The notes under the pieces were generated by a model that was not told the origin of the DNA, searched no databases, and worked only from the letters and a program-made list of their open reading frames with translations. This document shows positions 1 through 64,000 of a DNA stretch of 64,000 nt, one piece after another (the stretch's first letter is position 1; each line of letters begins with the position of its first letter). A program made the position numbers and the translations under genes. The stretch is from Hexactinellida sp. DTS-2022 (Eukaryota > Porifera > Hexactinellida): positions 4,774,001-4,838,000 of the forward strand of contig JAPNXP010000004.1 of assembly GCA_028753945.1 (NCBI GenBank), read 5' to 3'.

Positions 1-184
1 CAGTCGACTCCGCTTAATAGAGTCACCTCGGGACCAGGTTGCTTTGACACCATTAAGCGGAGAAACCGATTAACCGAAAATATTGTAAGCCAAACTGTAA
101 TTCCGTCCTATAAATCCTGTGAAATTTTGACCCGATAAGCGGAGAAACCGATTAACCGGTGGCTCTATTAAGCGGAGTTGACTG
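1..184. mobile_element. F-family pogo/Tigger-like MITE
   Basis: Both ends read CAGT(C/T)GACTCCGCTTAAT as inverted repeats, and inner TTAATCGG words recur in both orientations. A close copy lies at 29542-29731. No coding capacity. Confidence 0.75.
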
Positions 185-489
185 TAATCAGAGAAATAAT
201 TTAGCATTTCCCTATCGACGAATAATCGGAAATTGTATTTAATATTCGAAATTCGTTGTTGCATTGGAGAATATGCACACACAATTGCGTGAACAAAATT
301 GAATAATTTTATTTGATTCAGTACACTTTAGGCCTTTCTCAGGGCTTTTAACAATTTAGTGACACATTTAATACTATTTTCGGTTAAGGGCCTTAAGGCG
401 AACAAATTTCGACGGTTTCGCATTAACTAGAACAGAATTAGTGCCAGGAATTCTCCGACAAGTAATTCTGGAAAATTTCATAATTTTAA
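185..489. other. Stretch with no recognised feature
   Basis: AT-rich sequence with no convincing coding region or repeat that I recognise. Confidence 0.4.
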
Positions 490-809
490 ACTCCGGTTAA
501 AACGAAGTCTAAAGGACCCTTGGTTTACTTTGATATAAACGGAGTGAAATTAACTATTATCCGTATGGGGATTATAACTCGAATAAACATATTTATCTAA
601 TATAAGCATTAATACGATTATCAACCAACTATAATAAATAAATAGTAATAAAATGTGATATTCTCGAAAATTCACAAACATGAGTCCCAAAATGGCGAAA
701 AAACAATAATCGCCAGATTACTATTCGAGTAAATAGGGTATGTAGTATACTTTCGTTATAAGCGGGTATCTCGTTATATCCAACTTCGTTATAACGAGAG
801 TTTACTGTA
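490..809. mobile_element. C-related MITE, interrupted
   Basis: CGTTATAACGA-type words occur at both sides and the right end is AACGAGAGTTTACTG before TA. A middle stretch of about 140 bases is not shared with related copies near 32000-32125 and 49732-49843. Confidence 0.5.
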
Positions 810-824
810 AACTAAATAGAACTA

Positions 825-967
825 CAGTAGAAACTCGTTAGTACGAACACTATTTCACTCCCCTTTCAAAGCTTTTTCAGTACAAATGACACCGGTAAAT
901 ACGAATTCCAGATAAGGCGAACGTATTTTGACGGTCCCCTGGTGTTCGTACTAATGAGGTTCTACTG
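825..967. mobile_element. A-family pogo/Tigger-like MITE
   Basis: Flanked by TA, ends CAGTAGAA and GGTTCTACTG, with TACGAAC and AAGGCGAAC words inside. It sits 50 bases upstream of the LisH gene start, so it may overlap the promoter or 5' UTR. Confidence 0.75.
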
Positions 968-1016
968 TATTTACAGGTTAGTATTAATAGAGACATTAAT
1001 ATAAATACAATTTCCG

Positions 1017-1826
1017 ATGCAATCGAATTCTCCGCAACAGACCACTGACACCGCGATTCACCAGCTGTCAGCTCGACTGGTTAGCGACTATCTACAGAGA
1101 GAGGGGTGCCACAAAGCGCAACAACATTTCCATTTGGAATCTCCATTAAAATCTATATTTACTCATTCTTGTACGAACTGTGCACCCCCCAGTTCCCTAC
1201 ACACACTCCTAACTGACTACTATAAACTGTTATCCATGGTTAATAACGAAAATAGTCGCATTCCTCACTGCGATAACTCAATGCAGATTATAAAGGCGTC
1301 GACCAGTAAGAAAAGGAAGCCAACTCGATTAGACCAATTAGCTTGTATCCCATTGCAATATACTAATGGGAAAAACAACACAATTAATGAAGGTGAATAT
1401 TTAGGTGAGGAACTTGAAAATCATAAAATATTATTAGACAAGCATGATAGTTCGATACAGAACTTAATACATTTAGCGAATATGCAACAGAAAACTCTAC
1501 AAAGCCTAGTATTAGCATCTATAAGGCAAAACACTTTAATTGATCCTGAAAATAATTCTCCGAGGAAAAAAGCTAAACTTATGCCAGAAACGAAATCTCC
1601 GAAGAAAAAAGATAAATCAGGAATAGCAACAAAAGACTCAGAAAGAGATGAATATATGACTCAGTTAATCGACACTATCCTTAATGACCAGTCGCTACTC
1701 GATAAACTGGTTAACTACATAAACCTGTCATTGGACACTCCGAATACCGAGGATGCCATAGCGGAGAATGTTATGCGTCTAACCGAGAGCGATCCACAAT
1801 TCGGAGACATTCTATGGCCCAGCTAG
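1017..1826 (+). CDS. LisH-motif nuclear protein, NPAT-like
   Basis: A 269-residue single-exon protein. Residues about 17-45 form a LisH dimerisation motif (ARLVSDYLQREG followed by an LES tripeptide), and the segment to about residue 72 resembles the N terminus of NPAT, the histone-gene transcription coactivator. NPAT is normally over 1,000 residues, so this would be a greatly shortened relative or just another LisH protein. The middle has lysine-rich basic patches (KKRKP near residue 98, PRKKAK and SPKKKDK near 182-200) that look like nuclear localisation signals. The C-terminal 55 residues form a predicted helical acidic block (TQLIDTILNDQSLLDKL...) ending in DILWPS. The first Met of the open frame is used; a MITE ends 50 bases upstream. 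The LisH call is fairly firm; the NPAT link is tentative. Confidence 0.6.
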   Translation: MQSNSPQQTTDTAIHQLSARLVSDYLQREGCHKAQQHFHLESPLKSIFTHSCTNCAPPSSLHTLLTDYYKLLSMVNNENSRIPHCDNSMQIIKASTSKKRKPTRLDQLACIPLQYTNGKNNTINEGEYLGEELENHKILLDKHDSSIQNLIHLANMQQKTLQSLVLASIRQNTLIDPENNSPRKKAKLMPETKSPKKKDKSGIATKDSERDEYMTQLIDTILNDQSLLDKLVNYINLSLDTPNTEDAIAENVMRLTESDPQFGDILWPS

Positions 1827-2011
1827 CTATCTGAGATAATAAGGTCTTGTAATAAGTAATAATACATTCATATTAAGGAATTAATTAAACTATCAGTTAA
1901 TTGTTCATAATATTATCAGAAATGTTGGTGGTTTAACATTAAATTGTGTGGTATTCAACACAAATAAAGTCATATAAAGTAGAAATAACTTATACGAGCC
2001 CTTCGGTCTCG

Positions 2012-2067
2012 GTCGCTTTGCGACAGATCGGTGCTACGCACCTCAAGTTAACGGCCGCTATGCGGCC
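2012..2067. repeat. String of three short GC-rich stem-loops
   Basis: Three perfect hairpins with 3-base loops follow each other: GTCGC-TTT-GCGAC (2012-2024), GGTGC-TAC-GCACC (2030-2042) and GGCCGC-TAT-GCGGCC (2053-2067). The patch is GC-rich in AT-rich surroundings and leads straight into the 141-bp tandem array. Confidence 0.7.
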
Positions 2068-2149
2068 TTACTCCCCACCGTTGCTACCATGGAAAATGTT
2101 AGAGGAAGTTATATACAACTCTTTCTACCATTTCCATAGTTTTAACTTG

Positions 2150-3035
2150 TTTACGAATAATTCCCGTCGGAAGCAAACTTCTAGAATGATTTTGAATTTT
2201 TCGTTAATTTGTTTACATATTTTTGGTAAACAACATAACAACAACAAATATTCATATTAGAAATTAAAAATGCGAAATTCGTGTTCAGCACACTTGTTTA
2301 CCTATAATACCCTTTGAAAGCAAACTTCTAGGTTGATTTCGAATTTCATTAATTTGTTTACCTATTTTGTGTAAACAACAACAATAAATATTCATATTAT
2401 AAATTTATAGACGCGAAATTCGTGTTCAGCATACTTGTTTACCTACAATACCCGTTGAAAGCTAACTTCTAGGTTGATTTTGAATTTTCATTAATTTGTT
2501 TACCTATTTTGTGTAAACAACAACAACAAATATTCATATTATAAATTTATAAACGCGAAATTCGTGTTCAGCATACTTGTTTACCTATAATACCCGTTGA
2601 AAGCTAACTTCTAGGTTGATTTTGAATTTTAATTAATTTGTTTACCTATTTTGTGTAAACAACAACAACAAATATTAATATGAGAAATTTATAAACGCGA
2701 AATTCGTGTTCGGCATACTTGTTTACCTATAATACCCGTTGAAAGCTAACTTCTAGGTTGATTTTGAATTTTAATTAATTTGTTTACCTATTTTGTGTAA
2801 ACAACAACAACAAATATTCATATTAGAAAAATATAACCGCGAAAATCGTCTTCAGCATACTTGTTTACCTATAATATCCGTTGGAAGCTAACTTCTTGGT
2901 TGATTTTGAATTTTCATTAATTTGTTTACCTATTTTGTGTAAACAACAACAACAAATATTCATATGAGAAATTTATAAACGCGAAATTCGTGTTCAGCAT
3001 ACTTGTTTACCTATTATAAGAATTGTTTACCTATT
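2150..3035. repeat. Tandem array, about 141-bp unit, about six copies
   Basis: Successive units start near 2164, 2311, 2452, 2593, 2735 and 2877, giving a period of 141-143. Each contains TTGTTTACC, a second TTGTTTACC that pairs with a downstream GTGTAAACAA, an (CAA)n run and CGCGAAATTCGTGTTCAGCA. The repeated TGTTTAC/GTAAACA core equals the forkhead-factor consensus. No coding capacity. Confidence 0.85.
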
Positions 3036-3112
3036 ATAACATTTGAAAGTTAGTTTATATCCCAATATTAATTGCGGTTTCTATTCCCCCATCAATTTAA
3101 TATAATCCGGAC

Positions 3113-3142
3113 AAACACACACACACACAAACAAACAAACAA
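3113..3142. repeat. (CA)n and (CAAA)n microsatellite
   Basis: A short run of CA dinucleotides passes directly into AAAC repeats. Confidence 0.8.
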
Positions 3143-3164
3143 CAATCGAGATTTAATAATATAG

Positions 3165-3318
3165 ATGTAGACCGTCTATTTCTAGACCAGGTTTTCTTAC
3201 ATATATAATAGTATTACCCATATACGGCAGGGCTTTTGGTCTACAGAATTTATAGATTGTCTACAAATTTGTGTCTTATTTGTATGGGCTTTTATAGACC
3301 GTCTACATACAAGGATGC
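3165..3318. mobile_element. H-family MITE
   Basis: Ends carry GTAGACCGTCTA as inverted repeats and the inner part contains GTATTACCCATA. Related copies lie at 13401-13562, 35551-35711 (opposite orientation) and 57011-57150. Confidence 0.65.
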
Positions 3319-3401
3319 TTTTTAAAGTAAGGGCGAAATAACTGAAGAAATTTGATAAATTCAAGAATTTAACCAGAACTGAAGCATTAAACTAACAATA
3401 C

Positions 3402-3560
3402 AGTGGAGTGGATACAGGTTATAACTTATAAGAACTCAATTTGTAATGTCTATGGGAGCATCTCTCGATTTTCGCCGCGCCTAGAAATTTTCCTTTCGAA
3501 TTACATGTCTGAAATAAACCCTGGGTGTATAAAAATATGTTCTTATAACCAAACAGTTCT
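3402..3560. mobile_element. Degenerate E-like ends around a K-family fragment
   Basis: CAGTGGA...GGTTATAAC at the left and GTTCTTATAACC at the right resemble family E. Between them lies an inverted K-type segment (TCTCGATTTTCGCCGCGCC) related to 55071-55195 and 59920-60055. Confidence 0.4.
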
Positions 3561-3565
3561 AATTA

Positions 3566-3710
3566 GAGTGGTGTTCGAGTAATAGCAAGTCACGAAATTT
3601 GATGGCTAATAGGTGAACTTGCTATTAGAGCAACATAATTAATACTAAATGCTCGCTTTGGACTGAATTTATTCGTTAATAGAGCAATATTGCTATTAGA
3701 ACACCACTGT
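3566..3710. mobile_element. D-family pogo/Tigger-like MITE
   Basis: Ends AGTGGTGTTCG and GAACACCACTGT, with TAATAGCAA words in both orientations. Confidence 0.7.
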
Positions 3711-3932
3711 GCCTACTAACAAATAGAACCATTTTCCAGAATATGGTGGCAAGAAAGTTAACAAATGCGACAGAAAACCGAAATATAATTCCTTGTCACG
3801 CTACGGAAATGGAATTGGAGTTTACTTTGCCGAAAACAATTAATGTATAAATGTACTACATTGATAAATACGATATAATAGTACCAGTGTTAATTGAATA
3901 GTGATTGGGTTGCGATTGAATCAATTGAGAGT

Positions 3933-4424
3933 TCAGTTTACTTCCTCAGTATTCTGTTGTTGTTGTTGTTGTTGTTGTTTGTCTCCATCACGAGTGGGAC
4001 TATAAGCAGCGGAGTAGGTAGATATATAAGCGTTGTATTCTGATTTGGCTCTAGAGGTGTCAAGAACCGGTTGGTGGGCGGGATACGCCGCGACTTCCGG
4101 TTCGCGGTATTCAGCTAGCTCTTTGGGGACAGGGGCCCGTTGCTTAGAAATATCGTTGCGGTATGTGGTCTCGAAATAGTGGCTGTATTGGGATGGGACA
4201 CACTTTGGTTTAGCTAAGTTTTTAATATCGAAAACATCTTCGTACCAATTCCCAATGAGAGTATCGGTGGAATATGAAGTTTGCGTTGTGTTAGAAATCC
4301 ATTCATTCTGGTTTATAGCTTCCTCCGAAAAACGCTCTTTCTTTCTGCGGAATATCTCGAGACTCGATTCGTTAGATTCCGAGTCTACCTGGGAGGGAGC
4401 TTTGTTTGTTCTCGTCTTGTCCAT
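3933..4424 (-). CDS. CFAP68: CFAP68 (C11orf1-type), cilia and flagella associated protein
   Basis: A 163-residue single-exon protein. The central block (residues about 44-135) contains TLIGNWYEDVFDIKN, PSQYSHYFETTY and a later AHQPVLD, which match the conserved core of the vertebrate C11orf1/CFAP68 family, a microtubule inner protein of axonemal doublets. The length fits the family. The N-terminal 40 residues are charged and unconserved. The C terminus has a run of eight glutamines from a CAA/CAG microsatellite just before the stop, an unusual tail. Its presence supports a ciliated organism, in line with LRGUK in the same window. Confidence 0.8.
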   Translation of the reverse strand: MDKTRTNKAPSQVDSESNESSLEIFRRKKERFSEEAINQNEWISNTTQTSYSTDTLIGNWYEDVFDIKNLAKPKCVPSQYSHYFETTYRNDISKQRAPVPKELAEYREPEVAAYPAHQPVLDTSRAKSEYNAYISTYSAAYSPTRDGDKQQQQQQQQNTEEVN

Positions 4425-4455
4425 TCTAAATTCTAATCATACACAAAATGAACTT

Positions 4456-4602
4456 AAGGGGACATTCAAACGTTTTTCCAGAAACTATAACCCCCTTCCT
4501 ATGTCACGCTTTTTACTATTTTGTAAATTGTAATACAAAAGGATGATATGTCACACACTAGTTAACCTGCCTTGGAAGCGTTACGTAACGTTTGAACGTC
4601 CA
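4456..4602. mobile_element. L-family MITE
   Basis: Ends GGGGACATTCAAACGTT and AACGTTTGAACGTCC are inverted repeats. The inner TATGTCACGC and TTTGTAATACAAAA are shared with 12137-12293, 18594-18715 and 33405-33680. It starts about 30 bases upstream of the CFAP68 start and separates it from the neighbouring hydrolase gene. Confidence 0.7.
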
Positions 4603-4701
4603 TAAACTTCTCCAATAAACTGCAAATACGTATTCGAATTCAGGTCAACAATATCAACAGGAATAAATATCAAAATCAAAAAAATCAAAAAATAGAATGA
4701 C

Positions 4702-6143
4702 TCAGTCCCTATCAATAAACTTATGCAGAAACGCATCCAACTTCTCATATGCCTCGAGTGTAGCATTCAATCTAATGTTTGGTGGCAGAATTGTAAAGAA
4801 CCCATGAAACATTTTCTGACTCATAAAATACTCTACTTGGCCCCCACTCTGCTCAAACCGTTCCTTCAGCAGCTGTCCTTCTGTCAGCAGCACGTCGTAT
4901 TCCGCGCTTATAACCAGTGTGGGGGGAGTCCTGAGAAGTCTGACTGAAACAGGAAAGTGGTGTACGCAAGGAATTATCCAGGAGCGCGAGACGCTCCTTT
5001 TGGAGCATGATTTTTGGAAAATTTGAATTTAGGAGCGCGAAAATTTGGAATCCTCTCCTATATCGTAACATTAATTTGTGATTTCGGCGTATGAAAATTG
5101 TATCAGACCAGGATTAGGAGCGTTTTTATAAATGGCTGTATAGTACACTGGGTGTACGGGTCCAGGAGCTTGTCAGCGTAGCGAGAGTACGCAGCAACCA
5201 TGGATGCCGTCGGTTCCCAATCTATAGCAGGCAATAAGTGTGGATATACAGTCTGTCTCTCTTTGTAGTGTTTGCTTAGCAGAGGAAGTCTCGAGTTAAT
5301 AATGAGAGGATACAAATCGACAGAACCGTGTAATAACAGAGATATATAAGTAGCTAGTAAAGATGTTGAGATTAACCTTGGTTGATTCTCCTTTTTATGG
5401 AAAGATTCCAAATCCCAATTAACAAATTGAACCCACGGGTATATAAGGGACATGGATAGGAGAGGGGCGTATTTATGAGTGTATTCTTTCCACTTAAATG
5501 CTATGTATAAAGATAAGTGCGACCCAAAACTGTCACCTCCTATTGAAACGCGGTTCGGATCAATTCCAAACTTTTCGGTATTATCGAATAGGTGTGTTAC
5601 TATTTTTAGACATTCTTCGTGTGGAGTTGGGATTAACACCCCTGGACTTAGAGGGTAGTTTGGTGTTATTATCTTTATTCTCATTTTGTGCGACAAATAT
5701 CGCATCGAAGCGTCGTATAACTTGGGAGAGAGCTTGACCCCACCTCCCCCATGGAAATACACTAGCGAGGGTAGATAGGATTCGTGCAGTATGTCATTGG
5801 GGGTGTGTATAAACACCTGGTGTCCGTTTATCTCCCAAACCTGTGTCGTAACCGGAAGAAGAGTCAGGTTTGGAGAAGTGAAATATAGAGAAGTATTCTG
5901 CTCTCCCCTGTCCAATAAATAACGGAAACTAGAATTAAAGTCGACCAATCCCCACCTGGCCAGATAGCCTATAAAGTGTATCTTTGCATCTGTAACGAGT
6001 GGGACCAGAGACAGAAATAATATATCCGGACAGCTTAGCTCACGGTGTTCCTTCTCCTTATCACAGCCGTAATATACCTTATAGAACCCACACGCTACTA
6101 ATACTACTGATACAGCAATGCCCAGCCAAACACGATTCAACAT
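4702..6143 (-). CDS. AADAC/NCEH1-like alpha/beta hydrolase, coding exon split by a MITE
   Basis: Membrane-anchored carboxylesterase of the arylacetamide deacetylase family, which hydrolyses ester or amide bonds of lipids and drugs on the ER lumenal side. The 5' part (6143 down to about 5151) encodes an N-terminal signal anchor (residues 5-25), the oxyanion HGGGG (131-135) and the nucleophile elbow GDSFG (Ser205). The 3' part (about 4958 to 4702) encodes AEYDVLLTEG with the acid Asp and MFHGFF with the catalytic His. Between them sits a 184-bp I-family MITE (4967-5150) flanked by an 8-bp duplication. Unspliced read-through stops inside the MITE (stop at 5103) and loses Asp and His. A donor in the MITE end (ACCCA|GTGTAC) and acceptor (GTCAG|A) just past it would rejoin the frame. 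The pre-insertion sequence has a one-base deficit in a C run (4921-4926 on the plus strand). It may be a gene with a MITE-derived intron or a recent pseudogene. Confidence 0.75.
4967..5150. mobile_element. I-family MITE inserted in the hydrolase coding sequence
   Basis: Starts CAAGGAATTATCC and ends GTACACTG. The perfect 8-bp repeat GGTGTACG flanks it (4959-4966 and 5151-5158), a hAT-style target duplication. Inner text includes GGAGCGCGAGACGCTCC and GATCAGACCAGGATTAGG-type sequence shared with the other I copies. Confidence 0.9.
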
Positions 6144-6177
6144 TCAGCTAATGATATAAGATATATTATTAGTAACT

Positions 6178-6337
6178 AGTGGTGTTCGCGTAATAGCAAG
6201 TCGCATTTGCACGAAATTTCCTTGCTAATAAACGAATTTGCTATTAGAGGAACAGAATTAACATAAGTGCTTACTTGGGGCTGAAAATAACTTGTTATTA
6301 GAGCAATATTATATTATTGCTATTAGGCGAACACTGT
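6178..6337. mobile_element. D-family MITE
   Basis: Ends AGTGGTGTTCGCG and CGAACACTG with TAATAGCAA/CTATTAG words. It lies immediately upstream of the hydrolase gene start. Confidence 0.7.
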
Positions 6338-6342
6338 AATAC

Positions 6343-6490
6343 ACAGTATACTCGCATTAATACGAATACTTGATAAGGTGGACAAGGTTAAATTCCCCTA
6401 GTGGTCTAGCCTATACAAATGCATGCCAATGACTCCGGGTAATACGAACAAATTTCGATGGTCTCCTGGTGTCCGTATTAAGAACTAATG
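6343..6490. mobile_element. B-family MITE
   Basis: ACAGTATACTCGCATTAATACGAA-type left end, ATGCATGC-containing centre and GTCCGTATTAA right end. The termini are eroded. Confidence 0.6.
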
Positions 6491-6880
6491 TAAATATATA
6501 AATCAAGAGAGATAATACAGTAGGCCGCTTAGGGGACTTCATTGGAACATCATAAGTAGACTCGTTAATATACACCAGGGACCGTTGAATTATTAATATT
6601 ATCCGTGTTCATAATAACGAGAGTATATTGTATAATAATTAGTTCATAAATCGGGATAAAATATTTTCTAACGCGGTGTCCTAATTAAGCGGCTTCCATT
6701 CTATAACGAATCAGCAACCAAGCCTGTAAACTTATATCTATGAATTCGCGAAAACCCAGACTTATACTACAAGACTAATAATTTTGTTATATTTTCCCAA
6801 AGCCTGAAATATTATTAATTAAATACACAATTACGTAAGAATAATTGAATGCCGTGCAACGTTTCAAACTACCTCGCTAA
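6491..6880. other. Decayed MITE fragments
   Basis: Short pieces with CAGTAGGCCGCTTA, CTCGTTAATA and AATTAAGCGGC, related to the F and A/B families but without intact ends. No gene seen. Confidence 0.4.
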
Positions 6881-7017
6881 TACAGTGCAACTTCGCTAAT
6901 CCGACAAACAAGTTCGGGTAATCTTCAATTCGGATAATTTAAGGCTGAACTAGTTCATGCAACAACATTGGGACCAGCCTGGGATGTTTTCGGATAACCA
7001 GTATAGTATCCACTGTA
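6881..7017. mobile_element. O-family MITE
   Basis: TA-flanked, left end CAGTGCAACTTCGCTAATCC, with inner CGGATAA words and a right end TATCCACTG. Related to 38170-38289. Confidence 0.6.
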
Positions 7018-7085
7018 CTAAACAGACTAACGGATAGTCTTAATTTCAATTGGAAATTATAGTTTAATTTTGAGAATTTGTTAAC

Positions 7086-7988
7086 TCAATCTTTACCTAA
7101 AATATCAGAATGATTCAACCAAAACACATCTGAGATAATATCTTCGTTTGAAACTTTGATTTCTTTACAAACTCGCGGCTTTTTACACGCTCCACCTGAA
7201 TGCACTAATAATGAACCATCACTTGATTGGCTAACATCTTGAGAATTAGCTTCAACTACATTTCCATTTACTTTATTTATCCAATACAAACAACTGCCTT
7301 TCCTAAACTTTGCATCTATATTATTATAATTAATCCCAAATTCAGTGAATAATATCTCGTTTTTATCAGCTGCGAAAGTATCTTTAAGTCTGGTCGCCGC
7401 TTCAGTGGTAGATTTGCCTGACTTTACAATTTCCCAGAAGACAGTATTGTACAGATTGTTAATATGACAGTCCGCTTGCCTCCAGCTTAAATAGTCCCTT
7501 AGCGAAACAGTGTTTGGATAGAGTACAACCCTGCCATCGAATGCCGGCGGATAATTCAGTTTATTCGAAGGGAAGAAGTTAGCCCAATTGTACACATAAT
7601 TCGAAGTGAATAGCGAAACTAGGTTGGAGAGTATTTTACTACTTCTACGACTGAAAAGTGTCATTTTTCGATCGAATATAAAACTGTACTCGTCACTCTG
7701 ACCGTATGCGAAAACAATTTCGCGAAATTCCTCCATCACCGACTGTGCACATAAATCCATTAGCGTTAAAGCGCGGATATCATTCGGTTTAACGAACTCG
7801 TGTTCGCTTGTAAATCTATGGAAACCTCTTCCGTCAATTCTAACACAAATCCAACAACCAAGCAAACACCTATCGTCTTGTTCAAACTTCTTCACATATT
7901 CAAATCGAGATTTAGCCATTTGTACTAGCGATCTACTGTACGTAGATAGGAACTGTTTGTAAACTTTAAGATTTAATAAACTAACCAT
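7086..7988 (-). CDS. THG1L: tRNA-His guanylyltransferase (THG1L)
   Basis: Adds G-1 to the 5' end of tRNA-His by 3'-5' polymerisation, the identity element for histidyl-tRNA synthetase. The protein follows the eukaryotic family end to end: MAKSRFEYVKKFE, then RIDGRGFHRF with the metal-binding Asp, GQSDEYSF with the second catalytic Asp, DGRVVLYPN, WRQADCHINNLYNT and ADKNEILF, and a C-terminal SDVFWLNHSDIL as in animal proteins. The open frame starts at residue 1 (position 7988); the MAKSRFE core starts 23 residues later (position 7919). The extra N-terminal segment is basic and hydroxylated and could be a mitochondrial presequence, as human THG1L also has a leader. Single exon, 300 residues, near the usual length. 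Confidence 0.95.
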   Translation of the reverse strand: MVSLLNLKVYKQFLSTYSRSLVQMAKSRFEYVKKFEQDDRCLLGCWICVRIDGRGFHRFTSEHEFVKPNDIRALTLMDLCAQSVMEEFREIVFAYGQSDEYSFIFDRKMTLFSRRSSKILSNLVSLFTSNYVYNWANFFPSNKLNYPPAFDGRVVLYPNTVSLRDYLSWRQADCHINNLYNTVFWEIVKSGKSTTEAATRLKDTFAADKNEILFTEFGINYNNIDAKFRKGSCLYWINKVNGNVVEANSQDVSQSSDGSLLVHSGGACKKPRVCKEIKVSNEDIISDVFWLNHSDILGKD

Positions 7989-8081
7989 TAAGAGATTCTA
8001 AATAACTCCGTACAAATCTATATCTTATTACTAGCATAGTTGCGGTATTAGCAAGTGATTTTAGTTACACTTTTAGAAGAA

Positions 8082-8312
8082 TATTTCGTTAATACGAACA
8101 CGGGTAAGACGAGATATCGGTTAAGGAGTACAAGGTTTAATTCCCATAGCCTATACGAATGCATGCAAGTGACTCTAATTAATAGGAACAGATTTCGATG
8201 GTCACCTTTTGTTCGAAATAACCGGAGTCATGTAAATACATTTGTCTATAGTCTATGGGAATTAAACCTTGTTAGCCTTATCAGTGTTGTTATATTACGA
8301 GAGTCCACTGTA
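8082..8312. mobile_element. B-family MITE, enlarged
   Basis: CGTTAATACGAACACGG at the left, ACGAGAGTCCACTG before TA at the right, and two copies of the inner CATAG...GGAATTAAACC text, suggesting an internal duplication or two overlapping copies. Confidence 0.6.
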
Positions 8313-8893
8313 TGCACTTTCCCCAAAGTTATTTCGGGAAGTCTCATTATTAAAACGATTGCACAGTTTGATTACCAACGCTGGCCTAATCAATAATATT
8401 AGCTATAGTACAAAGGGACAACCTTCAAAATGCTGATAATTATGTTAATATGAAAACTATGCATTTTGTAATTCGTATTGCACTTATCGACCACCAATAT
8501 GAACTCTCCTCCTATTAGTTATCCCATGATGCTAAGTATTAAACGAACAGTATTGGAAGTCTATAGTTGACTCCACCCCTGATTAACCATAGGAATATGT
8601 ATAGTTTGTGTTAGGGGAGTTAAAGTTCAAACGCTACAAATCATGAGCTGATAAAACTATTATTATCCTGGTTATTATAATACTGTTGCATTGGAATTCT
8701 TATAGAACTAAATCTAAATATATCTCAAACTCCCAATGTGAATGCTCATTATACATAAATATTTATCCAGTATTACATGAGGACACATTTACTCGATGTA
8801 ATTTAACGGTTTTCAGTGCATTAAGTTTGCTTTAATGCACATCAATTACTGTTTATTGCTTATTTCCCATTTAAGCGGAGTAGATTGTATATA
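8313..8893. other. Stretch with no recognised feature
   Basis: AT-rich, no coding region or family repeat recognised apart from an AAGCGGAGTAGATTGTA remnant of an F-type end near 8872. Confidence 0.4.
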
Positions 8894-9063
8894 CAGTAGA
8901 CTCTCGTTAGTACGAACACGGTTAATACGAAATTCCGGTTAATAGTAAACTATTTCAGTCCCTACTAAAGCCTTTTCATACAAAGATATTAGTTTTAATA
9001 CAAACTCCGTATAAGACAAAAGCATTTTGATCCCCTGGTGTTCCTACTAACGAGGTTCTACTG
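8894..9063. mobile_element. A-family MITE
   Basis: TA-flanked, ends CAGTAGACTCTCGTTAGTAC and AACGAGGTTCTACTG, with TACGAAC words inside. Confidence 0.8.
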
Positions 9064-9073
9064 TAGCTGTATA

Positions 9074-9246
9074 CATTAGACTCTCGATAAAACAAAGACT
9101 AAGGGAGTGTCGAAATTTGTTCCAATTATCCAGAAATTCGTATTAAGTCTCTCGCATGCAATTGTATAGGCTAAGGTAAATAAACCTTGTACTCCTTAAC
9201 CGATATTTCGCCTTATCCGTGTTCCTATTAAAGAGAGTCTACTGTA
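9074..9246. mobile_element. B-family MITE
   Basis: Left end CATTAGACTCTCG, right end AGAGAGTCTACTG. The inner GCATGCAATTGTATAGGC and CCTTGTACTCCTTAACCG text is typical of family B. Confidence 0.75.
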
Positions 9247-9739
9247 ATTAACTGGCATTTGCACCACATTCCTGATATGTTTAAACATGGTCAAAAGATT
9301 AATTGACAGTGGGATACAAAATAAACGGACATTGTGTACAAGGGAATAACCTTAAGAACTTCATGGATAGTAGTAATTATAATTTTTAAAACAATAATAT
9401 TACACACACACATACACACACAAACAACAAGTACTAACTATGTGCGAAATAACAACATTATAATAGTTTGTAGCAGTTAATGGATAAAAGTGAGGGAAAT
9501 TAACAGAATACATAACACACTATAGATATTCTGCATATACAAAGTATAACGAATAGCGTTAATACGGTTATTAAACTGATTAATCAATAGTTATTCCATA
9601 CATTAAGAAGTTAGTAGGTGCGACATATAACCTATGTACACATCAATGCGCTTTTGCGCTTGTTAGCAACTATCCTATACAATTAATATTTGAGTTTTCT
9701 TGAAGATGTTTTTTTTGTGGAGAGCTTGATAGTATAATG
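9247..9739. other. 3' flank of the phosphatase gene
   Basis: AT-rich with a short CACACA run near 9403-9423. No other feature recognised. Confidence 0.4.
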
Positions 9740-10900
9740 CTACAAATTTCCGTTAATAAGACTAGCTATTTCGGCTTCTTTTCCTATCGGCTTTGCGGAC
9801 TCGTTTGGGGAAATTATTTCTTCGTTCGGTTCTTCGAGTAGAGGCGCGACTTCGATTGTTTTGTTTTTGATAATCTCAAGTTTTTCGTTGTTGGTTGAAA
9901 GCGGCGTATTTGGCTTGCTATTCTCCACGGGCACATCAACGGCAACATCCATTGGGATCGAAAGTTCCTTTTCGATCTTAGAATTTGGAGCGATGCTCTT
10001 GTTAATGTTAGCGCAGAATTCCTCGAATGATTTCCCGTTCAAGAGACAGGTGATAATGACAGACATGTTGTCACAGCCCACGCCACCTGGCTTAACTTCG
10101 TTCGCCAGACAATAGTCCATAATTTCCTCACAAATCAAGTGCGGCTGTTTCCCCTCCGCCAGGCGCTCCCTTACGAACTCAAGCACTTCCTCGTTAGTCA
10201 TGCAGTCCCAGATCCCGTCGCAGGCAAGCACGATGAACTCGTCTTTCTCGCTGATTTCTTTCTCGATTATTTCCGGATCTGCGGTCACGATTTGCTCTTC
10301 GGCGTTCAGCGATTCGTTCTGTTTGTACGTGAAGTCTCCTAGGGCGCGAGAAAGCGCGAGGTTCCCATTAACGCGGTTAAACTCGACGTACCCGCCGGCC
10401 TTATTAATCCTCTGATGTTCAGGCCCATTATTAGGCTTATGGTCATGCGAGAGCTCAAACACCTCGCCCCCGTCACTGAGAATCGCCCTGCTATCTCCCG
10501 CATTGGCGCAATACATTTTGCTGTCTTTAATGTAGACAACCACAGCCGTAGCTCCCGAGGAGTCCTGGCGCATCGCTTCGTCTTCAAGCATTTTAACGTC
10601 CGTGTCGAGAAAGCTTTTCTTAAGCGCAGCTTGATAATCCCCCTCTGTGTACGCGTCTAGTTTCGGGAATATCTTGTAGAGATGCAAAGCTGAGTATTTC
10701 GCGACATTCGTACCGCCGTGGCCGTCAAAAACCGCGAGGAAACAAGATTTAGAGTCTTCGATATAATCAATCTCGATAGTATGATCATCCTCCATGTCAA
10801 TTCTCCATCCCTGCATGCAGGAAACGCCCACTTTGTACTGGCAGTTCTCCTTCGCACTCGTCGTCTTCGTGGTGATCGGTTCCGATAAACTTAGACCCAT
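9740..10900 (-). CDS. PP2C-family protein phosphatase (Ptc2/3 and nematode PPM-2-like)
   Basis: Metal-dependent Ser/Thr phosphatase, 386 residues. The start chosen is the internal Met at 10900, because it gives MGLSLSEP, matching the N-myristoylation-type MG start of close relatives; the frame also has an upstream Met at 10927. Catalytic motifs occur in order: CMQGWRIDMEDDH, FDGHGG with the metal-binding Asp, SGATAVV, NAGDSRA, NGNLALSRALGDF, ACDGIWD and GCDNMSV near residue 280. The catalytic domain covers about residues 20-290. The C-terminal 95 residues are Pro/Glu/Asn-rich and look disordered. Local GC content is higher than in the flanks, as expected of coding DNA here. Single exon. The subfamily resembles the animal PPM1G/ppm-2 branch but lacks a large acidic insert. 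Confidence 0.92.
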   Translation of the reverse strand: MGLSLSEPITTKTTSAKENCQYKVGVSCMQGWRIDMEDDHTIEIDYIEDSKSCFLAVFDGHGGTNVAKYSALHLYKIFPKLDAYTEGDYQAALKKSFLDTDVKMLEDEAMRQDSSGATAVVVYIKDSKMYCANAGDSRAILSDGGEVFELSHDHKPNNGPEHQRINKAGGYVEFNRVNGNLALSRALGDFTYKQNESLNAEEQIVTADPEIIEKEISEKDEFIVLACDGIWDCMTNEEVLEFVRERLAEGKQPHLICEEIMDYCLANEVKPGGVGCDNMSVIITCLLNGKSFEEFCANINKSIAPNSKIEKELSIPMDVAVDVPVENSKPNTPLSTNNEKLEIIKNKTIEVAPLLEEPNEEIISPNESAKPIGKEAEIASLINGNL

Positions 10901-11140
10901 TGTACTCGCTAAATGCTGGCAACACAATAAGTACAGTATAACTGGTAAAACGTGGAAAATAGAAAATACTACTATCTAAAAATGGATATAATTAATACCC
11001 CATATTACACATTAATTATTAACTGAAATGTATTTAGGAATTCGGTATGTTTACTGTCGATTTCTAGATTTTTCAAAAGTAATTGAAGGTAAATTACTAA
11101 ATTTGCCTAAGAAATACGGTACATATTATCCTATATATAA

Positions 11141-11293
11141 ATGCATACTGCTTTATAAGTTTGGTCAAACAAATTAGTACGTACGTACTAACCTAGGTAC
11201 GTTATAACCGAGTTACTGTACATACTGTTTTATAGATTTGGTTTAAACAAATTAGTACGTACTAACTAAGGTACGTTATAACCGAGTTACTGT
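11141..11293. repeat. Tandem duplication of about 75 bp
   Basis: Two adjacent copies of a segment running from ATACTG(C/T)TTTATA through AAACAAATTAGTACGTAC to GTACGTTATAACCGAGTTACTG. The end resembles a family C terminus. Confidence 0.7.
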
Positions 11294-11649
11294 TGTTAGA
11301 TAGGAAGCAATATAAATATGCACCGTACCAATATCAACAGGCGAACTAAATGAACCAAAACAAATTTGGTTAAAATAACGGGTTATATAATAGTGTGTAT
11401 TTCGGGTATAATTAGACTCTATTTGCATATTATTCGTTATAGCTAGTGTGTTCGATCGCAGATAATTCAAGCAAAGGCTTCACTTGGGTAATTATATGTA
11501 ATTTCTGCCTTTGACAAGAAAGTACAAATGAAATCATATAGAGAGACCGGGTAAGGATTTGGTGTATGTACTCAAACAAAGGATTTGAAAGAAAGATATT
11601 TGTGTTTTGTCAGGAATAAAGAAAAGGTTAAATTCAAAAGTAATTACTT
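11294..11649. other. Stretch with no recognised feature
   Basis: AT-rich, no coding region supported. Confidence 0.4.
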
Positions 11650-11773
11650 GTATTTCGGCCAACACTTTTCTAATGTAATTTTAGGCACTGGCATTTGGCA
11701 AGGCCTTACATAAAATTTTCTTTTGAAGATCCGAGTTTTTTAATATTGAAAAGGTGTTAGCCGATATATAAAT
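11650..11773. mobile_element. G-family MITE
   Basis: Ends CGGCCAACACTTTTCTAATG and AAAAGGTGTTAGCCGATATA are inverted repeats. The family is repeated at least eight times in the window. Confidence 0.75.
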
Positions 11774-12136
11774 AAATTCGTTCAAAAATTAACACTAATT
11801 TTAGGAGAAGATTAAGAAACTATAAATTAGGAAAATAACTAAATCTTTTGCGAAATGATACCATAATTGATGAGAAATAAGTTAAGTGCATATTACTTAG
11901 AAGAGAATTTGTGTACTTTATATGTAATATACAGATAAGGGGCTATCGATTAAAAACGTGCCATTTCAAGGCTGCTATACAATTTATTATTATGAGACAA
12001 TTAGTGTACTAGTGATATTATTACGTCATAATAAAAAGTTAATGTAACGAGGGTAAATATATTTACTAAAACGGGCTTAGTATAGTGAATTAATATGTAC
12101 CTAACTCATATTTATACTACAATTGAAACACTGATT

Positions 12137-12293
12137 AAGGGTCCGTTCAAACGTTACGTACGCTTCCAATGGGGGACTTAACCTATGTGTGACAGACAAT
12201 TTCTTTGTATCATAAAATGGAAAAAAGAGTGACAAAGGGAGGGTCTATAATTTTCTGGAATTTGAGTAACGTAACGTTTGAACGGCCCCTAAA
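12137..12293. mobile_element. L-family MITE
   Basis: Ends GGGTCCGTTCAAACGTTACG and CGTAACGTTTGAACGGCCCC form long inverted repeats. Confidence 0.75.
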
Positions 12294-12372
12294 TGGTACA
12301 AATCTCCAATAAACAACATACCACAATAAAGTGGAAAATACCGATCTCCCAAATTGAATTCGTTGATAAAAT

Positions 12373-12877
12373 ACAGTGCAACCTCTATAAGTGGGGTCTC
12401 TATAAATGGGGAACCTTTATAAGCGGGGGAATTTTGGTACATATTCCTTCATTTCCATACAAGTGATCCTCTATAAGCGGGGAAGTGGGGAATGGGGGAC
12501 CTTAATTATAAAGGAATTAGTATCCCCATACAAAATGACCTCTATAAATGGGGGAGATGACAAATTATATCATAATACTTATATATTATGCTGCATTTCT
12601 AATAAATACACTCTAAAGTTTTACAGAATAAATATTTTTGATGGCTCTAGTCTAATGTTTTTTAAGAAATCATCAGCGCGGCGGTGGATCAGAATCTAAC
12701 TAAATTGTCAAAATATACAAATACTGACTAGAACTTACATTGATGGATGTGTTATAAGTATATATTTCATAATATGACCATATGTAGTGTCTATCCATTT
12801 AAAATTATAACTGGGGAATGGGGGCAATTCAAATTTTGCCCGTCCCAAGTTCCCCCACTTATAGAGGTTGGACTGTA
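12373..12877. mobile_element. M-family element with CTATAAGTGGGG words
   Basis: TA-flanked, left end CAGTGCAACCTCTATAAG, right end CTTATAGAGGTTGGACTG. The left 170 bases contain repeated CTATAAGTGGGG / TTATAAGCGGGG words. The centre (about 12560-12790) has no such words and may be an insertion. About 505 bp, the only copy here. Confidence 0.65.
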
Positions 12878-13400
12878 CATGAATTAGGAAATACTATTGA
12901 ATTGATTTGAAGCGAGTAAATATTTGAGAGCAGATCTCTATTGATTGAGGATGTTAATAAGATTAATACCTGAGTGAAATCATGCTTTCAAGTAGTATAA
13001 TATTCCACAAATGCATTTCAGTATTCCTGTAGAGTCTAATATATGGAGAGTAGTCTCAATGAAGGCCTAAAGTATCTTATAAGAGTAGAAAGTTTAGTCT
13101 AATTAATTCAATACGTACTTTTCGGATTTATATATAAAGAGTAAATTGCTAAGTTGTTTTGAACACGAGTGTTAGTATACAACATTTTGTGGTCGTACTT
13201 AAATTAGAAAAATCATTTTGACAATTAATTAAATATTATAATACACACCTCAGCAAGATAATTATTTTCTACTTATAATTCAGGAATTTAGCCAACATAA
13301 GGTCAAATGGCATTTTTAATACATTCATCATTTGATAAATACTTACGTATAATTACTATATTATTGCTGTATACGCACATTAAATTAAAGAGATATCTTA
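12878..13400. other. Stretch with no recognised feature
   Basis: AT-rich with no supported coding region or family repeat. Confidence 0.4.
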
Positions 13401-13562
13401 TATGTAGACCGTCTAGAAATAGACCAGGTTTTATTCCCTATGCATTAGTATTACCCATAAAAAGCAGGGCAAGTGGTCTACATAATTTATAGACGGTCTA
13501 CAAATTTTTGGCTTATTTGTATGGGCTTTTATAGACCGTCTATTTCTAGACGGTCTACATAT
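13401..13562. mobile_element. H-family MITE
   Basis: Ends TATGTAGACCGTCTAGAAA and TTCTAGACGGTCTACATA, the best-preserved inverted repeats of the family. Confidence 0.8.
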
Positions 13563-13715
13563 AAGGATGCTCTAAATAAAACCAGTCGCGTTAAAATAGC
13601 AATATAAAGAGAACTACAATTAGCATGCCATGGCATTTTGAACAATATTTGCTTGTTAAAGGCAGAAATTGTCTATTAGAGGAAGTAAATTTAGAGGTTT
13701 ACCTATAGGCTTACT

Positions 13716-13808
13716 AAAATATCGGCCAACACCTTTCAATAAAAGGTGGTTTGTTTGTTAAAGAAATTAGTGCCTTAAAATTACATTATAAAATAGCCGA
13801 TATATAAA
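13716..13808. mobile_element. G-family MITE, shortened
   Basis: TATCGGCCAACACCTTTC at the left and ATAGCCGATATATAAAT at the right; the middle is partly lost. Confidence 0.55.
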
Positions 13809-14989
13809 TTATACTTGGACCGAAAGGTTACTTCCTAAAAAAGCAACCTTGTCATTCAGCGAATTGTGGACCCCATATTACCTATACGGTAAACCTATAC
13901 AATAGAAGCTATATAGACACAAACATAATAGATAAGATAGATAAAAGCGACTGACCAATAAACAATGAAAATATTAGCTACCTTATTTATCCGTATTTTT
14001 CAGCTATAACGAGGTTAATTAAAGGAAGTGAAAGTAAAGTAGAATAATATAAGTACAGTGGATTCAGGGTTTAAGAAAATGCTCTTTATAGGAACCTTAT
14101 GGGAAATGGTTCTATTTAGAATATATTAGTATTGAAAAAGTATAGGTTTTAAGAACAATGTTCTTAGTATTCAATGTATTTGTAGTAGCCGTCAGTACTC
14201 GACAAAATGAAATTTTGATGATGGCTAATTAAGCCATACCTCACTTTTATGGTGGCTAAAGAATAAACAACGGCCGGTTTATCAAACCACTGATGACTTA
14301 ACAAAGTTCTGATACCGTAAAACAACACTAATGTGAACAACAAATGATGCTACGAAAAATATAATCTCACAATCAAATAATTCACAATTTATGGTAGATT
14401 AGTTAAGCCATTCAAGGCAAAAAAAGGCGATAATAATGAGCAAATGAGTGGCAATACTACGGCAATGAGGAAGCGTGACCATCCTGATACCGGGGGTAAT
14501 CATAGGGTCATGGCTCATGGGTCACCCTCCTAATGAGACGAAACCCCACTAGTAACGGTATGGGTGACTAGTATACATTTGCCCATATAACGGAAACTAC
14601 TACAGTATTGATAATGTAAATTACTTTACCACAGTATTTCTAATAGTAATACTACAAAATGGGCAATGCCAATAATAGAATAAGAACTGGAGCAGAATAA
14701 CTGCTATAAAATGTGGACTGTAACAAAGAGTGAATTAACTAGGAACTCACCTTCCTGTATCTACTCAGCTGTTCTTGGAATAAATAGGAATGTTGTAGTA
14801 ATTCTAATTTCTATAAAATTAAACTGATTCATGTAAAGACAAGTAATTGGGGAATTAAATAATTAATAAGTTATATAATCCAGTAAACCTGTAAATAGCT
14901 AAAGCAAAAAAAAAATCAACTTTCCCACAAGGCTATACACATATTACACTGTATTTATACCCTGCATTGAGATATAATTGACAATACTA
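13809..14989. other. Gene-poor stretch
   Basis: No coding region supported on either strand. A less AT-rich patch near 14455-14575 has no open frame or motif that I recognise. Confidence 0.4.
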
Positions 14990-15165
14990 AAAAATACTAC
15001 AAATTCCGATTAATAGTAGAATTCTTTACACTAGGGGACTGTAAAATCCGTCGCCTTATCCGGAATTCGAATTTAACAATATCTTTATATTGAGAAGGCT
15101 TTGAAGGGGACTGAAATATTGGTCGTATATACAATATACACAGCTCTATGGGAAGTAGTGTACGT
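14990..15165. mobile_element. A-family MITE, eroded
   Basis: Contains CTTATCCGGAATTCG and AGGCTTTGAAGGGGACTGAA of family A but lacks clean ends. Confidence 0.5.
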
Positions 15166-15239
15166 ATTGCGTACTTCATTTGCAATGTGACGTATGTATT
15201 TCCCATTTATGCATATAATCTGTAATACTTGCTCTACCA

Positions 15240-15675
15240 TTGGCTACCCTTAGGTACTTATTGGTTTGTTATACAATGAATCCATCTAACCTCCCTAAAG
15301 ATACCAAAGGAATGTCATTAGGTGAACAGCTGGTGCTGGTAGTGTTGGACTTATATTCAAAACTGATTCCAAACAGGGAATTATCCAGGAGCGCAAGACG
15401 CTCCTTTTGGAGTATGATTTTAGTTTTTAAAATAATTAGGAGCGCGAAAAATTGGAATCTTCTCCTATACCGTAAGTCCGTAACAATAATTTGTGATTCA
15501 GGCGTATGAGAATGGGATCAGACCAGGATTAGGAGCGTATTTACAAATGGCTGTATACCATACTGATTCAGATACTGTCGTTGTTATAAAAAATCCCGAA
15601 AATTGTGAAAAAACTGACCTTACCTGTGCCCTAAAGTTATTAGGCAAATCTTTTCTGTCATATAAAATAAAATAA
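15240..15675 (+). pseudogene. Possible small gene fragment split by an I-family MITE
   Basis: Two open segments (about 15240-15369 and 15566-15675) lie on either side of an I-family MITE. The left part reads PKDTKGMSLGEQLVLVV in one frame; the right part reads DTVVVIKNPENCEKTDL and ends with a stop at 15675. ACTGATTC is present on both sides of the MITE. Removing the MITE and one copy does not join these two frames directly, so either splicing or a frameshift is involved, or one frame is spurious. I recognise no family. It may be a remnant or an exon pair of an unrecognised gene. Confidence 0.3.
15370..15565. mobile_element. I-family MITE
   Basis: Contains GGGAATTATCCAGGAGCG, CAAGACGCTCC and GATCAGACCAGGATTAGG, as in the other I copies. 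ACTGATTC occurs at 15362-15369 and again at 15562-15569. Confidence 0.8.
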
Positions 15676-15766
15676 TTCCTCTGCCATATAAATGTCGCAA
15701 GCGTAATTGAGTATCATTTCCGTCTGAAACTTAATTTCCCCTGCAACATATACGTATTTAAATATA

Positions 15767-16082
15767 CAGTAGAACCTCGTTACTATTAATTATTTCGATT
15801 TTTTCAATAAACTGTATGTATGTGACTAAATAGGAAAATTAAGGAAATACTAGTATAAGATTGAACCATGAACACTAAATATAGTAGAAATAGCACACAA
15901 ATTTAACAAAAGTCAAAGTTAATACAAGCAATTGATTAATTCACACCAAACATAGAATTTGTCTAGAAAACACAAAGTTTACCCAACTAATAATCTTAGA
16001 CCTGACAATACCCTAGCTTATAGAGCAAGTACACAATTGTGAAATTCACCATGGATAAATAAGTTAATTAATTAATTTTTAA
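15767..16082. other. A-family remnant and 3' flank of TMEM63
   Basis: CAGTAGAACCTCGTTAC at 15769 is a lone A-type end. The rest is AT-rich with nothing recognised. Confidence 0.4.
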
Positions 16083-18524
16083 TTAAACAACTTTAGCTTG
16101 TTCAGAATCTGTGTCATCAGTAGCCACTTCTATAAACTCAAAGTAGTTATACATATGTTTGGCAGCAGGTTCCGCTTGCCTACTTTGCTGGATTAAATGC
16201 ATGTCTTGCGAGCGAGTAAACAGATTACGAACACTGAGTTGAAAATCGTAGATGTATTTCTGAAACCACCTAAACCCTTGGACGCTCAGAAGAATGATAA
16301 TAGTCACAGCTGGCATTACAGAGTTAAATACTAACAGGCCTATCTTAGTAACGTTATAGCCGTATAGAATGATGGACAATATAAGCATGTACACTTGTGA
16401 GAGAATTAGAGAGGCATGAAGAAAGCGAACAGCTCTTAAATGAACTGAAATACGACCGGAAAATTCAGGTTGTGGTCTGGCCTGGTAAATTAGGTTGTAG
16501 CGATCAACAGCCATCTTCATAACAAGGTACAATAGACCGCTTAAAGTAATTAGAGGGAATAAAGTCCCGTATACAATTGCTATGGTTATTTTAACCAAAA
16601 CCCAGGCATACTCTATTCCAAACTTGAAATAATACGTGTAACTGTCGTGTGAGCGTTTCGACTCCACTTCGTTTCTAGCACTGAGCTTCCTATAGAGATA
16701 CATTAGGAGGGAAGGAATTTGGAATATTTGAATTAGAACGAAGAAAGCGGATATATTGAGATAGTTTAAGAAGAATATTCCTGTGTCCGGGGAAAAGGCG
16801 ATTATAGTTAGATTTGTGAATTGTATGAGAGTAGCATTCGTGTCGCCTAAATTGGTTCTTTTCACAATTATATCGAAAACGAGGTTAAAACTAACCAACG
16901 CAAACGAAGGGAATATCAATAACATTACTAGCAGGAAAGAATACGTTTTCAAGATAGCGGCTTTCATAGTATCAGATTTGGTCCAATGGAATTCTAAGAA
17001 TGCAGCGTACGAAACGACGAGTGGAATGACTGACGCAATTACTATTTGTATCAGAGGCGCGGCGTAAGCCAATGAGAGAGATCTGGCTGCACTGAAAGCT
17101 GTGTTGTTAGACAACCCTACATTGTCCAGGATAATGTCAATGATAAAGTTAATAGACTCATCACTGGGCGTAGTGCCAGCTGAAGTTGTATTGACTTGGC
17201 CCGTGGAGCGAAGTATTATGTCGAGAATAGAAAATATAGCTGCAGGGGTTGTGAAGAATACTAACAGGATTAGAATGAAAATGTTAATGATGAACCAGCG
17301 TAAGTACCATAGGGCTAACTGGGGTATGGAACTACGGATATTATCCCAATTAATGTCAGTGGGCGCGGGGGCTCGCTTAACTTTCCAGTGTTTCTGGCGT
17401 AGAAATACAGACTGAAATGATTTGGGTCTGCCCAATAGTAGAAGGTATTTCGCGTAAACCGCAAGCGCATCAAATCCCTCGCGAAATGCTATAAATACCA
17501 AGTTTTGTGGTGATGTCATAGCTTTCTCCTTTTCGACTTGTTTCTGATGCGCCAATTCGTTGCTTTGGTAGCGGAAATAATCGACAGCCCTGACTGGTGT
17601 GGCCCAACATATAAACTTTTTGTATCCCGGATAAATATACTGATTAACCTCATATTGCTCGTCCAACTCTTGGTAGGTTCGAAGGTTCTTTTCAGCTTCG
17701 ATATGTCTCTTGTGCAAGGAGTGATATTTCGCGACATCGTAAGCGAAGTCTATCGAGACAGGCGGTTCCTCTTCTTTCTCGGTTTCGCGGAAATGTTCAC
17801 ACAAAGATTTCTTAATATCTTCGGCCTCAAGTTCGCTACGCGGGCGCGGGACATTTATAATCTGAATTGCGTTGAACTGGAATCTCCCCTTATACTCATA
17901 GCGATATAGAATGCGTCTATAATTCAATGCTATTAGCAACCCAACGAATACAAGCAAATGAGTCATAACTGAGTGTAGCCAAACGATATCGGATCGGTTC
18001 TTACAAGTGAGTATACAGGCAGACACAGAAGTGTAGGTTATAAAACTGTCAGTAATCGAAATACCATTACTGCAATAAAATATATTTACTGACAGAACAA
18101 CAGCGATGCATATGACCACGTAGCATGACATTAGAAGCACCAAGTGGAGCAGAAATAAGTGGTATAAATAGGCGTCTACTCCAACACGAATACGAAATTC
18201 TTTTAAACCGAACCTAAAATAGTTTATAATCCAATTGAATAGTGTATGTTCACGTGCAACCTCCTTTTCAGTTTTCTCATTGTCGTTTGCTATAACTTCG
18301 TTCTCAGAATATTCGTCGACGCGTTTGGTTTTACCCCAACTGTAAACATTTTGTTTACCAAATTCCCAAAGGAAAAAGCGCAGAATAAAGAAGATTACAA
18401 GGAGAAAAAGCCCAAATATGAATGCGGATAAGAAAATAATTATAACTTGTTCATCTTTGTACTTTGTAGTTAGAACGTTACATGGTGTGTTAGTCAAGTT
18501 GGACATCAGTCTAGATAGATACAA
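16083..18524 (-). CDS. TMEM63: TMEM63/OSCA-type mechanosensitive cation channel
   Basis: An 813-residue single-exon membrane protein of the OSCA/CSC1/TMEM63 family, channels gated by membrane tension or osmotic stress. An N-terminal membrane helix (about 27-55) is followed by further helices to about 215, then a cytosolic insert with FNAIQIINVPRP, a long charged helix and APAPTDINWDNIR near residue 390, the family's signature just before the pore domain. The C-terminal block has many membrane helices, including FGIEYAWVLVKITIAIVYGTLFPLI and the MAVDRYNLIYQARP segment typical of TMEM63 proteins. Length agrees with animal TMEM63A-C. Vertebrate homologues are multi-exonic, so the absence of introns is notable. 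The family is firm; the paralogue is not assigned. Confidence 0.9.
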   Translation of the reverse strand: MYLSRLMSNLTNTPCNVLTTKYKDEQVIIIFLSAFIFGLFLLVIFFILRFFLWEFGKQNVYSWGKTKRVDEYSENEVIANDNEKTEKEVAREHTLFNWIINYFRFGLKEFRIRVGVDAYLYHLFLLHLVLLMSCYVVICIAVVLSVNIFYCSNGISITDSFITYTSVSACILTCKNRSDIVWLHSVMTHLLVFVGLLIALNYRRILYRYEYKGRFQFNAIQIINVPRPRSELEAEDIKKSLCEHFRETEKEEEPPVSIDFAYDVAKYHSLHKRHIEAEKNLRTYQELDEQYEVNQYIYPGYKKFICWATPVRAVDYFRYQSNELAHQKQVEKEKAMTSPQNLVFIAFREGFDALAVYAKYLLLLGRPKSFQSVFLRQKHWKVKRAPAPTDINWDNIRSSIPQLALWYLRWFIINIFILILLVFFTTPAAIFSILDIILRSTGQVNTTSAGTTPSDESINFIIDIILDNVGLSNNTAFSAARSLSLAYAAPLIQIVIASVIPLVVSYAAFLEFHWTKSDTMKAAILKTYSFLLVMLLIFPSFALVSFNLVFDIIVKRTNLGDTNATLIQFTNLTIIAFSPDTGIFFLNYLNISAFFVLIQIFQIPSLLMYLYRKLSARNEVESKRSHDSYTYYFKFGIEYAWVLVKITIAIVYGTLFPLITLSGLLYLVMKMAVDRYNLIYQARPQPEFSGRISVHLRAVRFLHASLILSQVYMLILSIILYGYNVTKIGLLVFNSVMPAVTIIILLSVQGFRWFQKYIYDFQLSVRNLFTRSQDMHLIQQSRQAEPAAKHMYNYFEFIEVATDDTDSEQAKVV

Positions 18525-18593
18525 GAGTAATTATATTCGACAGAAATTACGAATTTGTTTGTTTCACTAATAAAATAAATAAACCCTTATAAG

Positions 18594-18715
18594 GGCCGTT
18601 CAAACGTTATGTTACGTAATTCCAGGAAAATTAGACATCCCCTCCCTATGTCACGCCTTTGGACCCTTTTGTAATACAATCCCCCTTGGAGGCGTTACAT
18701 AACGTTTGAACGGCC
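18594..18715. mobile_element. L-family MITE
   Basis: Ends GGCCGTTCAAACGTTATG and CATAACGTTTGAACGGCC. It lies about 70 bases upstream of the TMEM63 start, in the likely promoter. Confidence 0.8.
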
Positions 18716-19017
18716 TAGGTAATGTGAATAGTAGAGATCGAGAACTGGAGTAATAATCTTAGATTGGATGTAGGCTTTTATGTGAAATAATACAAGTCCA
18801 TACTTGAAATAATGAAACTACTGATTCTGAAGAGATTCACTTGCATAGGCATAAAGTTTTTGCATATTTTTCTAAAAGTGGGGGGGGGCATTAAACTAAA
18901 ACTCGTGCACCAATTCTAATAGCAATCACAGATAGTTATTTTCATAGAATAAAATATTAGATTTCCTTTCAAATTGAAATTCTATTCCTCCAGGCTCATA
19001 CCATTGCAACCAGTGTA
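18716..19017. other. Stretch with no recognised feature
   Basis: AT-rich; a G9 run at 18882 is the only striking item. Confidence 0.4.
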
Positions 19018-19176
19018 ATATACAGACACGCTCCTATACTGGTTTGACCAAATTTTCATACGCTTAAATCATAAATTTTAACTTCACGGTATAGGAGAGG
19101 ATTCCCGTTTCCGCGATCCTAAATTCAAATTTTCCAAAAAACTCCAAAAGGAGCGTCTTGCGCATGCATAATTCCT
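19018..19176. mobile_element. I-family MITE, left end missing
   Basis: GGTATAGGAGAGGATTCC, AAAAGGAGCGTCTTGCGC and the terminal AATTCCTTG are shared with intact I copies. Confidence 0.7.
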
Positions 19177-19362
19177 TGATTGCAACTTACTAAAAATTTT
19201 ACAAAGATTGATAGACCCATCAAAAAAAGATAATATAGACGTAAGTGGCAAGGGCAGAAAAGGAAAAGCCGCCCCCAATTTTTAAGCCTATGCTCACTTG
19301 TCAACTTCTTTTGACTCAAGAGTCCATATAAATAAAATAAAATGCAATTATGGAATTAAATA

Positions 19363-19444
19363 CAGTGAACCCCGGTATAGCGAAGTCGGATATAACGAAG
19401 GAATTTACAGGTCCCAAGCACTTCGTTATAACGAGAGTTGACTG
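19363..19444. mobile_element. C-family MITE, short form
   Basis: TA-flanked, CAGTGAACCCCGGTATAG to TAACGAGAGTTGACTG, only 82 bp. Confidence 0.75.
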
Positions 19445-19666
19445 TATTGGGATAAAATTTGTGGAAAACTCGTTGTTATAAAATAAAGAATTTATAATTT
19501 CAGAACAACTTTTATAATTTATAATTTATAACTAGATTCGTATACCTATAAACTGAGTTAATTTAAATGCAAGTAAAGGGCTGCCCTATTACAAAAGGGT
19601 TTGTTAACCATGTGCGATAACTACGTTACACACTGGTGATTTAAGTTTTGATTTAGTTGTAGAATT

Positions 19667-19790
19667 ATTAATACTAAATCCCGGTTTTAAAGCTTTTTCA
19701 TTACAAATGATACTTGGCTAATACAAATTCCGGATAAGGCGAACGGATTTTTACTGTCCCCTGATGTTCGTACTAACGAGGTTCTACTAT
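19667..19790. mobile_element. A-family MITE, truncated
   Basis: Right part of an A element (GGATAAGGCGAACGG, AACGAGGTTCTACT). It lies at the position that mirrors the A element at 24516-24690 in the other arm of the inverted duplication, so it was probably present before duplication. Confidence 0.65.
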
Positions 19791-19992
19791 ATACCCCCAT
19801 CACGTATAGAATAAATATTGCAAAAAGAGCTCAATAAATAATAAAAATGTAGTATAGTAAGATTGAATATAAATTTAGAAATAAGGGAAAGAAATTCTTT
19901 TAATCGAGATTTCTAAAGGATAGATAATGAAAACCGTCAATACAAAAAAAAGCCAACATTTAAGATAATACAATTAATTAATTAAGCTCTAA

Positions 19993-20541
19993 TTAATTTA
20001 GACAATCACATGCGTCTTGGGAAGTAACAAAATTCTCCTTTTTATTTGGAATTTTATTTTTGATCATCCAACCAAATGCAAAGTAACCAGTGCCCAAGCC
20101 AAGTACTACAGCTAAAAATAACCAAAGGTTAAACGTCATAGTAATCAGCATTAGCAGATACCCGACTATGTACTGAATTGTCTGTAGTATCGATAGCACT
20201 GTGTGTCCGATTAATTCGTTCAAATTGCTGTTTGCCTTAGTACGCCTTTGTGCCGTTTGTGCGTCATTGGTTGGCAAAAGCGGTTCGTATTTACCTCCAC
20301 TTTCGTCGGTTTTTATAACAGTTTTCGGTGAGATAATAGAAAGATTTAGCGTTTTAATGAAAGAGTTGACGTATTCGCGAAATATTTTCAATCCCTCGCT
20401 TAGAATTGCGCATATAAATATTCCGATAAAAGCAACTACCATTTGCCCGGGCGTTTGAACATGAAACTCCTCGAATAGGATAAATACATCTGTGTTTGTT
20501 GTGAAAAACATACGCATTCCCATTGTCATGTTCATATGCAT
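19993..20541 (-). CDS. CTR-type copper transporter, copy 1
   Basis: A 182-residue high-affinity copper uptake protein (CTR/SLC31 family), which imports Cu(I) as a homotrimer at the plasma or endolysosomal membrane. The N terminus is Met-rich (MHMNMTMGMRM), the copper-capture feature. The first membrane helix follows FHVQTPGQMVVAFIGIF. Helix 2 contains the pore MxxxM (MLITM) and helix 3 a GxxxG packing motif (GLGTG). The C terminus ends ACDCLN, a Cys pair comparable to the metal-binding HCH of other CTRs. Single exon. A second copy in inverted orientation is at 23779-24324; this one has one extra Met in GWMIKNK. The two coding sequences differ by a few silent changes and one codon. Confidence 0.92.
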   Translation of the reverse strand: MHMNMTMGMRMFFTTNTDVFILFEEFHVQTPGQMVVAFIGIFICAILSEGLKIFREYVNSFIKTLNLSIISPKTVIKTDESGGKYEPLLPTNDAQTAQRRTKANSNLNELIGHTVLSILQTIQYIVGYLLMLITMTFNLWLFLAVVLGLGTGYFAFGWMIKNKIPNKKENFVTSQDACDCLN

Positions 20542-20715
20542 TTTGGAAAGATAGGAAAATTATTTATGGAAATCTAGGATAATTGTATAGTATTTATTGA
20601 ACGCTAAGTAAATGCATATAATCAGTTTTAATAACAGGAAACCATTTTTGAGATAAATAAACTGCTTTACACTGAAATTAATTTGGGTGAGGAGGAAAAA
20701 TGTAAAATTATTACT

Positions 20716-21687
20716 GTGCCGACTATACTATAGTATAGTGGCCCAGTTCTAATCTCACTACCTTTATAATATTATATAATATAATATTTCTCCGTAGACG
20801 ATGCCCTGCCCACACCTTTATACATTGAGGGCTGAAACTTGGTATGTAGGTTCGGACTTCGGAGTGACCGTCTAATTTGCACTTGGGGTTACGATTTTTG
20901 ATCAAAGAGTTTTAACACCTATTTAAACTAATTATGGCTCATAACATGAAATAATTAAAACTCTTCCGACGACTAGGTAAATTAAATTGAAACTGAAAGT
21001 AAATTAACTATCAATTCAAACTGAAAGTGAAAATGAGATTTTTCTATTTATACCTTTTACCCCGTATGCAACGATGGGATTTAAATATATAATTTATATA
21101 ACTTAAATAATTATTAATAGTGAGCTGATAATTTTTACATATTTGGATAGATAATTTAATTCTACACCTTTTGGCAAATCACAAATGTTCAATTTGGCCT
21201 AGGTTTGTGCCATATTTGGGTGCCAATTTCCTGTGTTTCCTCACTCTTCAGATTCAGTAAAACTGTTAAATCAATTTCCATTGTTTCAACTTGTAATAAA
21301 TATATTGATTTAACTTGTTAAATCTAATTCTATTGTTTCAACTTTTAATAAATATATAGATTTAACTTGTGAATTCGAGCTGGCTCTATTTACTTGTAGT
21401 ATACTTATTATATAATATTACTAATCTATACAATGGATTAAAGCAAATAAAATAAAATAAGGAATTTGTTGACTTAACTCAACACACCGAGTCACTGTGG
21501 ATAACATTGCTAAAATAATTATCGATTTATATAATTTATCATTATCATCAATACATAATTAATGAATGGCATTAAACTCTCAAGACGATTAAGAAAGAAA
21601 GAAACTTGAAATTTATCAATCGTTCCTTTGTCCCGTAACAACTTGATAAATGGGTGTAAGCACCTTGAGGCATTCAAGACATGTCGA
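20716..21687. other. Segment unique to the left arm
   Basis: AT-rich, with a duplicated TTTCAACTT(G/T)TAATAAATATAT segment near 21287 and 21339. No coding region recognised. Confidence 0.4.
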
Positions 21688-21811
21688 AAAATCCAAAATT
21701 GCAGCCTGTGGCGAAAGTATTTTGCCTTTGGAGGCACTACTAGTTACCCAACCACCAAATGTAGTGCCTCCAAAAGGAAATACGTCGGCACAGGCTGCAA
21801 TTTTGGATTTT
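21688..21811. mobile_element. Fold-back element
   Basis: Arms of about 50 bases starting AAAATCCAAAATTGCAGCC and ending GGCTGCAATTTTGGATTTT, around a 20-base loop. It lies at the edge of the segment missing from the right arm. Confidence 0.8.
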
Positions 21812-21949
21812 ATTATTATTTTCATTGTCCAAATTGGGAGGAATATACCCAGGTACTTCAATTGAGATTTATTATTTCAAAGAGGAAAATTATACGTAAA
21901 TTAGAAAGAAGTAATATAACTTCGTTTATACAAACAGTTAAACTTAATA

Positions 21950-22078
21950 CTAAATCCCGGTTATTATTATGTCACAGTACAAATTTTTCAGTACAAATGA
22001 TATATTGCTAATACAAATTCCGAATAAGGCGAACGCATTTTGACGGTCCCCTGATGTTCATACTAATGAGGTTCTACT
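21950..22078. mobile_element. A-family MITE, truncated
   Basis: AATACAAATTCCGAATAAGG and the right end AATGAGGTTCTACTC resemble the copy at 19667-19790. Confidence 0.6.
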
Positions 22079-22201
22079 CTATCATTTTATGCTTATTCAG
22101 CCGATTATCATTTTTGGCGCGCTCTGTGAAACACGGGAATACATTTATGATTAGTCAGTAAAACAATAATGTATTCTAAACTAATACACGTTATATAACT
22201 A

Positions 22202-22299
22202 CAGTGAACTCTCGTTATAACGAAGTGCATTTAGTACTCTGGGGGAAAATCTCCATTTCTAATATACGACTAAACTTCGTTATAATCAAGAGTATACTG
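22202..22299. mobile_element. C-family MITE
   Basis: TA-flanked, CAGTGAACTCTCGTTATAAC to TCAAGAGTATACTG. Confidence 0.7.
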
Positions 22300-22627
22300 A
22301 TATTTTATAATGGAGTTAGTTGTATACACGTTTTTTTTTTTATAAGGAACCCTAATTCAAACTTCAGGCTGAAGTTCCTTATTTTTTTTGCCAATTTCAG
22401 CCTCAAAGTTCCTTATTGGTTCCTTATTTTCTTGGGCTCGAAATATTGCTTAGTAAGAAGGTACCTAGTACCTACGTATTCAATTACTTAATTAACTGAT
22501 TATTAACATTTTGACAGTAGGCTTGATGAGTTTAAAGTAGTATTTGAAGATGATACAATTGATTATATATCAAAGAAAGATATAGACGATGTTGAATTAT
22601 TCTTGATAAATTAATAAATGATACTGT

Positions 22628-22812
22628 CACTGGAAAATTGGTCTCCGAAAAAATTGGTCCGGGGGACCAAAATTCCATGGAAAACTGGTCCTAGCCTGAA
22701 ATTTTTGGTCCCACCATGGGACCAAAATTCCATGGAAAAATGGTCCTAGGACCAGTTTTCCATGGAATTTTGGTCTTGGATCAATTTTTTCGGGGCCCAA
22801 TTTTCCAGTGAC
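22628..22812. mobile_element. Fold-back element with GGTCC-rich arms
   Basis: Arms begin GTCACTGGAAAATTGG and end CCAATTTTCCAGTGAC. Inner words such as ATTCCATGGAAAA occur several times, giving a nearly complete palindrome of about 185 bp. Confidence 0.8.
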
Positions 22813-22927
22813 AGGCTTATTCATAAATCTTTTGGTCCCAATATGGCGAAAAATTGCCTAGGCTAAAGGTATATTATTTATGGTTTTATAATCTCAGGCT
22901 GGGCAGTTCCTTAAGAGTTCCTTAATT

Positions 22928-23219
22928 CATAGGCGCAAAGTTTTACAAGTCTGAGGTTAAAGTTGGGGGGCGCGGAGCGACTGTAGCGAGCGATTCTTTT
23001 GTGATCTGGGGGGCAAGCCCCCCAGAAAAAAATTGATTGCAACAAATGACATATTTTTAATGAATTATACGTATATTTTACTATCCTAAATTATATTGAA
23101 CATTTTATTTTTTATCCAGAGGGCACGGTAACACCCGCACCATTAATGTTGCCCTTTTCACCTTTTTACGGGGGGGGGGGGCGTACGCCCCCCCGCGCCC
23201 CCCCCTGTTTGCGCCACTG
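22928..23219. mobile_element. hAT-type MITE with perfect 8-bp target duplication
   Basis: CCTTAATT occurs at 22920-22927 and 23220-23227. Ends CATAGGCGCAAA and TTTGCGCCACTG are imperfect inverted repeats. The inner part holds long G and C runs. Confidence 0.85.
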
Positions 23220-23778
23220 CCTTAATTTATTGCCAATTCTCAGCCTGGAGTTCCTTATAAAGGTGTTCCTTATTTTAAAAAAACGTGTATAGAAAGATAA
23301 GTAATATAATACAATGGATACAGGAAATTTTTCTCTAGTGAAAATGTTTGTGGGAACAAAAACCATACCTTCACTCACTAATAAGGCAATGCAAAGTTAT
23401 CACTTTTCGCTCATTAGACAATCCAGACAAAATAGTGTGCGCTTTATAACAAACTTATATTTAAATTTGATTAATTTAAATTATTTAATTATACAAATCA
23501 AATCACAAGTTTAAATAACTGTGTTCGAAGTTACTCTAATTTTCCTCTTTTGAAATGAATAATCTCAATTGAAGTAACTGGGTGTATTCTTCCCAATTTG
23601 GACAATGAAGAGAATCAAAATAATTTTACATTTTTCCTCTTCACCCAAATTCTTTTCGGTGTTACTAAAGCAGTTTATTTATTTCAAAATGGTTTCTATT
23701 ATTATGCATATAGTATAATAAATACTTTTATATACAATTATCCTAGATTTCCATAAATAATTTTCCTATCTTTCCAAA

Positions 23779-24324
23779 ATGCATATGAACATGACAATGG
23801 GAATGCGTATGTTTTTCACAACAAACACAGATGTATTTATCCTATTCGAGGAGTTTCATGTTCAAACGCCCGGGCAAATGGTAGTTGCTTTTATCGGAAT
23901 ATTTATATGCGCAATTCTAAGCGAGGGATTGAAAATATTTCGCGAATACGTCAACTCTTTCATTAAAACGCTAAATCTTTCTATTATCTCACCGAAAACT
24001 GTTATAAAAACCGACGAAAGTGGAGGTAAATACGAACCGCTTTTGCCAACCAATGACGCACAAACGGCACAAAGGCGTACTAAGGCAAACAGCAATTTGA
24101 ACGAATTAATCGGACACACAGTGCTATCGATACTACAGACAATCCAGTACATAGTCGGGTATCTGCTAATGCTGATTACTATGACGTTTAACCTTTGGTT
24201 ATTTTTGGCTGTAGTACTTGGCTTGGGCACTGGTTACTTTGCATTTGGTTGGATCAAAAATAAAATTCCAAATAAAAAGGAGAATTTTGTTACTTCCCAA
24301 GATGCATGTGATTGTCTCAATTAA
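23779..24324 (+). CDS. CTR-type copper transporter, copy 2
   Basis: A 181-residue CTR/SLC31 protein identical to copy 1 except that it lacks one Met (GWIKNK). It has the same Met-rich N terminus, MLITM pore motif, GLGTG helix-packing motif and ACDCLN tail. I find about four synonymous differences over the frame (for example GAC/GAT in the DACDC segment) plus the 3-base indel, whereas the 150 bases upstream differ far more. This suggests gene conversion or strong constraint on the coding block. Both copies are intact and could both be expressed. The copies are oriented with their 5' ends facing each other across about 3.2 kb. Confidence 0.92.
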   Translation: MHMNMTMGMRMFFTTNTDVFILFEEFHVQTPGQMVVAFIGIFICAILSEGLKIFREYVNSFIKTLNLSIISPKTVIKTDESGGKYEPLLPTNDAQTAQRRTKANSNLNELIGHTVLSILQTIQYIVGYLLMLITMTFNLWLFLAVVLGLGTGYFAFGWIKNKIPNKKENFVTSQDACDCLN

Positions 24325-24515
24325 CATGATACAATTAATTAAGCTCTAATTAAATGTTGGATTTTTTTGTGTATTGAAGGTTTCCATTATCTATCCTTTA
24401 GAAATCGCGATTATGAATATTCTTTCCCCTTTTTGTAAATTTATATTCAGCTCTTAGTACATTTTTATTCTTTATTGAGCTCTGCAATATATATTCTATA
24501 TTACGTTATGGGTAT

Positions 24516-24690
24516 ACAGTAGAACTTCGTTAGTAAGAACATCACGGGACCGTCAAATGCGTTCGCCTTATCCCGAAATCTTATGAACCAATATTATTTG
24601 TATTGAAAATGCTTCGAAGGGACTGAAATAGTGTTCGTATAACCTTGAAATTCACATTAACCGTGTTCATACAAACGAGGTTCTACTTAT
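24516..24690. mobile_element. A-family MITE
   Basis: CAGTAGAACTTCGTTAGTAAG to ACAAACGAGGTTCTACT. It mirrors 19667-19790 of the other duplication arm. Confidence 0.75.
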
Positions 24691-24790
24691 AAAACTGTGT
24701 AAATATTATATATGGACTATGGATATACATTTCGAGATTCCAATAGTTGATACTGTCAGAATGCTTGTTGCAAAACCGCTTATAATTAAT

Positions 24791-24924
24791 ACAGTGAGGT
24801 TCTTTTATTAGAAATTTCAAGGGACTAAAAATTGTGTTCATAATTGGGACCATAGGGTTTGTTCATAATAACAAAACATTAATTAAGCAGACGAAAAATT
24901 AATCAGAATAAGCAGGCCTGACTG
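24791..24924. mobile_element. J-related MITE
   Basis: TA-flanked CAGTGAGGTTC left end, GCAGGCCTGACTG right end, inner TTCATAATTGGGACCATAGG as in family J (inverted). Confidence 0.6.
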
Positions 24925-24941
24925 TATTATTATTAAACTAC

Positions 24942-25214
24942 AGTAGACTCCGCTTAATTATTTGGGACAGACATCCTGAATAAATCTAACGCAATTCCAC
25001 AATAATATAATTTTTATCAGAAATACTAGTACGTACTACGTATATGACTATCTGTGTCAACACTTTTCTAAAGTAATTTTCAGGCACAGGCAAAGCCATT
25101 TTTTGACATCAAAAGTTAACCTTTTCGAAGCCAGGTTTTGTATTGAAATGTGTTCACCGATATATAAGTAAGCCCCTTTTATTATTGAGTCCCTAATTAA
25201 GCTGAGTCTACTGT
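24942..25214. mobile_element. F-type MITE containing a nested G-family MITE
   Basis: CAGTAGACTCCGCTTAATTA and TAATTAAGCTGAGTCTACTG are the outer inverted ends. A G element (about 25045-25170: TGTCAACACTTTTCTAAAGT to GTGTTCACCGATATATAAG) lies within. Confidence 0.65.
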
Positions 25215-25640
25215 ATTACGATACTATCGCTATAAGCTATGTTGATCGTAAGTGGGAATCTGAGATTAAACACGGAACGAAATGTAGTCATCTTGAGAGA
25301 GAATTGAAATGCGTTGAATGAAATGTTACAAAATAAAGAATCTATTCGAATAAAAAAGAACAGCTATTAATTTGACAGAACAAATATTGGAAATTATTTC
25401 TCCAGATTTCACCAACTAACCACTATGTTTCCGATATTATTTCAACAAACGAAGCTCAACTATCAATTTGTTATTTACACAATGAAATATCTTGACAACC
25501 ATCGGATCCCATAGGTATTCGTTAACTTCTTGTTTAGACTAACCACGTCTCACTAACCATTTCTCAAATAACAATACATCTCTCCCACTTTAAACACCCA
25601 CATAATCAACACAAATATAACTTGACACCAATTCATTAGC
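25215..25640. other. Upstream flank of CHTOP
   Basis: AT-rich with no recognised repeat or gene. Confidence 0.4.
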
Positions 25641-25641
25641 T

Positions 25642-25649
25642 TATAAATA
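25642..25649 (+). promoter_or_regulatory. TATA box of CHTOP
   Basis: TATAAATA lies 50 bases upstream of the CHTOP start codon, followed by GTATAGACTA. The position suits a short 5' UTR. Confidence 0.5.
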
Positions 25650-25698
25650 GCCTTGAAATTGTATAGACTAATAATACTAACAATAATAATATCTCGAA

Positions 25699-26265
25699 AT
25701 GGACACAAAAATTGTACTCAAGAGTTCAACAAAGACTTCGCTAAGCGACAGATTCGCCAAAGTGCAAGCCAGATCTCAGCGCCTGCCCCAGACTCCCATT
25801 CGGGACAGAAGGAATGTCGGCAGTTTATCTTCGAATCCCTTATCTGTCAACACGAAGCGCGGAGTTATCGGGTCCAGAAAATCCCTGACAGATTCCGCGA
25901 GCAGGCCCCGCATTGGCGGCGCTTTGAGAGGCGGCTTAGGGAGCGTGGCCTCGCGGCTACAGAAACGCCCACTCAGGAATACCGCACAGAACTTTGTGTC
26001 CGATTCAGTTCGCCCTGCCAGGGGGGCGCCTAGCGGCCGGAGGGGGTTACAGAGAGGCGGGGCTCGCGGAGGCGCAAGGGGCGGCGTCACACAGACGAGT
26101 AATCCGCGAGTTGCTAACACGGCAAATCGCGGTTTCGGGAAACGCGGCAAATCTAATGTAGTTCCGCCGAAAAAAGAAGACCTTGACAAAGACCTTGAAT
26201 CGTATATGTCTAAGACGAAAGGGTACCTGGATGGACAGCTAGATGACTACCATAGCCAGAAGTAG
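25699..26265 (+). CDS. CHTOP: CHTOP, chromatin target of PRMT1
   Basis: A 188-residue RNA-binding nuclear protein of the CHTOP/FOP family, which works with the TREX mRNA-export complex and is methylated on arginines by PRMT1. The N terminus KIVLKSSTKTSLSDRF matches the conserved CHTOP start. The middle carries RGG and RG repeats (GGARGGARGG near residue 120). The C terminus LDKDLESYMSKTKGYLDG is the family's duplicated helical motif. It is shorter than the vertebrate protein, mainly in the glycine/arginine stretch. The RGG region is GC-rich against its surroundings. Single exon. Confidence 0.9.
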   Translation: MDTKIVLKSSTKTSLSDRFAKVQARSQRLPQTPIRDRRNVGSLSSNPLSVNTKRGVIGSRKSLTDSASRPRIGGALRGGLGSVASRLQKRPLRNTAQNFVSDSVRPARGAPSGRRGLQRGGARGGARGGVTQTSNPRVANTANRGFGKRGKSNVVPPKKEDLDKDLESYMSKTKGYLDGQLDDYHSQK

Positions 26266-26515
26266 ATTGTGTGTGTGTGCTAAGATTGATTACTCATCAC
26301 TAGTCACTTGAGGGAGTATTTCTGTATTGTGTTAATTAATGTTATTATTAATGGGAATAGCTAATAGCTTTATGCATTGAGTTATGAGTCATATACTACA
26401 CTATTTTATGTTTGGTAAATGTCTCACAATCTTTTGAGCTTTTTATTATCCGGTTTCCACAGAGCATATAACGTAACGTTATTCGCTAATAATTAGGGGG
26501 CTATTTTATGCATTA
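26266..26515. other. 3' flank of CHTOP
   Basis: AT-rich, (GT)n near the stop codon, no other feature recognised. Confidence 0.35.
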
Positions 26516-26658
26516 TAGTAGAACCTCGTTAGTACGAACATCAGGGGACCGTCTAAATCCGTTCGTCTTATTCGGAATAAGTATTAACCAATGTCAGATG
26601 TAATGGAAAGACATTGAATGGAACTTTTGTACTGTTCGTATTAACGAGGTTCTACTGT
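26516..26658. mobile_element. A-family MITE
   Basis: TAGTAGAACCTCGTTAGTAC to TAACGAGGTTCTACTG before TA. Confidence 0.75.
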
Positions 26659-26726
26659 ATATGGCGCATTGGATTGCTCATGCTCATCATTTGTATTGCG
26701 AATGAATGCTAAATATATACCTAATA

Positions 26727-26826
26727 CAGTGGATGCCGGTTATAAGCACATCGTCGGGAACTGCACTTAAGGTGCTTATATCCGATATGTTCTTATAACC
26801 GGTGTGCTTATATCCGACATCTACTG
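26727..26826. mobile_element. E-family MITE, 100-bp form
   Basis: TA-flanked, CAGTGGATGCCGGTTATAAG to TATATCCGACATCTACTG with TATAAGCACA words. It is a shortened version of the element at 48529-48702. Confidence 0.8.
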
Positions 26827-27222
26827 TATACCTATACCTATTACCAATACCTAAGTAGCTATGAAAATCTGGGAATAAATTATCATACAACACACATAAG
26901 CACTTGAGGGTAGTTGGTTGGTTGGTTAACAGGTTAATTTATGGTTTTTAACGTAGCTCAATATTAGACCCTTGCATATGCATATCTGAGCCATATCCCT
27001 GTACGCTGTACGGGGCTCTAAAAAAATTCCTCGCCCTTCTAGGAAACCCTAAACGAATAGGAACTGTTAATTTAACAAAACTTACAATCATTAATTTTGT
27101 CCCAACTTAAAATCCATGTACAAATGTAATAATTCCCTATACATAATAAAGTATATTAATTACGGCCTAGGCTACTATTCGAGTACTGTATTTGTTGGTA
27201 ATTAGCAATTATAAATTGAGTT

Positions 27223-28856
27223 ATGTTTGGAATGACTAAAGAGAACGCTAGCGAGCTTTTAATAAGAACTATCGAGCGATTTAACTGTGTCACCAAAGAG
27301 TCAGTTGGGATTTGTTATACGTGGAATGGCGAAATTAAAGTGTTGGGAAGCGAACCATTCCGGAACTATATAGTAGAGAGAAAAGATGATGTGTACCAAT
27401 CTTTAGTGCACTCACAAACAACAAATTGTATAACAGCTGTTAATCGAGATCTGCATTCTCTGCTGGAACAAGATGTTAAGAATCTTAATGTCGTATCTCT
27501 GAGAAAACTAATTTCGTGGATAGTACGAAACCATACTGGTACGCTAATTATGATACAGTAGAACATTTTACTCATTTCACCTTACAGCTACAGCAGATAA
27601 TAACTAATGCATTTAGTGCTCTGGGGGAAATATGCATTTCGTTATATCCGCTTGGTTATAACGGGAGTTCACTGTAGTAATGCAGTAGAACCTGTCTAAT
27701 CCGACACACGTTGGGATAGGGATATCCCTATCCCAACGTGTGTCGGATTTGACAATTTGGATTACCAAATTGTCGGATTATGTAGGCTCTAATGCATATG
27801 TCGGATTTGTCTAATGCATATGTCGGATTAATGCATATGTCGGATTTGTCGGGTTATGTAGGCTCTAATGCATGTGTCGGATTTGACAATTTGGATTACC
27901 AAATTGTCGGATTATGTAGGCTCTAATGCATATGTCGGATTTGTCTAATGCATATGTCGGATTAATGCATATGTCGGATTTGTCGGGTTATGTAGGCTCT
28001 AATGCATGTGTCGGATTTGACAATTTGGATTACCAAATTGTCGGATTATGCAGGCTCTAATGCATAGTCCGACGCTCATTGGGATAAGGAAAAGTGTCGG
28101 TTCTGCTGAATTCCGGAATATAGAGGGTCGGATTATGCAGGTTCTACTGTATTTATACTTTAAAGATACGTAAATAAATAAATGCAGTGATTTCAATACT
28201 GGCCCACTACATAGTAGTCAGCTTAGTAAAATGACAAAACATTTGTTTTTCGAAGTTTTAATGTACAATCATAATCCGTTAATTAATTCAACCAATTTAT
28301 TTTCCTAGAGATCCCTACCATACAAAATCCGTTCAATATTTCGAGCAGTCGCTAATTGACCAAATTTATTTTCCCCTTGAGAGTTTGAATTAATGGATGT
28401 TGACTGTATATTACTATTTATCCATCTTATAATTAACAATCTAGGCCAATGCATAGATTGCTATGGCCAATGTTTTATTATTTAATTCCACATTTAGGTA
28501 AAAGTCGTCATTTCTGGGGAAAGTCTGAGTTAAAGCCATCTTGGTGGCCTGAATACATCCCATTTCGCAGTGTATACAAGAACTACACAAAACATACACT
28601 AATCGTAATCGTATCCGCTTATAAGAAATTCAATAGAAATGGACAACCATCTTCTGCTACAAATGGAGACAATTCGCATACAACCATTTCACACAAACAA
28701 CCCTTAATGAATGACATTGTAATTAAACGCGAGGAAGAATACGATTCCAGCTCTCTATTTTCAACTCCCAAATCTTACGAGGATAATACACTGCAGCTTG
28801 GAGATGCTCTGTTAGACGAATCTGATGACTCAAAATACTCAGAATTACAGATTTAA
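27223..28856 (+). CDS. Two-exon protein with an NRF1-type DNA-binding-like module
   Basis: Exon 1 is 27223-27538 and exon 2 is 28498-28856, giving 224 residues. The donor (ACTG|GTACGC) is weak and the acceptor (ACATTTAG|GT) is fair; phase 1 is kept across the junction. Joined, residues about 88-145 read NVVSLRKLISWIVRNHTG, then RHFWGKSELKPSWWPEYIPF. This resembles the core of the NRF1/EWG DNA-binding domain, in which a SLR..L helix is followed by a TGR..WGK...P.WWP..(I/V)P(W/F) motif. Full NRF1 is much longer, so this is a compact relative. The C terminus is acidic and serine-rich, as in an activation region. The intron is occupied largely by C and N family MITEs. The join is inferred from phase and domain continuity. 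Confidence 0.55.
27601..27675. mobile_element. C-family MITE, truncated
   Basis: GCATTTAGTGCTCTGGGGG and ATAACGGGAGTTCACTG before TA. In the intron of the NRF1-like gene. Confidence 0.65.
27683..28149. mobile_element. N-family MITE with internal 134-bp tandem repeats
   Basis: Ends CAGTAGAACCTGTCTAATCC and GGATTATGCAGGTTCTACTG. Between them, GACAATTTGGATTACC recurs at 27751, 27885 and 28019, an exact 134-base period, built from TGTCGGATT words. The unexpanded form is at 53960-54060. Confidence 0.85.
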
Positions 28857-29541
28857 ACTTATAAACAACAACCTTATTTATAAACCATGTTTGCAGGGAA
28901 TAGGGATTAAACACGGTTATCTTTTTTATTGATCCATCGGTTTAATAACCTGTTTCTTGAATAGAAATATACTCAATACTTCAAGGATGCAAGCATTATT
29001 TTATGTATACTAAAATAATAGTATTGGGTGAATTCTCTAATTCAACAAGAAACGGGTTTTTATTAATCCTTTGTTCAATATGCAGAATATACAAATACAA
29101 TTATGTTTTCGCTTGTCGTGGTTTTCTAAAGGGATTCTTATTGGATAGCTATTAGCTATGCTATTAAAACACAATGCTGTTATATTTGTAGAATGGACAG
29201 CCTACAAAACTGAGTTTTTGGTTAAATGGAACCTTTGACTCTACTAGGTTTTATACCAAAATTCCTACTGTCATTCACTGTCTGAGAATCGTTAAAAAAT
29301 TTTTAATTCGCCCTCTACGAGATAATTTTTACTTTATTAATTGGATTGATTAGTAATCCATAGTCCAGAGATCTCATAAAACTCTGTAAAATACTTAGTT
29401 TGGACAATAAACAGGTTATTCCCTCTAATTAATTCGGCTATTATAATACTTTGTTGAGTATACTGGTGGTGTATTACATACAGTCAAACATCCATTAATT
29501 CGTTCTCAAGGGAAAATATAATTTGATCGAATTAGCTAATA
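28857..29541. other. Stretch with no recognised feature
   Basis: 3' flank of the NRF1-like gene; AT-rich, no coding region supported. Confidence 0.4.
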
Positions 29542-29731
29542 CAGTCGACTCCACTTAATAGAGCCACCAGTTAATAGATTTCTCCGCTTAATCGGGTCAA
29601 AATTCGAATTCCACAGGATTTATAGGACGGAATAACAGTTTGGCTTAAAATATTTTCGGTTAATAGATTTCTCCGCTTAATGAGGTCAAAATAACCTGGT
29701 CCGAGGTGGCTCTATTAAGCGGAGTCGACTG
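29542..29731. mobile_element. F-family MITE
   Basis: TA-flanked, CAGTCGACTCCACTTAATAG to TTAAGCGGAGTCGACTG. It ends 63 bases upstream of the RPL29 start codon, inside the likely promoter. Confidence 0.85.
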
Positions 29732-29794
29732 TATATCGAATTAACAGATGTTGTCTAATATTATATTAGATATTTGTTCGATTAACTTCCGTTA

Positions 29795-30043
29795 ATGGCG
29801 AAGTCAAAGAATCATACAAACCACAACCAAAATAGGAAAGCGCATCGCAACGGAATAAAGCGTCCCAGATCGTTTCGGTACCCCTCTCTAAGGGGCGTAG
29901 ACCCCAAGTTCCTGAGGAACATGAAATTCGCGAGGAAGTACAATAAAAAGGGAAATAAACCGCAAATTAAACCGACAGTGAAACCTTCTAAGCCGATGGA
30001 AACAACAGCTACACCTCAAGTACCGGAGCCTACCTCCACATAG
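29795..30043 (+). CDS. RPL29: 60S ribosomal protein eL29
   Basis: An 82-residue basic ribosomal protein of the large subunit. The N-terminal half [20 protein letters not shown] followed by [21 protein letters not shown] is the eL29 signature, near-invariant across eukaryotes. The C-terminal third is a Lys/Pro-rich then Thr/Pro-rich tail ([17 protein letters not shown]), lineage-specific. Single exon; most animals have at least one intron in this gene. Confidence 0.97.
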
Positions 30044-30359
30044 ATAATCTAATGGCAGAAACTAGTGTATTAGTCCCTATTCGGTTTCGTTGATAATAGG
30101 AATGAATATAAATTAGTAATTAGTTAATTTAATGGTTTTAGAACCTTATATATGCTTGTTAAAGGTCAATATTCTATTCGTAAGTCTATAGTTAGAATTG
30201 CGATAATACGTTTCTAGGAATACGAGCCACTACAGGGGATTCTGCCAGTATATAAAGGAGAGTTTTATTGGTGTCATAAACACTAGAGACTAAGTGATTG
30301 TATTCATATTTTTGTTTGTTCACACTGTTTACAATATTTTGTTTATAATTAGGGTAATA

Positions 30360-30503
30360 CAGTAGAACCTCGTTAATACGAACACTATTTCAGTGACCTT
30401 AAAAGCCTGTTGAATATACTATACGATATTGGTTTATACGAATTCCGGATAAGGCGAACACATTTTGGCGATCCCCTGGTGTTCGTATTAACGAGGTTCC
30501 ACT
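30360..30503. mobile_element. A-family MITE
   Basis: TA-flanked, CAGTAGAACCTCGTTAATAC to TAACGAGGTTCCACT. Confidence 0.75.
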
Positions 30504-30565
30504 TTATTTAGATATTCCCTAACTGTCTTCTATGATTTAATTAAAAGAATTAAACGCTCTAAGTT

Positions 30566-30664
30566 TGGCCCAACACTTTTCTGGTGTAGTCAATTTCAGC
30601 ATCAAAAATTTGCATTTGTCGAAGCGGGTTTTATATTTAAAAAGGTGTTGGCCAATATAAGTAA
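30566..30664. mobile_element. G-family MITE
   Basis: GGCCCAACACTTTTCTGGTG to AAAAGGTGTTGGCCAATATA. Confidence 0.7.
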
Positions 30665-31322
30665 GCCATTTTAATTACTTAATTAAAATGTGATTTATAA
30701 AACAGGTAAGATTTATTTATTATTTGAAATATCGACAATCGGCAACTTTATATTTAGTTTACATAAATTAATGATTTGTTTGTTTGAAAATTATTTATTT
30801 GCTTGATTAATTAGTTATCACTATGTCATAATGTGATTAATCTTTGTAATTACATAATACTTACTAAGAGTCGAAGACTAATTATTCCTGACGGTAATTA
30901 TACTAATCGATTACAAATATTGTGCAATTCAAATCCGTAATGACAGACTGTACATTTCCTAAAATATATTTTTATTCAAAGAAATTACAATTTTGTATTG
31001 CAAATCAATCTCATGTTTTTAATACAAATTGATATAATCTATTGTTTGATTTATTCCCTTTCATATTCAATTCTTAGAAATAAATCAAATAATGGCTTTT
31101 ATTATTCTTTGAATAAATAGTTTATGTTGAACACATGACACAAGCTCCACTAAATAGGCTAATACAAAAGTGCACTCTACCTAATTAATTAAAGTTATTC
31201 TATTTCTGATTTATGGAGTAATACAACCACGCATATAAAGACACGTATACAAATTGACTTGTATTTATAGGTTTGTAATTAATAATATACATTTAGTCTA
31301 TCTAGTCAGTCGAAACTATTCA
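30665..31322. other. Upstream flank of ARF6
   Basis: Very AT-rich; no repeat or upstream exon recognised. Confidence 0.35.
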
Positions 31323-33869
<2,547 letters not shown>

Positions 33870-34581
33870 ACAAACAACAGAACTTTTATTGGACTTACAG
33901 ATTATTGGACTATACAACTCTACTACTATGTTTCTTTGTGTACCAATTAACTTGCTAAAATAATTGTTCTTGTATTCCTTGTTTTATTTATCTATTGGGT
34001 ATTGTTCTGTTGTTGTTAGCTTAATTGTTGTGTATGAAAATTTAACTTGTTTACAAAGCATGTTATGTAAATAGTGACTGCAAACAAATCAGGGATGTCT
34101 GTTGCATTTTTGTTTTTCTTCGTGTTTTGTTGTATTTTTGTGAGTATTTAATGTTATTTGACTTCTAGCACTTTTATCGACACATGTCTATGTCACATCA
34201 TCTTATAGTTAAGTGGATTAACTGGCATATAGGAATGCTCATAAAAGTGCAAAACTTTTTAGTAAACTGACTAATAATTATTTTTTCTTATTCAATAAGT
34301 TAATCCACAATTGATAAGCGAGTAATATTATCTGCCCGCTTGCTTATGACAACAATTTGTAATTTTGTGTAGCGAACTTAGAGAGATGCTTTGGCCAATA
34401 ATAGGCATATTAACGTAAATGGAAAGGAGTCCACAAATACACTGAATCTAATGCGATTGTTAATTAAAGCAATTCGATTAGTTTGATAATTACTAGAAAT
34501 CTCTTGAAGAACATTTGAATACATAAGTGTAATTAAATCATTATAACTAGTTCATTTATTTCGGATTTCAAGGCTTCATCT
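33870..34581. other. 3' flank of ARF6
   Basis: AT-rich, with TTGTTGTTAGC-type T/G runs; may be 3' UTR. Nothing else recognised. Confidence 0.35.
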
Positions 34582-34747
34582 ACAGTATAGACTCGTTAAT
34601 ACGAACACCAGGGGACCGTCGAAATTTGTTCGTATTATACGTACATAATTCGTATTTTCCGGAATCACTTGCATGCATTGTATAAGCTAAGTGATTAAAA
34701 CTTGTACTCATTAACCGATATCATCATATTAACAAGAGTCTACTGTA
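34582..34747. mobile_element. B-family MITE
   Basis: TA-flanked, CAGTATAGACTCGTTAATAC to AACAAGAGTCTACTG, with CTTGCATGCATTGTATA in the centre. Confidence 0.75.
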
Positions 34748-35550
34748 GTTTAAATTTAGAAATGAAATTTTGAATTGTGATCAAAACGATCCTGTTTTTT
34801 ATTAAAGTTCATTCAGTTAAATGGTTTATTACTTTTAATTAATTAAAGTGGGCTAACTAAGTCCATGTGTAGGTAAGTTGGTTCTAAGAATTAATAGTAA
34901 AAGTTCAATTTCTCTGAATTTTTAGTTATTTTTAGTACAGTTCTAATTTTGACCTACTCAGCTTTATCATAATTAATTACTAAGAAATTTAACATTTAAG
35001 TTGAATTACTTTCTGTATTATCAACTACCCATCTTTATAGTGAAACATTCAATACATATCTTATCAAATTTCATTCATTTATAATTATATATTAGTTTTG
35101 ACATTCCCATTCTGGCCTTATTTAGCCTTTCTTTAATTTAAGCTTAAGCTTATATTACAACGATAGTAATGGTAGTGTAATTTGATAATAAATTTATTAC
35201 TATGGCCTAAAATGGCTCTGTTTTCTTTTCCTGTGCATTTCTAATTGAAATTATATCACTATTAATGGGAGGTGCAGATTCTATGAAACGGGGAAATCTT
35301 ACGGGTATATAAGTTCTAATCTTACAAATTCTATATTATGCAATTTTACAGATTTTCCCTTATAAACTCTGTTGGAGTTCTTAGTAATTGTATGTACTGT
35401 AAATAATTAGTAAATGTGTCATGGGTTCCTATCAGTTGAAGGTTTGTTCGCTTCTAGTTATGTATTTATTTGTATTTTGTTGTAAGCATAGGATAATATT
35501 ACTACAGTCAGGTCTGCTTATTGTAGACAGTTTGGTCTGCTTAGTATGAA
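34748..35550. other. Stretch with no recognised feature
   Basis: AT-rich, no coding region. A CAGTCAGGTCTGCTTATTGT J-type end at about 35504 is isolated. Confidence 0.4.
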
Positions 35551-35711
35551 AATATAAAAGAGCATCCTTATATGTAAGGTCTATTTCTAGACGGTCAATT
35601 CAAAATCCATATTAATAAGCCAAAAATTCTGTAGACCAAAAGCCCTGCCGTCTATGGGTAATACTAATGTATGTGTAAGAAAACCTGGTCTAGAAATAGA
35701 CGGTCTATAAG
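35551..35711. mobile_element. H-family MITE, opposite orientation
   Basis: AGCATCCTTATATGTAAGG at the left and GGTCTAGAAATAGACGGTC at the right. Confidence 0.7.
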
Positions 35712-36885
35712 TTATTTCTTCTCACAAATAATAGGACATTATATTCGTATTACAGTAATTAGAATTTTCAAACGATGAGTAAAGTTACTGTTATTTTCCT
35801 AACTATGTACTTTAAACAAAGAAAGTACATAGGAAAAACTATTATTGATGAATCAATATTCTTTATAAGTAATTTTTAATTTTCCCCCTTTTAAGGTATC
35901 GGTCATTAAAGTGTAAAAGTAATCCCAAAGTTATTACAATGTTATGTGTAAATTGTTAAACTTGCTATCCATAAAGATTTCATTTCCTTTGTATATATCG
36001 GAATTAATGCAATATCCTGTGTTTTTAACTGTCTTTAGATATTAATTACAAAATACATTTAAACTGCAATGTCAAAGTACTCTATCTAGGCTACAATTCT
36101 AATCTATAGAACCTATGGAACTTTTACACATATTTATGTGTAATATTTGAGCAGTACAGATTGTTTGATATTTAGCCAGTATTTGAAATTTATTTGCCAA
36201 ATTAGAATGCGAACTAACATATAAATATTTGTCGAGTTACTAAAAGATTAATAACCAAACTCATCTATTTACTTAATTAAACAATTAAGCATAAATGGAC
36301 AACATTCATATTCCATACCAATTAAATGGTGTGACAGACAGGGATTGCTAATGATTCGTGTCTAAATAGAAACTAATTGTTAAATTGGTCGTTTTTCCAA
36401 TTATGATAAGTATTCCTTATATAATTTTTACACGTATTTTGTGTCTTCTGCTTAAAAATCTTTGTGGAGTTATGTCCATATTTTGATTTGAAATTTGAAT
36501 CAAATCGTGAATTTCTATGATCTTATTACATTTGAAACTATAGACACTATTTGGAAGTTTATATTAATTTTAAAACCTCTATAAAATTAGTTCCTAAACC
36601 GTAAACCACATTTGCTTACTCTAGTAATTCATTGGTAACTAAGGAATTTACAATCTCTCAAATTAGGACTGGTTTAATTAGCAGTCCTTTGTTCAATAGC
36701 ATTGGTTGTATACGCCTACGTATAGTGTGTTGGTGGTTAATTCAATGATTATAAAGATATTTCGTGGTAATTAAGAAATTAGTATAATGATTTAGTCTAA
36801 AATATTAAACTTGTTCGATTTAAGCGGAGTTCGATCTAAGAGAGTTTAATTAATTAATAAGAAATATTCCAGATATAGCAGATGT
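35712..36885. other. Gene-poor stretch
   Basis: No coding region or family repeat recognised. Confidence 0.4.
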
Positions 36886-37117
36886 AGGGTTTATTTAGGT
36901 GCGGGTTGGCACTTAATTTGTGGCCAGATTTTGTGGCCAGAAATTCCTGATAAATCCCTGTTTGGGTTCCGTACAAATTTTACCTACTTACTTCAAATAA
37001 AGCCCATCATTGAATTATACCGATCATCTATTATGGCTGACACTTTTGTTGGAGTGCCGTAAATTTTTTTAAACTCCATTATAAAGTGTCGGCCAAGAAT
37101 ATCCTAGATAAACCCCT
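36886..37117. mobile_element. Q-family element
   Basis: GGTTTATTTAGGTGCGGGTT to GGCCAAGAATATCCTAGATA. The same text, inverted, is at 62287-62525. Confidence 0.6.
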
Positions 37118-38169
37118 TAACGGATTATATAACGGGAATTGACTGTAGAATATTTTTCCATTCGACTATTTATCGAAAATACAATCAATACTGTACTATG
37201 TGCTATGTCCCCAATTTAATAATACGTACTGCCTTAATATTACGATTGCCAGTTTGCCTATTATAAGTTTGTTTCAGAACACTTACATTATTGAGCTCAT
37301 ATAACATGTAGTTTGTGGATTCCGCAAGGGAATTATTAAGTTAATGATGTCTGTCGTAACTTGGAATATGCGAGTCCTAACCAATTCGAGATTGTATGTT
37401 TAAAGTCCAGTCAGGTCTCAATTAACGTTTTATTATTCTTCAGATCCTAAACTAAGAAATGGTCTAGTGAGAATACAAAAGCTTCTAACAAGGGTTATTA
37501 AAGCCAACTATACACACCACTAATTCTCTATGGAGTTATTTGATTAGCCATTGGTTTGAGGCTTCTATAACTGACATTTGATGGTTTATTTATAATTTAT
37601 TAAGGGTGATGGTTTCAGTATTAGCACTTGTGGTATTCCAACGAACTTAAATAACCTCATTGTAGCTAGCGTGTTATCTGTGAGCTAGTGAGAGTAAAAT
37701 AATTATAAGGGAATTTTTTAATTGTTTGTACTTAATTTGCATTTAGGGACTTTTATTAATTTAAATATTTGTGAATCCTAATTTTAAAGTTTGCATAGGA
37801 TTTATATTAGGTGTTTTTCAACCCAGGATTCATAATAAGATTGTTTTCATCAATTTAAGCTATTTAATTTTAAAGTACTATTTGACAAGGAAATATAGTG
37901 TACACATTATATTGTTTGTTAAGACAATTATGAAGACATTTGAAATACAGTAAATTCACCAAAAACTGTTAGAACTTTAATCTACAGTATTTCTTATATT
38001 ATACAATTTATTATTGGCAAGTAATGGCAACGAATACTAAATGCATCAATAAATTATTCTTTTGAGTTTTATGGTTATACAATCTATACAAAATCTCGAA
38101 AATGCACTGAGATACGAATTCAATATTAGCCTCTTTTAACATGTATAAAGTTACTATTGTTTTAAATAC
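37118..38169. other. Gene-poor stretch
   Basis: AT-rich, no supported gene; the short open frames have no recognisable motif. Confidence 0.4.
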
Positions 38170-38289
38170 AGTACAACCGCGATTATCCGAACACGTTAGA
38201 CCTTACAGAAGAGTTCTGATGATTATATAGAACTACTTTGTACAACAATATTGGGGCATATCGAAGTTCGGATAATAGAGGTTACCTGT
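38170..38289. mobile_element. O-family MITE
   Basis: TA-flanked, CAGTACAACCGCGATTATCC to GGATAATAGAGGTTACCTG. Confidence 0.7.
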
Positions 38290-38307
38290 ATACACAGTAT
38301 ATCATAC

Positions 38308-38800
38308 GGTTGACTCCGGTTAATTGGGACACATTGGTTAACAATAAATCTTAGTTTTGTTCCTGGAAATGTGTATCGTTAAACTGTTGTTTCAATTAAG
38401 TGGAGTCAACTGTTTATACTTACAATTTGTTACTTTAGAGCCCCCGTTAATTGAGGTCTCCGCTTAATCAATTGGTTCAATATTTCCAGGCGTCAAAAGT
38501 TATAAATTTTTGTTCATCCTGCAAAAATATTTTAAAGTATACGATAAGCAAAATATTTCATCCGAGCTTCATAAAAAAGAAAATGCTGCACAGTTTTAAC
38601 GAAAATTTGCCTTATGAGGTCGTTTTCCCAACGATACAATCGTATGGCAATATGCCTAATTATTGAGGCCTCATTTCACATAATTTAATAACTGAATTAC
38701 AGTTTTGTTTGCAATATTTTCGGTTATTAATTTGGTTCTCTTCTTAATTAATTAAGACAAACTACTTTAACCAATGTGACCCAATTAAGCGGACTCTACA
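38308..38800. mobile_element. Two F-related MITEs
   Basis: First about 38308-38412 (GTTGACTCCGGTTAATTGG to CAATTAAGTGGAGTCAACTG), second about 38441-38800 (AGAGCCCCCGTTAATTGAGG to CAATTAAGCGGACTCTACAG), the latter enlarged. Confidence 0.55.
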
Positions 38801-39170
38801 GTACTGTACTATAATATTAATAAGAACATTGTACTATAATAGACCTGTATCTTAGCGCTTACAAAAGCGATCCTGACAGTAACATTGGCATTCAATTAAT
38901 TATCACTCAAATTAGCTTGCAATAACAAATTAAAATTAAAATGTTGATTACATCTTACACAGAATTAATCATGCTAATTAACTATGGTTATTTAATGTCA
39001 AGTTATACTATATAATATATGGAATGCTTTTCCACTTGTAATCTACAAAAAAACATTATACTTTAGAACTTGTAATAAATTCCTCTTTGAATTTTCGTTG
39101 CTAGCATCCTCTGATATTATTTGAACCCATATTAAGTTGCACATCTATGTCACTACTCAATGTGGTTGTA

Positions 39171-39178
39171 TATATAAG
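39171..39178 (+). promoter_or_regulatory. TATA box of the RhoGAP gene
   Basis: TATATAAG lies 63 bases upstream of the first start codon at 39241. Confidence 0.45.
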
Positions 39179-39240
39179 TCACTTTATGTCGAAACATAAT
39201 CTCAACTGAGTGTGGTATAATTATTAAATTATTAATTAAA

Positions 39241-41975
39241 ATGCTTACAATAACAAGCTACGGGCAGAGATTGCTAGTGCCTATACATCATCACCCGATC
39301 AGTACACTTCGTATGGACAGCACTCGCGTCTACGCACTATGGGGATACGACTATGAGCACAATGGGAAAAGTATTTCTTTCGTTGCAGGCGAAATGTTTG
39401 ATTTGGTTGAAAAATCGAATACTGACTGGTGGCTCGTTTCGCGAATGCCGGGAGAGAAATTCTTTGTTCCAGCGAATTATCTGAAGGAGGAATCTGCGGA
39501 ATCTAGCACCCTCTCCACACCGGGTAGTCCCAAAATAGCCCCCAAGCCCCTCAGTCCCAAACCTGTTGCGAAACCGATTAAGCACTCAAACAGCGGAGGC
39601 GACATAGAGCGCATAAAGGTTAAGCCGGCCCCGCCCTCCTCCAATCGCCGCAGTGCGAATATAAACAAACGCTTCGAGGAGCTGCCTCCCCTCCCCGTGA
39701 CACAGGATGTGAGAACGAAAGATAAGAAACCTTTCGGGTCCGGGGGGACTTTCTCCTTCCCCCAGAGCTCTGACGAGTTCCGGAACGAGTTCACCGCAAA
39801 GCTCAACAGAGCCATGATGCAGCTGCCAGCTGTGCCCAGCGGCGAGTCGAAGCGCAGCAGCTGCCACGAGAGAATTCCAGAGGCCCCCGAGAGTAACTAC
39901 GACAGGCTGGACGAACTATACGAGACTGTAAGTACCGATAATCCCTTATAGCAAGTCGCATTTTGTATGCGATATTAGCTTAGCTTGATATAAGCGAAGT
40001 TGCTATTAGAGCAGTGGTTCCCAACCTAGGGTACATAAGATGAGGGTTTTTTAAGGTTGAGGCCTTGGTGTAACTCAACACTGCAGCGGCCGCGAATCGT
40101 GGTGCAACTCCAAAAAATCTTGGTGCAAAATTTACACCAAGATCGGCCAAAAATCCCTGAAAATTTGTATTCACGAAATTTGTAATACGATCAATGGGAG
40201 GGTCCACATATTTACTATAGAGGAACGCGATTAACATTTAATACTCGCTTGGGGACTTGAAGTAACTTGCTAATATAGCAATTGATATTAGGTGAATATC
40301 ACTGTAGTATAATTAGTTATTATACTTCTTGCATGCTAATCTGAACTCTTGTTATAAGGAAGTACAAGCCAAGGTGCTCTATAGTTACTTCGAATTAAGC
40401 GGAGTTCGTTATAACGGGAGTATACTGTACTTAGTTTTATAATATGACCAACACCTCAATAATAAACAGGCTTCGCAAGGTGATTATTATGATAAAATAT
40501 GAGCTTGCTGTGTCTGAAATTACACTAGAAAAGTTTTGGCCGAAATACAACTAATTCCATTTGAAATAGCATTCCTATGCCAGTAGTTATATCTATAACT
40601 TACTGCTAATGGAAAGTTGCACAAAATGTGATAGATAACAAACTGAACGCAATAATTTTCCTGAATATTGAAGTTACTTGTCAGCAATTCCATTTATTAA
40701 ATATTATTCCGTTTTTGTTCGTACACTAGGGGACCGTCAAAATATGTACTCTTTTCCAGGATTGGTATTAAGTTAGTATTAACCAATATCATTTGTATTG
40801 AAAAGGCTTTAAAGAGGACTGAAATAGTGTTCGTACTAACGAGGTTCTACTATATTAATGCCAATATAGTATAATATTTAAGAAGTACAAGCTGTAGATA
40901 ATTGACAGGTCATAACAGCATGGATCGCTTAGAACCATTATCTGTTGCCTTGTGAGCTACGAACCTATACAAGCGATTACTGACTGATCTCAGTTGGGAT
41001 TATCTGCGTACACATGTTAGTGAGGTGACTCGTTAGTGTACTTTAGCCTTTGTAAGTTATCCGTAGTAAAGTATGATTCCCAAGTTTGTATACTGATTCT
41101 ATAGGAAACTTTAAAATATTACAAATATTATTATACACAAATTTTAACTAATTATAGCAATTAGAGAGTCATTCAATCAACATATTTATCCAAATAGGGA
41201 TATTATTGAAATTTCGTCGGTAAAATTAATCCCAACTAAATGGAAATAAGTACGTACTAACCGAGTTTACCCTACATAGAAATACGAACACAGCTAATAC
41301 GAACACTATTTCAGTCCCCCCTCAAAGATTTCCAATACTAATTCCACCAGTTAATACTAATTGCGGACAAGAAGTACACATTTTGACGGTCCCTTGGTGT
41401 ACGACTAACGAGGTTCTACTGTACTAATCCGAATTGCATACTAAGTAACGACATCTACTGTAATATTACTCCCGTTATAACCAAGTCGGATATAACGAAA
41501 TGGATATTTCCCCCCGAGCACTAAATGCATTAATTATTTTCCACTTATAACGAATATCCGGGTATAAAGAAGGAATTTACAGGTCCCAAGCACTTCGTTA
41601 TAACCGAGTTCTATTGTATTATTATTATGAGTTTACTTATCCACCGATCATCGGCGTTTGTATTAAAAAACCTCGCTACTTTCTACCGATTGTTTTTTTA
41701 TGTTTATAAAAAAATTATTATTATTATTATTATTATTATGAAATTACTTATATAGAGCTCAGCTCTAGTAGAGTTCAGTTTTTCAGTATGTGTATTCAGG
41801 CACTGAGAAAGGTCAGTTTTTCCCAAAGTTTTGAAATTGACCTTTAGAAAGTAAGCCTGGGCTTTTAGTATGGGAAAAAATCTGAACTCTACAAAGCTCA
41901 GTTCTATATAAGGATTCTCTATTATTATTATTATTATTACTATTATTATTATTGTTTTTTTATGTTTATAAAAAA

Positions 41976-42016
<41 letters not shown>

Positions 42017-45000
42017 CCCTTAGGTTCAGGATCCTACCCCCAACTCACAACGGCACCCGCAGCCCGCTGTCCGAACAGAGCTAAACCAAAGCGACTCTTC
42101 GGTTCGTTTCAAATCGGAGTCTGGTCCCTCCCCCCCTCCGCGCGTCCCCCGGATCCCCGAGGTCCCAGTGTCCCCCGGTCCCCAGCTGCTCACCACTGAA
42201 AACACGGTTCGCAACAAGGACGCACACGGACAAATTCCCAAGAGGAGGGTCACTGTATCTTCCCTCCAATCCAGGGATTTCCCGGGTATGAGAACAAACT
42301 CTTTCGAGGGAACAAACAACATTAGACAGAAGGTGCTCCTTCCTCTCAATTCCAACAGAAGCATGTCTCTGGGAGACGACACTTCTCTGTAAGTTACAGT
42401 CTCTTAATAGGAATAAGGTCTACAGTAGACTCTAGTTAAGGCGAACACCCAACAGTGTTATATTAAAATACAGTCAGGTCTGCTTATTGTGAACAATTTT
42501 TAGTCTGCTTAACATTAAACTTTTTAATAAGAACAAGCCCTATGGTCCCAATTTAACAACTTACATAGGGTTTGTATTAAGTTGAGTTCGCTTATTATGA
42601 AGTCTCTCTATTATGAACACAATTTCAACCCTTTATTATTATAGGAATAAGGATAAGGCGAACATATTTATACGGTGTCATAATTCAAGTATATTCCAAG
42701 CCTTTGTTATTTCATTTCAGATCAGATTTGAATTTTATGAAAAAGCTTCAAATTAATATTACCCATTAAATTTGTCTTAGTCAAACTAGGAAGCATATTA
42801 TAGAGTTATTCAGCTAAATTACCGTTTTTATGAACTAGTTTTTATGTAATTACCTACCTTTTGGGGTCTTTTTATCAACCAAGATACAATTTACTCTATT
42901 AATTAGGTTCAGTGGTTATTTTAATAAGAATATTCAATAAGGGAGGATTTTACAAATTCAAAATACCAAACTTTGTGTATAATTAAATAACTAATAACTC
43001 CTTTATATTAAGAGAGTATTGTTGTATATTGAAACTGCGTTCTAATGTATTACTAATTAGTTTATAATTCTGTCCATTTAGAGGGAAATATATTAATTTG
43101 AGAGACTGAAATTAATTATAGACAAATTCGGTTTAGCGCTAGGTTAGTAGGAATATATATGTTCCAATTATATAATAAGAATTTGGAAACATTTGAATTT
43201 ATTTTACTATTTTTACTGTGTCAACTACTGGCAACACCTGTATTGTTAATTGTGCAACTAGCTTGTTATTCAACACAATTTTAACATTAGTTATTACTGT
43301 CCATTGAATGGCAAATGTTATAATTATAATACGTATATAGGATATCCCTTTTAAGATTTTGTGATACTCAGTGAAAAAAGCCAAATTTATAATATTACTA
43401 TTATTTTCAATCATACTAGACTGACACCGTACTATATTTAGAAATTTGCAGAATATTTCTAAGTAAAACAAAACAAGATAGAAAAGTATAAATGTGAGTA
43501 TTTCTTAATCTTAAATTATACTCACCGTCTAACAACCGTTGATAACAATAAGAATGCTTAATAGATTTCCTTGTATACGCAGGATTACGTCACCACAAGT
43601 CCCAACAGAGCTCTCAAACTCGCTCCCAGGAACTGGTGACCATAGCAATAGTTTTAGCCCAAGTCCGACCGGATCTCCTCAACAACAACAAACACAACAA
43701 CAACAACAACCACACCAACAACAACCACAACAACAAAATAAGAGCATGTTCGGGTTCGGTTCAATGCAATTAGAGAAGAGAGGAAATGTAAACAGATTTC
43801 GAAAAGACATCGGGTTATTTCGAGCTGGGAAATGGGATTCCCAATATATGGTGATGGAAAACTTTACGCTTTATTTCTACAAAGATTCTAAGGTTGCCAG
43901 GTCTGACAGCTCACAATCTCAGCTTACTCTATCGCTACAACATTGCACTGTGCATTTGGTGCCGGACAACAGGGATAAGAAGTTCCTATTCAAACTAGTG
44001 GAAAACGAGCAAGAGGAAGTACTCCTACAGGTAATTATATTATTGCAATTATACACACTAGTACAGTGGTGTCAGCCTAATAGCAATAGCTCTAAAGCAA
44101 TTATATAGCTCTATTACCAAGTTATTTCAGTCCCCAAGCGAGCATTAATGTTAATTCTGTTCCTCTAATAGTAAGTTCGCCTATTAGCAAACAAATTCGT
44201 GCAAAATATGCTGCTAGGTTGGCTATTAACTTGAGACTAAATACTGTTTTGTAACCATCTCAAAAATACGGTAAGTTAATTAAGTTATATTTGTTGTTGT
44301 CATCAAGTTAAAATTTCTAAAATTTCACTTTAAGTACGGAATAATTTTCTAAAAATAATTGCTTGCTTAAATTAATTCAACATTTTCCCTAATTAATATT
44401 ATCACCATTTACTAGGCAGAGAACTCCCAATCCATGAACGAATGGTTCTCCATAATACAAACCACTCTATCCCAGTGCGCCGACTCTCCCAGGAAGATCA
44501 GCATCCCGGAGATTGTCGACCCAACAGCTGATTCTAAAATCGACGACAAAATGAAGGACAAACTCCGGAAGTTCCTACGCCAGCGCCCCAACATGGAAAC
44601 GCTTCAGAAGAAAGGAATTCTCCACTACAGTGTGTTCGGGTCCCCGCTTGAATCAGTTGTCGAGAAGGACCACTCTACTGTCCCGGATTTCGTAATGAAG
44701 TGCATTAAGGAGGTGGAGACGCGAGGGTTGGACACAATAGGGATATACAGACTGGCTGGTAACACCTCGCAAGTTCAGAAACTGAGATACATAGTGGATC
44801 AGGAACAGTTGTATTTCCTAGACGACCTCGACAAATGGGATGACATCAACATCATCACTGGAGCACTTAAACTGTTCCTTCGTGAAATGCCCGAGCCACT
44901 CATCCCATTCAGTCAATACGATAACTTTGTAGAAACAATTTACATTTCTGATGCGAAAGAAAAGTTAACTTACATACGTAAATCTGTGAATAGTTTCAGC

Positions 45001-45222
45001 AAACCGAATTACGACTTGTTTTATCTCCTGTGTAACCATTTGGAGCGAGTGGTTAAATTCTCAGACATTAATAAGATGAAGAGCTCAAACTTAGCCATTG
45101 TATTCGGTCCCACGTTAGTGCGACCGGAAATGGATACGGCTACAACTGTTGGACATTTTACAGCAATTAATAGCACTCTTGAATTTGTATTCTCGCATTA
45201 TCAACAAATATTTACGCGCTAA
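39241..45222 (+). CDS. SH3-PH-RhoGAP protein (ARHGAP9/12/15/27-type)
   Basis: Exons 39241-39927, 42024-42388, 43583-44030 and 44416-45222 join in phase to 768 residues. Exon 1 encodes an SH3 domain (about residues 27-82: RVYALWGYDYEHNGKSISF, then TDWWLVSRMPGEKFFVPANYL) and a proline-rich linker. Exon 2 is a low-complexity Ser/Pro segment. Exon 3 has a Gln-rich stretch and a PH domain (NVNRFRKDIGLFRAGKWDSQ...LYFYKD). Exon 4 completes the PH helix (MNEWFSIIQ) and carries the RhoGAP domain, with the arginine finger in GIYRLAGN and conserved NLAIVFGPTLVRP. It inactivates Rho/Rac/Cdc42 by stimulating GTP hydrolysis. Vertebrate ARHGAP12/27 have WW domains between SH3 and PH; none is visible here. 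An alternative start at 39313 (MDSTRVYALW) would begin right at the SH3. Confidence 0.93.
39945..40310. mobile_element. D-family MITE containing a truncated hAT-like piece
   Basis: D words (TATAGCAAGTCGC at the left, GCTAATATAGCAATTG and ATATCACTG at the right) flank 40016-40215, which begins CAGTGGTTCCCAACC like hAT ends but lacks a matching right end. It starts 17 bases after the exon 1 donor of the RhoGAP gene. Confidence 0.65.
40340..40430. mobile_element. C-family MITE, truncated
   Basis: CTGAACTCTTGTTATAAGG to ATAACGGGAGTATACTG. Confidence 0.6.
40444..40548. mobile_element. G-family MITE, eroded
   Basis: GACCAACACCTCAATAA to AGAAAAGTTTTGGCCGAAAT. Confidence 0.55.
40712..40854. mobile_element. 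A-family MITE
   Basis: GTACACTAGGGGACCGTC to TAACGAGGTTCTACT; the left terminus is worn. Confidence 0.65.
41275..41420. mobile_element. A-family MITE
   Basis: AATACGAACACAGCTAATAC to CTAACGAGGTTCTACTG. Confidence 0.7.
41464..41618. mobile_element. C-family MITE
   Basis: ATTACTCCCGTTATAACC to ATAACCGAGTTCTATTG, with GGATATAACGAAATGG and GAGCACTAAATGCATTAATT inside. Confidence 0.75.
41690..42016. repeat. (ATT)n microsatellite pair around a TIR element
   Basis: The text TTTTTTATGTTTATAAAAAA followed by (ATT)n occurs twice (about 41694 and 41955). Between the two is 41749-41921, with inverted ends TATATAGAGCTCAGCTC and GAGCTCAGTTCTATATA-like text. It ends a few bases before RhoGAP exon 2. Confidence 0.7.
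42471..42660. mobile_element. J-family MITE in RhoGAP intron 2
   Basis: CAGTCAGGTCTGCTTATTGT, ACTTACATAGGGTTTGTATT and CTCTCTATTATGAACAC of family J. Confidence 0.65.
42700..43582. other. Rest of RhoGAP intron 2
   Basis: AT-rich intron sequence with no family repeat or nested gene recognised. Confidence 0.4.
44060..44231. mobile_element. D-family MITE in RhoGAP intron 3
   Basis: CAGTGGTGTCAGCCTAATAG, CCCCAAGCGAGCATTAATG and CTAATAGTAAGTTCGCC; starts 30 bases after the exon 3 donor. Confidence 0.7.
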
Positions 45223-45506
45223 TTCCCCCTTAACTGTTTCATCACTATTCTAATCAGGACTGTATTTGTATATATTTATTTTGTATAAATACAAGTCAAT
45301 AGTGAGTATTTGTGTATATATGGTGTTGTTGTTGTTGTTCTTTTTGAATAGATATGTATATCGTGTTCGCTTAAACATTACTTTTTGATAATGTTGTTGT
45401 ATATTGTTGTTATTATTATTGTTCATTGATTCTTGTAGAAAAATTAAATCGGTGTTAATTTCTAAATTTCAATCTACCAATTTGAGATTTAACAAAAAAG
45501 TACTGT
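45223..45506. other. 3' flank of the RhoGAP gene
   Basis: TTGTTGTTG runs and AT-rich sequence, probably 3' UTR; nothing else recognised. Confidence 0.35.
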
Positions 45507-45655
45507 CAGGTCTGCTTATTGTAAACAATTTTCGTCTGCTTAATAGAAAACGAAAAATTATCCTAGTTTACAACTTACATAGGGTTGTATTAAGTTGAGT
45601 TCATATTATGAAGTATCTATTATGAACAACATTTTGGCCCCTTTAATGTTCAAAA
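45507..45655. mobile_element. J-family MITE
   Basis: CTGTCAGGTCTGCTTATTG, ACATAGGGTTGTATTAAG and CTATTATGAACAAC. Confidence 0.65.
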
Positions 45656-45671
45656 CAAAATAACCTAACTA

Positions 45672-46013
45672 CAGTGGTGTTCGCCTGATAGCAATATTAT
45701 TGCTCTATTAGCAAGTTATTTTCAGTCCCCAAGCGAGCATTTAATGTTAATTCTGTTCCTCTAATATCAAGTTCAGTGTATTATACAGCCATTTGTAAAT
45801 ACGCTCCTAATCCTGGTCTGATCCAATTTCATACGCCTAAATCACAAATTAATGTTGCGGTATAGGAGAGGATTCCAAATTTTCGCGCTCCTAAATTCAA
45901 ATTTTTCAAAAATCATACTCCAAAAGGAGCGTCTCGCGCTCCTGGATAATTCCTTGATCAAGTTCGCCTAACAAATTTCGTGCAAAATGCAACGTGTTAA
46001 GAGAACACCACTG
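45672..46013. mobile_element. D-family MITE split by an I-family MITE
   Basis: TA-flanked D ends CAGTGGTGTTCGCC and GAGAACACCACTG. The I element is 45774-45956. The D element ends 29 bases upstream of the LRGUK start codon. Confidence 0.85.
45774..45956. mobile_element. I-family MITE with perfect 8-bp target duplication
   Basis: ATCAAGTT at 45766-45773 is repeated at 45957-45964. Ends CAGTGTATTATACAGCC and GGATAATTCCTTG, defining the 183-bp family unit. Confidence 0.9.
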
Positions 46014-46042
46014 TATAAATAATTCATGCAATAATAGCTAGC

Positions 46043-49000
46043 ATGTTGGAAGAAGAGACAATCTTTGCTAATTTATCGGAAATAGGACCTTCCCAATCCG
46101 GGTTGGAGCTTATTTACACCCGATTATACCTGGCACATAATTCCCTATCTGATATACGAGCTGTGTCTAAGTTCAAACAACTGCAGCACGTAGACTTGTC
46201 GCATAACGATATTTGTGACGTCACTCCTCTGGGGCATATACACAACCTGCTTTCCTTAGACATCTCGCATAACAATATAAAGGTTAATTATTGTATTTTA
46301 TGAGTTAATAAAGTCATTGAATAAAGTCATTTTAAGTACAGTAGAACTCGTTTGTAAGAACACGGTTAATACGAACACTATTTCACTCCCCTTCAAAGCC
46401 TTTCAATACAAATGATATTGTTTAATACGAATTCCGGATAAGACAAACGCATATTGACGGTCCCCTGGTGTTCGTACTATTAAACGAGGTTCTACTGTAA
46501 TACGTATTTATTAAAATGACCGAATTCAGTGAAGTCTCAAAAGACATTAAACAAATGATGGTCGTTATTAATGGATATTCTGGCAAGTACATTATATTAT
46601 GAACACCGTACTTGCTATTAATTTGCAGCTACAGTGAATATAATAGAAATACCTGCTTATAACCAGGGGCGTCGGAAGCGTGAAATCGGGTAGGGGGCAA
46701 TCAGAATTTAGAGGGGGCACAGACAAAAAGCTAATTCTTAGTAGTATAAAACCCAACGTGATTTTATGTCTTTTTTGATAGTTTCACTTCGGATAAGAGC
46801 AGTGGTATCATGACATTTGAACACATGTGTATCATTGGTGTTGTTAATTCATCTATTTGGACAGGGGAAGGGGGCACAGGCAAGGGGATGCACAGATGAG
46901 GGGGGCACCGAGATTTTTGAGGGGGGCACGTGCCCCCCTGTGCCCCCCCCTTCTGACGCCCCTGCTTATAACAAAATGGATATTTTCCCCCAGAGCATTA
47001 ATTATAGCCACTTATAAGTTATAACGAATATTCGGGTATAAAGAAGGAATTCACAGGTCCCAAGCACTTCATTATAATGAAAATTTACTGTATACTAGTA
47101 TACAGTAAATTTTCATTATAATGAACAACATTAAATTGTAAAAAGACAACATTAAATTGTAAAAAAAGTATTGTACGTATATAGATACAGTATATACTGT
47201 ATCTATATACGTACAATACTTTTTTTACAATTTAATGTTGTCTTTAGTGAGTGTCTAAATGTAATAGTAAATACACTTTAGCATTCAACTTGTTTGCTAT
47301 TATACGGAGTGTATTAACAGAACTATTTGTGTAGGAATGGCCTGAGCTCGACACTGTAGGAAATATAAAGTCACTAGACGCGTCACACAATCAGCTGACT
47401 TCTATCGAACACATAACGAATTTCAGACAAATGACGTCACTCAGATTGGATCACAATCAAATACAGGTGTTGCCTTCTAGTCTACAGAATCTCAAACAGT
47501 TGTTAACACTCTCTGCTGCTAGTAATAGCATACACAAGATTAACGGGTGAGCTATGGACTATGGATATACGATTTAAATAAAACATACAATTAACTCCCG
47601 TTATAACCAAGTTTGTAACGAAATGGAGATTTTCCCCAGAGCACTAAATGCATTAATTAATATCCGCTTATAAGGAATATCCGAATATAAATAACGAAGG
47701 AATTTACAGGTCCTAAGCACTTCGTTATACCCGAGTTCTACTGTATAAAGTATACTTGTTAATACGAACACAGATAAGGAGAAACTGTTTAATTCCACTA
47801 GCCTATACAAATGCATGTAAATTACTCCGGTTAATAGGTTAATAGGAATTAATTTCGACGGTCCCCTGGTGTTCGTAATATTGAGGGTTATTTCATATTC
47901 TAGACTTCAAAATTTACCGATACAATATATCGATCTTCATGGCAACCAGATCAAGCGTGTGGAATGCATAGAAGGCACGCGCTACTTACAACACTTGGAT
48001 TTATCCGATAATTCCATCCAGTCACTGAGAGGTCTACAGGGACATTCCTGTCTGGCAGAGCTGTTGCTACGTAACAACTCTGTACTAGACATAACAGAGA
48101 TAAAGTACCTAATCGACCTAAGGGCGCTTAGAGAGCTCAGTTTTGAGAATAATCCTATTCAGACCCTGGCGGGTTACAGGGCCAGTGTAGTGTTTAAGCT
48201 AACGCAGATTAATGTATTGGATGGGGAGACCGTTACACCTAAGGAAAAGGTACTATTATGTGTATATACAGTATATGCCGGATATAAGAACACCGGTTAT
48301 AAAGAATATTATACTGGAAAACGGTTGCCATATACCCTATATATAATATGCCGGTTATAAGAACATTATATGCAGTTCCCGACTATTTTCTTTTAACCCG
48401 CATCCAATGTAAAAGTAGAACTTCGTTAATACGAACACCAAGGGACAGTCAAAATTTGTTCGTATTAACCGTGTTCGTACTAACGATGTTCTACTGTAAT
48501 TATAATCGAACGTTTCATAACTCAATTACAGTGGATGCCGGTTATAAGCACATCGTCGGGAACTGCACTTAAGGTGCTTATAACCGGCATGTTCTTATAA
48601 CCGACATAAATTAAACAGGGTATATGGCAACCGTTTTCCAACATAGTGTGCTTATATCCGATATGTTCTTATAACCGGTGTGCTTATATCCGACATCTAC
48701 TGTATTAATAACTGTATAATGTTACTGCCGCCTTTATGTATAGTTTCTATATAAGTAACTTGTGAAGGAATATCACATTAAATTCAATAAGAATATTCTA
48801 GAATAGATTTAATTAAAATAGAATATCAATTCGCCTACACAATATCACTAGCTCCATTAACATATGATAACACTACTGTATAACTTGTACTATATTTCGC
48901 TCGCAAGCGATCACCAATTGTCTCCTAATCTTATCAGCATGCGTCTCTGCTAACTCGAATAATTCCACTTTCCTACTTCCCTCTACACCAGCCCCCACAG

Positions 49001-52000
49001 AGCTCAAATAGCACATATTTCCCTTCCCAAGAGTGCACACTACACTCATTCCGGAGCTCAGCTGTTCCTCCTCCCCATTCGGATCCAGTATTACATAATT
49101 ATCGCGAAATATCGCAGCTGACACACACACTGGGATCCCTCGTATCGACAGGTTATTCTTAATAGCGGAGTTAACGATGGGAATAGGACTGTCCTCCTCT
49201 ACAGTCACGCTTGGCAGCCGCGTGTTCTTAAGAGCGGCTACGAGCGCTAGGAGACAGGCGTCCAATGCGTTCCCGTCGTTATTGCAGACAATGACGGCGC
49301 AGAATAGAGCCCAGCTCAGTTTACTAGGTTCTATATTCAAACTTGTTACGTCAAACATTTTAGAATTATTCACCATTTCTTCGACAGTTTGGTTTAAAGT
49401 TTTTGCTTCTTCACTCGCGAATTTTGACACCCCCCTACTGATGCCCGGAATATCGACGGAGATAATGAGATAGCCCTCGTTCGGTTTCAGAATTGGCGGG
49501 TCGGTCAACTCGGCTCTGACGCCACAAACAACTGTCGTTTTACCGATTTTAATCACCGCGGACCCGTCAGCTGTGGTGATATTACCGATCCCGATATTAA
49601 TGGGTCGGTACTCGTTGAGCTTCCTTCCGTCCGGCCTTATGTCGTGGTCTATGAATCTCTGGTAGTATTCGTCTGGCTGACAGGAGAGAAAGTTATCTGC
49701 CATAGTGATGCTAGTGGCTAGAAGGAATGTAGTTATTCTTGTTATAACGAAGTTCAAGGACCCTTGGTGACTTCGTTATAACCAAATTTTTTGTATATAT
49801 TAGCGGAGTAAAATTAACTACTTGATTCGTAGGGAATATACAGTAGACTTTCGTTATTATAAACACGGATAAGGCGAAATATCGGTTAAGGAGTACAAGG
49901 TTTAATTTCCCTATATTATACAAATGTATGTATACGAACTAATGTAGATGGTCCCTAGTGTTCGTATTAACGATAGTCTACTACGTATACTATATAACTT
50001 GTAAAACCCGTTATTTTGTTAAAATTATAATTTACTCTATACGTGTACATAAGAATTTGTATTTATCTTAAAGAGTTATAAGAAACATTTAAGCGCCTAT
50101 CTCTATACTAGGTTAATGCAAAGAACGCTCACGACCCTCCTCTACAAGTGCAAGCCAGCATTCAGCACATCAACAACCTAACTCTATCTGTTCCGCTGGC
50201 GCACAAGATACTCTACAGCACTCTCTCACACAACGACGAACCGTACCCCATGCTGGTAAGGCTAAGCGCAGTAGTACCTCCTTAGTGACAGCACGGTAAT
50301 AAGTGGTTAATAGGAACACGGTTATTTCGAAATTCTCGTTAGTACGAACACGGTTAATACGAACAAGGTAAATTACTACTAATACGAATACGGTTAATAC
50401 GAACACGGTTAGTATGAACACGGTTAATACGAACAAGGTAAATTACTACTAATACGAATACGGTTAATACGAATACAGTTAATACGAATACAGTTAATAT
50501 GAACACATGTAGCTAATACGAACACGGTTAATATGTGGTTAATACGAACACGGTTAATACGAACACTATTTCAATCCCCTTCAAAGCATTTTTCAATACA
50601 AATGATATTGGTTAAGGCGAACGCATTTTGACGGTCCCTGCTGTTCGTACTAACAAGGCATCACTATATATAGTATAGTATACCGGTTATGGCAATATAT
50701 GTAGGTGCTGGTGGGGCCGATGGGCTCCGGCAAGAAGCAGCTGGCCCTGCGACTGGCGGGAGAGTACCCGTACATATTCGGGTACGTGCCCTCCCACACC
50801 ACGCGGGGTCTGTATCCGCACGAGGAGAGGAACAGGGAGTACGTGTTCTGCTCGGAGAAGGAGTGGGAGACTCAGTTCTCTGCCGGAATGTTCATAGAGC
50901 ACTACAGGGGCCTAGTGAGTCAGTTGTATTAACTTATATACAATGATAAGATTATGTAATAAGATGTTTGTTTCGAAACAGTGGATACCGGTTATAAGCA
51001 CATCACCGGGAACTGCACTTGATGTGCTTATTTCTTATAACCGGTGTGCTTATATCCGACATTATACACCATTACTTTTGTAGTATACAATATTCATTCG
51101 AGTTATACCCTATACATACTTACAGTGAAGTCTCGTTATAACCAAGTCGGATATAACGAAATAACCGCTTATAACGGAATGGAGATTTCCCCCTAGAGCA
51201 CTAAATGCATTATTATTATCCGCTTATAACGAATGAATTTACAGGTCCCAAGCACTTCGTTATAACGAGAGTTGTTTGTATGTGTATTCTCTTTTAATTT
51301 CTCGCAGTAATGCCATTCAGTGGCATTCACATAACTTTTAATTCTCAAATAAAATACTTAAAGACTCACTTATTTATTGGGGCCAACACCTTTGTAATAT
51401 AGAATGTGGAAAATATATAATAATTACATTAGATAAAGTGTTGGTCGATATATATATAAGTTCCCATGATAATAGTTATGTATCAGATAATTAATAGTAA
51501 CTACTATATCCACTGTACATATACATATACATATACATACATACATACATAGTACATACACATATGAATACACATCACATACACATATGCATACTATTGT
51601 AACACTGCTAATGAGCTCCACATCTCCGCGGTCTCTATCTCCATGCTCCCGTCATACCGCATGCAGTCTAGCGAGTATGCTGCCACGCCCCTATAGCCCC
51701 CTCTGCTTATAGCCTGCGTCTTAATAGCCAGACTCTGTCCGTTGTCGAACCAGAACTCCCCGGTGAGATTGCTCCCCTCCAGTCGGACACTCAGGTAAGG
51801 CGACTGAGCTGTTGAGTCCCAATGGTACTCCGTTAGACCTGTGTTAATATACTGGGTGATGACGTCACCGTAGCACCTCTGCTCAGTCAGCTGCTCCTTG
51901 CATGTGTCCATCTGACACCTCCCCTCAGCTGATCTGTTCCGACAGGTGAGTAGGTATCCGTACCAGGGGAGAGCTGCCACCAAGCGGTCCAGCGGGATGC

Positions 52001-55000
52001 CCGCCTCCAAGTAGTACTGGAGACCTAGAGTAGTGTTGTTCGTATATACATAGTATCAATATTAATTCTCGTTATACAAGAAAAAGAATTACCAAGTAAT
52101 TACTTATACAGTAGTATTCGCCTAATAGCAATATCGCTCTTATAAACAAGTTATTTTCACTCATAATTTTTCAGTGCCCAAAAGAGCATTTACTGTTAAA
52201 ATTAAAATTAATTAATTATGTTCTTATACGTAATAGCAAATTCGACTAATTGTAAGCAAATTTCGTGTAAAATGCGACTTGCTAATACACAAACACCACT
52301 GTATATCGGCCAACACCTTTTCTAATGTAATTTTCAAGCATTTGGCAAGTTCATTTTTAAACATCAAAATTTCACCTTTTTAGAGCCTGGTTTTATCTAA
52401 AAAAAGGTGTTGGCCAATATATATATAAGTACCGTATAAACTATTTCGAAATAAGCAAACTGTATACTATATACAGTAGATGTCGGATATAAGCACACGG
52501 TTATAAGAAAACTATGTTGGAAAACGGTTGCCATATACCCTTATATACTTTATGTCGGTTATAAGCACATTAAGTGCAGTTCCCCGCGATGTGCTTATAA
52601 CCGGCATCCACTGTATATGATATCCCGTTCTTATAATCAGTGCTAATTTAGTGCCGTTGCACTACAATACCACTCACTTGACATGATCTTATAAATGGGA
52701 GCGTTTGGCCCCGGGTTGCAGGGAGGTCCGTTCACTACAGTAGACATGTCAAACTCCTTTAGCATGAAGTAGTCAACTGAGTGTGATAGCTCTTTGTATA
52801 AAGTTATTTGCTCAGAGCCGAGGTACCAACTTGCACTGTAACTTAGCTCATAGGATAAACTCGCGGTTTTCAACACTGAATACATCTCTTTAAAGAATTC
52901 AATCAAAAACGTTTGTTTTTTCGGAGGAATATATTCCTCATAGTTAATATTAATTCCATCGAGATTGAATTTTTTAAGATTTTCAACTTGTCTCTGTATC
53001 CATGGTTTCTGTACAGTTACTTCATAAATGACGTCACTCGTTAGTTTAACAAACGCGTGTACTTGCACTCCTTTAGCGTGAGCTAAACATATTAACTGTG
53101 CGTCTATTTTATCGATGTCAGAAGTTACAATTAGCTCTGTTAGCAGTCCCATATCATAGTGACTCCAGTTGTCATTTGCATCGGTGTATGCTGCTATAAC
53201 CTTATCCTGTCTCCTCGCTATAGGGAGACATAATGTCTTGTTCTTACAGTGACAAGTAGTGCCATCTTTTGAATATCCGCGGTGGTTAAAAGGTGAAGCA
53301 AATATACAAATTGCGAATATAAATAATGTAAGAATACTTGTGACAAACATTTTAGATTGAATTAATCACAAACTGATTTAATTTATACTGCGAAATAATT
53401 CTATACAATATAACGCGCATAATTAGTATTTTGTTAATTCAATAATTGTATTGTTCTTTGAGGTTAGTTTATATCTATTCGTTAATTAATAGGAATGTTA
53501 TATTTTCCGATAGGAAGAGAACTGTTAGATAATTAACTAATTGCCGGAGATAATGGGAAGTAAGATTGTATGTTACATTAATTTGTTTGGTTTTGGGAAC
53601 TTTATGCATGTAGGCTGTAAATTGTTTTAAATTAAAATAAAACCTTTTTACTGAAAACTGCGAAACGATTCCTAACATCACTTTTATTAATATATTTCGC
53701 CTCAAATAATAATAACGTAATAATAGTCGATATAACGATAACAAGCTCCAATAAAATCCCTTACTTTCTTTACAAATCAACATTGAATTTATTTAGCCAA
53801 CTTTACTATGATTAAGTTACTGATATTTTTGTTGCTCACACACTCCAAATTGTAAGTAAGTAAACTTGATTAGATGGACTCACTACTATATCATACGTGA
53901 CAAAATTATATAACATAGCATATACGTACATATAATTTTGACTAACATTTATAAAAGTACAGTATAACCTGCTTAATCCGACCCTCTATAATCCGGAATT
54001 CGCGTTAATCCGACACAAATTTCCTATCCCAACGAGTGTCGGATTAGACCGGTTCTACTGTATTAGCACAAGAATAATATAATATTTATTTTTACAAATT
54101 CTTTTTAATTTTACTAGAATTGATTCTATTAATAATTCGACATATAACTTTCGCGGCTAAAACAACATAAACAGCTCCCACTCCTCCTTGAACACCAGTT
54201 GGGAAAGCGAGAATTCCTAATACCATAGGATGTAACCATAGTAAGTTTGAGCTAAATACAATAGGCATGTTCCTATATCCTATAATTAGTAATATATAGA
54301 TAGCGTTAGTTAATACTGTGTACAGTATAGGGAGTAGAATAGGGATTCCATAGGTGACGTAGTGAGACAAAGGAATGTCATTCTCTTCTAACTCCAGCTG
54401 TATTATCTTCCTAAAAAGATGTTAATTGAAATACGTACAGTCACTCCGCTTAATTGGGTCAATTTGGTCCAATTAAATTAAGCTAAAGTATTGCAACCAA
54501 AACTGTAATAATGTAATTCCGATCCGTACATATGATGAAATGTTGAACCAATTATATTTGACAAATATACTAGCTAAGGAGAAATTGTTACTAGGGAATG
54601 ATTATTAACAAATTGCATTTTTTGGTTACTAAATATCAATTGATAATATAGCTATAGGGCTGTCCCAAATAGGTACATTATATTAAGTGACACTTAGAGA
54701 TTTTAATTGTGTTTAAAGGTAGGATTAATTTACCTATCCAATTTGGCAATCTTCGGGAACTGATCTACACTGTGGTAATTCTTTTTCTCAATTTCCAAAT
54801 ACCTTTTCTTTCTCTCTATCGCCATAACTCGTCTGTAGTTATCCCCTCCCAATAACGTCTGTAGAATCTTCACAAAAGTTTGTAAGTATAGTTTGGCACC
54901 CTCCAACATCACAATAGAAATACAAACAATAAATAGCTGAGTGTGGTCTACTTCTATCCAACTCAATTTTAACATTCTATTCTGTGAATATTTGATTCTA

Positions 55001-58000
55001 GGATAAATATAATAAATTGGTTTCTACACTACTTTAATCCAGCCGCTTACGGAGGCGAATAAATTAAATGAAACTTTTCTAGGCGCGCGAAAATCGAGAG
55101 ATGCTCCCATAGAATAATAAAAATATGTAATTTAGACCGTGTGAGTGAGCTCAAATTAAATTTAGACGCACAGAAAATTTTACCTTGATGAAAGCCTGTG
55201 TATACGAGTGTAAGCAATTTATTTTTATTGTGCTGAGTCCTTGTAACAAATATAAATAAGCAATTTATTAAGGCCTTTGTTCAGATATACTTTGTACGTA
55301 CAGTAGAACCTCGTTAGTACGAACACGGTTAATACGCAATCCGGATAACACGAACACAATTTCAGTTCCTTCAAAGCATTTTCAATACATATGATATTGG
55401 TTAATACGAAATCCGGATAAGGCGAACACAATTTCAGTCGCCTTTAAAGCATTTTCAATACAAATAATATTGGTTGATACGAATTCCGGATAACACGAAC
55501 ACAATTTCAGTTCCTTCAAAGCATTTTCAATACATATGATATTGGTTAATACGAAATCCGGATAAGGCGAACACAATTTCAGTCGCCTTTTTTAAAGCAT
55601 TTTCAATACAAATAATATTGGTTGATACGAATTCCGGATAAGGCGAACACAATTTCAGTCGCCTTTAAAGCATTTTCAATACAAATAATATTGGTTGATA
55701 CGAATTCCGGATAAGGCGAACACAATTTCAGTCGCCTTTAAAACATTTTCAATACAAATAATATTAGTTGATACGAATTCCGGATAAGGCGAACACAATT
55801 TCAGTCGCCTTTAAAGCATTTTCAATACAAATAATATTGGTTAATACGAAATCCGGATAAGGCGAACACAATTTCAGTCGCCTTTAAAGCATTTTCAATA
55901 CAAATAATATTGGTTAATACGAAATCCGGATAAGGCGAACACAATTTGACGGTCCCCTGGTGTTCGTACTAACACGGGGTTCTACTCTACTAATTATAAC
56001 ATGTTTAGGCGGGTGGTGGCAAGTATGGACTCTCAATAAACACAATAGAGTCAATCGCGGCCCACGGACTAGCTAGCATAACGTGCATGGAGTATGAGGG
56101 GGTTCTGGTGATGAAGAGAACTCATTTCGAGCCTAGATATGTGCTTATACTACCCTACACTGAAAATGATCACTGCAATTATATGAAGACTGCCAAGTTC
56201 TATTCAGAAGTACAAATACAACAATCTATAAACAGGTTGGGATTTAGGGAAATTTCTTTATAATATTAACTAGACAAAGTTTCAAATTCTATATACTAAT
56301 AGGTCTCTAATTATAAGCCATTAGGACCAAGCAAATATAGACTAAATTTATAATTTAACAATATAAGTAGATTAATTATTGCTAACTTTTGTTTCAAAAG
56401 TTTGAATATTTTGTAATTCAAAGGCAAGGACAGAAAAGTTAATTTGTTGACGTTGTCCTAATCTTATTTTACTTTTAGTGTCAGTTCTAGCTCTAATATT
56501 ATTACCTAATTAGCGTTTATAGTAGTTTCATCAAAACTGAATATGAAAAACAAATTTGTTTCTATAGAAAACAATCAGTTCCACTACGTATAATGAAACT
56601 ATAATTACACAAGGAATATAAAAGCGAATTTGTGATCAAATCAGTTAATATGCCATAATTAAATTATTATAGCAATGTTGAAAGGAAAATTGCACTACTT
56701 AGGTGATCATATCATTTACTATTTTTGGTTAATATTAATAAATAAATATTCAATATATCATTCCTTTTAGGAGAAAGATTTATAAAACTGTTAACCAAGA
56801 GAGCCCTGGTTTCTTTGACATGATAATAAGTTGCTCGAATATAGAAGAGAGTTACCAGCAACTCAAACAGCTTATTATTGCATACTGCGGACTAAGCACT
56901 CAAACTTCTGAAGCAGGTTAGTAGTGAGACAAATAAATACACTAATCTGATTTGTTTAAATTATATTATTTTAGACCTTTTATAGATAATAATTATGAAA
57001 TAACTTATATGAGACCGTCTATTCTAGACCAGGTTTCTTACATATACATTAGTATTACCCATAGACGGCACTGATCTACAGAATTTATAGACTGTCTACA
57101 AATGTTTGGATTATTTGTATGGGCTTTTATAGACCGTCTAGAAATAAGAACGTTCTATAATTATTGGATGAAATTCGTTGTCATGTTATCTCAAAAATAT
57201 GCTTTGTCAGCATTTATTAAATTGTCCTTAAATGAACTAATCAGTAAGGTGATTATTGTGGTCCAGAATACGATATTGTTTAGGACTCAATAAGAATCTC
57301 GTGGAAAGTGGAAATGTAAAAAGGCAAGCGAATGTACTGTTTTTACCAAAATTTAAACAAAATATATTCCCAGTTACAGTAAGGGACCTCGGAATTTGTT
57401 CGTATTATCTGGAAATTCGTATTAATTAACCGGAGTCACGTATTGTATTGGCTAGGGGAGTTAAACCTTGTACTCCTTAACCGATACATATAGAAATATG
57501 CTTATAACTTAATTTTCTTACCATAGGAGTCTATGGAATGTATTATATCAGTTATAAGTTACCAGATGGAATTATTATGTCTAATATTAATCCCACCCTA
57601 GCAATAACTACTACCTCCTAACCGCATAATGTTAGCAGAAGTATTAGAAGTGCTAGCCGCTATGTTTGTCTGCTACAGTATGTTCTTCCTATACATATGG
57701 GTGCGTAGTCGTATGTGCAAACGCATGATGTTACTCGACAGACACATTGTTATAACAGGCGGGTCAGCTGGCATCGGGTTAGAGCTAGCTAAGAAGTCCT
57801 ATTCCCGAGGCTGTTCTGTTAGTATTATAGCGCGTGACCAGACTAGGCTAGACCAGGCCGTGACTGAGATCGAGAAATGTAAGGGTATTCAGGCTATGGA
57901 CAGGATATCTACATTTCGCGAGCCCTACAAACAAACCTTACACGCCTACTCAGTAGACCTCGCTACAGAGAGAAACTGCGCTGATCTTATAGCGAGGATC

Positions 58001-61000
58001 GAAGAGAACGGGGGGCCAATCGATGTTCTTATAAATAACGCAGGTTTCGCTTATGTGGCTCCATTTGAGTCATCTGATTTGAATGAATTCCGAGTTATGA
58101 TGGATACCAACTATTTCCCAGGTGTGTATCTATCTCATGCAGTTCTGCCTGGTATGAAGAGTAGGAAATGTGGTCGCGTCGTGTTCGTGTCCTCGCAAGC
58201 GAGTCAGACCGGTATATACGGATACACAGGGTACACTGCTAGCAAATGCGCTATTAACGGATTCGCACAGGTGTTACAATCCGAGGTTAAACCATATAAT
58301 ATTCGCGTTTGTATTTCTTTCCCACCGGATACTGATACACCTGGGTACGCGCGCGAAAATCTGATGAAACCAGAATTAACGAAAATATTGTCTGAAGCTG
58401 GTAGTGTTTTTACTGCGAAAAATATCGCAGATGATATTCTGAAAGGTGTTGATTTCGGTCGGTTTTATATTTACCATGGTTTGGATGGATTTATTTTGGC
58501 AATGCTTAATTGCGGAATGTCTCCTGTACACAGTTTGTTGGAGGGAGTGAGACAAATCGCAGTTGTTAGTTTGTTCCGTTTAATTTCGTTCTACTATTTG
58601 CTCAGCTTCGATCGAACTATTGCAAGAAAGCTAGCAGAAAAGGAGAAATCTGATTAAATGTATTAGTTAGTTTAATAGAATTACTAAGAGATTATAACTT
58701 TTGTTCCAGTATTACTATTCACGTGTGTATGATAAATACACAAATATATTTATTATATAAATTTTTATTTATTTCTCTATCGATAACCCACATGTATGAT
58801 ATAATGTAGTTTTTCTTTTGAATCATTAATTAATATTCACGAGATTCGAATCTCGTTTTGTGCAAGAATCGATTCTTGCACAATGTATTCTTATAACCAA
58901 ACGTATACAACTGTATTAATATATTACTTTCAATAAAATGCTTACTGACTAATATTATTTTGTAACATTTTTCTAATAAATTGGTTAACTAAGGTATACA
59001 GTTGGGAACTGTTTCATGTTTTTGTGTTTCGGAATACAAATTAGTACATTTACCAGCTATCAATCATGATATTTCTCTAAGTTCAACCATTCAATTTAAT
59101 AATGGGTTTGTTATTCCTGAAATAAAGTGTTTATATTAAAAAACCTTAAACCACAACTCAGCTAGTAATTGAACTTAATTAAATATACAGTCTTGACTGA
59201 AAGTTATTTAACAGAAATCTGATGAACTTTATTTCTGTGTTTGCTAGGATTTACTTCCGGTGTGAGCAGCTCTGAGAATTCTATTTCCAGCACTCCGGAG
59301 GCTCGGCTGTATGACGATATTCCGACACGGACCTCAACCTCACACACTAAGTATTCGGACACAGGCAAGGATTGACATCGATATATCGGTCTTCAAAAAT
59401 TCCCAAAAATATATCGGGATTTTTTTTTTTAATTTCGAAAAATATTCGATGTATTTCCTCGATATTTTCGATATTTTCCCGATACCAGTATTTCGATATT
59501 TTTTTTTAAAAATATCGCAATATCTATCGATATCGGGGATTTTTCCCGATATCGATATTTGTAAAACCTTGCAGAAGGGCAGTGGGATATTCTATCCATG
59601 ATCGTATTATCCGGGCCCTAATCCTTTTTGAGGATCTTGATCGGCATATGTGCAAATATTTTCTAGCAAAATATCTGATTAATAAGGCCAATTTTTACAT
59701 TTTATCAAAACAATTGTATCTGTAATTTACAATAATATATTTTATATTTTTAGTGCATAAGACGAACCCTTTTGGTTCAAAATATATAAACAAACTTACG
59801 ATACGTAGTATACAGTCATACTGTCTGCCTGATTGAATAATAAAAGAATCGTAATTAAATCGTAGATCATGATATTTGGACCGTTAAAATGCCCTACTAT
59901 ACAATAATATAAAGGATACTTTTCTAGGCGCGCGAAAATCGAGAGATACGCCCATAGACTTAATACAAATGAGTAATTTAGGCGGGCGTGAGTGAGTTCA
60001 AACTACATCTAGGCGCGCAGAAATTTTGCCTCAATAATAGCCTGGGTTAATATGGGTTTGGCTTAGAAAAGATCGCTATTTGATTTCCAAATTAATAAGA
60101 AATTAACATTTAATCTGATCATGTGTTAGTAAACTGTCAATAAGTACCGTATATGTAAATTGAAATAATACATTTATGCCGAATAGTTTTCGTTGTTTGC
60201 GATTTATTCGGTATATTAATTAATTAATGTTTACTTTCTAAGTTTCTACAACAAAGAAATGGAATTGAGATATGGAATTAAAAGTAATTTACTAAATTAA
60301 TCAATAAACGTTGTGAATATAATTAAATTAAATTAATTATCAAACCTACTTTATTAATGCAATTGAACTGTCAATACAGTCAGGTCTTTTTATTGTTGAG
60401 AGTTTTTCGTTTGCTTAATATTTAAAAACTTTATTATGAACAAGCCTTATGATCACAATTTAACAACTTACATAGGGTTTGTATTAAGTTGAGTTCGCTT
60501 ATTATGAAGTCTCTCTATTATGAACACAATATTTGGTCCCTTGAATGTTCATAATAAAGAACCTGAATATAGTTATTTACAGTTTTTTAAGGATTTTTGA
60601 TTACAGTCTAATCTTAGAAAATACTGTAATTACAATTTACAATGTAGTTAGAATAAAATTAAACAAATTAGTCTGCAAATGTCTAAATTTGATTGTAATC
60701 TCACAAAAAATTACCTTATATGCCTTAAATAATCTGGTTATTTATTAACCTATTACAGGAGGGAGTTCCCAACCCGTCCTAGCCAAGCCCTGGTCCCGGC
60801 CCTCCTCCTCTAAGACCTCAACCACGCCCCGAGAAGACCTGAGCTTCTTCACGGTGTCGGTCAGGTACGGTGGGTCGGAGGTGAGTGCCTCCACTTTCTA
60901 CGAGGCCTTGCCGCATAAAGTGGCGATGATTCGGGCAGCAGCCGCCGGGAAGAATGAGTCTGCTTCTGTCGCGTCTCTCGGATCCAAATCTCGAAAGGTT

Positions 61001-61417
61001 TGCGTTGTATTACAGTAGATACTCGGTAATACGAACACCAGGGGACCGTCGAAATTTGTACAGTAAACTCCCGTTATAATGAAGTCGGATATAACAAAAT
61101 AACCGCTTATAACGAAATGGAGATTTCCCCAGAGAGTAAATGCGATAATTATTATCCGCTTATAACGAATATCCGGATATAACTAAGGAATTTACAGGTC
61201 CCAAGCACTTTGTTATGACAAAAGTTCACTATACGTATTATCCGGAATTCGTATTAATTTTTTGTATTGAAAAGGCTTTGAAGGGGACTGAAATGTGTTC
61301 GTATTAACCGTGTTCGTACTAACGAAGTTCTACTGTACTTTTCAATTTATTCTTTAGAGCTCTACTGGATCTCACTCAGTCCCTTCAATGACTCAAGTTA
61401 CCTCAATTGATACCTGA
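46043..61417 (+). CDS. LRGUK: LRGUK, leucine-rich repeat and guanylate-kinase-like protein, ten exons
   Basis: Exons 46043-46282, 47335-47546, 47904-48249, 50112-50255, 50705-50914, 56009-56235, 56771-56916, 59248-59364, 60759-60997 and 61358-61417 join in phase to 646 residues (human about 825). Exons 1-3 encode leucine-rich repeats (LRLDHNQIQVLP, YIDLHGNQIKRV, LDLSDNSIQSL) with a closing cap. Exons 4-7 encode the guanylate-kinase-like domain: AKNAHDPPLQVQA linker, VLVGPMGSGKKQLA P-loop, HTTRG, IAAHGLAS, EGV, HFEPRYVLILP and PGFFDMIISC. The P-loop has Lys in place of Ser/Thr after GK, so catalysis is doubtful. In mammals LRGUK is needed for sperm manchette and axoneme formation. Intron 8 appears to use a GC donor (ACAG|GCAAGG), the only choice that keeps the frame. 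Introns 3, 5 and 7 contain four other genes. The start may lie further upstream. Confidence 0.92.
46339..46497. mobile_element. A-family MITE in LRGUK intron 1
   Basis: TA-flanked, CAGTAGAACTCGTTTGTAAG to AAACGAGGTTCTACTG. Confidence 0.8.
46632..47091. mobile_element. C-family MITE interrupted by a hAT-type MITE
   Basis: CAGTGAATATAATAG and ACCTGCTTATAAC at the left; ATTTTCCCCCAGAGCATTAA and AAATTTACTG at the right. The hAT MITE occupies 46664-46964. Confidence 0.75.
46664..46964. mobile_element. hAT-type MITE with perfect 8-bp target duplication
   Basis: CTTATAAC at 46656-46663 is repeated at 46965-46972. Ends CAGGGGCGTCGGAAG and CTTCTGACGCCCCTG are inverted repeats with one mismatch, a typical hAT terminus. 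Inner GGGGGGCAC runs. Confidence 0.92.
47068..47125. repeat. Perfect 58-bp palindrome without spacer
   Basis: Centre at 47096/47097 (TATACTAGTATA). The left half is the end of the C-family MITE, so the MITE end has been copied in inverted orientation. Confidence 0.9.
47142..47245. repeat. Perfect 104-bp palindrome without spacer
   Basis: Arms of 52 bases starting AAAGACAACATTAAATTG and meeting at CAGTAT|ATACTG. No mismatch found when the halves are compared base by base. Confidence 0.92.
47588..47744. mobile_element. C-family MITE in LRGUK intron 2
   Basis: ATTAACTCCCGTTATAACC to ACCCGAGTTCTACTG. Confidence 0.75.
47749..47887. mobile_element. B-family MITE next to LRGUK exon 3
   Basis: ATACTTGTTAATACGAACAC to GTCCCCTGGTGTTCGTAAT; it ends about 17 bases upstream of exon 3. 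Confidence 0.65.
48271..48380. mobile_element. E-family MITE, truncated
   Basis: CAGTATATGCCGGATATAAG with AACGGTTGCCATATACCC inside; it begins 20 bases past the exon 3 donor of LRGUK. Confidence 0.6.
48411..48499. mobile_element. A-family MITE, 89-bp form
   Basis: AAAGTAGAACTTCGTTAATAC to AACGATGTTCTACTG; the centre has been lost. Confidence 0.7.
48529..48702. mobile_element. E-family MITE, full form
   Basis: TA-flanked, CAGTGGATGCCGGTTATAAG to ATATCCGACATCTACTG, with six TATAAGCACA/TATAACCGG words. Confidence 0.85.
48873..49703 (-). CDS. EXOSC8: EXOSC8/Rrp43, RNA exosome ring subunit
   Basis: A 276-residue RNase PH-fold subunit of the nine-subunit exosome barrel, which degrades and trims RNA in nucleus and cytoplasm. 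The length equals that of the human protein. Conserved text includes CQPDEYYQRFIDHDIRPDGR, TADGSAVIKIGKTTVVCGV, GNALDACLLALVAALKN and LDPNGEEEQLSSG. I start at 49703 (MADNFLSCQP); the open frame extends upstream to 49757, but that extra part lies in a C-related MITE. Single exon, lying entirely in LRGUK intron 3 on the opposite strand. RNase PH-family proteins of this type are catalytically inert in animals. Confidence 0.95.
   Translation of the reverse strand: MADNFLSCQPDEYYQRFIDHDIRPDGRKLNEYRPINIGIGNITTADGSAVIKIGKTTVVCGVRAELTDPPILKPNEGYLIISVDIPGISRGVSKFASEEAKTLNQTVEEMVNNSKMFDVTSLNIEPSKLSWALFCAVIVCNNDGNALDACLLALVAALKNTRLPSVTVEEDSPIPIVNSAIKNNLSIRGIPVCVSAAIFRDNYVILDPNGEEEQLSSGMSVVCTLGKGNMCYLSSVGAGVEGSRKVELFELAETHADKIRRQLVIACERNIVQVIQ
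49732..49983. mobile_element. C-related MITE followed by a B-family MITE
   Basis: CTTGTTATAACGAAGTTC and CTTCGTTATAACC up to about 49840, then CAGTAGACTTTCGTTATTAT to AACGATAGTCTACT (49842-49983). Together they form the upstream region of EXOSC8. Confidence 0.65.
50283..50667. mobile_element. A-family MITE with internal 15-bp repeat expansion
   Basis: More than ten copies of GGTTAATACGAACAC and variants fill the left half; the right half is normal A text ending GTACTAACAAGGCATCACT. It lies just upstream of LRGUK exon 5. Confidence 0.8.
50981..51064. mobile_element. E-family MITE, short form
   Basis: CAGTGGATACCGGTTATAAG to GCTTATATCCGACAT, in LRGUK intron 5. Confidence 0.7.
51123..51277. 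mobile_element. C-family MITE
   Basis: TA-flanked, CAGTGAAGTCTCGTTATAAC to ATAACGAGAGTTGTTTG. Confidence 0.8.
51379..51464. mobile_element. G-family MITE, short form
   Basis: GGGGCCAACACCTTTGTAAT to AAAGTGTTGGTCGATATATA. Confidence 0.65.
51520..51575. repeat. ATACAT-type microsatellite
   Basis: ACATATACATATACATAC repeats lie just downstream of the CTBS stop codon. Confidence 0.75.
51594..53350 (-). CDS. CTBS: Di-N-acetylchitobiase (CTBS), GH18 lysosomal glycosidase
   Basis: Two exons, 53350-52678 and 52024-51594, joined in phase 1 to 367 residues (human 385). It removes GlcNAc from the reducing end of chitobiose during lysosomal breakdown of N-glycans. Residues 1-19 form a signal peptide. 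The GH18 active-site block is LDGININYE (residues 130-138): the proton donor Glu138 is present, and two of the three acidic positions before it are Asn, which the GH18 signature tolerates. Exon 2 carries LPWYGYLLTC and the WFDNGQSLAIK block with the closing strand of the barrel. The gene lies in LRGUK intron 5 on the opposite strand. Its single intron consists almost entirely of D, G and E MITEs. Confidence 0.92.
52109..52302. mobile_element. D-family MITE in the CTBS intron
   Basis: TA-flanked, CAGTAGTATTCGCCTAATAG to AATACACAAACACCACTG. Confidence 0.8.
52304..52430. mobile_element. G-family MITE in the CTBS intron
   Basis: TATCGGCCAACACCTTTTC to AAAGGTGTTGGCCAATATA. It abuts the D element directly. 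Confidence 0.85.
52475..52615. mobile_element. E-family MITE in the CTBS intron
   Basis: TA-flanked, CAGTAGATGTCGGATATAAG to ATAACCGGCATCCACTG, opposite in orientation to 48529-48702. Confidence 0.85.
53351..53957. other. Intergenic stretch between CTBS and GET1
   Basis: AT-rich. A 102-codon open frame on the minus strand (53783-53475) has no recognisable motif and is not called as a gene. Confidence 0.35.
53960..54060. mobile_element. N-family MITE, unexpanded form
   Basis: TA-flanked, CAGTATAACCTGCTTAATCC to TTAGACCGGTTCTACTG with TAATCCGACA words. Confidence 0.8.
54092..54975 (-). CDS. GET1: GET1/WRB, tail-anchored protein insertion receptor
   Basis: Two exons, 54975-54734 and 54410-54092, joined in phase 2 to 186 residues (human 174). 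It is the ER membrane receptor that, with CAMLG/GET2, takes tail-anchored proteins from the GET3 ATPase. Layout fits: an N-terminal membrane helix (about residues 14-36), a charged cytosolic coiled-coil segment rich in Arg/Lys/Glu (YRRVMAIERKKRYLEIEKK, then FPKIAKLDRKI), and two C-terminal helices with SSNLLWLHPMVLGILAFPTG and VQGGVGAVYVVLAAKV, matching the conserved WRB motif around FP.(R/G)..GGVG. Nested in LRGUK intron 5, opposite strand. Confidence 0.88.
54437..54520. mobile_element. F-type MITE fragment
   Basis: TA-flanked CAGTCACTCCGCTTAATTGG end, lying in the GET1 intron; no clear right end. Confidence 0.45.
55071..55195. mobile_element. K-family repeat
   Basis: TTTCTAGGCGCGCGAAAATC, GAGAGATGCTCCCATAGA and TTTAGACGCACAGAAAATTT; the same order of blocks recurs at 59920-60055. 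Confidence 0.65.
55301..55986. mobile_element. A-family MITE expanded into a 70-78-bp tandem array
   Basis: The outer ends are CAGTAGAACCTCGTTAGTAC and GGGTTCTACTC. Inside, the block CGGATAAGGCGAACAC...TTCAGTCGCC...TTTCAATACAAATAAT is repeated about nine times, so the element is 686 bp instead of about 150-190. It ends 22 bases upstream of LRGUK exon 6. Confidence 0.9.
56236..56770. other. LRGUK intron 6
   Basis: AT-rich intron sequence without a recognised repeat. Confidence 0.4.
57011..57150. mobile_element. H-family MITE in LRGUK intron 7
   Basis: GAGACCGTCTATTCTAGACC to TTTTATAGACCGTCTAGAAA. Confidence 0.7.
57376..57488. mobile_element. B-family MITE, truncated
   Basis: CAGTAAGGGACCTCGGAATT and TGTACTCCTTAACCGATA; about 140 bases upstream of KDSR. 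Confidence 0.55.
57629..58657 (+). CDS. KDSR: 3-ketodihydrosphingosine reductase (KDSR)
   Basis: A 342-residue ER short-chain dehydrogenase that reduces 3-ketosphinganine to dihydrosphingosine with NADPH, the second step of sphingolipid synthesis (human 332 residues). A membrane helix fills residues about 5-25. The cofactor motif TGGSAGIG is at 43-50, NNAG at 136-139, the catalytic Ser in VSSQAS near 188, and YTASK (Tyr202, Lys206) matches Y-x3-K. The C-terminal hydrophobic segment (about 300-330) fits the family's second anchor. Single exon, within LRGUK intron 7 on the same strand as the host, so its transcript must be initiated and ended within the intron. Confidence 0.95.
   Translation: MLAEVLEVLAAMFVCYSMFFLYIWVRSRMCKRMMLLDRHIVITGGSAGIGLELAKKSYSRGCSVSIIARDQTRLDQAVTEIEKCKGIQAMDRISTFREPYKQTLHAYSVDLATERNCADLIARIEENGGPIDVLINNAGFAYVAPFESSDLNEFRVMMDTNYFPGVYLSHAVLPGMKSRKCGRVVFVSSQASQTGIYGYTGYTASKCAINGFAQVLQSEVKPYNIRVCISFPPDTDTPGYARENLMKPELTKILSEAGSVFTAKNIADDILKGVDFGRFYIYHGLDGFILAMLNCGMSPVHSLLEGVRQIAVVSLFRLISFYYLLSFDRTIARKLAEKEKSD
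58839..58883. repeat. Two adjacent perfect palindromes downstream of KDSR
   Basis: ACGAGATTCGAATCTCGT (58839-58856) is followed by a 26-bp perfect palindrome at 58858-58883 centred on AATCGATT. They lie about 180 bases after the KDSR stop codon and could form hairpins in the 3' region. Confidence 0.8.
58884..59247. other. Remainder of LRGUK intron 7
   Basis: AT-rich; no repeat or coding region recognised. Confidence 0.4.
59380..59575. repeat. GATATC/ATCGAT-rich low-complexity patch
   Basis: Dense ATATCGATATCGG and TTTTTCCCGATATC text in both orientations, in LRGUK intron 8 directly after the GC donor. Confidence 0.7.
59920..60055. mobile_element. K-family repeat
   Basis: TTTCTAGGCGCGCGAAAATC, GAGAGATACGCCCATAGA and CTAGGCGCGCAGAAATTTT. 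Confidence 0.65.
60376..60568. mobile_element. J-family MITE in LRGUK intron 8
   Basis: TA-flanked CAGTCAGGTC end, ACTTACATAGGGTTTGTATT centre, TGTTCATAATAAAG near the right end. Confidence 0.75.
61013..61335. mobile_element. A-family MITE interrupted by a C-family MITE
   Basis: A ends CAGTAGATACTCGGTAATAC and AACGAAGTTCTACTG. At about 61061-61228 a C copy (CAGTAAACTCCCGTTATAAT to AAAAGTTCACTA) is inserted, flanked by TA. It occupies most of LRGUK intron 9 and ends 22 bases before exon 10. Confidence 0.85.
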
Positions 61418-61523
61418 CTGTGAAGAAATTTTAAATTATAGCTACAAACAACATTGTGTGCAATCTAATCATTTTATCCACCATATGCTATTAGAACATT
61501 AATTACAACAAATAGTAATTAAC

Positions 61524-61712
61524 TAGTCAGGTTATTGTGAATAATTTTTCGTCTGCTTAATATGAAAAAACTTTTTAATATGAACAAGCCCTATGGTCCC
61601 AATTTAACAACTTACATAGGGTTTGTATTAGGTTGATTCGCTTATTATGAAGTCTCTCTATTATGAACACAATTTTTGTTCCCTTAAATATTCATAATTA
61701 AAGATGACTGTA
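61524..61712. mobile_element. J-family MITE
   Basis: TAGTCAGGTTATTGTGAATA, ACTTACATAGGGTTTGTATT and AAGATGACTG. Confidence 0.7.
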
Positions 61713-62212
61713 TTTGGAACCAGAATATGTATGTCCCAAACAAGTTGTTGACTTGTTGACTTGTTGTTGTTGTCGCTACCAGCTTCAGAATAATTAAATA
61801 CTTTCAAAATGTTTTAATACTCATGTAATGTAGAAATAGCGTGTGTATAATATTGCACATTTTACATTTTTGAGAAGTACAAACCATATGATTACTTGTT
61901 GATACTTTCGAGTACTTATGTCATTATGAAAGTAATTACTGTTTTCAATTTCACTGTTCCATTTGACATTCCTTTAATTTCAACTTTATCTCGGATCTTA
62001 ACTCAGATTAAACACCAAAGGAAATTAGAACATAATAGATTATGAAAATTGAAAGTATTCTTATTAAATTCTCCTAATTTCCCTTTTTTCATTACATAAC
62101 TAATTATATTATTAATATGTAATTTGATAAAAATGATTTAACTATTCTACGAAAGTATACATTTCATTTCCTGGCTGTATAACTTTTATTATAATACGTA
62201 TCAGTAAACCAG
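61713..62212. other. Stretch with no recognised feature
   Basis: AT-rich, with GTTGACTTGTTGACTTGTTG near 61743. No gene supported. Confidence 0.4.
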
Positions 62213-62589
62213 CGATTCCCAACCTTTTTCAACCGTGGACCCCCTCCCATTGACCGTAATACAAAATTTGAGATATCGTGGACCCAGGGGTTTATCTAGG
62301 ATTTTCTTGGCCGGCACTTTTTTAAAGTTAATTTTTATTGTACCCTAAAGGAGTCAGTCGGCCATAAAACATAATCGGTATCATTCAATGATGAGGTATT
62401 ATTGAAGGAGGTAAAATATTTACGATATCCAAACAGGGATTTATCCAGGAATTTCTATGGGAGTATGGCCAGAAAATCTTGACAGAGACCTGGCACCAAA
62501 TTAACTGCCAACCCGCACCTAAATGGAATCACATTTCAAGCACTTTTGCACCTCAACCGATGCTTGGACCCCAGATTGGGAATCACTGA
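62213..62589. mobile_element. hAT-type element containing a Q-family copy
   Basis: Ends CAGCGATTCCCAACC and GATTGGGAATCACTG; flanks CAGTAAAC and AAGTAAAT share AGTAAA, an imperfect 8-bp duplication. The Q copy (GGGTTTATCTAGGATTTTCT to CCAACCCGCACCTAAAT) is at about 62287-62525. Confidence 0.75.
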
Positions 62590-62595
62590 AGTAAA

Positions 62596-62738
62596 TGCGA
62601 ACACCAGGGGAACATTTAAAACGTGTTCGTATTATCCGGAATCATACATACCTTTGTATAGGCGAGGGAATTAAATCGTGTATTTCTTAACTCATATTTC
62701 GCCTTATCAGTGTTCGTATTAACGAGAGTCTCATAGTA
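62596..62738. mobile_element. B-family MITE
   Basis: TGCGAACACCAGGGGAAC to TATTAACGAGAGTCTCATAG; the left terminus is lost. Confidence 0.6.
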
Positions 62739-63134
62739 TATTTTTCTGAGATTTGGGGATTTTTGATTGGGATTCCATTTTCAGCTTGAAAAACATTTGA
62801 CAAAGAATATAAAATTATGTAATCTTACAAATTAGCTAAGTTTGAGCTGAGGAACGACAAAACGAAATTAAATTAAATAATTTTGTAATCACACACATGT
62901 GTATAGGGAGATATATAATATTTCCGATAAATAATTCTACAACGTAATCTTGCTAAAAGAGTATAAAGCAATAATATATTAAACTAAACTATTGTCCCTC
63001 GATCATTACCCCAAATGAGTTACTGCACGCAGTTAATCAGTAGTCACAACAGAGCATATTTCTACTATACCCCATTCAAGTTGAAAGAGAATGTGATATC
63101 TATAGTTAGATGATGTAATTAATCTATAGAGTAG
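62739..63134. other. Upstream flank of the last gene
   Basis: AT-rich, no repeat recognised. Confidence 0.35.
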
Positions 63135-63144
63135 TATATATAAG
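63135..63144 (+). promoter_or_regulatory. TATA box of the last gene
   Basis: TATATATAAG lies about 60 bases upstream of the start codon at 63205. Confidence 0.5.
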
Positions 63145-63204
63145 CTTGTTCTTATATATATTTCAATAAAATCTACAATAACTAAGACAACTCAGTCAAA
63201 CAGA

Positions 63205-64000
63205 ATGTTAAGATCAGATATGCCATATCAACAGTTTTCTGGGTACGTACAATTAAGGCCTGGATTGACTCCACAAGCCCAGCCTATGCCAACTTACAAT
63301 ACAATACCTCAAATGGGGAGTTTTCAACCTGCCAGGCCTCAATACACTTATTACAACCCAAGCTCAATTCGCATTCCTCTTCAACAACCACAAGCACCTA
63401 TTTCTAACCCACTCACGGGATACAGGGTACACTCGGATAATCGTATGTACAGACCACAACCGTCTTACAACGCATACAATGCAATGCCCTCTGTGGTTCC
63501 TTTTCAAAACAATCCACAACTTTGTCAACCCCCTACTGTGCCCCCTCGTCTCCCCAAACAATTCCAAACAGAAATAAATCAACCGATGAGACCTAAGTTC
63601 GTACTAGAATCTCCGAAAGAAAATGTTCCCAACCAATTTTGCATACCTCCGAGTAAAATTAATTTTCCCACAATACCAGAGTATTCCAACAACAACCCAA
63701 TTTCCAATTGGTGTTTAGAGGATGATCACATCACTAGAATTCACGATGTACCTTTTACACGAGAGCACAAACTAATTGATATCCCCGAATTGATTGCTAT
63801 TCCCGTCAAACACCTACCAAGTGAAATATTTATGCATATTTGCACACGGCTAGACAATATGTCCCCTACAGGGGAAACAAGGAATGTAATAGATTTAGCA
63901 ACAAGGACTGGCTACCCAATAAGATCAATATCAAACACAGAATCTTTGTTACGAATGTGGAATCCGAAATTATCGGAACTGATTGAGAAACTTCAAGAAA
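63205..64000 (+). CDS. Pro/Gln-rich protein with a death-fold-like region, 3' end outside the window
   Basis: The frame opens with MLRSDMPYQQFSGY at 63205 and stays open for 265 codons to the window edge. The first about 190 residues are rich in Pro, Gln, Asn and Tyr and look disordered. From about residue 200, IPVKHLPSEIFMHICTRLD, NVIDLATRTGYP and LLRMWNPKLSELIEKLQ follow the spacing of death domains (helix 1, helix 2-3, and the conserved Trp with the L..L...L helix 5) as in MyD88, IRAK or Pelle. A kinase or TIR domain might follow outside the window. The death-domain call rests on pattern only. A TATA box supports the start. Confidence 0.6.
   Translation, partial: MLRSDMPYQQFSGYVQLRPGLTPQAQPMPTYNTIPQMGSFQPARPQYTYYNPSSIRIPLQQPQAPISNPLTGYRVHSDNRMYRPQPSYNAYNAMPSVVPFQNNPQLCQPPTVPPRLPKQFQTEINQPMRPKFVLESPKENVPNQFCIPPSKINFPTIPEYSNNNPISNWCLEDDHITRIHDVPFTREHKLIDIPELIAIPVKHLPSEIFMHICTRLDNMSPTGETRNVIDLATRTGYPIRSISNTESLLRMWNPKLSELIEKLQE

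Follow-up and report, generated by a model that had tools for sequence, protein, structure and literature searches.

In the window (the whole stretch of 64,000 nucleotides of Hexactinellida sp. DTS-2022 analyzed here), a serine hydrolase gene of the AADAC/hormone-sensitive-lipase (HSL) type is located on the minus strand, where it forms a single exon that starts with an ATG at 6143 and ends with a stop at 4702. Its 5' part (5151-6143, minus strand) comprises 331 open codons with the motifs HGGGG and GDSFG, whose roles we assume by family motif, and was delineated by its open reading frame, by alignment with paralogs and by the Abhydrolase_3 profile (PF07859 in Pfam; residues 127-272, E-value 1.7e-24). 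The 3' part (4702-4926, minus strand) was recognized by the same profile (E-value 3.8e-08) and by paralog alignment; it contains AEYD and MFHGFF, which we take, again by family motif, to hold the catalytic Asp and His, and then reaches the stop. Between the two parts lies a hAT-type MITE of 184 bp (4967-5150, no strand assigned), with identical copies of an 8-bp target site duplication (GGTGTACG on the plus strand) at 5151-5158 and 4959-4966, both listed on the gene strand. It is followed on the minus strand by the remainder of the interrupted exon in its original frame (4927-4958, TFLFQSDFSG) and by a run of six C (4921-4926).

The minus-strand frame opened at 6143 passes through the 331 codons of the gene and 15 codons of the MITE before its first in-frame stop at 5103-5105, inside the MITE, so that the predicted truncated product has 346 aa, 15 of them MITE-coded. 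Without the MITE and one duplicate, the gene gives DPYTTFLFQSDFSG, after which its frame slips by one base at 4921-4926. Past the C run, PPTLVISAEYDVLL...MFHGFF follows in a frame other than that of DPYTTFLFQSDFSG, and continuing the window gene with PPTLVISAEYD requires a change of frame at the run. The window gene is similar to AADAC and HSL hydrolases in that both of its halves match the Pfam profile and in its segments with HGGG, GDSxG, Asp and His (roles assigned by family motif), but it differs from them in that a stop and a frame change separate the Asp and His segments from the first half. A complete catalytic triad was not found in any one frame: GDSFG lies within 5103-6143, and the residues that we presume to be Asp and His lie in another frame past the stop. 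The original prediction, made from the letters alone, had described a MITE with a perfect 8-bp duplication between the nucleophile and Asp/His halves of an AADAC-like enzyme, a stop at 5103 inside it, and an exon that would be continuous without MITE and duplicate up to a one-base slip at 4921-4926; all of these points were borne out.

The ends of the MITE were fixed independently by genome matches, as 33 of the 46 matches listed covered exactly positions 1-184 of the query. The genome search gave 1872 first-look candidates for the family, of which 40 were scored, and the closest other copy among these 40 was 96% identical to that of the window. In 30 aligned copies, the window copy included, the flanking duplication was 8/8 in 18, 7/8 in 3 and less in 9; some of these copies have identical duplications and probably do not represent independent cases. 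The terminal repeats (CAAGG... and CAGTG...) match at 8 of 13 positions in the window copy. Terminal inverted repeats starting CA..G are typical of hAT elements. At least 150 hAT dimerisation-domain matches were found in the genome (638 candidates, of which 150 were scored; no match in any of 14 control genomes), and such common domains fit a putative hAT source of the MITE.

Compared with the consensus of 30 copies, the window MITE has six substitutions and no indels. One of these differences occurs in none of the other aligned copies and the rest in one to five others; two pairwise combinations of them were found only at the window copy in two whole-genome pattern searches, which miss copies with an additional change inside the pattern. 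Most of the differences thus look private, and the age of the insertion can roughly be put at no more than about 3% in substitutions (6/184), that is, recent but not brand-new. The original prediction had offered a 'freshly broken gene' as one of two readings; a broken gene is supported by our results, whereas 'fresh' has to be weakened to recent, given a MITE divergence of up to about 3%.

Several other observations concern the window or the MITE family in general. A second copy of the family lies at 45774-45956, with identical 8-bp flanks (ATCAAGTT), between open reading frames of at least 85 codons and near exons that are LRR-like by eye. Two open reading frames of 188 and 187 codons (19996-20559 and 23761-24321), in opposite orientation and with the same first 60 residues, are copper-transporter-like by eye. 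A search for Wnt gave no match in the genome, but it likewise gave none in 14 control genomes and therefore says little. At 5143-5157, read on the gene strand, a short perfect inverted repeat (GTACAC CCA GTGTAC) arises where the duplication meets the end of the MITE, and the base that completes it is the MITE change absent from all the others of the 30 copies; this is probably a coincidence.

To define the ancestral state of the insertion site, five paralogs identified in the same genome by whole-genome search (three at C7, one at C2 and one at C3) were compared with the window gene, to which they are 43-53% identical over the 5' part. Their open frames of 428-440 codons hold both halves and run through the insertion site, which reads DPYATFLFQSDFSHLPPTLILSA in the three C7 copies, SPYATFLFHKNLSFLPPTLIISA in the C2 copy and GPYATLLFQPDFSVLPHTLLIGA in the C3 copy. 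The stretch at 4927-4958 is aligned in all five, with TFLFQSDFS in the C7 copies, TFLFHKNLS in the C2 copy and TLLFQPDFS in the C3 copy, and solved bacterial esterases have a comparable stretch ahead of the same strand (LLATDFTGLPPAFVLTAGYD in 6i8d, for instance). Because the alignment of all five paralogs is unbroken here, the site was coding exon, with no sign of an older intron. At the C run, where the window gene is one base off, the paralogs have LPP or LPH in frame, and the frame change there is, on this alignment, a departure from the paralog family.

The C7 region shows some further features. Three paralogs at C7:962430-976225 have a near-identical DNA core, with 87-100% identity in most 90-base blocks, one block at 74-88% and only 46-67% in the first and last blocks, a pattern resembling gene conversion or recent segmental copying. 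Another relative of the C7 cluster (around C7:972632-973304; positions 1518-2361 of the stretch examined) has no matching 5' part in that stretch and carries an insertion of about 100 bases with stops and a further one of about 10 bases; it is a second broken member of the family.

On the basis of these results, the window gene is very probably a recent pseudogene or null allele, cut before its presumed catalytic Asp and His. The anatomy and the paralogs show that the one exon of an AADAC/HSL-type gene has received a hAT-type MITE together with a duplication of 8 bp, the transposition itself being deduced from them. The gain of 192 bp is a multiple of three, yet a stop follows after 15 residues, and the product, if translated, would keep HGGGG and GDSFG and be without the Asp and His segments. 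A separate one-base departure from the paralogs at the C run, which may be a deletion or an assembly error and may have come before or after the insertion, puts the 3' part out of frame, and the loss was presumably tolerated given relatives with open frames. This reading is supported by the uninterrupted paralog frames through the site, the exact MITE ends, the 8/8 duplication and the stop at 5103, as well as by the fact that the family loses members, the relative in the C7 cluster having no 5' part and an insertion with stops. Against it count the good preservation of both halves, with the 5' part open over its full 331 codons, and the fact that one real-looking splice pair (5376->4931) would restore the frame, though with the loss of 85 codons.

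It is established that a MITE insertion can produce a premature stop, as in the apricot gene ParMDO/ParM-7 with its 358-bp FaSt MITE (PMC5853662). Like the window gene, the apricot gene as described there carries within a coding exon a MITE that has terminal repeats and a target duplication, leading to a premature stop and a truncated open reading frame. The two cases differ in that the apricot duplications are of 9 bp and that alleles, genetics and phenotype are shown there, whereas the window gene has a duplication of 8 bp and is known from one assembly.

We also asked whether the remaining coding sequence has decayed. Leave-one-out conservation, with three choices of the C7 representative, was used instead of dN/dS because silent sites would be saturated at the 53% identity of the closest paralogs. 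Among the sites that do not vary in the other groups, the window gene departed at 21 of 119, 19 of 117 and 18 of 113; in the same comparisons the C2 paralog departed at 34-36 of 131-134, the C3 paralog at 29-30 of 124-128 and the C7 paralogs at 19-22 of 117. Since its departures at invariant sites are similar to those of the paralogs, the window gene is about as conserved as they are and was constrained until fairly recently. Under a decay model with assumed indel ratios of 0.03-0.15 and an assumed transition weight, five private MITE substitutions correspond to 2.0-5.3 expected neutral lesions in 1248 coding bases, and one lesion besides the MITE was seen. The probability of at most one further lesion was 0.03-0.41 at five private substitutions, 0.18-0.94 at one to three, 0.013-0.31 at six (0.013 with indels at 15% of substitutions) and 0.000-0.092 at ten. 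The upper end of these figures leans to retained constraint, though as a mild hint.

A null allele or an assembly effect, which is compatible with the broken-gene explanation, would imply that the MITE allele is one haplotype beside which an intact empty-site allele segregates, and the C6 run may be a homopolymer error. The whole-genome search found only one full match of the window gene in the assembly, which is in line with this idea, and one-base homopolymer changes are among the commonest sequencing and mutational indels. On the other hand, the MITE stop at 5103 stays even if the frame at the C run is intact. In that case eight splice pairs (three with GT and five with GC donors) would keep the frame, but all of them lose or add codons and never restore the original ones; the most plausible, 5108->4944, has a donor of 4.66 bits, adds nine codons and keeps SDFSG. 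We regard such an allele or error as possible, though on balance unlikely.

The other reading offered by the original prediction was that the MITE had become an intron, with a compensating loss of one base. In a broader form than that of the prediction, the MITE would be removed from part of the transcripts, either by weak splicing at or near its ends or by excision at the RNA level, the junction would cancel the one-base loss and a shortened hydrolase would be made, so that the locus would represent an intron at birth with the ancestral empty site kept in five paralogs; we consider this very unlikely. In the specific form of a newborn spliceosomal intron, spliced from 5148 to 4940 or at a nearby pair with the loss at the C run as compensation, it seems more improbable still. 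The suggested intron (4940-5148, minus strand, 209 bp; CCA/GTGTAC ... GTCAG/A, slashes marking the cuts) is unsupported as a feature. The pair does exist and does restore the frame, as had been claimed, but it also removes 17 coding bases beyond the MITE and one duplicate, and QLLRT replaces TFLFQSDFSGL, a stretch with a counterpart in all five paralogs.

For comparison, a splice model was built from introns inferred in chaperonin (TCP-1) genes of the same genome rather than from transcripts. Twenty exon junctions gave 19 candidates and one without any; four scoring below 8.9 were dropped and 15 introns of 108-1103 bp were kept, a range that includes the length of the suggested intron. The suggested donor scored 0.12 bits against 5.7-9.9 for these 15 introns (leave-one-out) and ranked 28th among 74 GTs in the gene; the suggested acceptor scored -2.65 against 0.4-11.4 and ranked 44th among 80 AGs, although a pyrimidine-rich stretch (TTTCCTGTTTCAG) lies immediately upstream of it. 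This first inference favored G at position -1. A control free of donor context was run on 19 of the 20 junctions (one C16 junction omitted), with possible introns in 14 and none in five. All nine junctions with a single possible donor had AG/GT, unlike the suggested CCA/GT; of the five ambiguous junctions, four had an AG/GT option and one (C11:417036) had none. The usual donor consensus is GTRAGT, and the MITE change unique among the 30 copies falls on intron base +6 (T->C), away from that consensus. In chaperonin genes at C1:1629996-1631594, C1:1252989-1253792 and C11:415299-418238, separate family matches are linked by one open frame through the gap between them, as would be expected of stop-free introns of 3n length.

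Frame restoration by the suggested pair carries little weight because, with donors from 5400 to 5103, 26 GT-AG pairs restore the frame, among which it ranks 10th. Better-scoring pairs include 5376->4931 (donor 6.96, acceptor 2.18, total 9.14; 85 codons removed), whose scores fall inside the range of the inferred introns, 5376->4997 (total 8.53; 63 codons removed) and 5148->4931 (total 2.30; nine codons removed), and their existence speaks in favor of splicing of some kind. None of the nine cuts that would give back the empty-site sequence has GT-AG. Thus, the idea of a MITE turned intron fared poorly, with a donor far below the inferred ones, a low-ranking acceptor and a product that loses a stretch common to the five paralogs, and a newborn intron should be considered unsupported rather than disproved.

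Introners derived from DNA transposons, with diverse recruitment of splice sites, are established, and elements that supply one of the two splice sites and recruit the second, including cases with gain or loss of codons, are described in PMC9860276, which lends the intron reading some plausibility. Like the introners of that paper, the window MITE is a non-autonomous DNA element with a target duplication in a coding exon; in contrast to them, it has no convincing splice sites and the coding sequence is not restored. A further difference from the introners described there is that repeated use of the MITE as an intron was not seen in the 30 closest copies, a test of limited power that is blind to copies in short exons. 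Among these 30 copies (of 40 scored from the 1872 candidates), only that of the window crosses an open reading frame of more than 300 codons (347 codons). The next longest, of 152 codons, is by eye a hAT-like transposase fragment, and other copies cross frames of 31 to 106 codons, several of them at 87-106, where short exons are indistinguishable from chance. One copy (L038) lies directly after what by eye appears to be a protein kinase exon.

Two RNA-level alternatives would bypass the spliceosome or the C run. SOS splicing of transposons from animal mRNAs is described in a review (PMC13247085); here, the MITE would be removed without the spliceosome and the ends joined by RTCB, leaving some functional mRNA, and GT-AG would presumably not be needed. 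However, exact removal of the MITE would still leave the frame one base off. The MITE RNA alone folds with a z-score of -0.80 (of 200 shuffles, 33 fold equally well or better), with short flanks of -1.64 and with longer flanks of -0.05. SOS splicing depends on paired terminal repeats, and it is not favored here because the MITE ends are short and imperfect, matching at 8 of 13 positions, and are unpaired with each other in the predicted fold; we consider it extremely unlikely. Rescue by slippage, namely -1 frameshifting or RNA polymerase slippage at the C6 run such that the one-base loss alone may be tolerated, is hardly credible either. The run and its neighbors (C CCC CCA) do fit X XXY YYZ, the pattern of -1 frameshifting, but the stop at 5103 would halt ribosomes within the MITE, ahead of the run, and slippage could be relevant only if the MITE had been removed or the allele had an empty site.

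If splicing were true, the locus would document the gain of an intron of roughly known age, which could be compared with ancestral paralogs. The abundance of GT-AG pairs able to restore the frame near the insertion calls for caution, as frame restoration alone is no evidence for an intron. Under the favored broken-gene explanation, the locus would provide a clean example of a gene disrupted by a MITE.
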